From contig JAENZP010000010.1 in NCBI GenBank assembly GCA_016841205.1, forward strand, positions 1 through 64,000: DNA of 64,000 nt, in the 5' to 3' direction. The notes under the pieces were generated by a model. It was not told the origin of the DNA and did no database searches. It was given only the letters and a program-made list of their open reading frames with translations. This DNA is from Desulfoscipio geothermicus (GTDB lineage: Bacteria > Bacillota > Desulfotomaculia > Desulfotomaculales > Desulfallaceae). Shown one piece after another: positions 1-64,000 of the stretch. Each line of letters begins with the position of its first letter. Within the stretch, counting starts at the first letter, position 1. The position numbers and the translations under genes were made by a program.

Positions 1-79
1 ACCAAGTTCCTTGAAAACTGCACAGCGGAAGCAAGAAAGAAAAGCACAGGTAAGATACAAGCCGCCGAGACCAAACCAA
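1..79 (+). other. Internal transcribed spacer upstream of 23S rRNA
   Basis: This short stretch directly precedes the 23S rRNA and contains no tRNA or ORF. It is the end of the rRNA operon spacer. The 16S gene would lie before the window. Confidence 0.7.
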
Positions 80-3029
<2,950 letters not shown>

Positions 3030-3090
3030 TGATTTTCGGTTAATATGTAGTTTTACTTGCTGATTTAAACTTGCCAAGCTGTGCATTTTT

Positions 3091-3150
3091 GAGGGAACAA
3101 TAAGTTAAACACAAGGTGCCAGGCACCGTTAAATTAACTTATTATCCCTA
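3091..3150. repeat. Small palindromic element in the 23S-5S spacer
   Basis: Inverted arms aataagttaa (3099-3108) and ttaacttatt (3134-3143) flank a perfect inner palindrome, ggtgcc-a-ggcacc (3116-3128). The flanking bases (agggaac and atccct) continue the symmetry imperfectly. It looks like a short mobile or REP-like hairpin inserted between 23S and 5S, but it could be an rRNA processing stem. Confidence 0.5.
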
Positions 3151-3170
3151 AATAATAGTATATAAAGTTT

Positions 3171-3284
<114 letters not shown>

Positions 3285-3297
3285 ATTAATTTTAAAT

Positions 3298-3331
3298 AAC
3301 CCCCTGGTTTTGTGCCGGGGGGTTGTTGTTA
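3298..3331 (+). terminator. rRNA operon terminator
   Basis: A GC-rich hairpin (aaccccc pairing with ggggggtt) is followed by the T-rich run gttgttgttatt, directly after 5S. Confidence 0.85.
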
Positions 3332-3391
3332 TTAGCTAAATTTATGTAGATATTATACGTGTATAACGCTATTCTATAACGGAGGTGTTTA

Positions 3392-4318
3392 ATGATTGAT
3401 AATGAAAAAAATAAAGATAGGACGGTCCGCAAGCCTGTTCAGCACGTAAATAAAAATATTATAGATGATATTGATGATAATAAGGATAAATATATTGATG
3501 ATGAATATGATTATAGTGATTATATTGATGAATCTTTTTTAGATGACAATTATGGTGATAATAACGATATCTATGAACACGAAAATGGACATGTCCCATC
3601 TAGGCGATCCTGGCCGCTGCGTATAGTAGCTTTAGTCACAGCACTGTCGTTTTTAGGCCTTGTTGCGATCACTTCCTGGCCCACTTTACAAGCCCCCCTG
3701 GGGGATTTAGTAGCACGATCGCTGCAGTTGGAGAAAGATATTAACATCCAGCGGCTGCAAGACGCGGTAGTGCAGATCAAAGTGGTGGCACGCAAGCAAG
3801 GTGCACTGGCATTGGTGGAACAAAAATCGGGTACCGGTTTTAACATTGATTCACGCGGGATGATAGTTACCAACCACCATGTCATCAAGGATGCGCTGAA
3901 CATGGTTATTAGCTTTCCGAACGGAGAGATCTACAAGGCTGTCAACTGGGCCAGTAAACCGGAATTTGACCTGGCTGTTATCACTCTTCAGGCGGACAAG
4001 CTGCCGGTCGTGCCGATAAATATCGAAGAGCAACCGGCACCCGGTGATAAAGTAAGGGTGGTGGGCAATCCGTTGGGGATGAACAATATTATAGCTGAGG
4101 GCCAAGTGGAGCAATACATGATGTTTGGGGATAAGCCTGCTAGAGTATTTGGTATCAGCGCCCCTGTATACCCTGGTAATAGCGGAAGCCCTGTATTCGA
4201 TCACAATGGCCGGGTGGTTGGAGTGGTGTTTGGTAATTTGCACAGGCAGGTAGACGGTATGGATAAGGTTACAGGACTGGCCATTCCAATACAAGAGGTG
4301 TTGGATTTAAATAAATAA
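3392..4318 (+). CDS. Membrane-anchored HtrA-like trypsin-type serine protease
   Basis: 308 aa. An acidic, Asp- and Asn-rich cytosolic N-terminus (residues 1-70) is followed by one membrane segment (about 75-97) and a trypsin-fold domain outside the cell. The catalytic triad is visible: His163 in TNHHVIKDA, Asp193 in EFDLAVITL and Ser264 in PGNSGSPVF. Unlike DegP/HtrA there is no C-terminal PDZ domain, because the chain ends about 45 residues after the serine. The start is preceded by ggaggtg at a good distance. The role is probably envelope protein quality control or regulated cleavage of an unknown partner. The long charged tail of about 70 residues is unusual and may dock a cytosolic factor. 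Confidence 0.85.
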   Translation: MIDNEKNKDRTVRKPVQHVNKNIIDDIDDNKDKYIDDEYDYSDYIDESFLDDNYGDNNDIYEHENGHVPSRRSWPLRIVALVTALSFLGLVAITSWPTLQAPLGDLVARSLQLEKDINIQRLQDAVVQIKVVARKQGALALVEQKSGTGFNIDSRGMIVTNHHVIKDALNMVISFPNGEIYKAVNWASKPEFDLAVITLQADKLPVVPINIEEQPAPGDKVRVVGNPLGMNNIIAEGQVEQYMMFGDKPARVFGISAPVYPGNSGSPVFDHNGRVVGVVFGNLHRQVDGMDKVTGLAIPIQEVLDLNK

Positions 4319-4385
4319 GCTCCGCCCATGAAGTTCCGCTTTTTAATTTATCATGAACATTATATATAATAAAGTAGAACGTTAA

Positions 4386-4428
4386 ACTGTACAGTATTTG
4401 GTACATATTATATAATGTTCGGAGGGGG
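4386..4428 (+). promoter_or_regulatory. Promoter region and possible operator of the MerR gene
   Basis: A ten-base palindrome, actgtacagt (4386-4395), precedes an AT-rich tatataat box (about 4410). A strong Shine-Dalgarno run, ggaggggg (4421-4428), follows. A palindrome this close to the -10 box would suit autoregulation by the MerR protein, which is inference. Confidence 0.4.
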
Positions 4429-4443
4429 GATATCTTTGGGGAG

Positions 4444-4878
4444 TTGAAGCATTATAGAATTGGCGCCATAGCCCAACTGGCCGGGGTTAGCAGGAGAACC
4501 ATAGATTATTACACCAAGCTGGATTTACTAAAACCCATTCGCTCGGAGAATAATTACCGGTATTATACCAGGCATACTCTGGCAAGGCTTAAAATCATCG
4601 CTGCTTTGAAAGCGCAGCGGTTTACTCTGGAAGAAATAAGGGAACAAATAACTATGCTGGACCAAAATCAAGACGGGCATTCTCACAAGCAGATTAATAT
4701 CGACTATATCCGCGAGCAAATGAAGCAGCTGGAAGACCAACTCACCCGTCTGCAACCCGCTGCGGCCGGCCTTGATTCCGACCAGAAGGCGGTATTGTCA
4801 AAGCAGGTAATGATAAGGGGAATAGCAGTTATGAATGCACTAATTATCTATGTAAATGAAATAACCAAACTTGTATAA
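4444..4878 (+). CDS. MerR-family transcriptional regulator
   Basis: 144 aa. The N-terminal winged helix is typical of MerR: YRIGAIAQLAGVSRRTIDYY (residues 4-23), then the wing NNYRYYTRHTL. A dimerisation helix rich in Gln and Leu follows (about 80-115). There is no cysteine cluster for a metal effector, so the ligand cannot be inferred. The start is a TTG codon, because the in-frame upstream region offers no better one. The ggaggggg run lies somewhat far upstream. The gene stands alone just before htpX on the same strand, which may be its target. Confidence 0.85.
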   Translation: MKHYRIGAIAQLAGVSRRTIDYYTKLDLLKPIRSENNYRYYTRHTLARLKIIAALKAQRFTLEEIREQITMLDQNQDGHSHKQINIDYIREQMKQLEDQLTRLQPAAAGLDSDQKAVLSKQVMIRGIAVMNALIIYVNEITKLV

Positions 4879-4956
4879 CAGTGCCCCGATATATTTCCAG
4901 ATGCCCGTCTTCGCACGTCGTGTTGACGGTAAATTTAATTTAACGGAGGGATGCGA

Positions 4957-5799
4957 ATGAATGCCTTAAAGGTCTCATTATTAATGGGCGCGCTTACAAT
5001 TATACTTGTATTGATGGGTAATGCCTTTTTTGGGCAGTCCGGTGCTATGATGTTTTTCTTAATTGCAATGGGCATGAACTTTTTTAGCTACTTTTACAGT
5101 GACACAATTGCTATAAAAATGACACGCTCCTACCCTGTTTCCCAGGGCGAGGCGCCCGAGCTTTATGACATAGTGGCAAGGTTATGCCAGCGGGCCGGTA
5201 TTCCCATGCCTAAACTTTACGTAACGCCATCGGAGCAACCCAATGCCTTTGCCACCGGGCGTAATCCTTCCCATGCGGCAGTGGCTGTAACCGAGGGCCT
5301 GATGCGTATGTTGAACCGGTCTGAAGTGGAAGGCGTGCTGGCCCACGAGCTGGCGCATATAAAAAACAGAGATGTACTGTTGGGTACCATAGCGGCTGCA
5401 CTGGCCGGTGCGATCACCATGATGGCCAACGCTTTTCAGTGGGCGGCCATATTCGGAATGGGCCGGGGTGAGGATGATGAAGGCGGCGGTGGGTTGATAG
5501 GTGGGCTGGCTATGGCCATTTTAGCACCCATTGCTGCCATGATTGTGCAAATGGCTATTTCCCGATCCAGGGAATATTCTGCCGATGCCACAGGGGCCCG
5601 CATTGCCGGTTCACCGGATGGGCTGGCTAATGCTCTGTTGAAATTGGAATCCGCATCGCTCCGTATTCCCATGCAGGCTAATCCCGCCACTTCCCACTTG
5701 TTCATTGTTAATCCATTCTCCGGGGCTAATATGGCTAAATTGTTCAGCACCCACCCATCCACCCAGGATCGGGTAGCACGGCTGAGGAGTATGCGTTAA
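4957..5799 (+). CDS. htpX: HtpX-like membrane zinc metalloprotease
   Basis: 280 aa. An M48-family protease with two N-terminal membrane segments (about 5-45), the zinc motif HELAH with the catalytic Glu (residues 130-134 from the chosen start), and two further hydrophobic segments (about 140-165 and 180-200). The third zinc ligand, Glu, lies in SREYSADATGA. The family degrades damaged or misfolded membrane proteins from the cytosolic side. Two ATGs are in frame. The first (4951) abuts the ggaggg box, while the second (4957) has correct spacing and is preferred. The length matches the family. It follows the MerR gene with a 78-base gap. Confidence 0.92.
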   Translation: MNALKVSLLMGALTIILVLMGNAFFGQSGAMMFFLIAMGMNFFSYFYSDTIAIKMTRSYPVSQGEAPELYDIVARLCQRAGIPMPKLYVTPSEQPNAFATGRNPSHAAVAVTEGLMRMLNRSEVEGVLAHELAHIKNRDVLLGTIAAALAGAITMMANAFQWAAIFGMGRGEDDEGGGGLIGGLAMAILAPIAAMIVQMAISRSREYSADATGARIAGSPDGLANALLKLESASLRIPMQANPATSHLFIVNPFSGANMAKLFSTHPSTQDRVARLRSMR

Positions 5800-5801
5800 T
5801 G

Positions 5802-6080
5802 CTAAGAGGTTAATGATTCAGCCATATTTAACACTTCAAATATGTCAAGGGGCTTGGCCAGTATATCTTGATAATAGTTCTTGGGCGGGAAGTCTTTGTT
5901 ATTGGGGACGGAACCGGACATTATCGTCACCGGAATATTGCTCAGCCGGGGGGCGTCGTACATGGTCTCCACGATTTCTCGCCCGCTGACAACGGGCATA
6001 CGTAAATCCACAAACACAATTTCAGGTTGGGGGGATTGTTTTAATTTTTCTATGCCGGACAAACCATCAATATTCATCAT
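5802..6080 (-). pseudogene. Truncated response-regulator receiver domain
   Basis: The translation (92 aa) retains the phospho-acceptor region EIVFVDLRMPVVSG, the T/S motif VTIMSGS and the K motif ILAKPLD of a CheY-like receiver. The first beta strand with its acidic pair is missing. A terminator hairpin (6087-6116) lies directly upstream of the only ATG, and there is no convincing ribosome site. It is best read as the 3' remnant of a receiver gene whose 5' end was lost when the upstream molybdate transporter region was joined. Confidence 0.7.
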
Positions 6081-6086
6081 TTAAAT

Positions 6087-6116
6087 AAAGTTGGCGGCAA
6101 AAAATGCCGCCAACTT
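6087..6116 (-). terminator. Terminator downstream of the MOT1-type transporter
   Basis: A 13-bp perfect stem (aaagttggcggca with tgccgccaacttt) and an A/T loop. It lies 28 bases past the stop of the minus-strand transporter gene. The T tract is weak on both strands. Confidence 0.65.
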
Positions 6117-6124
6117 TGTCAAAT

Positions 6125-6144
6125 GTCAAGGTCTGACCCCTGAC
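6125..6144. repeat. Short GGTCTGACCCC-type element touching a stop codon
   Basis: The sequence gtcaaggtctgacccctgac ends within the stop codon of the adjacent transporter gene. From general experience such boxes recur at the ends of small mobile or REP-like sequences in clostridia. Only one copy was noticed here, so the call is tentative. Confidence 0.3.
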
Positions 6145-7304
6145 TAAACCTTGAAAATTTTTCTCTTTAAACATTCCTGCATAACCAGCCCGGCTAGGAA
6201 GCCAACTCCCATGTTCCAAATAGAAAACCCGGCTGTAACCAACAATGTGTAATAATCACTTTTTTCTTGGCCAACATCCCTGGTTGAAACAGCAAGTTCA
6301 AGTCCGGCAAAAAATAGGATTACGCCAAGTACACTGGCAGGGAATATATTAAAGATCAAGAGAACTGATTCGCTAAAGCAAAGCGCCACGATTAATAAAA
6401 GGGTGCCTAAAATAATGGTGGCACCTCCGGTTCGGGCGCCAAACCTAACATGGCCCGCCATGCCCCCGGCCCCGTGACACACCGGAATACCGCCAAAGAT
6501 AGGTGAAATTAAATTTAAAATTCCCTGAGATATAGCAATTTTCTTTTCCGTAACGGGGTGTTCGGGAAACAGCCGGTTATTCTCTGCTGTAACGGCAATA
6601 ACTGCATTGCCCAGTGACAAAGGGATCTGGGGGATACCAAGAATAAGAGCCCCCTTAATCATGTCGGTCCAGGTAATTTCACCTAAAGCAAACTGGGGGA
6701 AATGAAAGCTAAATTCGATACCGGCCAGTTCATGAACCAGCCCGGGGTTTTTAAACATTGCGGCAGCAACACCGAATATTATTAGAGCAAACATGGCTGG
6801 AATTCGCTTATTAGTTAAAAGGATAAAGGTCATAACCAAAGCAATTACCGCCACAGCAAAATCAGTTTTCATCATCCGGGTTCCTTCCATAATAAAGGAA
6901 AAACCGAGACCGAGCACAATACCTCTGATTACTGGTTTTGAAGTAATCTTAGAGATAATGTTAAGCGCGCCGGTTGTCCCCATGATTAACCAGAAAAGCC
7001 CGGTAAAAAGTCCCGCCCCCCATACCATTCCCGAGCTTATGACGGTGGATTGAGTGATAGCCGCACTACCGATTGCCTTCATTGGTTGAATCGGAATTGG
7101 AGTTTTATAATAAGACCCGGCAATAACTAATAGGATACCAAACGTAAACAGCACATCCAGGGGGTTCATTTTCATTACTGTAATATAACCTACTACAAAC
7201 GGGATCAAAGTTCCCAGGTCGCCGAAGGCGCCCGCCCATTCGGACTTATCAAAACGATTTTTCAAAAGCAATTTGGGTTGAGTTTGAGTTTCTATAGTCG
7301 ACAT
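6144..7304 (-). CDS. MOT1-type molybdate/sulfate permease
   Basis: 386 aa, about ten membrane segments. It matches the MOT1 branch of the SulP superfamily: the first conserved block is GAFGDLGTLIPFVVGY (residues 25-40), the second is PIPIQPMKAIGSAAI, and the third is IPVCHGAGGMAGHVRFGAR. MOT1 proteins in plants and bacteria carry molybdate with high affinity and lack the STAS domain of sulfate SulP carriers, as here. The neighbours (ModA-like binding protein, PadR regulator, molybdenum storage homologue) support molybdate or tungstate over sulfate. It lies downstream of the PadR and binding-protein genes on the same strand with a 140-base gap. Confidence 0.85.
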   Translation of the reverse strand: MSTIETQTQPKLLLKNRFDKSEWAGAFGDLGTLIPFVVGYITVMKMNPLDVLFTFGILLVIAGSYYKTPIPIQPMKAIGSAAITQSTVISSGMVWGAGLFTGLFWLIMGTTGALNIISKITSKPVIRGIVLGLGFSFIMEGTRMMKTDFAVAVIALVMTFILLTNKRIPAMFALIIFGVAAAMFKNPGLVHELAGIEFSFHFPQFALGEITWTDMIKGALILGIPQIPLSLGNAVIAVTAENNRLFPEHPVTEKKIAISQGILNLISPIFGGIPVCHGAGGMAGHVRFGARTGGATIILGTLLLIVALCFSESVLLIFNIFPASVLGVILFFAGLELAVSTRDVGQEKSDYYTLLVTAGFSIWNMGVGFLAGLVMQECLKRKIFKV

Positions 7305-7444
7305 AAATTCTCCACACCCTTAAAAGTTAGCTAATAAATAGCTGATAAGCTGTCATTTGCAAATCCGAATCTCTAAATTAAAGTATTAACCAGCACGGCT
7401 AAGAATTAATTCCACAGTCATAGAATTTAAGCTTAAGAATCTGC

Positions 7445-8266
7445 CTAACAGGGAATCAGCCCGTTGGCCTCCAATATTCCCTCTCCCCGGGGGCCTGTGA
7501 GAATCTCGATAAAATCCTGGGCTATCTTCTTTTGATTTGAATTTTTAGGTATGGAGACGGCAAATTCTATCGGTGCGCCCAAAATTTCCGTTTTCATGCC
7601 GGGGGAATTGCCCTCTATAACAACCTTGGCCCGGGCATAACAATCAGTCAGGCGAGGGTCACTTAAATTAATTTCCGCTGGAAAATGAATAAACTGCAAA
7701 TTCATTTGTTTAGCTACAGACCGGTATTCAAAGCCATAGTCAATTTTGCCTTCCATCAATGCTACAGCCAGGTCGAATGATTTGGAGTATAAGCTGCTCG
7801 TGCCATTTACTAAATTATGGTACAAACCTGGCTTGGTATAGTATTTTTCCGCCAGTTGCCATAGCATTAAAGTCCTATAACCGCAAGGGTCAAGGCGGTA
7901 ATCTGAAAGCGCATATTTAATAGCAGGGTTACTCAGAAGCACATCCATCCAGTTTAGACTGTTAATTTTATCGCTGTCAATAGAAAATTCATCAAAGGCC
8001 AGCACCATTTGGTCGGTTGCAAAAGCAAAGCAGGTATCTACAAACCTAGGGATTAAAATATCACTAAACACCTGGTAGTCCGCCAGGGCAATTACATCTA
8101 CAATTTTACCCTCAGCCACTGCATTGGCGCAAGCACGGGAGCCGGCGTAATCCAATTCCACTTTTAAATTAGGGTATTTTCCCCATAAAATATGGATGCA
8201 TTCTTTTATAGGTTTTCTCAGCGCGCCTGCATGCAGTATTTTCAGCGAGTTCGGGTCAGTTTTCAA
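7445..8266 (-). CDS. Cytosolic ModA/WtpA-like oxyanion-binding protein
   Basis: 273 aa from a TTG start at 8266. The fold is that of a periplasmic molybdate/tungstate-binding protein: LKILHAGALRKPIKEC near the N-terminus, then a segment ending AGSRACANAV and VDVIALAD, as in WtpA/ModA. There is no signal peptide or lipobox, and no ABC permease or ATPase accompanies it, so it is probably cytosolic. The TTG is preceded by a run of eight G at the right distance. It lies inside the 3' end of the PadR gene (11-base overlap), so translation is coupled. A longer frame from 8296 would start within PadR without a ribosome site. The likely role is an oxyanion sensor or buffer for the PadR protein, which is inference. 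Confidence 0.75.
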   Translation of the reverse strand: MKTDPNSLKILHAGALRKPIKECIHILWGKYPNLKVELDYAGSRACANAVAEGKIVDVIALADYQVFSDILIPRFVDTCFAFATDQMVLAFDEFSIDSDKINSLNWMDVLLSNPAIKYALSDYRLDPCGYRTLMLWQLAEKYYTKPGLYHNLVNGTSSLYSKSFDLAVALMEGKIDYGFEYRSVAKQMNLQFIHFPAEINLSDPRLTDCYARAKVVIEGNSPGMKTEILGAPIEFAVSIPKNSNQKKIAQDFIEILTGPRGEGILEANGLIPC

Positions 8267-8639
8267 TGGAGTGCCCCCCCTTATTCGGTAAATCATTATA
8301 CTCAGTTAAAAAATCTTCAATTTGCTGCTTTTGCTTCTCCAGTTTCAGTACAGCTTCTTGCAAGGCTTTAATTCCATCTTCGGTAATGTCATATTTTCTG
8401 CGGGCCGGACCGGACTCGGAAGCCTCCCAACCGGATAAGACAAACCCTTCTCTTTCCATGCGCCGCAGGTTTCGGTAAATTGTACCCGGCTCCACAATTT
8501 CACCTTCATGCACAGCATTAAAGCTTTGGATAAGCTCATAACCGTGGGTCGGCTTTTTTAAAATAAGCATAAGCAGCATGGGCTGAATCATTCTATCCAG
8601 AGGAATACCAGTGTCATTTTCATTTTTTCCCGTAGCCAT
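8256..8639 (-). CDS. PadR-family transcriptional regulator
   Basis: 127 aa from the ATG at 8639, which follows a good ggagggg box; an ATG at 8663 gives a longer frame but no ribosome site. The winged-helix region shows LILKKPTHGYELIQSF and PGTIYRNLRRMEREGFV, then RRKYDITEDGIKAL, which is the classic PadR N-terminal domain. A short C-terminal helix (LEKQKQQIEDFLTEYN) gives a PadR-s2 type protein. It is transcribed away from the small-protein/MoSto operon and coupled to the oxyanion-binding protein. It probably represses one or both divergent operons in response to molybdate or tungstate. Confidence 0.85.
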   Translation of the reverse strand: MATGKNENDTGIPLDRMIQPMLLMLILKKPTHGYELIQSFNAVHEGEIVEPGTIYRNLRRMEREGFVLSGWEASESGPARRKYDITEDGIKALQEAVLKLEKQKQQIEDFLTEYNDLPNKGGHSIEN

Positions 8640-8754
8640 TTTTACCCCTCCGCTTGAGCACATTGTGTTTAAATATTTTTATATATTTAGGTTAAAATTT
8701 TACCTATGTGCACTTTACACTTAAGGTTTATTAAGATATAATATCATCAATACC

Positions 8755-8783
8755 TTAGTAATACAATATTAGGTTATTACTAA
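8755..8783. promoter_or_regulatory. Inverted repeat in the divergent PadR / MoSto promoter region
   Basis: TTAGTAATA (8755-8763) and TATTACTAA (8775-8783) form a perfect 9-bp inverted repeat with an 11-base spacer. It lies in the 200-base AT-rich gap between the divergent operons. It is a candidate operator for the PadR protein. PadR sites are often dyads of this size, but the assignment is inference. Confidence 0.45.
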
Positions 8784-8850
8784 TGTAGACTGTTGTATAA
8801 AACCTTATATTTAGTTAAAAATATTATAATACTTAATGGAGGTGTATATT

Positions 8851-9084
8851 ATGGCTAATGCCAAAATTTTTGTTCGTGAGCGGCGTAAGGTAGGGGAAAA
8901 GGAGAAGAAGCCACGTTATTTCGTGGTAGCAGTAGCAGGTGTGGATTTAAAAATCAAGGCAAAGCATATAAGGAAGATGGAAATAGAAGAGATCGCCGGT
9001 GTCATTGGGGCTGATGTTATATACCTTCAGGCCGGGAAAGACAACCCGGAAGATGATCTTGATAATGATGACGATGATGAATAG
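8851..9084 (+). CDS. Small acidic-tailed protein upstream of the MoSto homologue
   Basis: 77 aa from the ATG at 8851, which follows taatggaggtg; an upstream in-frame ATG at 8836 overlaps the ribosome site. The basic N-terminal half (FVRERRKVGEKEKKPRYF) and the segment VDLKIKAKHIRKMEIEEIA suggest a small alpha/beta fold. The protein ends in an almost pure Asp/Glu tail of about 15 residues. I do not recognise a family. It is followed after 16 bases by the molybdenum-storage-like gene, so the two are surely cotranscribed. A partner or cap for the storage cage, or a metal-buffering tail, is possible but not shown. Confidence 0.8.
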   Translation: MANAKIFVRERRKVGEKEKKPRYFVVAVAGVDLKIKAKHIRKMEIEEIAGVIGADVIYLQAGKDNPEDDLDNDDDDE

Positions 9085-9100
9085 AAAAGAAGGTTAGATA

Positions 9101-9934
9101 ATGGCATTAATCCGTGAAAAGGACAGTAAAAGACTGCATGTTAAAAGTAAACTGATGGGTGAATCCCTGGTGGGTAAAACATTTTTACAAAGCCTGGAGT
9201 ACAAAGAATCATTTAGAATCCTGCCCGACGTTAGTGTTCTGAAAATCGGCGGCCAGAGCATAACCGATATTGGGGCCAAAGCTGTCCTGCCCATTATTGA
9301 TGAGATCGTTGAAAACGCCGGGCAGCACAAAATGATCATCTCGACCGGTGGAGGAACCCGCTCCAGGCACGTTTACGCCATCGCAATGGAACTTGGTATG
9401 CCAACTGGGATAATATCAAAATTGGGCCAGAGCGTATCCGAGCAAAACGCTTTGATGCTGAGCACACTTTTGACCCCTTACGGGGGGATCAAGATCGGAC
9501 ATGACGACATTCCAAAGCTGGGGGCATATTTTAGACAGGGTTGCATTCCGGTGATTCACGGCATGCCGCCGTATGGATACTGGGAGCACCCACCGGAGGA
9601 AGGCCGCATTCCCAGCAACCGCACCGACGTAGGGGCATATTTACTTGCCGAAGTGGTCGGGGCTAAGCAGTGTATTTTTGTCAAAGACGTAGATGGTTTG
9701 TATACGGACAATCCAAAGGTAGCCCCGGACGCTGAATTTATTCCAAAGATCGGTGCAAAAGAGCTGATGGACAGGGACCTAGACGATCTGGTTGTAGAAA
9801 GGGTTGTACTGGAGTTGCTCACCCGTGCCCAGAACATAAAGCAGCTGCAGGTCATCAACGGCACTAAGGCGGGCAATATTACCAAGGCATTAAATGGTGA
9901 GCATGTAGGGACTATTATTTATAAAGACGTTTGA
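9101..9934 (+). CDS. Molybdenum storage protein (MosA/MosB-like), amino-acid-kinase fold
   Basis: 277 aa. It belongs to the UMP-kinase-like amino acid kinase family in the branch formed by Azotobacter MoSto subunits: LKIGGQSITDIGAKAV (about residues 46-61), IISTGGGTRSRHVYAIAMEL (about 83-102), then KDVDGLYTDNP. The N-terminal extension of about 40 residues before the kinase core is shared with MosA/B. In Azotobacter an alpha3-beta3 cage stores polyoxomolybdate or tungstate clusters in an ATP-dependent way. Here only one subunit gene is present, which suggests a homomeric cage or a different partner. The surrounding Mo/W transport and regulator genes support storage rather than nucleotide metabolism. 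Ordinary UMP kinase is the main alternative and is less likely given the motif set. Confidence 0.8.
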   Translation: MALIREKDSKRLHVKSKLMGESLVGKTFLQSLEYKESFRILPDVSVLKIGGQSITDIGAKAVLPIIDEIVENAGQHKMIISTGGGTRSRHVYAIAMELGMPTGIISKLGQSVSEQNALMLSTLLTPYGGIKIGHDDIPKLGAYFRQGCIPVIHGMPPYGYWEHPPEEGRIPSNRTDVGAYLLAEVVGAKQCIFVKDVDGLYTDNPKVAPDAEFIPKIGAKELMDRDLDDLVVERVVLELLTRAQNIKQLQVINGTKAGNITKALNGEHVGTIIYKDV

Positions 9935-9948
9935 AAATGCTTTTTAGG

Positions 9949-9982
9949 AAAATCTCTCACTTTAGTGGGGGATTTTTTTTGT
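9949..9982 (+). terminator. Terminator of the MoSto operon
   Basis: The stem aaatctctcac/gtgggggattt with a tta loop runs straight into eight Ts, 15 bases after the stop codon. Confidence 0.85.
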
Positions 9983-10104
9983 TATTAAAAGCATTTAGCT
10001 AACTATATTCGACTTGGTGTCTCTTGTAAATTACGGAACCTATTTTAATAACCTGCCATATTATACAAATAAATTTCTCAATAATTTGACAGGAGGGAAA
10101 TAAG

Positions 10105-10680
10105 GTGACGTATACAGTTCAAGCGGGAGATACTTTGTTTATCATTGCCCAAAAATACTCTCTAACCTTAGAAGATTTACTTGCTGCAAACCCCCAGATT
10201 AAAAATCCGGCTCTTATACTACCGGGCCAAATAATTAATATTCCAAGTCAGGCCCCGGTACCGGTTCCTACCGGTGGGAGGAAAAATGAACCAGGCATAC
10301 CTGGACAGAAACCATTGCATGTTATTGACATTACCTGGGAGGGCAAGAAGACTAAAGAATCAACTATAATTCCTAAAAAAGAAACTTTAACAGTAGAGTT
10401 TGACAAAAATGTGGTCAATGATGCCGTGTGGGAGAATAATAGAAAAAGCTTTTCCCTCACTTCCCGTCAAAAAAATATACCAATTTATGTAACCAGGGTT
10501 AAAGACACTGTTGATTTTTCGCAGAGGGAGAAAATATTTATTCAACCCGTAAATCCCCTGACCACTGGAAATGTCTATACCTTAAAAATCTCACCGGACT
10601 TGAAATCAAAAGCCGGGGTTACCCTCGCGAGCACTACAGGCGGAAAAGGTTATACAATCGATCTTAGGACGGAAAGCTAG
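10105..10680 (+). CDS. LysM protein with Ig-like (Big_5-type) C-terminal domain
   Basis: 191 aa, GTG start preceded by aggaggg. Residues 2-47 are a clear LysM module (YTVQAGDTLFIIAQKYSL to ILPGQIINIPS), which binds peptidoglycan. A Pro/Gly linker follows. The rest (about 75-188) resembles the Ig-like module of the membrane-anchored protein at 24325: FDKNVVNDAVWENNRKSFSL here against FNKNVINIAVLDNNSKCFHL there. No signal peptide is visible. Either it acts on spore cortex or coat from inside the mother cell, as other leaderless LysM coat proteins do, or it leaves by another route. It stands alone between two terminated units. Confidence 0.8.
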   Translation: MTYTVQAGDTLFIIAQKYSLTLEDLLAANPQIKNPALILPGQIINIPSQAPVPVPTGGRKNEPGIPGQKPLHVIDITWEGKKTKESTIIPKKETLTVEFDKNVVNDAVWENNRKSFSLTSRQKNIPIYVTRVKDTVDFSQREKIFIQPVNPLTTGNVYTLKISPDLKSKAGVTLASTTGGKGYTIDLRTES

Positions 10681-10696
10681 TTATTAAAAAATTGTT

Positions 10697-10726
10697 GCAG
10701 GAAATTACCCCGGCATAGTCGAAAAT
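10697..10726 (+). promoter_or_regulatory. Sigma-H-like promoter, copy A
   Basis: GCAGGA, 18 bases, then GAAAAT. This fits the Spo0H consensus (AGGA-WWW in the -35, GAAT in the -10). It lies 66 bases before leader element A. The same arrangement precedes the four other copies. Confidence 0.6.
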
Positions 10727-10762
10727 GGTATTTATTTAAAAACATCCAATTTCTCCGCTAAT

Positions 10763-10930
10763 CTCTCCGATCCAAACTTACCTAAAGCACTAAAGCTAGG
10801 GCTTGTTGGACTACAGGGTGTGCCGGGAAACCAGTGCGCCTTCTGTTAAGAAAAGGAGAGCTGAGCTTGTAGGCTATGCCGGGCAGCTTTGCTTTTCGCA
10901 AATTTGATCCGGTAATTTATTTTTTTTTTA
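10763..10930 (+). promoter_or_regulatory. Moco-like riboswitch candidate with terminator, copy A
   Basis: CTCTCC (10763-10768) pairs with GGAGAG (10855-10860) as the closing helix. Inside lies the shared core agggtgtg, ggGAAAcc tetraloop stem, then cgcct and gAAAAGGAG. A terminator (ccgg...ccgg, 10879-10913, then a long T run) follows, so ligand binding would probably switch expression off. The core matches what I recall of the Moco RNA family, which binds molybdenum or tungsten cofactor. Structured leader: strong evidence. Moco identity: moderate. Confidence 0.65.
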
Positions 10931-11014
10931 GGTGCTTTCATATAAGTTAAAATATGGTAACAAAAATTATCTATAATTAATATAAATAATAGATAGGTAG
11001 AAAGGAGGTTTGCT

Positions 11015-11707
11015 ATGAAGCTCATAACTGTCGCCGGTCCGCCCTCTTCAGGCAAGACATCTGTTATTCTAAAACTTATTGAGTGTATGGGCTTACCCAA
11101 GGGCAGTGTGGGTGTGGTGAAATTTGACTGTCTCACTTCATTTGACAATCTGCGCTATAGAGAAGCGGATATTCCTATTCAGACAGGGTTTTCCGGGAAA
11201 ATTTGTCCGGATCATTACTTCGTCAGCAATATTGATGACGCTGTCCAGTGGGGTATGAAATCAGGCTTTCAAATGCTCATCACTGAGAGCGCCGGTCTGT
11301 GCAACCGTTGTTCTCCCTATATCAACGGGATTTTTTCAATTTGCGTAATTGATAACCTGTCTGGAGCCAACACCCCACGCAAAATAGGGCCCCTGCTGAA
11401 GTTAGCCGATGTTGTAGTAGTGACCAAAGGGGATATTGTTTCCCAGGCCGAACGGGAGGTATTTGCTTTCAATATTAAGCAGGTAAATGCGCTCGCCAAG
11501 GTTATTTTTATCAATGGGATCACCGGACAAGGATCCTTCTTGCTGTCCAAACATTTACAGCAAGCCCGCGATATTCATACCCTGCGAGATATGAAATTGC
11601 GCTTTACAACTCCTGCAGCAGTATGCTCCTATTGTACTGGAGAAACGAGAATCGGCGATTCTCACCAAATGGGAATGATGAAAAAGATGGAGTTTAAGGA
11701 GTTATGA
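11015..11707 (+). CDS. G3E-type (HypB/UreG-like) GTPase
   Basis: 230 aa, start preceded by aaaggagg. Residues 8-16 (GPPSSGKTS) form the Walker A loop. ITESAGLCNRC (89-99) resembles the Walker B/metal segment of G3E GTPases such as HypB, UreG and CobW, with two Cys that could hold a metal. TKGD (137-140) is the guanine-specificity motif in slightly altered form. A C-terminal CSYC (204-207) adds another possible metal site. G3E proteins insert metals into enzymes. It overlaps the next gene by four bases (ATGA). The leader element upstream points to molybdenum or tungsten handling, but the client is unknown. Confidence 0.75.
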   Translation: MKLITVAGPPSSGKTSVILKLIECMGLPKGSVGVVKFDCLTSFDNLRYREADIPIQTGFSGKICPDHYFVSNIDDAVQWGMKSGFQMLITESAGLCNRCSPYINGIFSICVIDNLSGANTPRKIGPLLKLADVVVVTKGDIVSQAEREVFAFNIKQVNALAKVIFINGITGQGSFLLSKHLQQARDIHTLRDMKLRFTTPAAVCSYCTGETRIGDSHQMGMMKKMEFKEL

Positions 11708-12726
11708 TTAGACAGGACTTTATAACGCTTGCAACTGACCTAAGTATTGAGGACTTATTGCTTGAATACCCCATAGCCGCAGACTTTTTGGCTAATTTGC
11801 GTTTAGACAGTATTCCGAAGCAATTGTCTCTGTCTCAGGCACTTGAGGAAGTGGATGAGGGAATCCTACAAGAATTCGGCTTGGACAGATTCGGGGTGTT
11901 GCGCAGTTTTTGTGAGTTCATGGAAACATTTACTCCGGCTGAAGTATCCCCTCATGCTGTATCGTCCCTTACTATCATTGGGGGCCTTAACAAATCCGGG
12001 GAACCCGAAAAAATCAGCCTGACTATTTTCTGCGGAGAAATCATCAGTATTGTAGGGCCTACCGGTTCCGGCAAAAGCAGATTATTAAACGATATTGAGT
12101 GCCTGGCCCAGGGGGATACCCCTACCGGCAGACGCGTCCTGGTTAATGGAGCTGAACTTGATGATCTTCAACGCTTTGAGATGGACGGCAAGTTGGTGGC
12201 CCAGCTTTCACAAAACATGAATTTCGTTATGGATCTGACTGTCCGTGAATTTTTAGAAATGCATGCCAAAAGCAGGTTGACGATTAATGCAGAGCAAGTG
12301 GTGGAGAAATGCTTTTTATGTGCTAACGAGCTGGCCGGTGAAAAGTTTTTGCCGGATACAAAGATAACCCAACTTAGCGGCGGGCAATCCAGAGCTCTAA
12401 TGATAGCCGATACGGCCTATATGAGCAACTCCCCCATTGTGCTTATCGATGAAATTGAAAACGCTGGCATTGATAGGCGGCAGGCCATTGAACTGCTGGC
12501 GAAAAGGGAAAAGATTATCTTTGTTTCCACCCATGACCCTCTGCTGGCACTCAGTGCCGATAAACGAATGGTTATCAAAAACGGCGGAATCATCAAGGTC
12601 ATGGATATCTCCGATACTGAAAAGCAAAGTCTTCAAGCCATTGAAGAGCTGGACAATACCATGCAAATACTCCGCAATCGCCTGCGTGACGGAGCACAAA
12701 TCACGTTAGATCTACTGAAATCATAA
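11704..12726 (+). CDS. ABC-type ATPase with N-terminal DUF1858-like domain, no permease
   Basis: 340 aa. The first 75 residues (SIEDLLLEYPIAADFLANL) resemble the DUF1858/ScdA-N helical domain seen with Fe-S and redox proteins. The rest is one ABC ATPase: Walker A GPTGSGKS (118-125), signature LSGGQ (224-228), Walker B IVLIDE (245-250) and switch His277 in VSTHDP. There is no membrane segment and no permease gene nearby, so it is probably not a transporter but a soluble ATPase working with the GTPase and the DUF364 protein. It starts inside the stop of the GTPase gene, implying translational coupling. Confidence 0.75.
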   Translation: MIRQDFITLATDLSIEDLLLEYPIAADFLANLRLDSIPKQLSLSQALEEVDEGILQEFGLDRFGVLRSFCEFMETFTPAEVSPHAVSSLTIIGGLNKSGEPEKISLTIFCGEIISIVGPTGSGKSRLLNDIECLAQGDTPTGRRVLVNGAELDDLQRFEMDGKLVAQLSQNMNFVMDLTVREFLEMHAKSRLTINAEQVVEKCFLCANELAGEKFLPDTKITQLSGGQSRALMIADTAYMSNSPIVLIDEIENAGIDRRQAIELLAKREKIIFVSTHDPLLALSADKRMVIKNGGIIKVMDISDTEKQSLQAIEELDNTMQILRNRLRDGAQITLDLLKS

Positions 12727-12740
12727 TAAGGAGTGTATTT

Positions 12741-13541
12741 ATGATGTGGCAAATTTATGACGCTCTGATCAAGGGAATTCCTGAAGACTTAATAGTAGAT
12801 GAGCTTATTTGCGGGAATCACTATGCCTATGTCCGCAGCGGGGATGGTGCAGGCATTGCCGGGCTTAGTCATTATGAAACCAGAAAACCCATGTATTCAA
12901 AAAACCTGCTTGGCGCAACCTTGCAGGAGGTTGCTACTTGTATTAAATCATGGAATTTAGTCGAGGCCTCGGTAGGCCTGGCTGCTATCAATGCTTATTA
13001 TAATCACCCCAGGGTAGCCAGGGCTAATGGCGTGGTTTTTTCCGATAACCTGCGAATTGAGGACAGAATTTTTGATCCCTTTATTATGTCTCAAAATGAT
13101 ATACGGGGCAAAAAAGTAGTGGTAATCGGACATTTTCCACATTTGGAAAGTCTCTTCGAACCCATCAGCGACTTTTCTATTATCGAATGGGATCCGATAG
13201 AGGGGGATTACCCTATATCGGCCATCGAATACATTATACCTGAGTGTGACTATGTATATCTAACCTATATCAGCGTTATTAACAAGACCTTGCCCAGAAT
13301 CCTTGAACTATCCGGAAACGCCATACAAGTCACGATGGTTGGCCCCGGGACTCCGCTGGCGCCTGTTTTATTTGATTACGGGGTGGGAGTCCTTTCCGGC
13401 TTTATGATTAAAGATAATTTACGGGCTTTAAGGGTCGCAACAGGTGCCGAAAGAATAAGAATGTTTTCTAACGGACAAAAAGTATCTTTCAAAAAAAGTG
13501 AATGTAAAAGTGTTCGGCATGGAGAAGATCATAGTATATAG
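12741..13541 (+). CDS. DUF4213/DUF364 putative heavy-metal chelation protein
   Basis: 266 aa. The N-terminal part (DUF4213-like) holds CGNHYAYVRSGDGAGIAG. The C-terminal Rossmann-like DUF364 part begins KKVVVIGHFPHLESLFEP and includes YVYLTYISVINKTLPRILEL and MVGPGTPLAPVLFDYGVGVLSG. The family is described as Rossmann-like and possibly metal-chelating. It often sits beside metal transport genes, but no reaction is established. It lies 14 bases after the ABC ATPase and ends this leader-controlled three-gene operon. Confidence 0.8.
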   Translation: MMWQIYDALIKGIPEDLIVDELICGNHYAYVRSGDGAGIAGLSHYETRKPMYSKNLLGATLQEVATCIKSWNLVEASVGLAAINAYYNHPRVARANGVVFSDNLRIEDRIFDPFIMSQNDIRGKKVVVIGHFPHLESLFEPISDFSIIEWDPIEGDYPISAIEYIIPECDYVYLTYISVINKTLPRILELSGNAIQVTMVGPGTPLAPVLFDYGVGVLSGFMIKDNLRALRVATGAERIRMFSNGQKVSFKKSECKSVRHGEDHSI

Positions 13542-13578
13542 GAAGAGAGCCGGGCGATATTAGGCCCGGCTCTCTTCT
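13542..13578 (+). terminator. Terminator of the GTPase-ATPase-DUF364 operon
   Basis: A strong stem (aagagagccggg with cccggctctctt) directly after the stop codon, followed by cttaatc. Confidence 0.85.
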
Positions 13579-13580
13579 TA

Positions 13581-13750
13581 ATCAAACCAATGATTCATTT
13601 TCTTAACTTACCGGAAATTGTAAAACATCATCTAATATCACTAAATGGAGACCACCGGCTTCTTAATTCCGACTTATACGTAAGGAGATCAGCCATGATG
13701 GCAAACAGAAATTATTATGTGCCGGGCTTTTTAGAGTAAACAAAAATTTT
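13581..13750. other. Gene-poor stretch with one very short ORF
   Basis: Nothing of normal gene size is visible. A 14-codon frame (13695-13739, MMANRNYYVPGFLE) follows taaggag at a proper distance. It could be a leader peptide or chance. Confidence 0.3.
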
Positions 13751-13776
13751 GCAGGAAGTTGAAATTGTTCAGAGAA
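13751..13776 (+). promoter_or_regulatory. Sigma-H-like promoter before a small ORF
   Basis: GCAGGA, 17 bases, GAATAA: the same pattern as before the five leader elements, and here closest to the Spo0H -10 consensus. It points to the 33-codon frame at 13832. Confidence 0.5.
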
Positions 13777-13831
13777 TAATAATTTGTAGGATTATGTAAT
13801 AAAAAATTCCAGGCAAAGGAGAGGCTGACAG

Positions 13832-13933
13832 ATGAAGAACGTTGAAATGAAACAATCATCATTGCAAAAGCAAAATCAAATTTTCAAATCATTTTATAAT
13901 ACAGATTCAGTAACTGATCCAGTCGCTGGCTAA
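13832..13933 (+). CDS. Possible 33-residue peptide gene
   Basis: The frame encodes MKNVEMKQSSLQKQNQIF and ends in DSVTDPVAG. It has a good ribosome site (aaaggagagg) and a sigma-H-like promoter about 55 bases before its ATG. No signal sequence is visible, and I do not recognise a family. Its 3' half is antisense to the 3' end of the Spo0E-like gene, so part of its openness could be incidental. Confidence 0.35.
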   Translation: MKNVEMKQSSLQKQNQIFKSFYNTDSVTDPVAG

Positions 13934-14042
13934 TTAGAATCAACTTTTTTGTATTATAGGGTTCATGTTGTGATATATCGTATAACCTGCGACGTTCTTG
14001 CTCTATTTTAACCAGTAATTTACCCCAGCTTTTTAAGTCCAT
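13884..14042 (-). CDS. Spo0E-like aspartyl-phosphate phosphatase
   Basis: 52 aa, below usual ORF length cut-offs. The translation begins MDLKSWGKLLVKIEQERRRL and contains LILISQRLDQLLNLYYKMI. The SQxLDxLLNxYY motif defines the Spo0E family, small two-helix phosphatases that strip phosphate from Spo0A and delay sporulation. The length is typical. The ribosome site (ggtgat) is weak. It is convergent with the short ORF at 13832 and divergent from the NERD gene. This supports a spore-forming host. Confidence 0.85.
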   Translation of the reverse strand: MDLKSWGKLLVKIEQERRRLYDISQHEPYNTKKLILISQRLDQLLNLYYKMI

Positions 14043-14235
14043 ATTTAATCACCGTGAACTATAGTAACATAATATGACATAACTGTAAATATGCCAACAT
14101 AAAATCGAAAAACAATCGTGTTACCCGTGCAACCTGCATTCTTAACCCCAATTTCCGCATACATTTCGGAATTTACTTTTAAAAACTGTCGCACTGCGTT
14201 TTGACCGATACGGATTTATTTAAGGGGGTAAAATA

Positions 14236-15234
14236 ATGTCTCTATTTGAAAAGTTTAAAGAATTAGTGTATGAAAAAAGAAAAATTACAGAACCAATTTT
14301 TTTAAAAGATTTTAACAGCAATAATTACCAACTAAGATATTTAGAGAACTTATTTGCAGAATTAAGATCAGGTTACATAAAGGAACAGGTTAAACGAGAT
14401 ATAATTTTTTTTAAACAAGGAATTGCGGGTGAAAAATACGTTTATAATGAATTAAAAAAATCGTGTCTGCCTATTTTATGTTTGTACGATATTAGGATAG
14501 AGCATGAAGAATATGTAGCCCAATTTGATTTTATATTGATTTCTCCAAAGAATATTTATGTTTTAGAGACAAAAACACTTAACGGTGATATTACAATAAC
14601 ACCTGAGGGTAATTTTATTAAATTAGTTAAATCAGCATCTGGCAAGGTTGATAATAGAGAAACTATATATAGCCCTATAGTCCAAAATGAACGAAGCGCT
14701 AATTTACTTGGGGATTATCTTCAAAAAAACAATATATCCAGGTTGCCTGTAATGTCACTTGTAGTAATTGCCAGCCCTAATTCAAAAATTAATTTTGATA
14801 ATTGCCCAATCAAAATAAGTGATAAAATATGTAGATTTGATAAATTAAACATAATATTAAAAGAAACACTTGAAGATAAACATTATGATAATTTTATACC
14901 GGAAAAAAATATGTATAAAATTGCACATTTTATACAAGACAATCATAAGTCAACACAAGCGATGGATTTTATAAAAAAGTATAGATTAACCAATGAAGAT
15001 TATGTTAGCAACCCGGATTTACATATAAATATATATGAAGAATTAAGAAAATACCGGCATACAGTTTCCAGAGAAGAAAATATTAAAACTTTTATGGTCT
15101 TTTCGAATCAGACACTGGAAGCGTTAGCGGAAAAAAGACCACGGACAAGAGAGGAGTTGCTGCAGATTAAAGGGTTAGGAGAGAAAAAGGTTGATAAATA
15201 TGGGGATGAAATTCTTTTGATTATTAATAGTTAG
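14236..15234 (+). CDS. NERD-domain nuclease-like protein with HRDC domain
   Basis: 332 aa. Residues about 55-170 form a NERD domain: FFKQGIAGEKYVYNELKK, then AQFDFILISPKNIYVLETKT, containing the restriction-like Asp and the E-x-K pair. The C-terminus (about 265-330) is an HRDC domain (SNQTLEALAEKRPRTREELL, then IKGLGEKKVDKYG). The family is probably DNA-processing. The HRDC domain binds nucleic acid, as in RecQ helicases and some NERD proteins. The coding sequence is much more AT-rich than its neighbours, hinting at acquisition from elsewhere. A ggggg run precedes the ATG. The next gene follows after 19 bases. Confidence 0.85.
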   Translation: MSLFEKFKELVYEKRKITEPIFLKDFNSNNYQLRYLENLFAELRSGYIKEQVKRDIIFFKQGIAGEKYVYNELKKSCLPILCLYDIRIEHEEYVAQFDFILISPKNIYVLETKTLNGDITITPEGNFIKLVKSASGKVDNRETIYSPIVQNERSANLLGDYLQKNNISRLPVMSLVVIASPNSKINFDNCPIKISDKICRFDKLNIILKETLEDKHYDNFIPEKNMYKIAHFIQDNHKSTQAMDFIKKYRLTNEDYVSNPDLHINIYEELRKYRHTVSREENIKTFMVFSNQTLEALAEKRPRTREELLQIKGLGEKKVDKYGDEILLIINS

Positions 15235-15253
15235 GAAAAATAGGTAAAAAATT

Positions 15254-16798
15254 ATGCAAAATATTGCTTCTACAATTGCCGGATTTTTATTCGCGTCCGC
15301 TTTGTTAAATGTTTTCATTTTATTATATTCGTTTAGACTAAACAATTCGTATGTAAAAACCTTTTTACTTCTATGCTTGGCCAGTATTTTTTATTCTATT
15401 GGCTATGCCATGGAAATATGCAGCACCAACTTGAATCAGGCACTTTTTTGGAATTTGGTTCAATACATTGGTATACCGTTTATACCTGCTCTTTGGATTG
15501 TTTTAGCCTTACAGTACAATGATAAGGAATATTTGCTTAACCCTGCTGTGAAGTTTGGCATATTCATTATACCGGTCATTACTCTAATACTCCGTTATAC
15601 AAGCAATATAAATCATTTATATTATTCTAAAGTTCAATATGATACGAGTAATCTCATCCCTGTACTCTTTATTGAAAAAGGTCCTTGGTATTTGGTTTTC
15701 GGGATATATATGTCTATATGCGTAATATTTGCCAGTTATTTATATTTTCATCAGTATATAAAATCAATTGGGCCCATTCGCAGTCAATGTATTACGATGT
15801 TTATTGCTTCTTTATTCCCCTGGTTTTCTTACTTTCCAAACTTGCTGAATATATCACCGTTAGGTCTTGATTTAGGCCCGTTGACCTTCACTTTTTCTTA
15901 TATTTTAATTATAGTTGCCATATTCAAATATCAGTTTCTAAATATAAAACCGTTGGCCAGAGATAAGGTTTTTACATGCACAAGCGATGGTGTTATTGTG
16001 TTAGATGCAAATTATAGTATTATTGACTTTAATCATTCAGCTGCAGTTATTTTCCCTGTTTTAAAGGAGAATATTGTTGGCAAAAATGTTCGAATCATAT
16101 TTGGTACAAATAATAAATTAATAGAGTCAATTTTTAATTCTAAAGAAATTCAATATAATAGTGACCAAGAAGATTGTAGTAATTACTATAGCGTTAAAAC
16201 AGTGAAAATATTAGGGCCCAAAAACTGGGTACTCGGATTCGTTGTGAATATAACGGACATTACCCAATTTGTAGTAAGCATGGAAAAATTGAATTATTTA
16301 GCCTCAAGAGATGATCTAACAGGAATATATAATAGGAGACATTTTGTTGAAATTAGCTCCTGTGAACTAATTCGAGCTAAAAAATATAATCATGCTATTT
16401 CTTTTATTTTGCTTGATCTTGATTTTTTTAAGGACATTAATGATCAATTCGGTCATCTAGCCGGTGATGCAGTTCTGCAAACAGTCGCCGACACCTGTCG
16501 CAAATCCATTCGTTCCATAGATATTCTAGGACGTTTTGGTGGTGAAGAATTCGTTGTTTTTCTCCCGGAAACAAGATTAGAAGATTGTAAGATTATTGCC
16601 GACAGGATATTAAAAAATATTGAAACAGCGGAAATACTTTATGAAGATAATTGCTTAAAATTAACTGCAAGTATAGGGATTACTGGAATTAATACCGTAA
16701 CTAATGAAAGCTTGGATTATTTTATAAAAAACGCTGACCAAGCTTTATATCAAGCAAAGACAGATGGGCGAAATTGTGTTCGGTCAATCGAACTTTAG
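15254..16798 (+). CDS. 7TM-PAS diguanylate cyclase
   Basis: 514 aa. Seven membrane segments occupy residues 1-227 (the sensor domain often found on histidine kinases). A PAS domain follows (about 240-340), then a GGDEF domain. GGEEF (429-433) is intact, and the inhibitory RxxD site (RSID, 420-423) has the correct five-residue spacing, so it should make cyclic-di-GMP with product feedback. The nearby Tad pilus locus is a plausible output. Like the NERD gene before it, it is AT-rich. Its start lacks a strong ribosome site (aggtaaaaaatt). Confidence 0.88.
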   Translation: MQNIASTIAGFLFASALLNVFILLYSFRLNNSYVKTFLLLCLASIFYSIGYAMEICSTNLNQALFWNLVQYIGIPFIPALWIVLALQYNDKEYLLNPAVKFGIFIIPVITLILRYTSNINHLYYSKVQYDTSNLIPVLFIEKGPWYLVFGIYMSICVIFASYLYFHQYIKSIGPIRSQCITMFIASLFPWFSYFPNLLNISPLGLDLGPLTFTFSYILIIVAIFKYQFLNIKPLARDKVFTCTSDGVIVLDANYSIIDFNHSAAVIFPVLKENIVGKNVRIIFGTNNKLIESIFNSKEIQYNSDQEDCSNYYSVKTVKILGPKNWVLGFVVNITDITQFVVSMEKLNYLASRDDLTGIYNRRHFVEISSCELIRAKKYNHAISFILLDLDFFKDINDQFGHLAGDAVLQTVADTCRKSIRSIDILGRFGGEEFVVFLPETRLEDCKIIADRILKNIETAEILYEDNCLKLTASIGITGINTVTNESLDYFIKNADQALYQAKTDGRNCVRSIEL

Positions 16799-17002
16799 TT
16801 TTATACGAAATAATATATTTTTAAAAGGGAATTTTTAGCCACGTCGATACAATCGTGGATACCAGCTAGGATTGTGTGGGTAATTAAATAAATAGCTAAT
16901 TTTTTCTGTAGATGAACATGTTTAAAAGACCATCTTTTTTTATTATTAACTTCTTTTAACAGTAGGATAGCTGCTGTTTATATAGAGTTTTTGCAAAAGC
17001 AA
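16799..17002. other. AT-rich intergenic stretch
   Basis: No ORF of note. A small hairpin (ccacg...cgtgg, about 16840-16858) is the only structure seen before the promoter and leader B. Confidence 0.4.
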
Positions 17003-17027
17003 GCAGGAATTTATAAAAATTTTGAAG
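17003..17027 (+). promoter_or_regulatory. Sigma-H-like promoter, copy B
   Basis: GCAGGA-N15-GAAGAA, 70 bases before leader element B. The spacing is slightly short. Confidence 0.45.
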
Positions 17028-17072
17028 AAATTTATCTAAACGTATAAGTTGTTTTTTTCATGCACTTAATAA

Positions 17073-17217
17073 TATCCGAGTCTTTTTGCCTGTGGTTGCA
17101 ACAGCTATGGTTGAAGACCTGTAGGGTGTGTTTGGAAACGGACCACGCCTCCCATTGTGGAAAGGATCGCTGTTTGCATTTGTATGCCGGGCGCGGTTTC
17201 CCCGTTCCCGGTTTTTT
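17073..17217 (+). promoter_or_regulatory. Moco-like riboswitch candidate with terminator, copy B
   Basis: ATCC (17074-17077) pairs with GGAT (17164-17167). The core is agggtgtg, then a GGAAAC tetraloop stem, then cacgcctccc and gtgGAAAGGAT. A terminator (gccggg...cccgg plus six Ts, 17186-17217) follows. It precedes a MolB/FecC-type importer, a fitting target for a molybdenum-cofactor switch. Confidence 0.65.
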
Positions 17218-17266
17218 GCATTGTAATATATAACTATAATATCCACACAACGATCGGAGAAATTGT

Positions 17267-18283
17267 ATGAATGCGTGTTATAAGAGTGTGTGGCTTAAGC
17301 GGGTAGTACTAATTTTAGCGCCAGTCATTGCTATATGCATTACCTTGTTCGTGGGACGATATTCCATAAGCGTTCCGGAGGTGTTCCGTGCTATTTTTTC
17401 GGATAGCGGCAGTTTTGGAACCACATCCCGTGAGGTAAACACCGTCCTGTGGCAGCTTCGGCTGCCACGTGCCGTGGCGGGAGCCTTTGTAGGCGCGGCT
17501 CTTGCTGTGAGCGGCGCCGCCTTTCAGGGGGTTTTCCGCAATCCGCTGGTCAATTCGGGTATATTGGGCGTCAGTAACGGTGCCGGCTTCGGCGCGGCGT
17601 TGGCGATAGTATACTTTGGGGGGGGCTATTATAACTATTTTTTCGCGTTTGCTTTTGGCATTATGGCGGTATCGCTTAGCTACTTTTCAGGGCGCATATA
17701 CGGATCGACACCCACAGTTACGCTGGTATTAGGGGGTGTGGTCGTTTCAAGTTTTTTCGGTGCTCTGACCTCGATACTTAAATATATAGCGGATCCGTAT
17801 ACTCAACTTCCCGCCATAACCTTTTGGTTCATGGGCAGCCTTGCCTCGATAAACTACAATCATTTTATTGCTTTTGTCCCTATGACTATAGGAATTCTCA
17901 TGATCTATCTGTCTCGCTGGAAGATAAACGTTCTCTCCATGGGGGAGAAGGAAGCGCTGGCTCTTGGGGTGGACACTAAATTTTACAAGCTTGTAATAAT
18001 CGGCGGCGCCACGCTGGCGACCGCAGCAGGCGTGTGCATAAGCGGCGTTATCGGATGGATAGGGCTTGTCATACCTCATATAGGCAGGATGATAGTGGGC
18101 AACGACAATACCAAGCTCATCCCCGTAAGCATGTCGCTCGGCGCCTGCTTTCTCGTACTAATGGACATGCTGGCGCGTAATATAAGTTCCTCGGAGATAC
18201 CCATTGGAATACTCACCTCACTGATCGGCACACCGTTTTTTGTCTACCTTTTGAAGAAGACCAAGGGAGGAGGCTGGAGATGA
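17267..18283 (+). CDS. FecCD/BtuC-family ABC importer permease (MolB-like candidate)
   Basis: 338 aa, about ten membrane helices. It shows family hallmarks: LWQLRLPRAVAGAFVGAALA and VSGAAFQGVFRNPLVNSGIL near the N-terminus, and GVISGVIGWIGLVIPHIGRM-like motifs (AGVCISGVIGWIGLVIPHIG) near the C-terminus. The family moves iron-siderophores, cobalamin, heme or, in Haemophilus MolBCA, molybdate and tungstate. The leader element upstream favours molybdate/tungstate, but this is inference because permease sequence alone does not fix the substrate. The stop overlaps the ATPase start by four bases. Confidence 0.85.
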   Translation: MNACYKSVWLKRVVLILAPVIAICITLFVGRYSISVPEVFRAIFSDSGSFGTTSREVNTVLWQLRLPRAVAGAFVGAALAVSGAAFQGVFRNPLVNSGILGVSNGAGFGAALAIVYFGGGYYNYFFAFAFGIMAVSLSYFSGRIYGSTPTVTLVLGGVVVSSFFGALTSILKYIADPYTQLPAITFWFMGSLASINYNHFIAFVPMTIGILMIYLSRWKINVLSMGEKEALALGVDTKFYKLVIIGGATLATAAGVCISGVIGWIGLVIPHIGRMIVGNDNTKLIPVSMSLGACFLVLMDMLARNISSSEIPIGILTSLIGTPFFVYLLKKTKGGGWR

Positions 18284-19089
18284 ACGAGTTATTAAAGCTG
18301 GAAAACGTCTCCTTCTCCTATCCCGGCAAGGAGGTATTGAAAGATATATCCTTGACCTTAAACACCGGTGAGATACTCTGTCTCATGGGACCAAACGGGT
18401 GCGGCAAGACTACGCTGATAGACAATATCATGGCGCTCCACCGTCCCCAATCGGGCACGATACTGCTCTCGGGTAGATCCGTCGAGCAGTATAAACGGCA
18501 TATGCTGGCGCGGAAGATCGCGTTTGTTCCGCAGATACATGATATAACCTTTCCCTATACCGTAAAAGAGATAGTGATGATGGGCCGCACCGCGTATACG
18601 GGATTTTTCGGCGAGCCGGCAGCGCAGGATGAAGAGATATGCATGGAGGCACTTAGAAAGGTGGGAGTCGAGCATTATGCCGACAAGCCATACAGCCAAC
18701 TTTCGGGCGGCGAGGTGAAGATGGTGCTTTTGGCGAGGGCGCTTGGACAGCGCGCGCCACTCATTATTATGGACGAGCCTACTGCGCATCTGGATTTTAA
18801 AAACGAGCTGATCTTTCTACAGACGATAGTAGAGCTATGCCGGAAGGAGGATATCGCTATCCTGATGGTAACACACGCGCCTGCCCATGCTTTTTATTTC
18901 GAGTCCAAGGGTATAAAGATCAGGGCGGCGATGATGCATGATGGTGTCATAACGGCCTATGGTGTACCCAGTGACGTGGTAACAAGTGAAAATATTGCGC
19001 GGGTATACGGTGTAAAGGCGAGAATTGATGTTACGACAGATGAAGAGGGCCGAGCAATCAAATTAGTAACACTTTTTGAAACGTTATAA
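18280..19089 (+). CDS. ABC importer ATPase (FepC/MolC-like)
   Basis: 269 aa. Complete ABC ATPase: Walker A GPNGCGKT (about residues 36-43), Q-loop in FVPQIHDITFPYTV, signature LSGGE, Walker B LIIMDEPTAHLD and switch His in MVTHAPAHAFYF. It pairs with the permease before it and is translationally coupled. It ends ten bases before the start of the binding protein. Confidence 0.88.
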   Translation: MNELLKLENVSFSYPGKEVLKDISLTLNTGEILCLMGPNGCGKTTLIDNIMALHRPQSGTILLSGRSVEQYKRHMLARKIAFVPQIHDITFPYTVKEIVMMGRTAYTGFFGEPAAQDEEICMEALRKVGVEHYADKPYSQLSGGEVKMVLLARALGQRAPLIIMDEPTAHLDFKNELIFLQTIVELCRKEDIAILMVTHAPAHAFYFESKGIKIRAAMMHDGVITAYGVPSDVVTSENIARVYGVKARIDVTTDEEGRAIKLVTLFETL

Positions 19090-19099
19090 GGGAGTATAT

Positions 19100-20185
19100 A
19101 TGAAAAAATATACAAAAATTCTTATTGTAATGATGATGGTAGTGCTTCTGTCCATGCTCTGCTCCTGCGGGGTGCAGACAGGCGCGGTAAAGACGGTCAC
19201 CGTTACAGATTGTATAGGCAGAAGCGTAGCTATACCAAAGCAGCCGCAAGCGATCGCTACCCTCGATCCCTTCGCGGGTCTGGCAGTGATTATGTTCGGG
19301 TGTGGCGATAAAATGATCGCCACCGTCGGCGGAGTACAACGGGACCAGCTTTTACAGCGGATCTGTCCTTCCCTCGCGAATGCCTCGGTGGTTAAAGAGG
19401 AAGGATCGTTTAACGCTGAAACGGTGTTAGCAATGGGTATAGATCTAATGTTTGTCAAAAGCGACATGTACCGCAGTAACACTGAGCGGGAAAAGCTTGA
19501 TTCTTTAGGTATACCTTATCTGGTTATTGACTATAACAGCATTGAGTCCCAGCGTTCGGCGTTTGCGGTCATTGGAGAGGCTTTGGGCCGGAGCGAGAAA
19601 GCAGAGAAGATGGAGGATTACTACGAGGGTGTAATGGAAAAGGTTTCACAACGGTTAAGCGAGATTCCGCAAAAGGATCGTCCTAGTTTGTACCACTCCT
19701 GCAACGAGGCGCTGCGTACCGATACAGAGGACAGCCTCGGTGCGGAATGGGTTGGGTTAACGGGAGTTAAAAATGTTTCATTAGGTGAAGATCTAATCTT
19801 CGACGAAAAGAATTACTACACTACCCTTGAGCAGATATTTGTTTGGGACCCCGACGTGATAATCTGCAATGAGAGCGGTGTGGCAGACTATATGATAAAA
19901 AGCAAAAAATGGCAGGGACTACGCGCTGTACGGGAAGGCAGGGTGTATCAGGTGCCGATAGGCGCTTCACGCTGGGGTCATGATAACAGCTCTGAAACGC
20001 CTCTTGCCATACTGTGGCTGGCGAAAACACTGTATTCAGATAGATTTGAGGATGTCGATCTCAAGTCGGAGATGACCTGGTTTTACAGCACATTTTTTGC
20101 ATATGATCTTACGGAAGAGGAGGTTGATAAAATACTTTCAGGCAAGGGTATCAGGAGTCCTAGAGTAAATGTTCTAGAAGAGTAG
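19100..20185 (+). CDS. Class III substrate-binding lipoprotein (FecB/MolA-like)
   Basis: 361 aa from the ATG at 19100, which follows aagggag; a TTG at 19076 would place the leader badly. The signal peptide (MKKYTKILIVMMMVVLLSML) ends in the lipobox LCSC, with Cys23 as the probable lipidated residue. The mature part is of the TroA/FecB type: TDCIGRSVAIPKQPQAIATL near the start and PLAILWLAKTLYSDRF with FYSTFFAYDLTEEEVDKILS at the end. MolA-type molybdate and corrinoid-binding proteins share this layout. It would deliver substrate to the preceding permease. A surface-protein gene follows after 23 bases, probably in the same operon. Confidence 0.85.
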   Translation: MKKYTKILIVMMMVVLLSMLCSCGVQTGAVKTVTVTDCIGRSVAIPKQPQAIATLDPFAGLAVIMFGCGDKMIATVGGVQRDQLLQRICPSLANASVVKEEGSFNAETVLAMGIDLMFVKSDMYRSNTEREKLDSLGIPYLVIDYNSIESQRSAFAVIGEALGRSEKAEKMEDYYEGVMEKVSQRLSEIPQKDRPSLYHSCNEALRTDTEDSLGAEWVGLTGVKNVSLGEDLIFDEKNYYTTLEQIFVWDPDVIICNESGVADYMIKSKKWQGLRAVREGRVYQVPIGASRWGHDNSSETPLAILWLAKTLYSDRFEDVDLKSEMTWFYSTFFAYDLTEEEVDKILSGKGIRSPRVNVLEE

Positions 20186-20208
20186 AAATTTTAAAGGGGG
20201 GAGAGACA

Positions 20209-22236
20209 ATGTCTGCTATATTAATGAGAAACCGGGCAATACCTGTTATCCTGCTAGTTGCCATGCTGGTAATGATACTGCCGGCTTGGGCATTAGCCGC
20301 TGATATTTCCCTGACCGGCGTTACGGTAAACGGAAATACATTTCCGGTAACCGGAGACAATGTGACGGTAAGTGAGCCTTTCAGAGCTGGTGATCAGCCA
20401 AGGTTCATTTTGAATTTTAGCCATAATGTGGCCAATGCACTCGATGCGAACCTCGCCAAGCTGTCGATGGTTAAGATTATGCCTAGCGGCGAAGAAGCGA
20501 TAGATACAAGCACCTTTGGCGGTTTTACAGATTCAAGTTTAGTAATAAAACCCTTTAGTGGACTTGAGGATGGTAGTTATAAGATCATCGCAGCACAGGG
20601 CATCCAGGCGAACACCGGTGCGACCCCAAAAGCCTACGAGATATATTTTAACGTGGGAGGCCAACTGTCCGGCGGGGATGGTGGGCAGGTAAGCGCAGAT
20701 GCCCATAAAATAGTCTTTGATATGAAGGGTATTGCGGCGGATACCAAGTATATCGTGACAGTAAAACAGAACGATCAGATCTTCTATCCCAATACCGGCA
20801 GTACATTTTTTCTTGAAACAGGGGAATATACCTATGCGGTGAGTGCGCCGGGCTACGTTACAGTCACTTCCGGATTTACGGTGAGCCAAGATGAAACCAT
20901 CTTCATCACCATGAAAGATAGTGTTTTAGTCACTATTAACACCGTACCTTCCGACGCATCGGTGCGTGTCAAGGTGGGGCAGAATGAGTTTATCGATGCA
21001 TATGATAAAAATGTATTTAAGCTTACACCCGGTATAGAGTATACGTATATTGTTGAGGCGAAAGGTTACACCACTAAAGCTCAGCGGTTCACACCTGTTG
21101 CCGATGAGACGAAGACAATTGAGCTTTTAGTAGGCGCTGCAGCAGGCAGTTACGGCGAGCAGGGTAACGGCGGCAACACCCTGACTATGCTTGTACCCGG
21201 CGCTTCTCGAATCACCGTCAAGGAGGACAATCTCGATTATTGTTACAATGTGCTCTCCGGCACCTTTGACGGGAGCAAGGAGATCACCTTTGGTTTTACT
21301 ATAGGCGCGGGGATCAACAGTTTTGGCGACGGTTCCGGCTTTATAACCAATAATATGCCCCAGATTGCAATTTACAACAGTTATAAAAACGGTCCGCAGG
21401 GTAGCCCTGTAGCGGATTACAAATCAGGTAACGGCAATCTTAAATATATAAGTTTTAACGCGGAAGCGCCTGAAGGCAAACTTATTACCATTGGTCTGGA
21501 CAAGGGAGTTTTGAAGGACGGCACCTATGCTCTTGTCTTTGGCAAAAACATTTGCGGCAATAATGTAAACAAAACTCTTGGCAAGGATATTGTGTTTGAG
21601 TTTGTAGTGGGCAAAGGCGGCAATAGCGGATTAATAATTGAGCCAATCACACCTGCCGAGCCGGTAACCAAAGCAGTCTTTGCCGATGTTGCAGAAAACA
21701 GCTGGTATAAAGATGCTGTAAGCTTTGTGGTGGGGAACGGGTTGTTCGAGGGCACTTCAGACAGCACTTTTGGATCCAGCATGTCCATGACCAGAGGCAT
21801 GTTCGTAACAGTACTGGGAAGACTGGCGAAGGTTGAGGTCAATTCTATAAATACCGGCATAAGCTTCACCGATGTAAAGCCGAATGCGTACTACGCCAAA
21901 TATGTTGTATGGGCGGCGGAAAACGGCATAGTTCAGGGTACTGGCGACGGCGTCTTTTCTCCCGACAAGAGCATAACCCGTCAGGAGGCGGCTGCTTTCA
22001 TGTTCCGTTATTCAAAAGCGATGGGTTATGATATGACCGTTGCGGACAATGCGGCAACGGATAAATTTAGCGATGCTTCCCGCGTAGCCCCGTGGGCAAA
22101 CGACGCTGTAAACTGGGTATTGGGGAAAAAGGTGATCGGCGGCAATGCCGACGGAACCCTGAATCCCGGGGGAACCGCGACTCGCGCGCAGGTGGCCCAG
22201 ATAATAATGAACTTTGTCAACAACGCGGGGAAATAA
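20209..22236 (+). CDS. Secreted SLH surface protein with Ig-like and PEGA-like modules
   Basis: 675 aa, preceded by ggggggaga. A signal peptide ends near AWALAAD (about 31). Residues 32-155 hold an Ig-like module (FILNFSHNVANALDANLAKL). Residues about 165-310 resemble PEGA/carboxypeptidase-regulatory repeats (AVSAPGYVTVTSGFTV, IVEAKGYTTKAQRFTP). A second Ig-like region follows, and three SLH domains (about 490-675) should attach it to cell-wall polymer. Its close spacing to the importer genes suggests a surface component of the same uptake system, for example a substrate-capturing or docking protein. The binding function is inferred only from position. Confidence 0.82.
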   Translation: MSAILMRNRAIPVILLVAMLVMILPAWALAADISLTGVTVNGNTFPVTGDNVTVSEPFRAGDQPRFILNFSHNVANALDANLAKLSMVKIMPSGEEAIDTSTFGGFTDSSLVIKPFSGLEDGSYKIIAAQGIQANTGATPKAYEIYFNVGGQLSGGDGGQVSADAHKIVFDMKGIAADTKYIVTVKQNDQIFYPNTGSTFFLETGEYTYAVSAPGYVTVTSGFTVSQDETIFITMKDSVLVTINTVPSDASVRVKVGQNEFIDAYDKNVFKLTPGIEYTYIVEAKGYTTKAQRFTPVADETKTIELLVGAAAGSYGEQGNGGNTLTMLVPGASRITVKEDNLDYCYNVLSGTFDGSKEITFGFTIGAGINSFGDGSGFITNNMPQIAIYNSYKNGPQGSPVADYKSGNGNLKYISFNAEAPEGKLITIGLDKGVLKDGTYALVFGKNICGNNVNKTLGKDIVFEFVVGKGGNSGLIIEPITPAEPVTKAVFADVAENSWYKDAVSFVVGNGLFEGTSDSTFGSSMSMTRGMFVTVLGRLAKVEVNSINTGISFTDVKPNAYYAKYVVWAAENGIVQGTGDGVFSPDKSITRQEAAAFMFRYSKAMGYDMTVADNAATDKFSDASRVAPWANDAVNWVLGKKVIGGNADGTLNPGGTATRAQVAQIIMNFVNNAGK

Positions 22237-22257
22237 GACCGGAAAAATGAAAGTACA

Positions 22258-22302
22258 AGAAAACACCCCATATTAATGAAGCAAAAGGGGTGCTTTCTTA
22301 TA
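22258..22302. terminator. Bidirectional terminator between convergent surface genes
   Basis: The stem gaaaacacccc with ggggtgctttc lies between the convergent genes ending at 22236 and 22312. It has A-rich and T-rich flanks suited to both strands. Confidence 0.75.
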
Positions 22303-22311
22303 TTCAGTCCG

Positions 22312-24210
22312 TTATTTATCACGTTCTTTCCGCCTGTGGATGATGCCGTATCCCGCGATGACTGTGGCCGCTGCGACAAGCAGCGCCGCCACCAGGATGA
22401 TGTAAATAGGACTACCGGCATTTTTCTTTATCGTGTCGATGGGAATAGAAACGGGTGCGAGAGGCTCCTGTTTAGCTCTGGGCACATCGGCCACCTTATT
22501 CTCGACGACATTCTTCGGGCCATTCGTTTCATCTAACTCCTCACGGTTGGCGTCTGGTTCTTCTTTTACATCCACATTTGTTTCCTCCACCGTCGCTTTA
22601 GTTTCAATGTTTTTGGGCGGTGGCATTTGAGTACCGGTGACAGCGACGCTAAACAGGCCGGTCCGGTTTACGGAAACTATCTTATACCCATCCGCTTCCA
22701 ACGATATGATTTGCGAGGTCGTAAGGTCATCACCTACTGTATAAACATGGGACGTTCCAGGTTTAGCGCCGCTTACTACCGGGATTTGTAGTTCTATATT
22801 TCCCTTCGGCTGTACTTTGAGGTCATGGCTGTACAGCTTGATATCGTACACGGCAAGCTTACTGTCCTTTCCGAAAGCGGTTTGCAGCGTTTGATAAGCC
22901 TCTTCGAAGCCGGACATGGTCTTCACATACATAACGACGTCATCCGGCACAACACCCCTGGGGATAACAGCCTTAACCCCGCTCGCGCGGTCAAACAAAA
23001 TAAGGTTATCCTCGCGTACGACAGACGCTTGCACACGGGTCATGGCTTCCTTCAAATTATTGATGGCTTCATTTATTACACTCTGGTAGTCTTTTTCAGA
23101 CAGAGCAGACGCCGAGTCGATCGCTTCTTTTAGCGCAAGAGCCTCTGCCTTGCCGTATTGACCTATTCCCGTGCCCAAGTTGGCGGAGGCAGTTTGATAC
23201 AGATCGTTCGCTTCCTTGAGTAGGGCGAGCAGTGTGCTAATGTCAGAAGTGGACGGTTTGGGAAGCTGCGCTTTTTTTAGAGCGGTCTTAAGCTCCAGAA
23301 GCATGAGCTGCATATTTTCCTCAGCTTTGGGCTGAAGCTGTTTTTTTATCGAAGTTTCCGCTTCTTTATCCAAGGACTGCAGGGTGAGTATCAGGTCATT
23401 TACGTTCTCTTGAGTATATTTGCCGCTGCTGATATCCTTTTGGGTGATGCTGCCGACAAAGTTTTCCGCTTCCTGCTTGCCCTCATTCCAGGTGGTTAGG
23501 TCGGCGTATGTCTGCACCGAAAAACGCATTGGTACGAGGTGAAAATCATATTTGTAGTCACCTGTTTGAGGATCTTTAACTACCCAGTAACTTGACATAA
23601 ACTGGAATTCTTGATACTTGTCTTTCTCGTATTTCTGTCTCTCCTCCGGTGTATCGATGTATTGTATATAGCCCTTGCCGTCCTCGGAGAAAACGAGGGT
23701 TATGCCGTTTTTAGCCTGCAGCCCGCGTTGGAAAGCAAATTCATAATAGCAGCCCGGTTCAAACTCAAATCCTGTGATGGGTATGGCCCAATCTGCGCCG
23801 CTGCCCAGGTCGGTCTCAACACTTAGCCGGCCCGGAGCCCCCGCATAGGAGGAGAAGTTGGGGATCGGCTGTCCGTTTTTGAACGCAATTAAGTACTGGT
23901 AGACCTGCGGGTTGCGGTCGGTGAAGGCATACAAGGTGTAATTTGAACCGTCTAATTTTTTGGCGTCAATATAGCTAATGCCGTTTTGAACACCTGTGTA
24001 AGACACCGGTTCTTTACTGTTGTCGAATCGGCTGTTAAGCCAATATTTGTCTGTGTCGGTTACGATGACATAGCCTCTTGGCGTGAATGGATTTTTTCCA
24101 TTACCCGACGTGCCATATTCCCAAGTAACCGCAAAGGCGTCGGCGTTTAGAATAAATGTTAGTATTGCGACAAGTGCTGCCGTGCTAATTAGCTTCTTGA
24201 ACTTTCTCAT
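22312..24210 (-). CDS. Large membrane-anchored surface protein, unknown function
   Basis: 632 aa from the ATG at 24210, which follows aaaggggta. A signal peptide (MRKFKKLISTAALVAILTFI, cleavage after ADAFA) is followed by an Ig-like module near residues 120-200 (GLQAKNGITLVFSEDGKGYI). A long helical central part follows (about 250-420) with FIVAR-like spacing of Ala and Leu. A beta-rich domain contains AVIPRGVVPDDVVMYVKTMS. A Pro/Glu-rich stalk then leads to one C-terminal membrane helix (YIILVAALLVAAATVIAGYG) ending in RRKERDK. There is no LPXTG motif. It is divergent from the related protein at 24325. The family is not recognised beyond these modules. Confidence 0.75.
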   Translation of the reverse strand: MRKFKKLISTAALVAILTFILNADAFAVTWEYGTSGNGKNPFTPRGYVIVTDTDKYWLNSRFDNSKEPVSYTGVQNGISYIDAKKLDGSNYTLYAFTDRNPQVYQYLIAFKNGQPIPNFSSYAGAPGRLSVETDLGSGADWAIPITGFEFEPGCYYEFAFQRGLQAKNGITLVFSEDGKGYIQYIDTPEERQKYEKDKYQEFQFMSSYWVVKDPQTGDYKYDFHLVPMRFSVQTYADLTTWNEGKQEAENFVGSITQKDISSGKYTQENVNDLILTLQSLDKEAETSIKKQLQPKAEENMQLMLLELKTALKKAQLPKPSTSDISTLLALLKEANDLYQTASANLGTGIGQYGKAEALALKEAIDSASALSEKDYQSVINEAINNLKEAMTRVQASVVREDNLILFDRASGVKAVIPRGVVPDDVVMYVKTMSGFEEAYQTLQTAFGKDSKLAVYDIKLYSHDLKVQPKGNIELQIPVVSGAKPGTSHVYTVGDDLTTSQIISLEADGYKIVSVNRTGLFSVAVTGTQMPPPKNIETKATVEETNVDVKEEPDANREELDETNGPKNVVENKVADVPRAKQEPLAPVSIPIDTIKKNAGSPIYIILVAALLVAAATVIAGYGIIHRRKERDK

Positions 24211-24324
24211 TTTGTACCCCTTTCGAGCAAAACAACGGGCTGAAGTGCGCCGTTTTATTGACGAAAATATCAAGGTATGCTAAGCTGAAAAAATCAACTA
24301 ACTGGTATGAGAGGAGCTTATAAA

Positions 24325-25092
24325 TTGAACCTGAGCATAAAGAAAAAATGGCTGTGCTATGCCGTAATCCTTTTACTGGCAGTCGTTTTTGTGCCGTTTG
24401 CCCACGCAGTGTCTACTTCAGTTGATAATATAGGAAATGGTATGGAAAGCGGTCCAGGTAACGGTACCGGCCAGGGGCAAAACGCCGGTATAGCTCTGAC
24501 CCTGGTTTCATCCTCTGTAGCAGACGGCGATACAAATGTACCCCTTGATCCTGTGATCCAGCTCAATTTTAATAAAAACGTGATAAATATCGCCGTGCTG
24601 GATAATAATTCCAAATGCTTCCACCTTATCGATGAAAGTGGCGTTCCTGTGCCAATTGACCTCATCTTCCCCGATGACCAGATGCAAAGTACCTTCAAGC
24701 GCAATGTGTTTATCATACCCAAAGAAAACCTGCAGACAAATTCCAAATATGAACTGGTGGTGGACAGCATACTGCGCGCCAAGAACGGCACCGACATCGA
24801 CAATGCCCACACCATCACTTTTACAACGGGTGCCGCCGCCACGGGCGGACAGAATGAAGCCCTGCTTGAACTGGGCGATAATATTATAGAATACACCAAC
24901 GCCCTTGAAAAGACGGAATATTCCGTGCCGCGCGAGCAAGAAGTACAAAAGCCTAACGAAACACGCCAACCCTCCGCCAAGCAGCCAGTGGATATAAACA
25001 GGCTATCCTCAATAATCCTTTTGGTGATCGCGGCGGTGTTTGTCGGCGCCAGCATGTTTTTAATCCTGCAAAAGAGGAAGGGCAAGGATTAA
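24325..25092 (+). CDS. Membrane-anchored Ig-like (Big_5-type) surface protein
   Basis: 255 aa from a TTG at 24325 spaced eight bases after agaggag; an ATG at 24307 precedes that box. A signal peptide (MNLSIKKKWLCYAVILLLAV, cleavage near AHA) is followed by a Gly-rich segment. One Ig-like domain (about 55-170) has FNKNVINIAVLDNNSKCFHL, then a stretch ending RAKNGTDIDNAHTITFTTG. A linker leads to a C-terminal membrane helix (LSSIILLVIAAVFVGASMFL) and QKRKGKD. It is a short relative of the divergent neighbour in layout. Its end touches the end of the convergent transglutaminase-like gene. Confidence 0.78.
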   Translation: MNLSIKKKWLCYAVILLLAVVFVPFAHAVSTSVDNIGNGMESGPGNGTGQGQNAGIALTLVSSSVADGDTNVPLDPVIQLNFNKNVINIAVLDNNSKCFHLIDESGVPVPIDLIFPDDQMQSTFKRNVFIIPKENLQTNSKYELVVDSILRAKNGTDIDNAHTITFTTGAAATGGQNEALLELGDNIIEYTNALEKTEYSVPREQEVQKPNETRQPSAKQPVDINRLSSIILLVIAAVFVGASMFLILQKRKGKD

Positions 25093-27488
25093 TAAGCGGG
25101 ATAACGCAAGCACAAGAAGATCATTATCGCCTTGTGGTGTAGTTTTTTCCCTTTAAATATCTCTTCGGCAAGAAAGTGCAGGTAGCCACTCATGCAGGCA
25201 AGCTCATTTTTTTCTATACCGCAGCCTTCTGCGGCATAGCGTGCTCTATAGATATAGCCCAATATGCTTTCAATGGCTATACCGGGCGGATGAGGATATT
25301 TTTCATTCGCTTGCTTTAAAATATCATTCGCCGCAAGGGCGTCTGTTTTTACACCGTCAAACCGCAGTAGCCTGATTAAACAGTAGTACATATACAGGGC
25401 AGCTTTGCGGGAGTCTTGTTGATTAAAGGCACGGTGTATTTTCTTTTTGTACCATTCACGCCATAGCAGGGTAGCCGCCAGTAAGATGAACAGTGCAAGG
25501 GGTATCAGCAGTAATTTCTGATCAAACCCGCCGGACTCATTTTGGGGCGGGGTGATGATATCATCTCTTACCGCTTTCTTATCTTTTAAGTAGAGATATT
25601 TGGGGTTGTCGGCTAAAATATCCTTTTTATCACTGTTGTTTTCCTGGCTTTTGGTTAGGGTATAGAAACCCGGGGTCACTTCAACAGGCAGCCAGCCTAT
25701 GCCGTCCTCGTATACCTCTATCCAGGCGTGGGCGGATGAGTCGGGCATATCGAAGGTTACGGATGTCATTTTAGTATAGATGCCGGTGTCCTTAGCCGAT
25801 AGATAGTAACCCTCGACATATCGCGCGGGTATGCCGGCCTCGCGTAGGAGCAGGGTGGCTAAGGTGGCGAAATGTATCTCATACCCCTCCTTATCACGTA
25901 AAAAGTTTTCTAGAAAATTATCGCCTGCTGCTAGAGGAGATACCTCCAACGAGTAGGAGAAGCTCTCGGAGAAGTACTTGCGGATCATGTTAACCACCAC
26001 GCGGCGGTCACTATCTTTCATGGAGTCCAGAGCAGTCTCTGAAAAATAATCTCTGAGCAGACTATCTTCTTCGGGCGAGATTTGTAGATAGCTATGATAA
26101 ACGAAGCTGCGGTATACCCTTTCTGATGCTACAAATTTTGTATATGCCGATGTGCCCTTGATACTGTCCAGCTGTAGTGCCGCCAGGTCAGCGTCGGCAT
26201 AGTTTTCGATAGGGGGCAGGCAAGCGTCGAAAGAATATTGTCGCGTACCTCGAAGCCCGTGGCTAAATATGGTGTCGTCTTTTTCAAAACGAGCGCTTGC
26301 ACTGTCTAAAGATAGTCCAGGCAAGGCCTCATAGGGAGCGAAGAAATACTTGCTGCTCAGGGCTATATTATCTATGGTTACCCTGCCCGTTTGCGCTTCC
26401 TCTAAAAGGGCCAGATATGAGCCAAGCTGTAGCTGCGGGTAGAAATTGTTATAATGCAGCCACAGGAATATCCCTGTATAATCGTCCGAGTAAGCGTCGG
26501 GGGATAGACTGCTCCATTTCCCGTTATGATAAGTGCTGCCCGTAAAGCTGCGTAGGTAAAGAGGACGCGGTTTTTCCATTGTCACCCGCAGGGCGGTGTT
26601 TTCGGTATACATGGCGGAACCGGCATTTTTTAGGTCGCCAAAAGGGAGCGGGTATATGGTATCGCTATTGGCGTTCACGTAGCGCAGAGCGTCCGCTGAG
26701 GCTGTGAGCTGTTCTTTTAGCTGTTCTGTTTTAAGGGAGGGCACGTAGTGGTTGGCAGGGAATAGCCAAGCCAGCACGAGAAAACATAACAGCACTACCG
26801 AAGCAGACAAAACGATGGCCGTTAAACCGGGAATGCGCCAGGTCTGTCGCGGCTCTTGGGAGCGGCCCTCAGAACCGGCTACGCAGAACGCAAGAAGGCA
26901 TACACAGCCAAGGACGAGTAAAAACAAGGGCAGCGGTTCCGGTTCGATGCGGAGGGCGACGCCCAACAAGGGCAGCAGAACCGCAAATACTTCGGTAAGG
27001 ATGACATACCGTTTGATTACACCAAATACGATAACCGCCGACGATAGGATACAAACCGGAGCTAGGGCCATAGTAACATGCACAGCCGTATCTACTCCCG
27101 ATGTTGCAAAGGGGATAACTGAAATGCCAAGTTGGTTCAGACGTTCTATGATACCGTTGGCTATCAGCAGGTAGCCGTCCCACACCGCGTTGAGTTTTAA
27201 AACATAGAATGCGGCAGCGGGCAAAAGGAGATAGATGAACACAAAGTAGGGGCTAATTTTTTTAAATAGCAGGTACAAAATGGCGGGGGAAAGCACTATA
27301 ACAGGGAAAAGTATCCATTTGGTAAAAACAATGTCCACCATAGATAACAAAGAAAACCAGCTTCCTGCGCAAAGAGATAAACATAAAAAAAACTCACAGA
27401 GGAGCACCATTTTTGTGCCCAAATTGTCCGTATCCGGTTTTTGCTTGATTATCATAACAGAGGAGGTGTTATCATTTTTTTTCATCAC
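25089..27488 (-). CDS. TgpA-like membrane protein with degenerate transglutaminase domain
   Basis: 799 aa (an ATG at 27485 is an equal start). About six N-terminal membrane helices (1-245), an external transglutaminase-core domain, one more helix (about 660-680) and a cytosolic DUF4129-like tail. The core keeps IPARYVEGYYLS and SSAHAWIEVYEDGIGWLPVE with its His. The usual catalytic Cys in GYC-x2-F/HFA is Glu here (EGYEIHFATLA), and the usual Asp after the Trp is Glu. Codon GAG was checked in the sequence, so the domain is probably inactive or altered in function. It is the third gene of a MoxR-DUF58-transglutaminase operon, a common trio of unclear role. Confidence 0.82.
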   Translation of the reverse strand: MMKKNDNTSSVMIIKQKPDTDNLGTKMVLLCEFFLCLSLCAGSWFSLLSMVDIVFTKWILFPVIVLSPAILYLLFKKISPYFVFIYLLLPAAAFYVLKLNAVWDGYLLIANGIIERLNQLGISVIPFATSGVDTAVHVTMALAPVCILSSAVIVFGVIKRYVILTEVFAVLLPLLGVALRIEPEPLPLFLLVLGCVCLLAFCVAGSEGRSQEPRQTWRIPGLTAIVLSASVVLLCFLVLAWLFPANHYVPSLKTEQLKEQLTASADALRYVNANSDTIYPLPFGDLKNAGSAMYTENTALRVTMEKPRPLYLRSFTGSTYHNGKWSSLSPDAYSDDYTGIFLWLHYNNFYPQLQLGSYLALLEEAQTGRVTIDNIALSSKYFFAPYEALPGLSLDSASARFEKDDTIFSHGLRGTRQYSFDACLPPIENYADADLAALQLDSIKGTSAYTKFVASERVYRSFVYHSYLQISPEEDSLLRDYFSETALDSMKDSDRRVVVNMIRKYFSESFSYSLEVSPLAAGDNFLENFLRDKEGYEIHFATLATLLLREAGIPARYVEGYYLSAKDTGIYTKMTSVTFDMPDSSAHAWIEVYEDGIGWLPVEVTPGFYTLTKSQENNSDKKDILADNPKYLYLKDKKAVRDDIITPPQNESGGFDQKLLLIPLALFILLAATLLWREWYKKKIHRAFNQQDSRKAALYMYYCLIRLLRFDGVKTDALAANDILKQANEKYPHPPGIAIESILGYIYRARYAAEGCGIEKNELACMSGYLHFLAEEIFKGKKLHHKAIMIFLCLRYPAY

Positions 27489-27517
27489 GGTTAAGTCAAC
27501 TCTCTATATTTTTTAGG

Positions 27518-28675
27518 TTAAATATTTATAATTAATTGGCCAAAACTATCAGCAGCCACAGGGACAATGTCACTATCACTAACGGATATGTCCGCGGCGT
27601 GGTTCTCGTTGGCGATGACAAGGATGGTACTGACCGCCTCGCAGGGCAGTACTTCCGTAATGCCGGCGGTATTTCGGCAAGCTGTCACATAGTAGATAAC
27701 CATACGGCGGTTGGCAAAGCCGCTGTTGGCGTAGCAGTCAAGAGCTAAAAAAGGTTTCGGGTAACCGCTTGCAGAAAGCAAAACGGGGATAAAGGTATCC
27801 AGTTCCTCAACGGAAGAAATCTGCTCTGTGTGGAAGTAGCCGTCGTCATACCACGCTATATTATGACTGATGCCGAGCTGCAGAAAAGACAGCGATAGCG
27901 AGATGAAAACCTCCAGGCAACAGGAGAGAGACCGTTCATCCTCTTCATCCCCCACATGCTGCGTTTCCAACAGCAGTACTATGGGATAGTCAAGGGGCAG
28001 TCCGAAATCGCGTACAATGAGGTCGTCGGTCTTGGCGGACAGCTTCCAGTGTACCTTTCTTAAATCGTCACCCTGCGCATACTCGTGCAGAGCGAAGATC
28101 TCGGTCTGATCGGAACCGGGTTTGTGCTGAGAGTATATGTTTCCGTCTTCAGACTCGACACGATTACTCATATTTATATTGAATTCAGCAAGGCGTGGAT
28201 AGACAAGGCAGAATTTTTCACCGGGAGCATCGACGCGCAGGCAGCATAGCCCGAACAGGTCATAAACTCTTACCTTGCGGGTAGTGATAATAAGCTTCCC
28301 CGCACAAAGACCGGTCAGGGAAAGGGGGATTTCCTCAGTAGAACGACCTTTGATGAAGGCGCTTACTTTCAAAGACGTCTCTCTACTCATAAGTTGGGTT
28401 TTGATGGCAACCTCCCACTCGATTTTCGTGGCGGGGAGGGGAGCATTGTTCCTGGCGATATAGGTAATGTTTTTTTGGCCTTCCGGCATAATTACCGCGA
28501 CAACACTTATATCAAGACGGATATGTCGCGCAGTATACAGCAGGAGGGAAAAGGAGACAAAGGGTGTGGCAACGGAAAACAGCAGCAGCAACAGGGCAAG
28601 ACGACTGTTCGACATTATATATACAAGCGCGAGTATGGCAAGGAGAATGAAATACCCTACGCGTTTCTTCGGCAT
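27518..28675 (-). CDS. DUF58-domain membrane protein
   Basis: 385 aa, preceded by caggagg. Two N-terminal hydrophobic segments (about 5-50) are followed by a beta-rich part and then the DUF58 motif ALHEYAQGDDLRKVHWKLSA. DUF58 proteins have a vWA-like fold and nearly always accompany MoxR ATPases, which are thought to act on them as chaperones. Here it lies 15 bases after the MoxR gene and before the transglutaminase-like gene. Confidence 0.88.
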   Translation of the reverse strand: MPKKRVGYFILLAILALVYIMSNSRLALLLLLFSVATPFVSFSLLLYTARHIRLDISVVAVIMPEGQKNITYIARNNAPLPATKIEWEVAIKTQLMSRETSLKVSAFIKGRSTEEIPLSLTGLCAGKLIITTRKVRVYDLFGLCCLRVDAPGEKFCLVYPRLAEFNINMSNRVESEDGNIYSQHKPGSDQTEIFALHEYAQGDDLRKVHWKLSAKTDDLIVRDFGLPLDYPIVLLLETQHVGDEEDERSLSCCLEVFISLSLSFLQLGISHNIAWYDDGYFHTEQISSVEELDTFIPVLLSASGYPKPFLALDCYANSGFANRRMVIYYVTACRNTAGITEVLPCEAVSTILVIANENHAADISVSDSDIVPVAADSFGQLIINI

Positions 28676-28690
28676 GTCAACCTCCTGTAT

Positions 28691-29623
28691 TTATAAGATG
28701 GATGGTGCGGGCACTTCCATAAGAACTGTGTTAAGCATCGACGGTGCCGTTTCCTTCATTATTTTGGCCTGCGGCTTCATTACAAGACGGTGACAGCATA
28801 CGTCAGTAAAAACATCTTTTATATCTTCGGGGATGACAAAATCTCTGCCGTTCAAGAAAGCGCACGCTTTAGCCATCTGGATCAGGGCAAGCACTGCGCG
28901 GGGGCTGACTCCTTGTTCAATAAGGGTCATGTTCCTGGTCGCCTCGCACAGAGTTACTGTGTAGCGTATCACATCATCCGCCACGAAAACGGCCTGTACT
29001 TGCGTGCGAAGGGTAAGCAGATCTTCTTTTGAAACGGCAGGACGGATGTTGTTTAAGGGGTTTTCCGTCTGGCGGCTCTTGATTATGTCTACCTGGTTAT
29101 CCAGGTCCGGGTAGCCCATGGACAACCGTACCATGAACCGGTCAAGCTGTGAATTGGGAAGGTTCTGAGTGCCGATACTTCCCGTGGGGTTCTGGGTAGC
29201 TATGCAAATAAAGGGGTCGGGAAGAGGACGGGTCACGCCGTCTACTGTAGCGCTTCCCTCTTCTAAAACTTCCAGAAGAGCAGCCTGCGTTTTTGGGGAG
29301 GTACGGTTTATCTCGTCAGCAAGCAATATATTGCAGAACACAGCGCCGGGAAGATATTCGAATTTGCCGTTTTGCTTATTGTAGACGCTGTAACCGACAA
29401 TATCACTGGCCATAGTGTCGGGAGTGAACTGAATGCGGCGGCAGTCTAATCCCATGCTCTTTGAAAAAGCGAGGGCCAGGGTGGTCTTGCCAACGCCGGG
29501 GACATCCTCGAGCAGGATATGCCCGCCCGCGAGGACAACCATGAGCACCTTATTAATGATTTCATCTTTGCCGACGATAGCCTTTTTTACTTCGGAGATG
29601 ATTTGATTGGCTTGTGTGAGCAT
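28691..29623 (-). CDS. MoxR-family AAA+ ATPase
   Basis: 310 aa from the ATG at 29623, which follows gagaggg; an upstream in-frame start at 29659 lacks a ribosome site. Walker A is DVPGVGKTTLAL, Walker B is CNILLADEINR, and sensor 1 lies in FICIATQNPTG. MoxR ATPases act as chaperones for vWA/DUF58 partners. First gene of the minus-strand operon downstream of leader element C. Confidence 0.92.
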   Translation of the reverse strand: MLTQANQIISEVKKAIVGKDEIINKVLMVVLAGGHILLEDVPGVGKTTLALAFSKSMGLDCRRIQFTPDTMASDIVGYSVYNKQNGKFEYLPGAVFCNILLADEINRTSPKTQAALLEVLEEGSATVDGVTRPLPDPFICIATQNPTGSIGTQNLPNSQLDRFMVRLSMGYPDLDNQVDIIKSRQTENPLNNIRPAVSKEDLLTLRTQVQAVFVADDVIRYTVTLCEATRNMTLIEQGVSPRAVLALIQMAKACAFLNGRDFVIPEDIKDVFTDVCCHRLVMKPQAKIMKETAPSMLNTVLMEVPAPSIL

Positions 29624-29705
29624 AAAATTACCCTCTCTGCTTTCTAAGAAATTTTTCAAAAGCGTTGCGCGCTAACAGCGGCGTGGTCAACATCATCACA
29701 AAATG

Positions 29706-29857
29706 GCTCAAAAAAAGCCGGGCACGAATAAATATCACCCGGCGTTTAAGCAGCCAAATAATATCCTTTCCGCAACGGGAGGCGTACCCGTTTCCAGCCA
29801 CACCCTAACGGTCCGTTTGCCATTGCCATAAAGGCCACAGGCAAAAAGACTCGGATA
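29706..29857 (-). promoter_or_regulatory. Moco-like riboswitch candidate with terminator, copy C
   Basis: Read on the minus strand: ATCC (29853-29856) pairs with GGAT (29763-29766). The core agggtgtg (29799-29806) is followed by the GGAAAC tetraloop stem, tacgcctccc, then GGAAAGGAT. A terminator (gccggg...cccggc plus seven Ts, to 29706) ends it. It controls the MoxR-DUF58-transglutaminase operon and is closest in sequence to copies B and D. Confidence 0.65.
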
Positions 29858-29880
29858 TATATTTATTAATTAAATACAAA

Positions 29881-29908
29881 ATTCTTTTAATATCTTATAA
29901 ATTCCTGC
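29881..29908 (-). promoter_or_regulatory. Sigma-H-like promoter, copy C
   Basis: On the minus strand: GCAGGA, 18 bases, GAATTT, about 25 bases before leader C. AGGAATTT and GAATTT match the Spo0H consensus well. Confidence 0.6.
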
Positions 29909-30141
29909 TTATTTTCGCAAAAAACTTAATGTTAATAAGTAGCTAGGGGAGGGATTTATTTACTGCTTAAACAGTTGGATATATAGTTTATGATCAGTCA
30001 AGCCTGCTTTTTACTGCAATAATTTTAAATTAAAACGAATATAAAAGCAAAGCCATTATATAAATGTTTTTATAGTTGACATATTGCTCTAAAACAAATG
30101 TCGAAATGGGTAAATTTGGCGGTTATATAATTTAAAATTAA

Positions 30142-30171
30142 ACAGGAAAATATATTCCTTTTGTGGAAAAA
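30142..30171 (+). promoter_or_regulatory. Sigma-H-like promoter, copy D
   Basis: ACAGGA-N18-GAAAAA, 60 bases before leader D. It is weaker than the other copies because the -35 box starts with A and the -10 is A-rich. Confidence 0.4.
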
Positions 30172-30201
30172 TAAAATTTATACAGTTATTAAAATTAAAT
30201 A

Positions 30202-30350
30202 CTTCCGAGTCTTTTGACCTGTGGCTATTCTTGGCTATGGTAAAGGGCCAAAGGGTGTGGCTGGAAACGGGCACACCTCCCAGTGTGGAAAGGAAAGAAC
30301 CGATGGTTTATTAGCTGGGTTGCGCGATTTTTGCTTCCCGGCTTATTTTT
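30202..30350 (+). promoter_or_regulatory. Moco-like riboswitch candidate with terminator, copy D
   Basis: TTCC (30203-30206) pairs with GGAA (30292-30295). The core is agggtgtg, ctGGAAACgg, gcacacctccc and gtgGAAAGGA. A terminator (agctggg with cccggct, then tattttta) follows. It lies 190 bases before the first of three large surface-protein genes. Confidence 0.6.
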
Positions 30351-30540
30351 ATAATTCTAAAGGGGGGTGTTGGTTTTATTGATTAGTTATTTACTGTTAC
30401 CGGTAAAGTAATAACAATGAAAGAGGAGGTAATTAATTTAGGATAAAATAACTGGGCAGGGATAATCTGCTTGGATGTCCATTCGCATTAATGAAAGGCC
30501 GAATTAAATCCCATTACTATTAAACCGGAGGTCATATCTA
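30351..30540. other. Leader region between riboswitch D and the surface gene
   Basis: An imperfect palindrome, ttactgttaccggtaaagtaa (about 30393-30413), lies here with two ribosome-site-like runs (aaggggggtg and agaggagg) not followed by real genes. It may contain a decayed short ORF. Confidence 0.3.
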
Positions 30541-33500
30541 ATGTTAGACAAGAAAAATAAGTTTTTTGGGAGATGCCGGGTAAGCTTAATCGCAGTCCTT
30601 GTCTTTTTGTTGAGCCTTACCCTGGGGCAAAGTGCCCTGGCCTTATCCCCGGCATTAACAGTGAGTGGCACATTAGCTGACGGAGCGACTGAACAAGAAG
30701 TTCAGGCTGGTAATCAGACTATTGTGTTAACCCTGCAGAATGCAACCTTTACAGAAGATGTGGTAAGCAATGAGACCAAACGTGATGCATTGCTTACCGG
30801 TCTGGCAGCCGGACGTCTATATAATGAAGCTTATGCTGGAACCGGTCTGCTTACCGGCGATCTCAGTACTTATGACAAAATATTGAGCTCCTTGGACGGG
30901 ACAAAAGCGAATGACCAGCTAGAATGGGCTGAGGTAATTAATGTCATTAATGCTGATTCTGCAAATATTGCATTAAATGAATATCATACACAAGTGACGA
31001 TTACAATTCCCGCAGTTGCGGGTTATGACATTTTTCTTAACCAGACTATCCAGGTAACGGTACCGGATGATGTGTTGGTTGGTGCTGCTGCCGATTTGAC
31101 AGCGGCCAAACCCTTCTTGATTGATGCTGTTTTAGGCACGTTAAGTTGGAATGGCCAAAATGAGAATGATATTGTAAACGGCGGTAAAGTAATTACCGTG
31201 ACAACTACCTGGTCCGGCGGTTTTGCCAATAAGGCTGCTACTCTTACTTCTGCGGGTGGAAAGCAGACAGCTTTCATTGATTACTTTGAAGCCCAAAGTG
31301 AGACCGACCAATGGGCTAAAGTAAAAGACAGCTTATACGACACCGCTGGGGCAGTTGTTCGCGCACCTGATGGCATGTCGGTAACAGTTTCGCTGCAGCC
31401 AGTTGCGGACTATAATATTACGAATGTACAACAAATTCGTTACTATTTCGCAACTGGTCTAATCGGACAAACCGGCGGCGGTACAGGCGGAACAGGGGCT
31501 TCGTTCCCGATTGGGATTGCGGTCCCTTTGATTTCTATTGATACTGCAGGCGGAACCGGGGTGTTAGATACCACACCAATCGACACGGCGATAAATGCAG
31601 CGAATGTGGCAAAAACAGGCGTTGTAATCAGTACTGATGGCACAGATGTATTACCGGGAACATACTGGGTAACCCAGGAAGTCAATGATGCCTTAGATGC
31701 TGCCATTGCCACAGCAATAGCAGCTAAAGGTACAGTAACAACAGCCCTGGAAGTGACAAATGCAGCAGCAAAATTAGATACTGCAGTCAGTATATACAAT
31801 GCTGCTAAAAATACGGACTCTAATATAGATATAACCTTGCCCAGTTGGCCGGCCCAGAGCGTTTTATCTGCCACCTACGTGACCAAGAACACCTTGACCC
31901 TAACTTGGCCTGCCGCTATGGACAATTTGGGAGTCACTGCCTATAAAATTTATAAGGACAGCTCTGTTATCGATAACGTTTACGGGCACATTACGACTTA
32001 CAACGTTACCGGCTTGAGCGCCAATACTCAGTATACCTTCCAAGTGCAGGCCGGGGACGCCGCAGATAATTGGAGCACCGATGGACCAATTACTAAGATA
32101 ACCACCAGCGGAAGCGGTGGTGATGCTGGCAATGACGATACACAGGCCCCTACTTGGCCGAATAAAACTTTTAAAAAAGCCTCAAAACTCGGGGACACTA
32201 GTGTCGTTCTTGAGTGGTATGCCGCCACGGATAATGTGGGTGTTACCGGCTACAATATTTATCATGGTACTGAGCTAATAGGCAGTGTCAATGGAAATAC
32301 CACAACTTTTACATGCGCTTTGGATCTGGGATCAAGCACAGGCCAACAGCCCTATATTGTTCAGGCAGTTGACGCAGCAGGCAACGAAAGCACCGATGGT
32401 CCATATAAAGTGCTTGGAGGAACAAACCTTCCGCTAATTTATGAATATGGTTTCTTTAGATACTATCCTGATAGCAATACGACTAAACCAGATGAACTAA
32501 TCGGAAAAAAGACGTCTCCCCCCTGGGAAATTAAAGATGTTCCTTGTACTTTTACAAACAATCAGGCAATAGGGTTAAAGTTTTCTACAAACGTAACAAC
32601 TAATAAATACTATAACGACAATAAAGCTATAATTAAAATGTATGATGCCTCAAGTAAAAGCATTAGCATAAAAGTTGACAGAGCAGGCGACGGCTCTTCT
32701 ACGAGTGCAAGTAAAAACTACATTTTTGTGATACCTCAGGTTACTTTGGAGCCGGGAACCACGTACAATATCATCGTTGGACCGACTCTAACCAGCAACA
32801 ATGGAATGCAGGCAGGAGAAGAGCAGGAAGTATTTTTTACTACTAAAGGTAGCACGGCTGCTTCCTCCGGCGGTGACACAATTACTACTGATGGCCCCAC
32901 CTACACCAACGGTTCCGGTTCTGTTGATCCGGATGTCGGGGCGACAGTCGGTCTGAATGATATAGCCGAGGTGGTCATACCGGCCGATGCCCTTAAAGGA
33001 AGCAGCTCTGTTAAGGTTAATATCAAGAAGGTAACCTCGCCACCGGCGGCACCGGCAGGATTTAAAGTGGCCGGCGATGTATACGAGTTTAGCGTAGGAG
33101 ATAAGACTTCCTACAGCTTTGCTAAAAACGTTGCCCTGACGTTTAAGTTTGACGCCTCTAAAATTGGAGCGGACGAGGTTCCGGCGATTTATTACTATGA
33201 CGAAACCCAGAAAAAATGGGTCAATATCGGGGGTACTGTGTCCGGTTCAACTATAACAGTACAGGTAGATCACTTTACCAAATACATTGTATTCGCCGTC
33301 AAGAAAACCGAAGCTCCTGTAGAACAGCCAACAGTACCCGTAGAGCAGCCCAGTGTAGCCTTAAATGACATTGCCGGTCATTGGGCACAAAGCAATATTG
33401 AAAGACTGGTGAGCTTAGGCGCTGTAAGTGGTTATACCGACGGCAGTTTTAAACCCGGCAAAATAATCAGCAGAGCCGAGTTTGCCGCAATATTAGTTAA

Positions 33501-33870
33501 GGCCTTTAAACTTACAGCCGGCAGCGGTAAAAGTTTTACGGACACCGCCGGGCATTGGGCTAAGAACGATATTACCACAGCAGTGGCCTGTGGTATCGTG
33601 AACGGCTATGACGAAGATACCTTTGGCCCGAATGACCCCATTACCCGTGAACAGATGGCTGCGATGATCGTCAATGCTGCCAAGCTTTCCCCGGCAACGG
33701 GAGAAATCCAGTTTGCCGATAGTGGCAATGTCTCCGGATGGGCACAAAAGTCCATTGTCATTGCGGTCAAGAACGGGATTATGAAGGGGTATCCCGACAA
33801 TAAGTTCCTGCCCCGGGGCAATGCCACCAGGGCGGAGGCAGTCACAGTAATTGTTAATGCGTTGAAATAA
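30541..33870 (+). CDS. Large SLH surface protein with repeated module, FN3 and Ig-like domains
   Basis: 1109 aa, preceded by ccggagg. After a signal peptide (to about ALAL, residue 36) come: a module of about 300 residues (SGTLADGATEQEVQ to FPIGIAVPLISIDT) shared with the next two genes; a FIVAR-like helical segment (AINAANVAKTGVVIS); two fibronectin-type-III domains (about 440-625); an Ig-like Big_5 module (GLKFSTNVTTNKYYNDNKA); a ZU5-like domain (about 800-925, EVVIPADALKGSSSVKVNIK); and three C-terminal SLH domains. It should sit on the S-layer side of the wall. Leader D lies upstream. Confidence 0.85.
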   Translation: MLDKKNKFFGRCRVSLIAVLVFLLSLTLGQSALALSPALTVSGTLADGATEQEVQAGNQTIVLTLQNATFTEDVVSNETKRDALLTGLAAGRLYNEAYAGTGLLTGDLSTYDKILSSLDGTKANDQLEWAEVINVINADSANIALNEYHTQVTITIPAVAGYDIFLNQTIQVTVPDDVLVGAAADLTAAKPFLIDAVLGTLSWNGQNENDIVNGGKVITVTTTWSGGFANKAATLTSAGGKQTAFIDYFEAQSETDQWAKVKDSLYDTAGAVVRAPDGMSVTVSLQPVADYNITNVQQIRYYFATGLIGQTGGGTGGTGASFPIGIAVPLISIDTAGGTGVLDTTPIDTAINAANVAKTGVVISTDGTDVLPGTYWVTQEVNDALDAAIATAIAAKGTVTTALEVTNAAAKLDTAVSIYNAAKNTDSNIDITLPSWPAQSVLSATYVTKNTLTLTWPAAMDNLGVTAYKIYKDSSVIDNVYGHITTYNVTGLSANTQYTFQVQAGDAADNWSTDGPITKITTSGSGGDAGNDDTQAPTWPNKTFKKASKLGDTSVVLEWYAATDNVGVTGYNIYHGTELIGSVNGNTTTFTCALDLGSSTGQQPYIVQAVDAAGNESTDGPYKVLGGTNLPLIYEYGFFRYYPDSNTTKPDELIGKKTSPPWEIKDVPCTFTNNQAIGLKFSTNVTTNKYYNDNKAIIKMYDASSKSISIKVDRAGDGSSTSASKNYIFVIPQVTLEPGTTYNIIVGPTLTSNNGMQAGEEQEVFFTTKGSTAASSGGDTITTDGPTYTNGSGSVDPDVGATVGLNDIAEVVIPADALKGSSSVKVNIKKVTSPPAAPAGFKVAGDVYEFSVGDKTSYSFAKNVALTFKFDASKIGADEVPAIYYYDETQKKWVNIGGTVSGSTITVQVDHFTKYIVFAVKKTEAPVEQPTVPVEQPSVALNDIAGHWAQSNIERLVSLGAVSGYTDGSFKPGKIISRAEFAAILVKAFKLTAGSGKSFTDTAGHWAKNDITTAVACGIVNGYDEDTFGPNDPITREQMAAMIVNAAKLSPATGEIQFADSGNVSGWAQKSIVIAVKNGIMKGYPDNKFLPRGNATRAEAVTVIVNALK

Positions 33871-36800
33871 GCGATGGGTATATAGCTAAAAAGGTTTGCA
33901 AAGAGATAATTATTACTTTCTTGAGAAAGGTTGATGATTAAAAATTAACATGCGTAAAATGCGAAACAAAACATATGTAACACTATTATTAACTCTATGT
34001 CTGCTGCTTACGATGGCAGGCTATGCGTTTGCAAATAGTTTTACAGATGTACAGGGCCACTGGGCCCAAGAACAAATAAATAAATGGTCGGTAGATGGAC
34101 TGGCAAGTGGCTATGCAGATGGCACATTTAAACCGAATAACCAGGTTACCCGTGCCGAATTTGTCGCCCTGGTCAATCGCGCTTTCGATATTAAAAATGA
34201 AAACGCGACAACTGACTTGATCGATGTTAAGCCTGGTTCATGGTATTACGAAAACATAGCAGCCGCTAAGGCCGCAGGTTACATCGGCGGCTATACCGAC
34301 GGGACATTTAGACCCGGCCAAACAATTTCCCGCCAGGAAGTAGCCAGCATTTTGGTCAGGTTGTTAAAACTCGAACCAACAACTGAAGGGGTTACCCAAT
34401 TTGAGGATTCCGTTCAGATACCGGAATGGTCCCGTGGTAATATAGGCGCTGTTAACCAAACCGGGCTAATGCGTGGTATGCCCGATAATACCTTCCAGCC
34501 GCTTAAGGGCATTACACGTGCTGAAGCAGTGGTATCACTGGATCGTGCTTTGGAATATGCACCGGTTGAAGTACCACAACAGCCATCTGAAAGCAGCGCT
34601 GTTGAGGATGTCGTAACTGTTACATTTGATAGCAACGGAGGCAGTGCAGTAGCACCAATTACAAATGTAACTGCCGGTGCAACCGTAACATTGCCGGCAG
34701 CACCAACACGGTCAGGATTCACTTTTAACGGTTGGTATACAGACAACACAACCTTTGCCAACGCTTTTACGTCCGCAGCAGCAGTAAAGGCAGATGTAAC
34801 AGTCTATGCAAAATGGACGGCAGTAGCCGTATCCGGCTCCGGTTCCGTAACTGTCAGTGGCACACTGACAGACGGTGCGACTGAGCAAGAAGTTCAGAAT
34901 GGCAATCAAACTATAGTGTTAACCCTGAAAAATGTAACCTTTGCAGAAGATATGGTAAGCAATGAAACCAAACGTGACGCATTGCTTGCCGGTTTGACAG
35001 CCGGACGTCTGTATAATGAAGCTTATGCAGGAACCGGAATGCTTACCGGCGACCAAACAACTTATGACATAGTACTAAACGCCTTGGAAGAAAGAGGATG
35101 GACAACAGCGAATGACCAGCTGGAATGGGCGAAGGTGATTAGCGCTATTGATGCTGATCCTGCAAGTATTGTGTTAAATGGAGATCATACGCAAGTGACG
35201 ATTACAATTCCGGCAGTTGCGGGTTATGACATTTTTCTTAGCCAGACTATCCAGGTAACGGTACCGGATGACGTGTTGGTTGGTGCTGCTGCCGATTTGA
35301 CAGCGGTAAAACCCTTCTCGATTGATGCTGTTTTAGGTGCACTAAGTTGGAACGGCCAAAATGAGAATGATATTGTAGCCGGCGGTAAAGTACTTACTCT
35401 AACTACTACCTGGTCTGGTGGTTTTGCCAAAAAAGTTGGCACTCTTGATGATTTTGGTGGTAGGCAAAGTGTTTTTATTGATTACTTTGTAGCCCAAAGT
35501 GAGTCCGACCAATGGGCTAAAGTAAAAAGCAGCTTATATAATACCGATGGGGCAGTTATTCTTGCACCTGACTTCATGTCGGCAACAATTAAGCTGCCGG
35601 CGGTTACGGGTTATAATATTACAAATGCACAACAGATACGTTACTATTTTTCAACTGGTCTAATCGGTCAAACCGGTGGCGCTTCAGGCGGGATCGGGGC
35701 TCGCTTCCCGATTGGAATTGCTGTTCCTATTATTACTATTGACTGCAAATAACTAAAACTAAATAAAAATAGGAACAGTGATGTTTTATTATGTGATTTA
35801 CCTAAAAAAGGGTTATTGAAAAGGAGGCTAAGATTGAAATAATAATCAGTTAGTTAAATAATCCCGGTTAGGTGCTAAATAAATATGAAGGGGTGACTAA
35901 TTTGCATACAAAAAAAATCATCTATCAGAGTTTAGTTTTTTCCCTTTTTCTGACGCTGGTATTCTTATTTACTATAGTTGCCGCGCCAAACGCTGAAGCC
36001 CTTAATGGTGACTCTACTGTCGTAGACCGGAATAAGGCAGACGTTAACGGGGATAGCACTGTAAATGTTCTGGATGTGGTAAAAACTTTAAACATTGCCC
36101 TGGAAAAGATTCAGCCTAGTCCCGAAGAAAGTTATGCTGCCGACGTCAATGACGATGGCCAAGTTAATGTACTAGATGTGGTACGCATAGTTAACATTAT
36201 CTTGGGTGGTGGTGAAGAAGATCCATTAACCTATACAGTAACATTTGACAGCAACGGCGGCAGTGCAGTAGATCCAATAACAAATATAACTATCGGTGCA
36301 ACGATAACATTACCGGCAGCACCAACACGGGAAGGATATACTTTTGACGGTTGGTACACAGACAACACAACCTTTGCCAACGCTTTCACAGAAGCAACAC
36401 CAGTAACGGCAGATGTAACAGTCTATGCAAAATGGGTGGCAGAAGCCGTATATGGCTCCGTAACTGTCAGTGGCACACTGGCAGACGGAGCGACTGAACA
36501 AGAAGTTCAGGCTGGTAATCAAACTATTGTATTAACCCTGCAGAATGCAACCTTTGCAGAAGATGTGGCAAGTAATGAAACCAAACGTGACGCATTGCTT
36601 GCCGGTCTCACAGCCGGACGTCTGTATAGTGAAGCTTATGCAGGAACCGGTCTGCTTACCGGCGACCAAACAACTTATGACACAGTACTAAGCTCCTTGG
36701 ACGCAAAAGGATGGACAACAGCGAATGACCAGCTGGAATGGGCTGAGGTAATTAGCGCTATTGATGCCGACCCTGCGAATATAGCATTAAATGAAGATCA

Positions 36801-37370
36801 TACACAAGTGACTATTACAATTCCGGCAGTTGCGGGTTATGACATTCTCTTTAGCCAGACTGTCAAGGCAACAGTACCGGATGACGTGTTGGTTGGTGTT
36901 GCTGACGATCTGACAGCGGCAAACCCCTTCTTGATTGATGCTGTTTTAGGCACGTTAAGTTGGGACGGCCAAAATGAGAATGATATTGTAAACGGCGGTA
37001 AAGTAATTACCGTGACTACTACCTGGCCAGGTGGTTTTGCCAATAAGATTGCTACTCTAACTTCTGCGGGCGGTAAGCAGACAGCTTTCATTGATTACTT
37101 TGAAGCCCAAAGTGAGACCGACCAATGGGCTAAAGTAAAAGGCAGCTTATATGAAAATCAGGGGGCGGTTGTTTATAATGCAACTGTTACTCCACCCACG
37201 GTAACAATTAAGCTGCCGGCAGTTGAGGATTATAATATTTCAGATGCACAACAAATCCGTTACTATTTCGCAACTGGTCTAACCGCTCAAACCGATGGCG
37301 GTACAGGGGGGACCGGGGCTTCGTTCCCGATTGGGATTGCTGTTCCTATGATTTCTATTGATACTTCAGA
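30655..37370 (+). repeat. Three ~900-bp imperfect direct repeats inside adjacent surface genes
   Basis: The segments 30655-31560, 34850-35750 and 36465-37370 encode the same module. Long runs are almost identical, for example around 31015-31110, 35215-35310 and 36830-36890. The FIVAR-like part is also repeated (31560-31810 and 37375-37625), as is the InlB part (34620-34830 and 36240-36440). The layout suggests duplication and domain shuffling, and gives substrate for homologous recombination. Confidence 0.85.
33950..35752 (+). CDS. SLH surface protein with InlB-type repeat and shared module
   Basis: 600 aa. The signal peptide ends near AGYAFANS (26). Three SLH domains come first (about 27-205), unlike the C-terminal SLH of the gene before. 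An InlB B-repeat (VTFDSNGGSAVAPITNVTAG ... FNGWYTDNTTF) spans about 222-292. The shared 300-residue module fills the rest and ends exactly where the homologous segment of the previous protein does (FPIGIAVPIITIDCK). The start ATG has no strong ribosome site. The gene follows 79 bases after its neighbour. Confidence 0.82.
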   Translation: MRKMRNKTYVTLLLTLCLLLTMAGYAFANSFTDVQGHWAQEQINKWSVDGLASGYADGTFKPNNQVTRAEFVALVNRAFDIKNENATTDLIDVKPGSWYYENIAAAKAAGYIGGYTDGTFRPGQTISRQEVASILVRLLKLEPTTEGVTQFEDSVQIPEWSRGNIGAVNQTGLMRGMPDNTFQPLKGITRAEAVVSLDRALEYAPVEVPQQPSESSAVEDVVTVTFDSNGGSAVAPITNVTAGATVTLPAAPTRSGFTFNGWYTDNTTFANAFTSAAAVKADVTVYAKWTAVAVSGSGSVTVSGTLTDGATEQEVQNGNQTIVLTLKNVTFAEDMVSNETKRDALLAGLTAGRLYNEAYAGTGMLTGDQTTYDIVLNALEERGWTTANDQLEWAKVISAIDADPASIVLNGDHTQVTITIPAVAGYDIFLSQTIQVTVPDDVLVGAAADLTAVKPFSIDAVLGALSWNGQNENDIVAGGKVLTLTTTWSGGFAKKVGTLDDFGGRQSVFIDYFVAQSESDQWAKVKSSLYNTDGAVILAPDFMSATIKLPAVTGYNITNAQQIRYYFSTGLIGQTGGASGGIGARFPIGIAVPIITIDCK

Positions 37371-38700
37371 CGGAACCGGGGTGTTAGATACCACACCAAT
37401 CGACACGGCGATAACTGCAGCGAATGCGGCTAAAGTGGGCGTAGTGATCAGTGTTGATGGCACGGATGTATTACCGGGAACATACTGGGTAACACAGGCA
37501 GACAATGATGCCTTGGATGCTGCTATTGCCACAGCAACAGCAGCTAAAGGTACAGTAACAACAGCCCTGGAAGTGACAAATGCGGCAGCAGCATTGGATA
37601 TAGCAGTAGGCACCTACAATGCTGCGAAAGCAGACGGAACCAAGGCAGTATTTCCTGCTAAAACAGACAGCACGATATCCAATGATGTAGATACCTTGGG
37701 CCTGGTTGGTATAACTGCCGCATCAAGCGATGACACAGTAGCAACAGCAATAGTTAATACCGGCACAGGCAAAATTGACATCACCTCAGCGAAAGCAGGA
37801 ACAGCTACAATTACAGTTGCAAACGGATCGACACCGGCCCATAAGGCAATAATCGATGTAACGGTAGCAGCTGATGGGACAATCACTATCGGAACAATCA
37901 CAAAGTATGAAGATAAGAGCGATTTTTCTGTAGCATTAAATAACCCTGGTGACAAGTATGCAAAACAGGTCATTCAAGTAAAGATTGACAATGCAAAAAA
38001 TACTGCAGGGGAGAACTTGCAAGGGTTTAAGAGTGTTGTCATGAATTACAATAGCAATCCTGTTTTTGATTGGGATTTTAATTTTGTTGATGGGAGCACA
38101 ATTGTATCGATTCCTGCAACGACTTTTTGGGATGCAGCACCTGGAACATATCCATTGAATTTTAGTGTAGAAGATATAAGTGTAAACAAAAATCTTGATA
38201 TAGTGATAGCAGGTGCAATGCAACAATCAAGTGGCGGCGGTCCTTCTCCTTTCGAGTGCATGGGAGCATATAAAACAGTGCTCAGCGGAGTTTATTCCTC
38301 TAACGATACTGTTTCGGTGCCCACGGGACTTGTTGCTGCCGATACAATTGAATACAAAAGCATTGCAGATGATGATTTCGTAATCAAATTGGGTTTCACA
38401 AAAAATGCAGTGCCTGGTGACATCAACGATCCGTTATCAAAAATAAACCAGAATATCTCAAAAATAGGTCTATACAACCAAAATGATCCTCGTACAAAAA
38501 TTGATAGTTCTATTGCTCAAGTAGTAAGAATTGGAGACGGATCCACCGGCAACTGTTTTAGTGAAAGAGACAATATATTTGTATTAATCAACGACTTGCC
38601 TGATGGGGATTATTTCTTGAAATTGGATGCTGGAATTAAAGCGAATAATGACACTCTATACACATCAGAAGATAGTTATATCTTTTTTACAGAGAACTAA
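35902..38700 (+). CDS. Secreted protein with N-terminal dockerin pair, InlB repeat and shared module
   Basis: 932 aa from a TTG at 35902 after gaagggg; a GTG at 35872 would lengthen the leader. A signal peptide is followed by two dockerin-type calcium loops (DVNGDSTVNVLDVVKTLNIA and DVNDDGQVNVLDVVRIVNII). Dockerins are usually C-terminal, and none of the window's proteins shows a cohesin. Next come an InlB repeat, the shared 300-residue module, the FIVAR-like segment, a Big_2-like region and a C-terminal Ig-like module (KLDAGIKANNDTLYTSE). There is no SLH or membrane anchor, so attachment may use the dockerin. Confidence 0.78.
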   Translation: MHTKKIIYQSLVFSLFLTLVFLFTIVAAPNAEALNGDSTVVDRNKADVNGDSTVNVLDVVKTLNIALEKIQPSPEESYAADVNDDGQVNVLDVVRIVNIILGGGEEDPLTYTVTFDSNGGSAVDPITNITIGATITLPAAPTREGYTFDGWYTDNTTFANAFTEATPVTADVTVYAKWVAEAVYGSVTVSGTLADGATEQEVQAGNQTIVLTLQNATFAEDVASNETKRDALLAGLTAGRLYSEAYAGTGLLTGDQTTYDTVLSSLDAKGWTTANDQLEWAEVISAIDADPANIALNEDHTQVTITIPAVAGYDILFSQTVKATVPDDVLVGVADDLTAANPFLIDAVLGTLSWDGQNENDIVNGGKVITVTTTWPGGFANKIATLTSAGGKQTAFIDYFEAQSETDQWAKVKGSLYENQGAVVYNATVTPPTVTIKLPAVEDYNISDAQQIRYYFATGLTAQTDGGTGGTGASFPIGIAVPMISIDTSDGTGVLDTTPIDTAITAANAAKVGVVISVDGTDVLPGTYWVTQADNDALDAAIATATAAKGTVTTALEVTNAAAALDIAVGTYNAAKADGTKAVFPAKTDSTISNDVDTLGLVGITAASSDDTVATAIVNTGTGKIDITSAKAGTATITVANGSTPAHKAIIDVTVAADGTITIGTITKYEDKSDFSVALNNPGDKYAKQVIQVKIDNAKNTAGENLQGFKSVVMNYNSNPVFDWDFNFVDGSTIVSIPATTFWDAAPGTYPLNFSVEDISVNKNLDIVIAGAMQQSSGGGPSPFECMGAYKTVLSGVYSSNDTVSVPTGLVAADTIEYKSIADDDFVIKLGFTKNAVPGDINDPLSKINQNISKIGLYNQNDPRTKIDSSIAQVVRIGDGSTGNCFSERDNIFVLINDLPDGDYFLKLDAGIKANNDTLYTSEDSYIFFTEN

Positions 38701-38787
38701 AAACTATATTAGAAGATAATCTTCTTGTAAGCGGAAAATTAATAGGTGCTTATGTGATACCGAAGGAAGATTATTAGGTGTGTTTAA

Positions 38788-38838
38788 AGTAAGGAAGGTT
38801 TTTAGCTTGATTAGCTAAAAACCTTCCTTACTTTTTAT
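38788..38838 (+). terminator. Strong terminator of the surface-gene cluster
   Basis: A 19-bp perfect stem (agtaaggaaggtttttagc and its complement) with a short loop, followed by tttttattt. Confidence 0.92.
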
Positions 38839-39126
38839 TTATTGAGCTGATTTGCATATTTAAGGCTAAGCGCATCACTTACCAGCATTTTAATATCTAT
38901 GCGTATTATTAAACTGGCAGTCCGTGAATTGCACAAATGTTTCCCAGACCTTCAATTGCCAATGATGGGTTGCTGATTTCGTAGAGGGTGTTTTTACAAT
39001 TACACACGGACTGTTGGTGCTCAGTTGCCTGCCGCGTTACCTCAAAGTAAATGATGGTTATTTCGGTTGTTCTTAGGGTTACTGGTAGGAACAAAAATGT
39101 TCTTTTCAAGATTTCATGAAGATTAT
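38839..39126. other. Intergenic stretch with a doubtful minus-strand frame
   Basis: A 66-codon frame on the minus strand (38909-39109) has no ribosome site I trust and no recognised family. Its C-terminal LAIEGLGNICAIHGLPV is protein-like, so a remnant is possible. Nothing else is seen. Confidence 0.3.
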
Positions 39127-39153
39127 GCAGGAATTTAACTTCAATAGTCGAAA
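39127..39153 (+). promoter_or_regulatory. Sigma-H-like promoter, copy E
   Basis: GCAGGA, 17 bases, GAAAAT, 53 bases before leader E. The upstream region around it resembles copy A (both have atagtcgaaaat). Confidence 0.6.
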
Positions 39154-39179
39154 ATTTACCTAATAAAACACATTGTAAT

Positions 39180-39333
39180 CTCTCCGAGCCAGCTTACCTA
39201 AAGCCCTATGCTATGGTTGTTGGATGACAGGGTGTGCCGGGAAACCAGTGTGCCTTCCATTGTGAAAAGGAGAGCTGGGCTTGAAACTTCGCCGGGCCAG
39301 CTTTGTTTTTCGCAAAGTTGCCCCGGTTTTCTT
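39180..39333 (+). promoter_or_regulatory. Moco-like riboswitch candidate with terminator, copy E
   Basis: CTCTCC (39180-39185) pairs with GGAGAG (39269-39274). The core agggtgtg (39229-39236), cggGAAAcca, gtgccttcc and GAAAAGGAG is near-identical to copy A. A terminator (ccgggccagctttg with caaagttgccccgg, then ttttcttt) overlaps the false upstream start of the next ORF. Confidence 0.7.
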
Positions 39334-39356
39334 TAGACATTCAGGAGGCGGACACT

Positions 39357-41372
39357 ATGGAAACAGTCATTTTTTTTGCCCTATTAATTATTTCAGGAGG
39401 ATTTTTCTCTTATGAAGTCTACCGGCGCTACCTTTACACCAAACTGGGCAGGCTGGAAGATCGTTCTGACCATCCTTTCAGAAGGTTTATTTTTGTTCTC
39501 TCCAAATTATTCTATCATGAGAGAATAATGCAAAAGCCCATTTTTGGAATCCTGCACTTTTTTATCCTGTGGGGTTTTTTGGTTTTGCTGGCAGGCACGG
39601 TTAATATGGCTGAGGAATATCTTTTTGATTCCCGAATTACCTTTGTAGCTGATAGCCCGGCCTACCTGCTGGTTAAAGATATACTGGTTATTTTAATCAG
39701 CATATCGTGTGTTGGATTTTTGCTGCGCAGAACTATTTTTAAGCCCAAATGGCTGAAAAATACCCCTATCGCTTTCGTGATTGTTGTATTAATCCTGGTC
39801 ATTGCCATTTCTGAAGCTATGTTTCATGGAGTCCGGATTGCCCTGGGCGAAGGCGCCAACCTAGCCGGGGCAGCCCCTATATCGTCCGCTATCGCCGACT
39901 GGTTCGCAAATATGGATATGCACAGTGTGGAAAAATTGGGAACCCTATTTTTTTGGTCGCACTATCTGGCTGTGTTTGCTTTGTTTTTTATTATACCGAG
40001 TTCCAAGCACCTGCACCTGGTTTTCACTCCCTTCAATCTTTACTGGCATAAGCTTGAGCCCAAAGGCTCCCTTAGAAAGATCACGCTTAAGGGGGAAGAG
40101 CCCGTTGTTTACGGGGCCGAAAATGTGGAGGATTTTACTTGGAAACAGTTATTAGACGCCTATGCCTGCGTTAAATGCGGGCGCTGCGATGAAGTTTGTC
40201 CCTCTCACCAGAGCGGCGAGGCGCATAAACCAAAGCGGTTGAATGGCCGCTTGCGCAAGCAAATCGATAAAAGATCGCCCTTAATAATGAAGTACAGGGC
40301 GCTACCAGAAGCTTCGCGATACAGTAAAGCGACTGAAGACGAGCGAAAAATCCTGAAAAAAGTCATCAGTGGAGATGTTTTCGAAGACGAGTTTATCTGG
40401 AACTGTACCACTTGTGGGGTGTGCGTGGAAGTTTGCCCAATTTTTATCGAGCACACGGCCAGGCTATTCGAAATGCGCCGTTACATAGTCTCTGCTCAGC
40501 AGAACGTTCCTGAAACAGTGAGTAAAGCTTGTGCCGGTATAGAGCAGCAGGGCAATCCCTGGGGTATTGAGCCGGGTAATATCCATGATTGGGTTAGAGA
40601 ACTAGGGGCACCAACTCTGAATGAAAATCCCGGTGCACAGTGGCTATATTTCGTCGGCTGCGCCGGTTTATATGACGATCAGGCCAGGAAAACTACCACG
40701 GCTTTAATCAAGTTATTGAAACAGGCTGGCGTTGACTTTGCCGTTTGGGGCTATGACCAGCGATGCTGTGGCGATACAGCCCGTAGAATGGGGAATGAAC
40801 GGCTTTACCAAAAAATTGCTCAAGATAACATAGCTGCATGGAATAGCAAAGGCGTCAAAAAAATCATTACTGCTTGTCCCCATTGCTTTAATACCTTGAA
40901 GAATGAATATCCTCAGTTCGGCGCGGCGTATGAAGTCATGCACTACTCCGCCCTGCTAGCTGACCTTATGAAAAAGGGCAGCCTGAAGCCTGTTAATTAT
41001 CTTGATAAAATCGTTACTTACCACGATCCCTGTTATCTTGGCCGCTACAATGATATCTTTAACGAGCCGAGGGAAATTATAATGGCCATACCCGGCGTAC
41101 GGTTGGCTGAAATGCCCCGCTTTAGAAATCGCTCTTTCTGTTGCGGTGCCGGGGGAGGCCGGGCTTGGACCAAGGAAAAATCAGACAATGCCATCACTAA
41201 AAGTCGTACTGGTGAAGCCGTTGCCACCGGTGCGGAGGTAGTCTGTACAGCCTGTCCTTACTGTCTGACAGCTTTCTCGGAAGAACTCCTGGCTCAGGAG
41301 CATAAAAACGATGTCGTAGTAATGGATATTGCAGAAATTTTGGAAATGAGCTTAACAGGGGATGAAAAATGA
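39357..41372 (+). CDS. HdrD/DsrK-like membrane Fe-S oxidoreductase
   Basis: 671 aa from the ATG at 39357, correctly spaced after aggagg; earlier in-frame codons lie inside the leader terminator. The N-terminal 235 residues form a NarI-like cytochrome-b domain of about five helices with candidate heme His (ILHFFILWGF, FHGVR, FFWSHYLAVF). Then come two [4Fe-4S] motifs (CVKCGRCDEVCP at about 271-282, and CTTCGVCVEVCP) and two CCG domains (RCCGDTARRMG and FCCGAGGGRAW), the site that binds a noncubane cluster in HdrB/HdrD. It probably passes electrons between a membrane quinone pool and a soluble partner not found here. First gene of an operon under leader E. Confidence 0.85.
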   Translation: METVIFFALLIISGGFFSYEVYRRYLYTKLGRLEDRSDHPFRRFIFVLSKLFYHERIMQKPIFGILHFFILWGFLVLLAGTVNMAEEYLFDSRITFVADSPAYLLVKDILVILISISCVGFLLRRTIFKPKWLKNTPIAFVIVVLILVIAISEAMFHGVRIALGEGANLAGAAPISSAIADWFANMDMHSVEKLGTLFFWSHYLAVFALFFIIPSSKHLHLVFTPFNLYWHKLEPKGSLRKITLKGEEPVVYGAENVEDFTWKQLLDAYACVKCGRCDEVCPSHQSGEAHKPKRLNGRLRKQIDKRSPLIMKYRALPEASRYSKATEDERKILKKVISGDVFEDEFIWNCTTCGVCVEVCPIFIEHTARLFEMRRYIVSAQQNVPETVSKACAGIEQQGNPWGIEPGNIHDWVRELGAPTLNENPGAQWLYFVGCAGLYDDQARKTTTALIKLLKQAGVDFAVWGYDQRCCGDTARRMGNERLYQKIAQDNIAAWNSKGVKKIITACPHCFNTLKNEYPQFGAAYEVMHYSALLADLMKKGSLKPVNYLDKIVTYHDPCYLGRYNDIFNEPREIIMAIPGVRLAEMPRFRNRSFCCGAGGGRAWTKEKSDNAITKSRTGEAVATGAEVVCTACPYCLTAFSEELLAQEHKNDVVVMDIAEILEMSLTGDEK

Positions 41373-41421
41373 ATCTTATTAGGGCAAGGATAATAAAGTT
41401 ATTATAGCGGGGGGAAAACTT

Positions 41422-41673
41422 ATGAAAAATAAGGTCATCGAAGTTACCGTGAAATATATTAAAGAGATAGATGGTATTAAATATTTTACTGGGGACAGCA
41501 GTGTCGGTGAGGACCTGAACGCTACCGTTATTCTCGCCGAAGCTTGCCCTTTTTACAGAGAAGACGTGGATGAAGAGTTGTTTCTGGATGATGTAGTAAC
41601 TTGTTATAACTGCCGCTTTAGGCGGTGGGCCCATTTCGGATTCAGCTGTTATAAAGATTTTCCAGTTGGTTAA
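41422..41673 (+). CDS. Small CxxC protein of unknown function
   Basis: 83 aa, preceded by gcggggggaa. A beta-rich N-terminal half (IEVTVKYIKEIDGIKYF) is followed by a Cys cluster VVTCYNCRFRRWAHFGFSCY that could bind zinc or Fe-S with the upstream Cys in EACPFY. I do not recognise the family. It follows the Fe-S oxidoreductase by 49 bases on the same strand. Confidence 0.75.
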   Translation: MKNKVIEVTVKYIKEIDGIKYFTGDSSVGEDLNATVILAEACPFYREDVDEELFLDDVVTCYNCRFRRWAHFGFSCYKDFPVG

Positions 41674-41714
41674 GGATTATGCAAATTGAATAGATTTTTA
41701 GGGAGGTTTTAAAA

Positions 41715-42464
41715 TTGATACGGGTTTTAGTATGTGCTGATGATACGGACAGAATTGATAGTGATTGGGGTACCGGTGAACTGGTGTCCTTAATATCAGA
41801 TACTATGGAAGAACGCGGCTGGGGCAAGAGTCATGGAGTGACCCGGCACCAACTGCTTATTCATCCGGATATTCCGTATACCTCACATAACAGCTCAATG
41901 TGCTTTGCTGCAGATTTAAATGAAGCGGATCTGGATGCATTAACCGGTTACGCTGCCGAATTTTTAGCCAGAGAAAGTGCGTCGGGGTCTGATCCGGGCT
42001 TGTGCATAGCCGTTGCTGAGCGGGTTAAAGAGCCGGAACTGCTCATTGCTTTTGGCCGTAAAGCCAAGGATACTGTGGTAACCAAACAGGAGGCCTGTAG
42101 CCTGGCGCAGCAATTGGGCGTGCACCTTTCCGAACATGGCGGAACCGGGCAGGGGGTAATCGGGGCGCTTGCCGGGGTAGGCTTGCGTTTAAGCGGTAAT
42201 GACGGGCGCATGAAAGGCAAACTAAAACTAAAAAGCATTGATGGCATAGCCACTGTCGAAAGTATCCTTGCACAGGCTAATATTGATCTGGTAAAAAGCC
42301 TTGAAGGAGTTTTGCTGGCGAATAATGAACTGGTGAGGCTGGGAAATACGGTGAAGCCGGTCCTTCAAAATGGAAAATATGTACTGCTGGTAGCTCCCGT
42401 TGATGCCGGAGATAGCGGTGGTGCCTGGCAGACGCTCACAAAACAGCAATTGAAGGGATATTAA
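41715..42464 (+). CDS. TiaS-like (COG1571 N-terminal) domain protein
   Basis: 249 aa from a TTG start preceded by gggaggt. The N-terminus VLVCADDTDRIDSDWGTGEL and HPDIPYTSHNSSMCFAAD recall the catalytic domain of archaeal tRNA-Ile2 agmatidine synthetase TiaS (DDTD and a later IPYxTxN-type block). The RNA-binding OB-fold and zinc ribbon of real TiaS are absent, and bacteria do not need agmatidine, so the substrate here must differ. A conserved C-terminal part (LHEHGGTGQGVIGALAGVGL-like) is also present. Third gene under leader E. Confidence 0.6.
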   Translation: MIRVLVCADDTDRIDSDWGTGELVSLISDTMEERGWGKSHGVTRHQLLIHPDIPYTSHNSSMCFAADLNEADLDALTGYAAEFLARESASGSDPGLCIAVAERVKEPELLIAFGRKAKDTVVTKQEACSLAQQLGVHLSEHGGTGQGVIGALAGVGLRLSGNDGRMKGKLKLKSIDGIATVESILAQANIDLVKSLEGVLLANNELVRLGNTVKPVLQNGKYVLLVAPVDAGDSGGAWQTLTKQQLKGY

Positions 42465-42526
42465 GGAGATAATAAACGGTTGCACCGCGGGCAAAGTGAC
42501 GGTATGCTCCGACATTTCACCTCATT

Positions 42527-42576
42527 CAGATAAAAAATAAAGATCCGGTTGGCTAAAATTTAGCCAGCCGGATCTT
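42527..42576 (-). terminator. Terminator of the minus-strand glycosyltransferase gene
   Basis: A perfect stem of about 17 bp (aaagatccggttggcta with tagccagccggatcttt, one G-T pair). On the minus strand it is followed by tttattttttatctg. It may also stop the plus-strand operon. Confidence 0.85.
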
Positions 42577-42622
42577 TGCGTCCGCATGAAGGTGCCTTTG
42601 CAAAATGGATTGGGCTACCAGG

Positions 42623-43750
42623 TTAAGAAAAACCTGGTAATAATTTAAGTTGGCGCAGGGCATCCACAGGTTTGGTGTATGTTGGTGATATTCCGGCTGA
42701 TTTCAAGTAGGCTTTTGCTGCTGCTTCGACCTGTCCCATCCGTTCGAGGCAGCAGCCTTTGTAATACAAGGCCTGAAAACTGCCAACCCCTTTTAAGGTA
42801 AGGTGTTGCAAGTTCTCCTCACCCATCTCAAGGCATATCTCAAACTCTTCCAATGCCTCAGGATACATCTTCTTGGCATAGAGGATTACACCTTTATAAA
42901 AGCGCAAATCCACATAGTCCGGGTAAAGGGCGATGGCTCGTTCAATGCCCGGCCAAGCTCCTTCGTAGCTTCCCAGAGTAAGCAATATTGAGTATTTCAG
43001 ATTATACAGCAGTGATGGTGGCATAAGTTTGTTCTTTAGGAAAAGCATAATAGACTTGTTGACAAATTCAAAAGCTTTTTCATACTGCTGAGCACGGTAA
43101 TGTTCGTTGGCAATATAATAGTCAATCCACGGGTTATGGTCCTCCTTAGACAATTCTTCTTCAAGCATTTTGACATTGCGCTCAAGCTTTTTCTTGTTAA
43201 GTACCACAGGATCCATGTATCCATAATGATATACTTTAATGGGAATAGTTTTAATTTTTTGTACTTCCTCCGGAGTGAGTACCTGGTATGCGTTAAGTTT
43301 TTCATGTATTTTGTTCTCAAATCTAAACCCCAGGTGGTTGCGGAAGAGCCGGGGGTGCGCAGTATGAAACGTTTGGTCAGGGTCAGGCTCATTGCCATAG
43401 TAGTTAATCAAATGAATAGACAAAATTTTATTGTTTTCAAAACATAGAATATCCCGCAGCCTACAGGCATCCTCTTCGTTTACTTCTTCGTCAGCGTCCA
43501 GCCATAAAATCCAATCTCCTGTCGCAAACTCTAGGCCGTAGTTGCGGGCATCCGAAAAACTTCCGTTCCAGGAGAATTCATAAACTTGGGCACCATATGA
43601 TCGGCAGATCTCAATAGTCCGGTCTGAAGATCCCGTATCCACAATGATTATTTCATCCACGGTGTTCTTCACGCTGTTCAGGCACCGGCCGATATTTTCC
43701 TCTTCATTCCTCACAATCATGCACAACGATAGCCTGTTAAACCTTGACAA
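42623..43750 (-). CDS. Family 2 glycosyltransferase with TPR-like tail
   Basis: 375 aa, TTG start after gggaggaa. The GT-A domain (1-225) shows SLCMIVRNEEENIGRCLNSV, IIIVDTGSSDRTIEI and the metal-binding WILWLDADEEV. The C-terminal half has TPR-like helices (YEKAFEFVNKSI, YPEALEEFEICLEMG). Such proteins occur beside flagellin or exosporium glycoprotein genes. Here it is divergent from the collagen-like genes, which are plausible acceptors. Confidence 0.87.
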   Translation of the reverse strand: MSRFNRLSLCMIVRNEEENIGRCLNSVKNTVDEIIIVDTGSSDRTIEICRSYGAQVYEFSWNGSFSDARNYGLEFATGDWILWLDADEEVNEEDACRLRDILCFENNKILSIHLINYYGNEPDPDQTFHTAHPRLFRNHLGFRFENKIHEKLNAYQVLTPEEVQKIKTIPIKVYHYGYMDPVVLNKKKLERNVKMLEEELSKEDHNPWIDYYIANEHYRAQQYEKAFEFVNKSIMLFLKNKLMPPSLLYNLKYSILLTLGSYEGAWPGIERAIALYPDYVDLRFYKGVILYAKKMYPEALEEFEICLEMGEENLQHLTLKGVGSFQALYYKGCCLERMGQVEAAAKAYLKSAGISPTYTKPVDALRQLKLLPGFS

Positions 43751-43940
43751 CTTTTTTCCTCCCTGTCATGAGCCGTTTTCCCGTATATTTATTATTATTG
43801 ATTGAACCTGCCTAGTGTGCTGTTCTTTAATGTTGCATGGTTGGTAATTTTATTTAATAATTACAAAAAAAAACATATATTCAATCACCTTCCACGATGC
43901 TGTGAATATTATGGAGTATATTTTAGAAAGGAGAGTATAT

Positions 43941-44774
<834 letters not shown>

Positions 44775-44833
44775 CAATGTTCAAATTTTTTAAGCATAGG
44801 TCTAAAGTGAATTCAATAAAAAGGAGAGTTTAT

Positions 44834-45667
<834 letters not shown>

Positions 45668-45727
45668 CAATGTTCAAATTTTTTAAGCATAGCCTAAAGT
45701 GAATTCAATAAACTTGATAAATTTTTA

Positions 45728-45757
45728 GCCCTCATTTTATGAGGGCATTTTTTTTAT
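45728..45757 (+). terminator. Terminator after the collagen-like genes
   Basis: Stem gccctcat/atgagggc with loop ttt, followed by eight Ts. Confidence 0.9.
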
Positions 45758-45972
45758 GGAAACAACCGCACTCATTTAGATTAAAACACCCTTAACATGT
45801 GAGAATTAAAATTCGGCCTGGAAAAGAAAAAGAATACAACGTTGTTTGGGGGATAAGAACAAATCAGTGACACTCTTAACAACAACAATTAATAGTATGA
45901 TTGTATATCTTTATTAAAAAAGGTTAACTTGGTGCCATATTTAATAGGAATGTAAGGATTGAGGTGAAATAA

Positions 45973-47880
45973 ATGGATGTCAAACGGGTACTTATTGGTA
46001 GCATAGTAAGCGGGCATCCGGCTAGCTTAAGCAAATTTCTAACATCCCTTGCGAAATTGGAGCAAAATGGTTTGGCAGTAGATTATCTTTTTATTGCAAA
46101 AAGTGCTGATGAAGCCGTCAGATTGTTATTGACCGGCTTTGCTCAGGAACAGGGTAATACTAGCATAATCAACACAGATCATGGAGAGCAACCTGGCCAT
46201 AGCAGTGAGACTGTGAACGAGGATGAAGATGAATGTATTTGGCGAATTGCACGCCAGAAAGACACCCTGATCGAACAGGCCGGTAAAGAAGGCTATGATT
46301 ATTTGTTTTTGGTTGACGCAGACCTTACCTTTCACCCGCATACCTTAACCCAATTGATAAAAGTGAATAAAGATATTGTCTCAGAAATTGTTTGGATCTG
46401 TTCTCAGCAGGACAACATTGAGCTGCCGCAGGTGTGGTTACAAGATCAATATACGCTTTACCGAAAAACACGGGATGAGACTTTATCGGAGGAGGAAGCA
46501 CAACAGCGTACAAAGGAATTTTTTGAACAACTGCACCAGCCAGGCATATATGAAGTAGGGGGATTGGGTAAGTGTATACTGATTGGCCGGAAAGCCTTGG
46601 AGGCCGGTGTTTCTTTTGCGAGAATTAAAAACCTGTCTTTTCGAAATGAAGACAGATACTTTTCCATCCGCGCTGCAGCTATGGGTTTTCCCCTTTATGT
46701 GGATACGTACTTTCCGGCTCAGCTCATCAGAACTGTGTCCGGTACGCATGGTACGGCCACAGCCTATAGTAAGAATCACACGATTGCCTCAATGCGGGAG
46801 AAGGGGATTACCATCAGCCTGTGCATGATTGTCAAAAATGAAGAAGATGTGCTTGCCCGGTGTCTATCCTCAATACAGGGCATTGCCGATGAAATCATCA
46901 TCGTGGATACAGGTTCCACCGACCGCACCAAAGAGATTGCCGGTCAATTTACCGATAAAATTTATGATTTCCCGTGGATTGACGATTTCTCCGCAGCCAG
47001 GAACAACTCTTTTTGTCTTGCCACACAGAAATTTATCCTATGGTTGGATGCGGATGATTACTTTACCATGAAAGATCGCCTGCTATTGCTCGAATTGAAA
47101 AGAACACTCGACCCCACAGTAGACAGCGTCACAATGGACTACCACTTGCTTGTTGACGATACAGGCAAAGTTTTACAAAGTATTCGTCGTAACCGGCTGG
47201 TGCGGCGGGCCTGTGGTTTTCGGTGGATTGGAGCTGTGCATGAGTACCTCGCTGTGGGCGGTAAAATTTTTAACAGTGAAATCGCCGTCCGGCATCAAAA
47301 AGAAAAACAGCATACCGACCGGAACCTGCGGATTTATCGCCGGCGCCTAGAGTCCGGTGAAGAATTCACCCCGCGTGACCTTTACTATTATGCCAACGAA
47401 CTAAAAGATAATGTCTTTCCAGAAGAAGCGGTACTGTATTACGAAAAATTTCTGAATACTAAACTGGGTTGGCTGGAAGACAATATTGCGGCCTGTTTGA
47501 AAATGGCTGAGTGCTACGGTCAGCAGGGCGAGCGTGACAAGCAGCTGCAAGCCTACCTCAGAACTCTGGATTATGACCTGCCACGGGCCGAGGCCTGCTG
47601 CCAGATTGCTGCTTTATTTTTCGACGAAAACAAACTGGAACAAGCGATATTTTGGTATGAGCTGGCGACAAACCTGAAAAAGCCGTCCGAAACCTTGGGC
47701 GCAGTAAACCATGCAGCATGGTCGTGGCTACCCCACCTGCAATTGTGTGTATGCCATGATCGCCTGGGTAACTATGAAAAAGCCCGTCAGCATAATGATA
47801 TTGCTCTTTCTTACAACCCGACCCACCCCAGTATGTTATTCAATAAACTATATTTTGAAAAAAAGTTTGCAGAAAAATAA
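45973..47880 (+). CDS. Two-domain glycosyltransferase with TPR-like tail
   Basis: 635 aa, preceded by gaggtgaa. Residues 1-265 are an Anp1-like GT-A domain (VLIGSIVSGHPASLSKFL, FLVDADLTFHPHTL, PGIYEVGGLGKCILIGRKAL) that closely resembles the single-domain protein at 48680. Residues about 277-480 are a family 2 domain (ISLCMIVKNEEDVLARCL, FILWLDADDYF) like the one at 42623. The tail has TPR-like helices. The fusion could add two sugars in succession to one acceptor. The collagen-like proteins upstream are the obvious candidates. Confidence 0.85.
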   Translation: MDVKRVLIGSIVSGHPASLSKFLTSLAKLEQNGLAVDYLFIAKSADEAVRLLLTGFAQEQGNTSIINTDHGEQPGHSSETVNEDEDECIWRIARQKDTLIEQAGKEGYDYLFLVDADLTFHPHTLTQLIKVNKDIVSEIVWICSQQDNIELPQVWLQDQYTLYRKTRDETLSEEEAQQRTKEFFEQLHQPGIYEVGGLGKCILIGRKALEAGVSFARIKNLSFRNEDRYFSIRAAAMGFPLYVDTYFPAQLIRTVSGTHGTATAYSKNHTIASMREKGITISLCMIVKNEEDVLARCLSSIQGIADEIIIVDTGSTDRTKEIAGQFTDKIYDFPWIDDFSAARNNSFCLATQKFILWLDADDYFTMKDRLLLLELKRTLDPTVDSVTMDYHLLVDDTGKVLQSIRRNRLVRRACGFRWIGAVHEYLAVGGKIFNSEIAVRHQKEKQHTDRNLRIYRRRLESGEEFTPRDLYYYANELKDNVFPEEAVLYYEKFLNTKLGWLEDNIAACLKMAECYGQQGERDKQLQAYLRTLDYDLPRAEACCQIAALFFDENKLEQAIFWYELATNLKKPSETLGAVNHAAWSWLPHLQLCVCHDRLGNYEKARQHNDIALSYNPTHPSMLFNKLYFEKKFAEK

Positions 47881-47926
47881 CCACCATTATTACATAGAAC
47901 TGAATTTAACTGAAAGGAGCTGCACC

Positions 47927-48634
47927 ATGAGTAGAAATTATAACAAGCTGACCCTATCCATGATTATCAAAAACGAAGCAGACCGTTACCTGCGCCGTGC
48001 CTTGAAAGCTCACAGAGAGTATATCGACGAAGCGGTGATTATCGATGATGGCAGCACCGATGCCTCAGCTGACATTTGCTGTGAGGAGCTTGCGGGGATT
48101 CCCCTTTACTTGGTTAAAAACGCTGCCTCCTTGTTTTCTAACGAAGTTATACTTCGAAAACAGCAATGGGAAGAAACGTTGCGTACAGACCCGGTTTGGA
48201 TTCTTAATCTCGATGCCGACGAGATTTTTGAAGAGGGGTTTGCCGGCCAGGTTGACAGCATCCTGACCCAGACCGCATATGACGCTGTTTATTTCCGCCT
48301 ATACGACATGTGGAGTGAAACCCATTACCGCGAAGACAACTACTGGCAGGCCCATTTCTATTACCGCCCGTTTCTTGTACGCTACCGTCCGGATGTAATA
48401 TATACTTGGCGTGAAACACCCCAACACTGCGGTAGGTTGCCAATGACGATTCAAGAGTTTTCCTACCTGTGCCACCCGGCGCGGCTGAAGCACTACGGCT
48501 GGGCCCGAGCGGCAGACCGGCTAGCCAAATATCGGCGCTACTTGGCCTTGGATAAAGATGCACGTTACGGTTGGAAAGAACAGTACGAATCAATCCTGGA
48601 TGAAAATCCAAAGCTTATTTCATGGGAGACCTAG
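47927..48634 (+). CDS. Family 2 glycosyltransferase
   Basis: 235 aa from the ATG at 47927 after aaaggagc; an upstream in-frame start would overlap the previous gene. The translation has LTLSMIIKNEADRYLRRALK, AVIIDDGSTDASADICC and the metal site WILNLDADEIF. It lacks the TPR tail of its neighbours. It lies 46 bases after the two-domain enzyme, in the same operon. Confidence 0.85.
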   Translation: MSRNYNKLTLSMIIKNEADRYLRRALKAHREYIDEAVIIDDGSTDASADICCEELAGIPLYLVKNAASLFSNEVILRKQQWEETLRTDPVWILNLDADEIFEEGFAGQVDSILTQTAYDAVYFRLYDMWSETHYREDNYWQAHFYYRPFLVRYRPDVIYTWRETPQHCGRLPMTIQEFSYLCHPARLKHYGWARAADRLAKYRRYLALDKDARYGWKEQYESILDENPKLISWET

Positions 48635-48679
48635 AAAATGCAGTGCACGACTTAAATAATTTTGAGAGGATAGAAGCAA

Positions 48680-49498
48680 ATGGTTAAAAAAAAGGTGCTT
48701 ATCGGCAGCCCAGTTCACCAGAACCCGGCCATATTAGAAGAGTTTTTGATATCGCTTGAGGAGATGGAGCAAATCAGCGCATCCATTGACTTTATGTTTA
48801 TGGACGATAATACCGATCGAACCTCCAGTAAGCTCCTCTTTTCTTTTCAAGAAAGGCATCCGGAAACTATAATTATTAAGAATAGTCAGTTGCAGAACTA
48901 TACCTGTGATGAGTACACCCATTACTGGCGGGAAGAACTGGTCTGGAAAGTGGCCAACTTAAAAAATACGATGATTGGGCATGCCAAAAGATATAACTAT
49001 GATTACCTTTTTCTGGCTGACTCCGATTTGGTTATGCATCCGTACACACTGGAACAGCTTATGAAAGCGGGCAAGGATATCATAGCTACAATATTTTGGA
49101 CCTGCTGGCAGCCCGAAACTATCGAAATGCCGCAGGTGTGGGTTGAAGATCAGTACACGCTTTATAAGAAAAATCCCGGCGAAGTTCTTACTGATGAGGA
49201 AGCTAACCGGCGGCTGTTTGAGTTTCTGGGTCAAATGAGAATTCCAGGAGTCTATGAAGTAGGGGGGCTGGGAGCGTGTACGTTAATTAGCCGCCAAGCG
49301 CTAAAAGCAGGCGTCAGTTTTGCGGAGATTAAAAACTTGTCGTTCTGGGGTGAAGACAGGCATTTCTGTATTCGTGCCGCAGCACTTGGTTTTTCACTTT
49401 TTGTTGATACTCATTTTCCTGCTTATCATATTTATCGTGAATCGGACTTAAGTGGTATCGCCGGCTACAAAGCCAAGGGGACGGTTCTACTGGTTTGA
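48680..49498 (+). CDS. Anp1-like glycosyltransferase
   Basis: 272 aa, preceded by gagagga. It has VLIGSPVHQNPAILEEFL, FLADSDLVMHPYTL, VWVEDQYTLYKKNPGEVL and PGVYEVGGLGACTLISRQAL, collinear with residues 1-265 of the protein at 45973. The DSD in place of DAD still fits a metal-binding motif. Last gene of the glycosylation cluster. Confidence 0.83.
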   Translation: MVKKKVLIGSPVHQNPAILEEFLISLEEMEQISASIDFMFMDDNTDRTSSKLLFSFQERHPETIIIKNSQLQNYTCDEYTHYWREELVWKVANLKNTMIGHAKRYNYDYLFLADSDLVMHPYTLEQLMKAGKDIIATIFWTCWQPETIEMPQVWVEDQYTLYKKNPGEVLTDEEANRRLFEFLGQMRIPGVYEVGGLGACTLISRQALKAGVSFAEIKNLSFWGEDRHFCIRAAALGFSLFVDTHFPAYHIYRESDLSGIAGYKAKGTVLLV

Positions 49499-49518
49499 AA
49501 AACCTTAGAAAAAGATTG

Positions 49519-50223
49519 TTATGCAACCCTATTTATCAGTGTCGCTACCCAGCATAAAATAGGAGCAACAATTATTGCGGGGAGATAATTAGCTACCTTA
49601 ATCTTGGTAATGCCAATGAGATTCAAACCAAGTGCTATTATGATTAGTGAGCCTGCGCATGTGATTTCGGCAATAGCGGAATCAGTCAAAATAGGCTTTA
49701 AAAACTGCGCCAACAAAACAATAGAGCCTTGGAATACTAAAACGAAAGAGGCGGAAAACAATACACCTATGCCGAGGCTTACAGATAATATGGCAGATGA
49801 TATTAAATCCAACACGGATTTAGTAAAAAGCATCTCGTTGTCTCCAGCTAGTCCCGCGTTTAGCGAACCTACGATTGTCATTGCGCCTATACAAAACAAA
49901 AGGCTGCCTGTAACAAAGCCCTCTGTGACTGAAGCGGAGTTGCCGGAAGTTGTTTTGAACCGTTTTCCAATCCACTCGCCAAAAGCATTTACTCGCTTGT
50001 CAATATCCATCAATGTTCCTATGATGGTGCCGGTAACGATAGAAAAGATAAGTATAAGGGTGTTCTCACCCTTTAGCGTTCCTGATATTCCAATATAAAC
50101 GGTACATAGGCCGATGCCTATCATAATTGCGTCGGTAAACCTTTCGGGGATTCCTTTTTTAAACAGCAGACCAATAAGGCTGCCTATGATAACAGCTGCC
50201 GCGTTAATGAGTACGCCTATCAC
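49519..50223 (-). CDS. DUF554 family membrane protein
   Basis: 234 aa, about seven membrane segments. The N-terminus GVLINAAAVIIGSLIGLLFK, then a Gly-rich IGIGLCTVYIGISGTLKGEN, and the C-terminal GLNLIGITKIKVANYLPAII are typical of the YqgA/YdfK (DUF554) family, presumed transporters of unknown substrate. It is convergent with the glycosyltransferase operon and divergent from the kinase. Confidence 0.88.
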   Translation of the reverse strand: MIGVLINAAAVIIGSLIGLLFKKGIPERFTDAIMIGIGLCTVYIGISGTLKGENTLILIFSIVTGTIIGTLMDIDKRVNAFGEWIGKRFKTTSGNSASVTEGFVTGSLLFCIGAMTIVGSLNAGLAGDNEMLFTKSVLDLISSAILSVSLGIGVLFSASFVLVFQGSIVLLAQFLKPILTDSAIAEITCAGSLIIIALGLNLIGITKIKVANYLPAIIVAPILCWVATLINRVA

Positions 50224-50463
50224 TTATATTCTCCCTTCGACATTTTTCTTCAAACGCAATGTTTCTCTCGTCAATGTAATATGAGGTATTATAACACATG
50301 GTGATACAATGTTTTTTATAGCCTTTCTTTGTATCAACTATTAATTTGATTGTGATATTAAATGTAAATTATGGCAATATGTTGCACTATTATGGAAGGA
50401 AAAACAAATCTATTGTTTAATAAATGAAAGTCGTGATTTCGTAAACGAGAGAAGGTGAATACT

Positions 50464-52050
50464 TTGGCTATCGCTAAAGATGAAATTTCCGGGCAATATG
50501 TAAAATGTAGTTATCTTACTAGCACAATCGACCAAAATAGTTGCCAATTAACAGAGGACAAAACACCACGTATCCTAGAACTTGAAGCGGAAAATATAAG
50601 GTTAAGAGTAGAAATTAATAAACTAAAAAAGACAGAAGAAGCCCTTCGCTTATCTGAAGATAAATTTTATAAAGCTTTTCATTTTAATCAAACGATGATG
50701 GCCTTTATAAGGTTAAAAGACGATGTATATATTGATGTGAACGGTAGCTATGCAGAGGTATTGGGTTATAGTCGGGAAGAGATGATAGGTAAAAGTGTTT
50801 TAGAGTTGGGTGTTTGGGTCGACCTGGAAGAAAGGCAAGATACACGGAAACAACTTACAGAAAATGGTTATGTAAGGAATAGTGAATTTAAATTTAGAAG
50901 TAAGTCAGGAGAGATTATTTATGTGGTTGCAACTACTAATTTATTAGATATAGAGGGTGAAAGATGTTTACTTACTTCTTTAATAGATATCACTGAACAA
51001 AAGAGAGCAGAAGAGGCTTTACGAAAATCAAAAGAATTATTCTATGCAACTTTTAATGCTAACCCACTTCCAATGTGTATAATATCAAAAAAAGATAAAA
51101 CATTTATGGAAATTAACGAAGCTTTATCCAAGAGTAGTGGCTATACCAGAGAAGAGATGATAGGTTATAGTATAACTGATATAAAAGGTTGGTTGGATTT
51201 AAATGAACGTGAAAAATTTAGAGAAGTAATTGCTAAAGAAGGTTTTGTTACAAATTACGAAACAAGTTTGCTTACAAAATCAGGTGAAATACTGACAGCT
51301 TTAATTTCAGGGGTCTCCATAATATGGAATAATGAGGAGTGTTATCTTGTAATACATAATGATATAACAGAACTCCGTCGCTACCAATATGAAATTGCAC
51401 GTTTAGACCGTTTGAACTTGGTAGGAGAAATGTCTGCCGGAATTGGACATGAAATCAGGAATCCGATGACGACCGTAAGAGGTTTCCTTCAATTACTCAG
51501 TGGGAAGGACAGGTTTGCCCAAGACAAGGAATATATGAATTTAATGATAGAGGAGCTGGACAGGGCTAATTCAATTATTACAGAGTTTCTATCATTGGCT
51601 AAAAACAAATCTGTTGAATTGAAAAGGCAAAGTCTAAATCAGAAGGTTAGGACTATCTTTCCTTTGCTCTTCGCTGATGCCATAAAACAGGATAAGATTA
51701 TCGAAATGCAACTTGGTGATATTCCATACATAGTCATTGATAAAAATGAGATTAAACAACTTATCCTTAACCTTGTCCGTAATGGCCTTGAAGCAATGTT
51801 ACCAGGAGGAATGCTGTTCATTAAAACATTTAAGGATGATTATGGAGTAGTCCTAGCTGTGCAAGACCAAGGTACAGGGATTGCACCAGAAGTTCTTAAG
51901 AAAATAGGTACACCCTTCTTTACTACCAAAGATGATGGAACTGGCTTAGGTTTGGCGGTGTGCTATAGCATCGCTCAGAGAAATAATGCCAAGATAGATA
52001 TTGAAACTGGTTCCACTGGGACAACGTTTTATGTAAGATTTAATATTTAG
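50464..52050 (+). CDS. PAS-PAS sensor histidine kinase (sporulation-kinase type)
   Basis: 528 aa from a TTG spaced after agaaggtg; a GTG at 50455 overlaps that box. A short coiled coil (about 40-60) precedes two PAS domains (about 65-180 and 190-305), then HisKA with the phospho-His in SAGIGHEIRNPMTTVRGFLQ, and an ATPase domain with DQGTGIAPE and GTGLGLAVCYSIA. There are no membrane segments, so it senses a cytosolic signal, as KinA and KinE do. No response regulator is adjacent, as expected for an orphan kinase feeding Spo0A. The coding region is AT-rich relative to its neighbours. Confidence 0.88.
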   Translation: MAIAKDEISGQYVKCSYLTSTIDQNSCQLTEDKTPRILELEAENIRLRVEINKLKKTEEALRLSEDKFYKAFHFNQTMMAFIRLKDDVYIDVNGSYAEVLGYSREEMIGKSVLELGVWVDLEERQDTRKQLTENGYVRNSEFKFRSKSGEIIYVVATTNLLDIEGERCLLTSLIDITEQKRAEEALRKSKELFYATFNANPLPMCIISKKDKTFMEINEALSKSSGYTREEMIGYSITDIKGWLDLNEREKFREVIAKEGFVTNYETSLLTKSGEILTALISGVSIIWNNEECYLVIHNDITELRRYQYEIARLDRLNLVGEMSAGIGHEIRNPMTTVRGFLQLLSGKDRFAQDKEYMNLMIEELDRANSIITEFLSLAKNKSVELKRQSLNQKVRTIFPLLFADAIKQDKIIEMQLGDIPYIVIDKNEIKQLILNLVRNGLEAMLPGGMLFIKTFKDDYGVVLAVQDQGTGIAPEVLKKIGTPFFTTKDDGTGLGLAVCYSIAQRNNAKIDIETGSTGTTFYVRFNI

Positions 52051-52399
52051 TTATATATTGGCTACGTGGAGTACAAGGGGAAAAAAATTTTAATCACCGC
52101 CGTTTCCTAGTTTGATAATCTGGTCGCTGTATTTCCCGAATATGAAGCTGTTTATTCGATGGGCATTGGCTGTTGAATCTATTAAGTGGGGAAGTGATCT
52201 GCTTATCGGTTATATATTTCTTTGCCCATCGCAAAAGACTAATCCTAAATACTCATGGAGAAAGTTCTTGTTACAGCTTTCACTCAAGGTTACCGGTATG
52301 GGAGTTCGCATTATTAGTCTTGTTCACACGACGAATTGCATGACCAAAGCAAAAAGCCCTTGCATGGTATAAACCAGCAAAGGCTTGATATATCTACTT
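52051..52399. other. Gene-poor stretch, possibly a decayed transposase end
   Basis: An 86-codon frame (52112-52372) lacks a ribosome site and looks like no known protein. A different frame near 52111-52160 reads FDNLVAVFPEYEAVYSMGIG before stops, faintly like the C-terminal part of an IS110-type transposase. The similarity is weak. Confidence 0.25.
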
Positions 52400-52485
52400 T
52401 GGTGCCGAAGGCGGGAGTCGAACCCGCATGAGTTACCTCGCACGATTTTGAGTCGTGTGCGTCTGCCAATTCCGCCACTTCGGCA
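52400..52485 (-). tRNA. tRNA-Leu (anticodon CAA)
   Basis: Read on the minus strand: acceptor TGCCGAAG pairs with CTTCGGCA, followed by an encoded CCA. The D-arm is followed by anticodon loop CTCAAAA (anticodon CAA), a long variable arm and T-loop GGTTCGACTCC. The length of 86 is right for a class II tRNA. Confidence 0.96.
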
Positions 52486-52537
52486 TCTTTTATGGTTAAC
52501 CAAGTTCAAAAAGCTTTTCGGATAACCTGCAAGAAAA

Positions 52538-52567
52538 ATTGTAACATAGTTTAATTAACCTTGTCAA
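52538..52567 (-). promoter_or_regulatory. Vegetative promoter of tRNA-Leu
   Basis: On the minus strand TTGACA, 18 bases, TACAAT, about 50 bases before the tRNA. Confidence 0.75.
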
Positions 52568-52765
52568 CGGTATTGTAATGCAAACTTCTACCGGTCTCTA
52601 GCATACATGATAGCAGAGGCCTGAGTGGCTTGATAGGCAATCAATTAATTATTTCCAGCTTATTACCCTCTGTTATGCATGGCAGGAAGTATGTTTAACC
52701 ATGTCGAAGAATAAATGATGGAGGCGTATACCCTGGTTTTTTTTGTTGGACGGGAGTGAATCATA

Positions 52766-53389
52766 GTGTATCTTCCTGATGAGGTGCTGGTCCGGAAAAC
52801 CATAAATGGCGACCTGGATGCATTTGATGAACTGGTGCGCCGCTATGAAGGTAAGATATATGGTTTGGCTTACCGCTTTATGGGTAACCATGCTGACGCC
52901 AGTGACCTTGCCCAGGATACTTTTATACGCGTTTATCAGGCGCTGGCCGGGTTTCGGGGGGATGCTTCTTTTTCTACCTGGCTTTACCGCATTGCGGCAA
53001 ATATTTGCCGGGACGAGCTCAGAAAGAGGCAGCGGCGGCGCAGTGTTTCTATTGATGAAATGATAGACGCTTCACCGGCCAATGTGCCCACTGCCGATGG
53101 CAGCTATTCACCTGAGGAGACTGTGCAACGGCGCGAGGTGCAGAGCCAGGTGCAGTTTTGTTTAAACGAGCTCTCCAGTGACCACCGGTTGGTTTTGGTA
53201 ATGCGTGAAATACAGGGATTAAGCTATGAGGAAATTGCCAGTGCATTACAGTGTTCAATGGGCACGGTGAAATCACGTATAAGCCGGGCCAGAAGCGCGC
53301 TTAAGGATAAGATGATTAAGGAAGGGGAACTTTTATCAAGTAGCGATCGTCTTAACGCAAAAGGGGGGAAGACCAATGCAATGTCGTAA
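52766..53389 (+). CDS. ECF RNA polymerase sigma factor (SigW-like)
   Basis: 207 aa, GTG start after gggagtga. Region 2 is clear (DLDAFDELVRRYEGKIYGLA, AQDTFIRVYQAL, FSTWLYRIAANICRDELRKR) and region 4 reads LSYEEIASALQCSMGTVKSR. A linker of about 30 residues separates them. Its 3' end overlaps the start of the anti-sigma gene by 14 bases, so the two are made together. Confidence 0.92.
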   Translation: MYLPDEVLVRKTINGDLDAFDELVRRYEGKIYGLAYRFMGNHADASDLAQDTFIRVYQALAGFRGDASFSTWLYRIAANICRDELRKRQRRRSVSIDEMIDASPANVPTADGSYSPEETVQRREVQSQVQFCLNELSSDHRLVLVMREIQGLSYEEIASALQCSMGTVKSRISRARSALKDKMIKEGELLSSSDRLNAKGGKTNAMS

Positions 53390-54635
53390 TATCTGTGAAA
53401 TGTTGTCACCGTACATTGATGACATGCTGGAATCTTCCCAGGTTGTTGAGGTGGAGGAACACATTGCTGTCTGTGCGGCGTGCAGGCTGGAATATGACAA
53501 ATTGCGAGCTGCTGTGGAGTTGGTTAGAGGGTTGCCGGAGGTGCTACCGCCTTCGGAGTTCCATGAAGATTTGCTTCAAAAACTACAATCGTTACCCGCA
53601 CATTCTGTTACCGACAGCCCAACCGTTTGGATCCGTCGGCTGGCCTGGGGGAAATGGTCTAAGACATTGGCTGTCGCAGTGGTACTGTTTCTTACCATAG
53701 GGGTCACCGCCTTTTGGTATGGTAATAAGGAGGGTGGGTTACCTGGTTCTGCGTTCCAGCTAAGTGTCGGTCAAAATATAGATGACCGGGGCGAACGGTA
53801 CGGGGGCGATGCAGGAGATGATGGGCGGGATTTGGAAACTGCCCAAAAGACTGCCAAAAATGCTCAAGAACAAACTGCTAAAGATACAAAAGCAACGGAG
53901 CAAGTTGAGACGGAAAAAAATGCGGCCAGGGATCAGGATACAGGCCAAGGAAATTTGGCTGCGCCTGGTGTATCCGTGTCTAACAAACAGCTTGCTGTTT
54001 CAAGAGAGACTGGAGAAGAACCTGTGACTGCCGCGGGCGACGACAACCCGGGTTCAACTGCTGCCGGAGGGGATCAGGTGTCCCGTGATTTGGTCGCGCT
54101 GGAGGGAAAGCCGGTTGGTGATGATTCCCTATTCAGTATGATGGCCGCACCCCGGGATGATTTAGGGGATGTCGCCATAATGGAAAATAATAGTCTTCCT
54201 GCGGCTACGGAGTTAACTGCTACACTGACGTTAAATACCCAGCCAAATGCAGTGACCGACTGGAGTGCAACAGCGGGCAGGTACGGTGGCTTTGTCGAAA
54301 CTGAGCCGCAGCAAACCGGGGAGTACTGGGTGTTACGTGTTCCCACTGGCAATGTGGACGGGTTTATAAAGGAATTAAACAATTTAGGGCAAGTGGACAT
54401 TCAATCAAACACCAGGGATATAGCTGTTGATTTAAAACGGGCTGAAGAGCGGTTAAACATGCTGCAGGAACAGGAAAAAGCGCTGGTAGCGCAGGGGGCC
54501 GGGCAAACGGAAAGCGATGCCGTCGGTACAGCCGAGTTGGATGCACTGCGTGAGCAAATAACTTTGCAGCAGCGGGCCCTAGAGGAGTCGCAGAAAGATG
54601 TTAATTTTGCCAAGATTAATCTTTATGTAAAATAA
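53376..54635 (+). CDS. Zinc-finger anti-sigma factor with DUF4349 domain
   Basis: 419 aa. The N-terminal ZAS motif is EEHIAVCAACRLEY (His29, Cys33, Cys36), which captures group IV sigma factors. One membrane segment (about 96-113, TLAVAVVLFLTIGVTAFWYG) leads outside to a low-complexity Glu/Thr/Asp stalk and a C-terminal DUF4349 domain (about 275-419) with a coiled coil (LKRAEERLNMLQEQEKALVA). The external part is the likely sensor of envelope stress. It partners the sigma factor before it. Confidence 0.88.
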   Translation: MQCRNICEMLSPYIDDMLESSQVVEVEEHIAVCAACRLEYDKLRAAVELVRGLPEVLPPSEFHEDLLQKLQSLPAHSVTDSPTVWIRRLAWGKWSKTLAVAVVLFLTIGVTAFWYGNKEGGLPGSAFQLSVGQNIDDRGERYGGDAGDDGRDLETAQKTAKNAQEQTAKDTKATEQVETEKNAARDQDTGQGNLAAPGVSVSNKQLAVSRETGEEPVTAAGDDNPGSTAAGGDQVSRDLVALEGKPVGDDSLFSMMAAPRDDLGDVAIMENNSLPAATELTATLTLNTQPNAVTDWSATAGRYGGFVETEPQQTGEYWVLRVPTGNVDGFIKELNNLGQVDIQSNTRDIAVDLKRAEERLNMLQEQEKALVAQGAGQTESDAVGTAELDALREQITLQQRALEESQKDVNFAKINLYVK

Positions 54636-54805
54636 ATGTCGGGCTGGTGTTAAGTAATAAAATGGTCGCAATTTGTTGGAATTAAAAGTTTTACTATTGC
54701 TTGGCTGGTAGATAACAGTTAAAATAGAAATAGTTAATGATTTGGCGGCTAATAATATTAATTTTTTATTGTTATAATATTTGAAGAAGGGAGGTTGAAA
54801 AAACA

Positions 54806-55030
54806 GTGCTCGAACAAGTACAAGCTGTTCTAGATAAAGTTCGCCCCATGCTGCAGCATGACGGTGGTGACGTCGAGCTTGTGGATGTTACACCTGATGG
54901 TGTGGTGAAAGTAAAACTTACAGGTGCCTGCGGCGGGTGAGCGATGTCCACCTATACCCTTAAAATGGGTATTGAGCGGTCGCTCAAGCAAGAAGTGCCC
55001 GAGGTGAAGGAAGTAATAGAGGTTCGGTAA
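54806..55030 (+). CDS. NifU C-terminal-domain (Nfu) protein, probable selenoprotein
   Basis: 74 residues if the in-frame TGA at 54938-54940 is read through. The GTG start follows gggagg. Before the [35 protein letters not shown] and LTGACGG. After it: [29 protein letters not shown] and TAA. Nfu proteins carry GACGGCPMST-TLKMGIE, so the TGA replaces the second Cys of CxxC exactly. Homology continues without frame change on both sides, as expected for selenocysteine (Sec45, paired with Cys42) and not for a decaying gene. Nfu dimers carry a [4Fe-4S] cluster through these residues. A stem-loop suited to a bacterial SECIS follows. The alternative is a sequencing error or a recent nonsense mutation. 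Confidence 0.78.
54941..54983 (+). promoter_or_regulatory. Candidate SECIS hairpin after the TGA codon
   Basis: Apical stem ATACCC (54954-54959) with GGGTAT (54967-54972) and a seven-base loop ttaaaat. A lower helix GCGA (54941-54944) with TCGC (54980-54983) encloses it. The position, 13-32 bases after TGA, fits bacterial selenocysteine insertion elements. Binding to SelB is untested. Confidence 0.5.
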
Positions 55031-55379
55031 ATTACTAACTGCGAGTTTACCTCGTATATTTATCGGTGTAAGTATTTTAATATAACCACTTTTTGCCATT
55101 GTATACTTGGTGGAAAGTGGTTTTGTGCATTTTGCCGGGCAACGTATATACTATTATTTTGCAGGCAGTATATCCATAATATAAGGGGCGGTTCCAACCT
55201 AATGTGCCATCGTAATTTGTATATGGAGTATTGAGAAGTGCGCAGCATTTATTATTAGCCTGGCGTCTAGCAGTTCCGGCGGATAAAATAAATTTCGTGG
55301 AAGACACCGGCGTTTGATTAGGTTAGCGGCGTTGGTTCAGTAATTAGCAAGGCAAGCTAAATGAAGGGTGGTTGTATTA
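55031..55379. other. Intergenic stretch, nothing recognised
   Basis: No ORF with a ribosome site and no clear hairpin. Frames on the minus strand here are unsupported. The ribosome site gaaggg of the next gene is at its end. Confidence 0.5.
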
Positions 55380-56216
55380 ATGGGTAAATGCAAGCTAGCA
55401 GTTGGCCAGATTAATGTCACCAGTGATAAAACATTTAATATAAGTCACGCCCGGGATATGGTGCGCCAGGCAGCCAGGCAGGGTGCGCAGGTGGTGTTGC
55501 TGCCGGAAATGTTTAACTGCCCTTACGAGACAAATTTATTTCCCGATTATGCGGAGTCTTACCCGAACGGGGAAACGGTACAAATGCTGTCCCGGGTGGC
55601 CGCCGAATTAGGCATTGTGTTGGTGGGCGGCTCTATACCTGAAAGGGAAGGGAACATTGTTTACAATACTTGCTTTATCTTTGGTCCGCAGGGTGACTTG
55701 TTAGGGCGGCACCGCAAGATGCACCTGTTTGATGTGGATTTGCCCAACTTAAATGTGCGGGAGTCCAGCACGCTGGGGCCAGGCGGAGAGTTCACTGTTA
55801 TAAATGCCGGGATATGTAAAATAGGCGTGATGATCTGCTTTGACGTGCGCTTTCCGGAATTGGCCCGCCTGCTGACCCTGGAGGGAGTAGATGTGCTGTT
55901 GATACCAGCGGCCTTTAATATGATTACCGGCCCGGCCCACTGGGATTTGACCATGCGGGCGCGGGCGCTGGATAACCAGGTTTACGTGGCGGCAGCCTCC
56001 CCGGCCCGTGATGACCAGGCGGAATATATAGCCTATGGCCATTCTATGGTAGTGGACCCCTGGGGTGATGTGGTAGTCCAGGCAGGTACCGGCGAGGAAA
56101 TTATTATGGCGGAAATTGACCCGGAAAAGATTCAAGATGTGCGCGAACGCCTGCCATTATTATCCCAGCGGCGCACTGATCTTTATGAATTATGTATAAA
56201 ACAGGTTGTTCGGTAA
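55380..56216 (+). CDS. Carbon-nitrogen hydrolase (omega-amidase/Nit2-like)
   Basis: 278 aa from the ATG at 55380 after gaagggtgg; a GTG at 55368 overlaps that box. The nitrilase-fold triad is visible: Glu43 in LLPEMFNCPY, Lys113 in GRHRKMHLFDVD and Cys153 in GVMICFDVRFPE. Similarity to Nit2 omega-amidase (which hydrolyses alpha-ketoglutaramate or ketosuccinamate) rests on the MHLFDVDLPN and MICFDVRFPELARLL blocks. No operon partner is visible. The exact substrate is not certain within this branch. Confidence 0.88.
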   Translation: MGKCKLAVGQINVTSDKTFNISHARDMVRQAARQGAQVVLLPEMFNCPYETNLFPDYAESYPNGETVQMLSRVAAELGIVLVGGSIPEREGNIVYNTCFIFGPQGDLLGRHRKMHLFDVDLPNLNVRESSTLGPGGEFTVINAGICKIGVMICFDVRFPELARLLTLEGVDVLLIPAAFNMITGPAHWDLTMRARALDNQVYVAAASPARDDQAEYIAYGHSMVVDPWGDVVVQAGTGEEIIMAEIDPEKIQDVRERLPLLSQRRTDLYELCIKQVVR

Positions 56217-56377
56217 TTGCCTGGTACATCGGCAAGAAGCCGCCTCTTTTTGTGTCCTATGGCTCAGTGATTTGGTGCTTGGGCCGCCAGGTGTTATGTG
56301 CTTGTATATGTTGGTGTAAAAAGGTAAAATTAGACGATATGTTTTTTAGCTGATGAAGAAAGGAACGGGGACAGCAA

Positions 56378-57469
56378 ATGCTAACTTGTGGTATTGTCGG
56401 CTTGCCGATGGTGGGTAAAACCACTCTTTTTAACCTGGTAACACACTCGGAACTCGAAACATCCAATTATCTGACAGGTAAAACTGAAATTAATGTGGCG
56501 ATGGCCGAGGTGCCCGATACGAGGCTTAATTTTCTTATTAACCTGTATAAACCCAAAAAGAACGCTTATGCTCAGATTCAGTTCAGTGATGTACCGGGGT
56601 TGGTGCGCGGGTCCAGCGAAGGTAAAGGGGTGGGTAACCGCTTCTTAGACGGCATCCGCAATGCAGATTTACTGGTGCACGTGGTGCGTGCATTTAGCAA
56701 CAAAGATGTGCCCCATGTGGACGGGGATATTGATCCCATGCGGGATATGGAAACCGTTAACCTGGAATTGCTGCTGGCTGACATGGATCTGGCGGAAAAA
56801 AGAATCCAGCGCATTGAGGAAGGAAAGAAGATTAAAAAAGAACAGCTTGCTGAACTGGATGTACTGCGCAAGTGCCTGGCGGCGTTGGAAAATGAAGTGA
56901 CCATGCACAAGGTGGGGCTTTCCGAGGTCGAGCGCGAACTGCTGGTGAATTACAGCTTCTTAACGGATAAGCCCATGCTGCTGGTGGTTAATATCGATGA
57001 AGAGCAGCTCCGTGGCGGCAGTTACCCGGGGCAGGAAAAGGTTCGCACCTTCGCTGCTGAAAAGGATATAATCTTACTGGAAGTTAGCAGCTTGATTGAA
57101 ATGGAAATCAGCGAACTGCCCGAGGATGACCGGCGCGAATTTATGGAAGACCTGGGCTTGCAGCAATCGGGCATTGACCGGCTGGCCCGGGCCGCTTACG
57201 ATACCCTGGGGCTGATCTCTTTCTTTACTGTGGGCGAAGACGAGGTAAAGGCCTGGACCATCCCGGCCGGGCTGAATGCCAGAGGAGCTGCCGGTAAAAT
57301 CCATTCGGATTTGGAACGCGGGTTCATCCGGGCCGAGGTGGTGGCCTACCACGATATGCATGAATTGGGTAGCATGAACAAAGTTAAGGAAAAAGGCCTA
57401 ACCCGGCTGGAGGGTAAGGATTACATAGTAAAAGACGGGGACATATTGAATATTAGGTTTAATGTGTAA
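56378..57469 (+). CDS. ychF: Redox-regulated ATPase YchF
   Basis: 363 aa, Obg family. G1 is GLPMVGKTT (7-15), G3 FSDVPGLVRGSSEGKG. In place of NKxD it has NIDEE, which gives the ATP preference known for YchF/OLA1. A coiled coil lies at about 130-175 and a TGS domain at the C-terminus (HSDLERGFIRAEVVAYHDMH). It binds ribosomes and acts in stress responses. The length is typical. It has its own terminator. Confidence 0.95.
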   Translation: MLTCGIVGLPMVGKTTLFNLVTHSELETSNYLTGKTEINVAMAEVPDTRLNFLINLYKPKKNAYAQIQFSDVPGLVRGSSEGKGVGNRFLDGIRNADLLVHVVRAFSNKDVPHVDGDIDPMRDMETVNLELLLADMDLAEKRIQRIEEGKKIKKEQLAELDVLRKCLAALENEVTMHKVGLSEVERELLVNYSFLTDKPMLLVVNIDEEQLRGGSYPGQEKVRTFAAEKDIILLEVSSLIEMEISELPEDDRREFMEDLGLQQSGIDRLARAAYDTLGLISFFTVGEDEVKAWTIPAGLNARGAAGKIHSDLERGFIRAEVVAYHDMHELGSMNKVKEKGLTRLEGKDYIVKDGDILNIRFNV

Positions 57470-57493
57470 TGATATTTGTTCTGCCATCAACCG

Positions 57494-57519
57494 CCCGGCG
57501 TTTTACGCCGGGTTTTTTT
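57494..57519 (+). terminator. Terminator of ychF
   Basis: cccggcg, loop tttta, cgccggg and seven Ts. Confidence 0.95.
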
Positions 57520-57652
57520 GCGGTTTTAAGCAACAATATAGGAATTATGTCCCAGTAAGATAAGACTTTACAGTATTAAGGTTAAGACTGTAGAAGCATG
57601 TAATTGTCTAACAGAAAAGATAAAATAATAAAAAAACTCGGAGGTGGAATAC

Positions 57653-57829
57653 ATGTCGTTGCTAGCTAAACTGTGGAAGGAAGAAAGCGGGCAGGGAATG
57701 GCGGAGTATGGATTAATTCTGGCCCTTGTGGCGGTGTTATGTATTGGAGGCTTTTTTGCACTGGGAGGTGCTATTAACGGTAAGATTCAAGGTGTTGGGA
57801 CTTCTATTACAAACGGCGACGGCAATTAG
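57653..57829 (+). CDS. flp: Flp/Fap-type IVb pilin
   Basis: 58 aa from the ATG at 57653 after ggaggtgg. The leader MSLLAKLWKEESG is cut before the motif QGMAEYGLILALVAVL, which has the Glu-Tyr pair typical of Flp prepilins. A hydrophobic helix and a short Gly/Asn tail follow. It is the main subunit of the Tad pilus encoded downstream. Confidence 0.92.
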   Translation: MSLLAKLWKEESGQGMAEYGLILALVAVLCIGGFFALGGAINGKIQGVGTSITNGDGN

Positions 57830-58017
57830 AAGATTAATACGAACGGTTTAATTATATTGTTATGATCGCGACAGATTAATTAACAAACGAAAAAGGTAAG
57901 ATGCTGTATGCCATTACGTTGTAATACAGTATTTATGGGGCTTGAATTAAAGGTATCATCTTAGGTTAATAAAGCTAATATCGATAATAATTTCCAACAC
58001 CCCTTAACTTCCCATAT

Positions 58018-58055
58018 GACCCTACTTAGGCCCGACTTAAGTAGGGTCCAGTTTT
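58018..58055 (+). terminator. Partial terminator between pilin and tad genes
   Basis: Stem gaccctactta/taagtagggtc with a nine-base loop, followed by cagtttta. It probably lets pilin be expressed far above the machinery genes. The 57830-58017 gap holds no ORF. Confidence 0.65.
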
Positions 58056-58073
58056 AGAAAGGTTGGTTAATAA

Positions 58074-58613
58074 ATGATTAACTTAACCATTGCCAACATA
58101 ACATACGTAGATATGACATTAATTATTCTCTTACTGGTGTGCTGTTACACCGATTTGCGCTCGAAAAAAATTTACAACGCTGTTCTTTTGCCGGCCGTGC
58201 TGGTGGCGTTTATCGCTAGCTTAACCAATGGCGGTTGGTCCGCCTGCCTGGTCAGCGTTAAAGGCTTGCTGGCGGGTATGGCTCTTTTACTGATACCATT
58301 TGCCGCGGGCGGCATCGGTGCCGGTGACGTCAAACTGCTGGGCACTATAGGCGCATTTAAGGGGCCTGAGTTTGTGCTCATGGCTTTTCTGACCGGAGCC
58401 GTAGTGGGTGGTATTTTTTCAGTTTACCTGTTAATTAGACAAGGCAGGCTACTGCTTACCTTAAAAAAATTTTACTACTTCTTTATTAGCAAAGTATTAC
58501 ATATTCCCGTGTCGGTAAGTTTTGGCCACCTGGATGTGGCGACGCGGGGTGAAAGTTTTCCCTATGCGTTGGCCATCAGCCTGGGTGCGGCGTGGGCTTA
58601 CTTCCTGCTCTAA
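58074..58613 (+). CDS. cpaA: Prepilin peptidase (TadV/CpaA, A24 family)
   Basis: 179 aa, about five membrane helices. The two catalytic Asp lie in CYTDLRSKKIYN (near residue 25) and GAGDVKLLGTIGAFKG, the hallmark of A24 aspartic peptidases. It lacks the N-methylation domain of PilD, as usual for TadV. It processes the Flp prepilin and probably TadE/F-type pseudopilins. Confidence 0.9.
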   Translation: MINLTIANITYVDMTLIILLLVCCYTDLRSKKIYNAVLLPAVLVAFIASLTNGGWSACLVSVKGLLAGMALLLIPFAAGGIGAGDVKLLGTIGAFKGPEFVLMAFLTGAVVGGIFSVYLLIRQGRLLLTLKKFYYFFISKVLHIPVSVSFGHLDVATRGESFPYALAISLGAAWAYFLL

Positions 58614-58680
58614 TTGGTGGGTACTAGGAATGACGAGATACTTTAAAAATGGGGATGGCGTTAATGGCCGGGGGGATTGT

Positions 58681-59085
58681 ATGCGAGTTTGGAATAAATT
58701 GCGCCGGGAGAAAAAAGGACAAGCCCTGGTGGAGTTTGCCCTGGTGCTTCCTTTACTGCTATTACTATTAATGACTATCTTTGAGTTTGGTAATATATTT
58801 TACTCTTATCTGCTTATTACTGCTGCTTCCCGTGAGGGAGCCAGAATGGGCGTGGTCGGCAATAACGATACGGAGATAATCCAAAGAGTGCAGGAGATCT
58901 GCTCAACGTTGGATACTGAGCAGCTAACTGTAGAGATAGTCCCCGAGAATACGGCCAACCGTTACAGGGGGGTTCCGCTGCAAGTCGAAGTGGACTATGA
59001 CGTTTATTTGATCACGCCTATGCTGAGTACATTTTTGCCGGATCCTTTTTTGCTTAAGGCAAGGTCGGTGATGAGAATTGAATGA
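58681..59085 (+). CDS. TadE-like pseudopilin
   Basis: 134 aa from the ATG at 58681 after ggggggatt. KKGQALVEFALVLPLLLLLL is the TadE-type membrane segment with a conserved Glu five residues after the processed Gly, then FEFGNIFYSYLLITAASREG. It overlaps or abuts the next gene. Confidence 0.87.
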   Translation: MRVWNKLRREKKGQALVEFALVLPLLLLLLMTIFEFGNIFYSYLLITAASREGARMGVVGNNDTEIIQRVQEICSTLDTEQLTVEIVPENTANRYRGVPLQVEVDYDVYLITPMLSTFLPDPFLLKARSVMRIE

Positions 59086-59086
59086 A

Positions 59087-60037
59087 ATGTGCAAGAAATT
59101 ACTAACTAATCGCCGGGGTTCTGCAATCATAATTGTTAGTGCAGCTATGGTGGCGTTAATTGGTTTTTGTTCCCTGGTGGTGGACTTAGGTAATCTTTTT
59201 CTGACTAAGCAAAGGTTAAATAACGCCCTTGATGCTGCTGTGCTAGCGGGTAGTCAGGAATTACCCGCTATGGTGGATAACGTTCAAGGCCAAGTGGAGG
59301 AATATTTCAATCAGAATGCTGCGGAAAACTTCACTCTTACCAGCGTTAGTGTATCGGATGACTACAGGACGGTGACAGCTACCGGTCAGGTCACAGTGCA
59401 ATATTTCCTGGCCAGGGTGCTGGGTATTACCTCTACCACGATAAACTGCACTGCCGCTGCGAGAATTGAATCACTGACGGCGGTCAAAGGGGTTATACCT
59501 ATAGGTATACAGAAGCAAACACTGCTGTTTAATCAAAAATATACGCTTAAAATATCATCTGATTCTGATTTTGACGAGTTCATGGGGCCTGGGACATTTG
59601 GCGTTCTGCAATTGGGCGATTCAGGCGCGTCAACTTATGAGGAGAACTTTAAGTACGGATATAATCAAAAAATTATGGTTGGTGATGTAATAGCTACGGA
59701 AACCGGTAATAAGAGTGGTGCTACGAGGGATGGTATAGAATATCGGGTATCTCAATGCACACATGCTTGTACCCCGACCAGTTTTAATCCGGCATGTCCC
59801 CGGGTGGTTATCATTCCTATTTACGAACCTGCCGAACCCGAGAACCCAATACCCGGTGATAAAATTACCAAAGTTAGAATTGTAGGATTTGCCGCATTTT
59901 TAATAGACGTTCCTGGAGATAAAACAGTGGGTAATATGAGTTATGTGGACGGGTATTTCGTGCAAATGGTAATTGAAGGGGAAAGTGATCCCGGGGCGGA
60001 TAATCAGGGAGTTTATGCAACCAGATTAATTATGTAA
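59087..60037 (+). CDS. TadG-like pilus assembly protein
   Basis: 316 aa from the ATG at 59087; a TTG at 59078 inside the TadE stop is an alternative. The N-terminal segment RRGSAIIIVSAAMVALIGFC and LVVDLGNLFLTKQRLNNALDAAVLAGSQEL is the Flp-assembly TadE/G-like motif. The external part has a Cys pair (CTHACTPTSFNPAC). There is no full vWA domain, so it is shorter than classical TadG. Confidence 0.85.
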   Translation: MCKKLLTNRRGSAIIIVSAAMVALIGFCSLVVDLGNLFLTKQRLNNALDAAVLAGSQELPAMVDNVQGQVEEYFNQNAAENFTLTSVSVSDDYRTVTATGQVTVQYFLARVLGITSTTINCTAAARIESLTAVKGVIPIGIQKQTLLFNQKYTLKISSDSDFDEFMGPGTFGVLQLGDSGASTYEENFKYGYNQKIMVGDVIATETGNKSGATRDGIEYRVSQCTHACTPTSFNPACPRVVIIPIYEPAEPENPIPGDKITKVRIVGFAAFLIDVPGDKTVGNMSYVDGYFVQMVIEGESDPGADNQGVYATRLIM

Positions 60038-60059
60038 CTTATGTAGGGAGACAAATCCA

Positions 60060-60776
60060 ATGAAAAATCACAAAATAAACCTCATATTGCTCCTGGCTGT
60101 TATTTTCGGTATTGCGGCGGCCCTAGGGGTATTTCAGTACCTCAGCGCTGTCAAGGCTGCCTATGTTAAACAAGGTAACTTTGTGCAGGTAGCCGTGGCC
60201 ACACAGTACGTAGCGCCTAAAACTCAGTTGACAATGCAAATGTTTACCATGCGTGATATACCGTCCAAATATGTTAACAGCGACGCAGTAGTGGACCCGG
60301 CGGAGATAAATGGTAAGTTGACTAAAGCTCCAATTTATCGGGATGAGCAAATATTGCGCAGTAAAGTGGTCGGGAAGGATGACCGTTCAGGAACACTGGC
60401 TTTTATTGTTCCCGCTGGTAAAAGGGCGGTGACCGTGGCGGTGAATGAGGTTTCGGGCATTGCCGGCATGGTGATGCCGGGGGATATAGTTGACGTGCTG
60501 GTTACCTTTGACGATAATAATGAGAACCCGATGACCTCGCTTATTTTGCAAAACATCTCCGTACTGGCTACAGATCAAGAAACTGATACCGGGATGGTGC
60601 AAAGCGACCAGCAAAAAGAAGCAGCCAAGACAGTGACTTTAGCGGTTACCCCGCAACAGGGCCAACAGCTAACCTTAGCCTCTGAGCAGGGCAGTATTCG
60701 CCTGATGATGCGCTCGCCTGCCGACCAGAAGGTAGTGAAAATTCCCTCCGCCAAGTTGCCGGAACTGGTTAGGTAA
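60060..60776 (+). CDS. cpaB: Flp pilus assembly protein CpaB (RcpC)
   Basis: 238 aa after gggag. One N-terminal membrane segment, then a SAF domain (TQYVAPKTQLTMQMFTMRDI) and a RcpC-like domain (AGKRAVTVAVNEVSGIAGMV, MPGDIVDVLVTF, LQNISVLATDQE). It is a periplasmic-side assembly factor in Gram-negatives and a cell-wall-side factor here. Confidence 0.9.
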   Translation: MKNHKINLILLLAVIFGIAAALGVFQYLSAVKAAYVKQGNFVQVAVATQYVAPKTQLTMQMFTMRDIPSKYVNSDAVVDPAEINGKLTKAPIYRDEQILRSKVVGKDDRSGTLAFIVPAGKRAVTVAVNEVSGIAGMVMPGDIVDVLVTFDDNNENPMTSLILQNISVLATDQETDTGMVQSDQQKEAAKTVTLAVTPQQGQQLTLASEQGSIRLMMRSPADQKVVKIPSAKLPELVR

Positions 60777-60801
60777 GCAGATATTGAAGGGAGGCACCGG
60801 C

Positions 60802-62031
60802 GTGCAGCCAATTAGCATATTAATTGTGGATGATGTGGAAAACACCCGGGAGGATATCAAACGGTTTTTATACTTCGAGGAGGATATGGAAGTGGTGGGT
60901 GAGGCGGCCACTGGGGAGGAGGCCGTGGAACTGGCTAAAAGCATTAAGCCTGACGTTATTTTAATGGATATAAACCTTCCCGGTCTGGACGGTATCGGTG
61001 CTTCGGAAATAATATCGGTGCAGGTGCCCGAGGTCGCTATCATTATCATTTCTATTCAGGGCGAAAAGGAGTATATAAAAAAGGCGATGGCGGCCGGGGC
61101 CAGGGATTACTTGGTTAAGCCTTTTACCAGCACCGACCTGGCGGAAACGGTGCGCCGGGCTAATGATTTCTCTCGCAAGCGCCACCTGCGCCTGGTGGGT
61201 GAGGATGAAAAAACGGCCGTTCACTCCGGTAAAACACCGGGTAAAATAATTACTTTGTTTAGCACTAAAGGTGGGCTGGGCAAAACAACACTGGCTTGCA
61301 ACCTGGCTATTGGCATGGCCACCCAATCGGGTCAAAGCGTGGTGCTGGTTGATTTGGACCTGCAGGGTGGAGATGTGGCGGTGATTTTGAATTTAACGGT
61401 TAACCAGACCATTGCTGACCTGGTGCAGGAGGATTGGGAGGGTGACATAACGGTTATCGATACCTTCCTGGCTGCGCATTTTTCGGGTATAAACGTGCTT
61501 TGTGCGCCCAACAGCCCGGAGCAGGCGGAGTTGGTCACTCCCGGGCACGTTACTAAGTTGATTAATTATCTCAAAACAAAGTTTGATTTTGTTATTTTGG
61601 ATACCGCTCCTGCTTATAGTGAAATTAACCTAAATGTGCTGGAAATGTCGGACAGTCTGGTGGTGCTGGTGGCTCAGGATTTACCAACTTTGCGGCATGT
61701 GCGCTCGACAATGGAGGTACTCGCCGCGCTGAACTTTACGGATAAGATCAACCTGGTGCTTAACCAACTGCGGCCTGATGGCATCAGTGTCAAAGAGCTG
61801 GAAAAAAACTTGGGCCGGAGCATGACTACGTTAATTCCTACTGATGACAAAACGGTGTTGCAGTCGGTGAACAAAGGGCAGCCTTTTGTGCTAACCCAAA
61901 AAAATAGCCGGGTGGCCGGCTGTCTGATGGAATTGGCCGGAAAACTGGCTACGGCGGAAAAAACAAAGCTAGAGGTGGGGAAAACCGCCAAGATTAACCC
62001 GATCAAAAAGATGTTTAGTTTTAACAGGTAA
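60802..62031 (+). CDS. cpaE: CpaE-like pilus ATPase with receiver domain
   Basis: 409 aa from a GTG at 60802 after gggagg; a TTG at 60784 overlaps that box. Residues 1-120 are an intact receiver (ILIVDDVENTREDIKRF, phospho-Asp in VILMDINLPG, Lys in LVKPF). Residues about 145-400 are a MinD/ParA-type ATPase (FSTKGGLGKTTLACNLAIG, VVLVDLDLQGG, FVILDTAPAYS). CpaE/TadZ localises the pilus machine. Unlike many CpaE proteins with degenerate receivers, this one keeps the acidic pair, Asp and Lys, so phosphorylation may control it. Confidence 0.9.
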   Translation: MQPISILIVDDVENTREDIKRFLYFEEDMEVVGEAATGEEAVELAKSIKPDVILMDINLPGLDGIGASEIISVQVPEVAIIIISIQGEKEYIKKAMAAGARDYLVKPFTSTDLAETVRRANDFSRKRHLRLVGEDEKTAVHSGKTPGKIITLFSTKGGLGKTTLACNLAIGMATQSGQSVVLVDLDLQGGDVAVILNLTVNQTIADLVQEDWEGDITVIDTFLAAHFSGINVLCAPNSPEQAELVTPGHVTKLINYLKTKFDFVILDTAPAYSEINLNVLEMSDSLVVLVAQDLPTLRHVRSTMEVLAALNFTDKINLVLNQLRPDGISVKELEKNLGRSMTTLIPTDDKTVLQSVNKGQPFVLTQKNSRVAGCLMELAGKLATAEKTKLEVGKTAKINPIKKMFSFNR

Positions 62032-62084
62032 ACTTTAAGTAAGAAATCCTTATAAAATAAAAATTTAATCGAGGCGATAGACTG

Positions 62085-63422
62085 GTGTCTCTAATGGAAC
62101 GGCTGGAGAAAAAGGTGGAAAGAAATCCGGAACCCCGGGAAGTGCCGGTGAGGGATAGCAACAATGAGCTGCGGGCGGAACTGCATAAAAAGATTATTAC
62201 CGAGCTTACGGGAACCCGGCAGCCCGGCGTTGCCCCGGAAGATATGGCGGGCCAAATAGAAACATTGGTGCTTCAGCATTTGGCGGCCACCAATAATAAT
62301 ATGCCCAGGTTGGAAAGGGATCGCCTGGTGGAGGAAATAATTAACGATGCCATAGGTTATGGTCCCATTACCCCACTATTGAATGACCCGGATATCACTG
62401 AAGTGATGGTCAATGGTCCGTACACGGTGTATATTGAGCGCCGCGGTAAACTGGAAGCAACCGGGGTTAAATTCAGAGATTATGAGCATATCAATCATAT
62501 TATCGAAAAAATCGTTGCTCCAATCGGACGGCGCATTGATGAAAGCTCTCCAATGGTGGATGCCCGGTTGCCTGACGGCTCCCGAGTGAATATAATCATA
62601 CCGCCGTTGGCCCTTACCGGGTCTACTATCACTATCCGTAAGTTTTACCGGGATCCGTTGCAGGTGGAAGATCTGGTGCGCTTGGGCTCGTTGACGGCTG
62701 AGATGGCCGAGTTTTTGGAAGCCTGTGTTAAAGCACGGCTAAATATTGTGATTTCGGGGGGCACCGGTAGCGGTAAAACCACTATGCTTAACGTGTTGTC
62801 ATCGTTTATACCCTGCAACGAACGCATTGTTACAATAGAGGATTCAGCGGAATTGCAGCTCAGACAGGCTCATTTGGTGACTTTGGAAAGCCGCCCGCCC
62901 AATATCGAGGGTAAAGGGGCCATCACCATCCGCGACTTGGTGCGCAACTGTTTGCGAATGCGACCGGACCGCATTGTGGTTGGTGAGGTGCGCAGCGGTG
63001 AGGCATTAGACATGCTGCAGGCCATGAACACAGGACATGACGGTTCTTTGACCACCGGCCACGCCAACACGCCCAGGGATATTTTATCCCGCTTGGAAAC
63101 TATGGTACTGATGGCGGGAGTTGAAATTCCGGTTCGGGCTATACGGGAGCAAATAGCTGCGGCTGTAGACTTAATCATTCAGCAAAGTCGCATGAGGGAC
63201 GGTACCCGTAAAATTACCCACATTACCGAAGTGCAGGGGATGGAGGGCGATGTGATTACACTGCAGGATTTATTTGTTTACCGGCAGACCGGAGTCGACG
63301 ACGATGGCCGGGTAACCGGCCGGTTTGAGGTTACCGGTATACAGCCGCGCTTTATAGATCGGCTTGAGGCAGCAGGTGTGCAACTGCGCCGGGATTTGTT
63401 CACTGGAGGAGGGTATTGGTAA
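62085..63422 (+). CDS. cpaF: Tad pilus assembly/secretion ATPase (TadA/CpaF)
   Basis: 445 aa, GTG start after gaggcg. T2SS-E family ATPase: Walker A SGGTGSGKTTMLNVL, Asp box RIVTIEDSAELQL, Walker B and His box MRPDRIVVGEVRSGEALDML and TGHDGSLTTGHANTP. It powers Flp pilus assembly. Confidence 0.95.
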   Translation: MSLMERLEKKVERNPEPREVPVRDSNNELRAELHKKIITELTGTRQPGVAPEDMAGQIETLVLQHLAATNNNMPRLERDRLVEEIINDAIGYGPITPLLNDPDITEVMVNGPYTVYIERRGKLEATGVKFRDYEHINHIIEKIVAPIGRRIDESSPMVDARLPDGSRVNIIIPPLALTGSTITIRKFYRDPLQVEDLVRLGSLTAEMAEFLEACVKARLNIVISGGTGSGKTTMLNVLSSFIPCNERIVTIEDSAELQLRQAHLVTLESRPPNIEGKGAITIRDLVRNCLRMRPDRIVVGEVRSGEALDMLQAMNTGHDGSLTTGHANTPRDILSRLETMVLMAGVEIPVRAIREQIAAAVDLIIQQSRMRDGTRKITHITEVQGMEGDVITLQDLFVYRQTGVDDDGRVTGRFEVTGIQPRFIDRLEAAGVQLRRDLFTGGGYW

Positions 63423-63456
63423 TTGAATCAGCATGTTCCAATTATAAAGGGGTGAT

Positions 63457-64000
63457 ATGATGAGCTTGGGTTATATTGCTGGACTGGTCTTTGTTTTTGT
63501 TGTGCTGTTGGTGCTGGGTGTATACCTGCCTATGATAGCCGACCAGCAGGAGTTTTCCCGGCGCATGTCTGGAATTTTTAGAAGAAAAGAAGCGGTTAAA
63601 CATGACGGTATAGCTTCTGATCCTGGATTGCGGGGAATATACCTTTGGCTGACCGGTATATTAAGCACCACGCCCTTGAAAAAATGGGCGGAACGGGAGC
63701 TGACCAAGGCCGACCTGCCCTTGCGGGGAGAGGAGTTTCTCGTCTTAACCCTGGCGGGACTGGGGGGTGTTGCACTAATTACAATGCTGTTCACCGGTAG
63801 TATTTTGATTATGCTGATGACATTGTTGGTTTTTTTGCCTGTGCCATATCTCTTCATCAGGCGAGCTCGGCAAAAGCGTTTGGCCACTTTGAACGGCCAA
63901 ATTGGTGACGTTCTGATGTTTATTGCGAACTCACTGCGATCGGGATTTAGTTTTCTACAGGCGATGGACCTGGTGCGTAAGGAAATGCCTGATCCCATCG
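63457..64000 (+). CDS. tadB: Tad inner-membrane platform protein TadB, partial
   Basis: Open from the ATG at 63457 (after aaaggggtg) to the window edge, 181 codons, incomplete at its 3' end. An N-terminal helix (YIAGLVFVFVVLLVLGVYLP), a basic cytosolic segment, two close helices (about 95-140) and the start of the T2SS-F domain (LNGQIGDVLMFIANSLRSGF, SFLQAMDLVRKEMPDPI) identify TadB. TadC should follow outside the window. Confidence 0.9.
   Translation, partial: MMSLGYIAGLVFVFVVLLVLGVYLPMIADQQEFSRRMSGIFRRKEAVKHDGIASDPGLRGIYLWLTGILSTTPLKKWAERELTKADLPLRGEEFLVLTLAGLGGVALITMLFTGSILIMLMTLLVFLPVPYLFIRRARQKRLATLNGQIGDVLMFIANSLRSGFSFLQAMDLVRKEMPDPI

Follow-up and report, generated by a model that had tools for sequence, protein, structure and literature searches.

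Desulfoscipio geothermicus possesses a gene for a stand-alone Nfu-type Fe-S protein, in which an in-frame TGA codon at the position of the second cysteine of the CxxC motif is almost certainly translated as selenocysteine (Sec), as judged from the codon, a downstream hairpin and the Sec machinery encoded in the genome. This protein, designated here as Sec-Nfu, is not a one-off: it is spread over one order and a second family of the phylum, and it appears to constitute an undescribed selenoprotein family that is common to dozens of related bacteria. Sec-Nfu probably acts as a [4Fe-4S] carrier of the Nfu type, and two Cys and two Sec residues would hold the bridging cluster. The gene was found in positions 1-64,000 of contig JAENZP010000010.1 (assembly GCA_016841205.1; genome of 3.38 Mb), and this stretch of 64,000 nucleotides is referred to as the window.

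The Sec-Nfu gene and its product

The gene and its signals are located as follows.

54789..54794, plus strand: GGGAGG, Shine-Dalgarno-like, 11 nt 5' of the GTG start (direct sequence reading)
54806..55030, plus strand: Sec-Nfu gene with GTG start, 74 residues and TAA stop; motif G-A-C-G-G-U-A-M-S-T
54929..54931, plus strand: TGC codon for the first Cys of CxxU; always TGC or TGT among the 129 aligned genes
54938..54940, plus strand: in-frame TGA (codon 45), predicted Sec codon at the position of the second CxxC cysteine
54954..54972, plus strand: upstream hairpin
54972..54987, plus strand: SECIS hairpin TTGAGC-GGTC-GCTCAA, inside the codons for I-E-R-S-L-K
54978..54981, plus strand: apical loop GGTC of the SECIS hairpin; GG in the 82 readable TGA genes

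The frame from 54806 to 55030 is interrupted only once, by the TGA at codon 45, and a gene caller stopping at TGA would cut the gene short to 44 residues. With Cys written for U, the product matches the Pfam family NifU (PF01106) with an E-value of 1e-30 and 106.1 bits (cut-off 27). The match covers positions 1-67 of 67, that is, the entire model, and no second domain was found in the frame besides PF01106; the protein is thus a stand-alone Nfu domain. The best match in the PDB is the plant NifU-like protein 2 (2z51; E 5.5e-25), and another close solved relative is the NifU-like protein 1xhj (E 1.6e-19). In a scan against NCBIfam, no model was matched over its cut-off. The CxxU motif occupies the same position as the CxxC motif of the family and contains one cysteine instead of two. 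Moreover, a profile search with PF01106 across the 3.38 Mb of the genome returned Sec-Nfu as the sole match found (98.3 bits).

The first-pass annotation had described an Nfu-type protein with TGA at the second CxxC cysteine, and the PF01106 match together with the same TGA in 70 Nfu genes of the order confirms this description. It had also stated that conserved Nfu sequence flanks the TGA on both sides in the same frame and that a normal stop follows, in agreement with the PDB match and the terminal TAA.

TGA and cysteine codons in related genomes

A protein search revealed Nfu in 109 of the 113 genomes of the order to which the window belongs. When three fragment rows of 137 were excluded, 51 of the 109 genomes had only the TGA form, 22 had both a TGA and a TGA-free form and 36 had only TGA-free forms. 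The matches of the order were fetched and codon-aligned. After removal of a row that consisted of the tail of a frameshifted copy in L073, 129 Nfu genes had both motif codons readable. Homologues with TGA or Cys at this site had been named as something to look for, and nothing else was encountered: the second motif codon is TGA in 70 genes and TGC or TGT in 59, and neither TAA or TAG nor a further sense codon occurs. It is only ever the second cysteine that is replaced in the 129 aligned genes, the first being always encoded by TGC or TGT. In the genus of the window, the TGA form is present in seven of seven genomes analysed. Outside the order, the TGA forms among the matches listed for 398 genomes across the phylum all belong to one family, f46, and a search of the 398 genomes for the TGA codon plus hairpin (see below) agrees with this.

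The identical position of TGA in 70 of the 129 genes of the order argues against chance or a read error. With 70 gene records sharing this codon and the frozen hairpin, chance, a read error and a pseudogene are ruled out. An altered genetic code was also considered and is ruled out: TGA terminates seven of 40 long open reading frames of the window (a selection from 48, from which mostly overlapping ones were left out), so the code has not been changed wholesale, and the aligned residue is Cys in the other 59 genes.

In 16 loci, one TGA and one Cys form of Nfu are neighbours a few hundred bases apart (L067, L072, L078, L079, L086, L087, L089, L090, L094, L095, L098, L099, L103, L110, L112 and L113), and two TGA copies are adjacent in L077 and L093. 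These 16 loci and the 22 of 109 Nfu-bearing genomes of the order with TGA and Cys forms offer ready natural comparisons. In L073 (G051, contig 57), the Cys copy of a neighbouring Nfu pair is frameshifted. This copy contains other stop codons, which the first-pass annotation had named as a sign against Sec when present in relatives, while the adjacent TGA copy is intact. None of the refuting observations named beforehand appeared against the Sec reading.

A protein tree (162 rows, 72 columns) requires at least 16 switches between Sec and Cys, of which the starred branches force only two. The tree is poorly resolved, and neither the direction nor the number of the switches suggested by these sequences is fixed by the supported branches.

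A conserved hairpin downstream of the TGA codon

The putative SECIS hairpin begins 31 nt after the TGA, and 37 nt lie between the TGA and the loop. The string TTGAGC-GGNN-GCTCAA, with six pairs and a fixed spacing of 31 nt, is exactly present in 70 of 70 TGA genes of the order, the loops being GGTC (42 genes), GGGT (21), GGAT (5) and GGTT (2). Of thirteen further TGA genes, of which five belong to the order and eight to f46, 12 have the exact hairpin; the only exception, L155, has an N gap in the contig, and the total is 82 of 83. A conserved hairpin downstream had been suggested as a check of the Sec reading, and this one is kept exactly in TGA genes and absent from most Cys genes. By contrast, the hairpin that had originally been pointed out 13-32 bases downstream (54954-54972, 14 to 32 nt after the TGA) does fold here, but it is not a conserved element and was rejected as the SECIS, as relatives retain only its CC/GG core.

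The conservation extends to synonymous sites. All 70 TGA genes use the codons ATT GAG CGG NNG CTC AAR for the hairpin, whereas the 59 Cys genes use many codons for the same residues, form the six pairs in five cases and contain the exact string in two; a second set of 23 Cys genes contains it in three. Elsewhere in the same 70 genes, CGG accounts for 40 of 221 Arg codons, CTC for 56 of 368 Leu codons, GAG for 112 of 399 Glu codons and ATT for 49 of 116 Ile codons. From this codon usage, the joint occurrence of ATT, GAG, CGG and CTC is expected at a frequency of about 0.003 per gene, and the freezing of the hairpin codons can thus not be attributed to codon bias. The hairpin is not wholly confined to TGA genes, since it occurs exactly in a few Cys-coding Nfu genes, namely L055 and L111 of the order as well as L137, L143 and L160. 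These genes may be recent reversals from Sec to Cys, or the match may be due to chance for any single one.

Searching 398 genomes of the phylum for a TGA followed by 31 nt and the hairpin yielded 24 places in 23 genomes, all of them in Nfu frames, and a reversed control pattern had no match in the same 398 genomes. Twenty-three of the 24 places correspond to Nfu genes among the listed matches of the protein search. The remaining one (G218, contig 164) encodes in frame U-G-M-A-N-T-T-L-K-Q-G-I-E-R-S-L and was recognised as Nfu by eye.

Selenocysteine decoding

The genome of D. geothermicus encodes the machinery for the synthesis and insertion of Sec; the coordinates are preceded by the contig.

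C7:56780-58159: selA, 617 bits, over the cut-off
C7:58198-60087: selB, 375.6 bits, over the cut-off, directly 3' of selA
C6:81111-81205: selC (tRNA-Sec), 68.6 bits (gathering score 47)
C24:126799-127719: selD, 404 bits, over the cut-off, with an in-frame TGA of its own

The presence of selA, selB, selC and selD, which had been regarded as a prerequisite for the Sec reading, was thus established for all four, each above its cut-off. The tRNA-Sec model produced a second, marginal match of 48.3 bits elsewhere in the genome and weak signals at other places. In selD (L025, contig 24), the in-frame TGA is followed by a predicted 8-bp hairpin with a GTA loop, so selD is itself a predicted selenoprotein of a known kind.

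SelB exceeded its cut-off in 109 of the 113 genomes of the order; for the phylum, the count was 263 of 398. Among the phylum genomes with a TGA-containing Nfu gene in the matches listed, 21 of 22 have SelB over the cut-off, and the exception, G375, is an 84% complete genome with a tRNA-Sec of 72.7 bits. Outside the order, 122 genomes have a TGA-free Nfu among the matches listed, and SelB was over the cut-off in 74 of them and not in 48. A Fisher test of 21/1 versus 74/48, which covers the genomes among the matches listed, excludes G017 and the extra TGA copy in G218 and ignores kinship, gives a p-value of 0.001. Thus, the TGA form of Nfu goes together with Sec decoding, and many Sec-decoding genomes keep Cys. 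Altogether, the selenocysteine interpretation of the first-pass annotation is strongly supported at the level of the sequence.

Genomic neighbourhoods

The immediate neighbours of the gene in the window are the following.

53376..54635, plus strand: anti-sigma-factor-like protein (no family cut-off reached), upstream neighbour; related gene upstream in 54 of 110 loci
55368..56216, plus strand: nitrilase-like amidase (no family cut-off reached), downstream neighbour; related genes downstream in 38 of 110 loci

Upstream of the window copy, a sigma-70 ECF factor is encoded together with the anti-sigma-like protein, and the nitrilase-like amidase downstream is accompanied by YchF. The neighbourhood survey comprised 110 loci and extended up to 1.5 kb to either side. 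The nitrilase-like neighbours amount to 39 genes in 38 loci, 29 of them in the same direction as Nfu and ten in the opposite direction.

In 28 of the 110 loci, a gene of selenium metabolism is located within 1.5 kb of Nfu: LysR in 14 loci, YedF in nine, SelD in eight and selB in five. Representatives match NF040786, a selenium metabolism-associated LysR family (297.5; cut-off 250), TIGR03527 for YedF (209.1; cut-off 110) and TIGR00476 for SelD (274.4; cut-off 125); the selB neighbours were identified from coordinates, and the LysR, YedF and SelD genes other than the representatives were assigned by blastp clustering only. Relative to Nfu, LysR and YedF-SelD are convergent and selB has the same direction. 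No selenium-metabolism neighbour of the window's own Nfu gene was found. The apparent selenium link seen in these gene arrangements is therefore present in three sets of lineages and is not universal.

In L068, L071, L074, L085 and L088, the Cys-Nfu gene of one branch lies directly 5' of a codirectional SelB-family gene, and several of the genomes concerned have a second selB elsewhere. Upstream in L088, the minus strand encodes a protein with a below-cut-off match to the C-terminal part of HdrA2; its frame continues into an ArsR-type helix-turn-helix-like stretch (also below the cut-off).

Elsewhere in the window, five Moco/tungsten riboswitches (RF01055; 56-74 bits) are present within 64 kb.

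10753-10874, plus strand: Moco/tungsten riboswitch
17062-17183, plus strand: Moco/tungsten riboswitch
29747-29868, minus strand: Moco/tungsten riboswitch
30191-30311, plus strand: Moco/tungsten riboswitch
39170-39288, plus strand: Moco/tungsten riboswitch

The genes directly 3' of the riboswitches appear to encode a CobW-type protein followed by an ABC ATPase, a BtuC-like permease (below cut-offs), a MoxR-type AAA ATPase, an S-layer-domain protein and a CCG/4Fe-4S protein, and no obvious molybdenum enzymes are among them.

Proposed function of Sec-Nfu

In the NFU family, the CXXC motif at the interface of a homodimer binds an Fe-S cluster, which is of the [4Fe-4S] type in AtNFU4/5, as described in PMC7939391. 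For Sec-Nfu, the following course of events is proposed. SelB would recognise the in-frame hairpin at 54972-54987 and bring Sec-tRNA(Sec) to the UGA at 54938-54940, and the ribosome would insert Sec and continue to the normal TAA. The product would work like other Nfu proteins, forming a homodimer whose subunits share one Fe-S cluster, most likely [4Fe-4S], held between their CxxU motifs, and handing this cluster on to apo-proteins. Two Cys thiolates and two Sec selenolates would serve as the four ligands, and in genomes with a tandem Cys copy, mixed dimers could arise in which three thiolates are combined with a single selenolate. The likely gain from Sec may be an altered stability or potential of the cluster or an easier reductive recovery of the ligand. 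We infer the Cys2/Sec2 ligation from the position of the motif, the retained first Cys and the interchange of Sec and Cys among relatives. Furthermore, the genome search found no second Nfu domain, suggesting that the usual Nfu task falls to the Sec form. On these grounds, it is rather likely that Sec-Nfu is an Fe-S carrier with Sec as a cluster ligand. More tentatively, it can be envisaged that the mobile [4Fe-4S] cluster is held by selenolates (Cys2Sec2, or mixed with tandem copies), that the choice of Sec or Cys tunes its release and that the gene is coupled to the supply of selenium, whereby the selenium status would control Fe-S delivery.

Many selenoproteins are homologues of thiol oxidoreductases or contain redox motifs, among which CxxU is named in section 7 of PMC13188914. 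A redox role is therefore a serious rival to cluster ligation, if an unlikely one: Sec-Nfu would be a true selenoprotein for redox reactions or chalcogen transfer, in which a selenylsulfide of the CxxU motif forms and breaks and no cluster is held, for instance to reduce persulfides or oxidised cysteines when Fe-S clusters are assembled or repaired. The replacement of only one cysteine throughout the 129 aligned genes, as in redox pairs, and the selenium-metabolism genes within 1.5 kb of Nfu in 28 of 110 loci are consistent with such a role. However, Sec-Nfu retains the Nfu domain with its two ligand positions, the Sec and Cys forms interchange among relatives, and in the genome of D. geothermicus (G000) no other Nfu domain was found that could carry clusters.

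The same neighbours (LysR 14, YedF 9, SelD 8 and selB 5 in the 28 loci) could also indicate that the Nfu protein of the order belongs to selenium metabolism, where it would participate in supply or sensing and where the UGA would make its own production dependent on selenium, with the Sec form at ample selenium and a 44-residue stub otherwise. This explanation is improbable, since LysR and YedF-SelD are convergent with Nfu and hence not part of one operon, the selB neighbours are Cys forms, the gene of the window lacks a selenium neighbour and the loci within one family are not independent. Finally, a real stop at the TGA, due to a pseudogene or a sequencing error or yielding a functional 44-residue fragment, would fit the ordinary use of TGA as a stop elsewhere in the window (7 of 40 long frames), but it has next to no probability and is refuted for the Nfu family as a whole by the recurrence of this TGA, ahead of a conserved frame, in 70 of 129 genes from many genomes, by the 3' hairpin frozen at synonymous sites and by the complete Sec machinery.

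Comparison with known systems

Neither Nfu nor NifU is contained in the table of an inventory from 2026, which covers 119 families and subfamilies of prokaryotic selenoproteins (PMC13188914), and the words NifU and Nfu do not occur in the available text of PMC13188914, PMC12013277, PMC9312934, PMC1794560, PMC5029168, PMC2398784, PMC1914089 and PMC1242214. A selenoprotein survey from 2006 attributes eight selenoproteins to D. reducens, none of which is entered as an Nfu (PMC1794560). Among the articles listed in a search of mainly open-access literature, no Nfu selenoprotein was found by title and opening of the abstract, and no Nfu case was found among the articles listed on Sec-ligated Fe-S clusters (including PMC10779653). 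Sec-Nfu would thus add a widespread selenoprotein family to the 119 of the inventory.

The HesB-like family is related to Fe-S cluster biogenesis, and its selenoprotein is, like Sec-Nfu, a Sec form of such a family. It is listed in the table of the inventory as TIGR01911 with the motif UxGP (PMC13188914). However, it is of the HesB/IscA type, whereas Sec-Nfu is of the Nfu type with another motif, and TIGR01911 is absent from the five families that were returned for Sec-Nfu by the NCBIfam scan up to an E-value of 10. The table also includes the Fe-S cluster domain-containing selenoprotein NF005503 and CopZ-like (2Fe-2S)-binding selenoproteins (PMC13188914). By their table entries, these are selenoproteins named as Fe-S cluster proteins, as would apply to Sec-Nfu, but they belong to other protein families, and none is entered as an Nfu-type carrier.

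According to the model in the legend of Fig. 2 of PMC13188914, a bacterial SECIS has a loop of 3-9 nt with G in the first two positions, a stem of 4-16 bp, a distance of 16-37 nt from the UGA and an energy of -7.5 kcal/mol or lower. The Sec-Nfu element resembles this canonical form in its shape, with a 4-nt loop starting with GG (GGTC), a 6-bp stem and a location in frame 3' of the UGA. It differs in that its spacing of 37 nt is at the upper limit and that the energy of the 18-nt hairpin alone (-7.1 kcal/mol) lies just beyond the limit; a 54-nt segment including the upstream hairpin reaches -13.7 kcal/mol. As the element lies at the edge of the standard model in spacing and energy, it may have been missed by model-based searches. 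The SECIS element of E. coli carries a bulged U, whereas the 6-bp stem of Sec-Nfu is without a bulge.

The closest known system is the PF01106 family itself, including AtNFU2 (2z51), AtNFU4/5 and 1xhj. Sec-Nfu matches the entire model and retains the ligand positions and their flanks, but its second ligand would be Sec instead of Cys, and its gene contains an in-frame UGA and an internal SECIS. Sec would thus sit at a cluster-ligand site in a general Fe-S carrier instead of a dedicated enzyme, providing a natural test of a selenolate on a transferable cluster.
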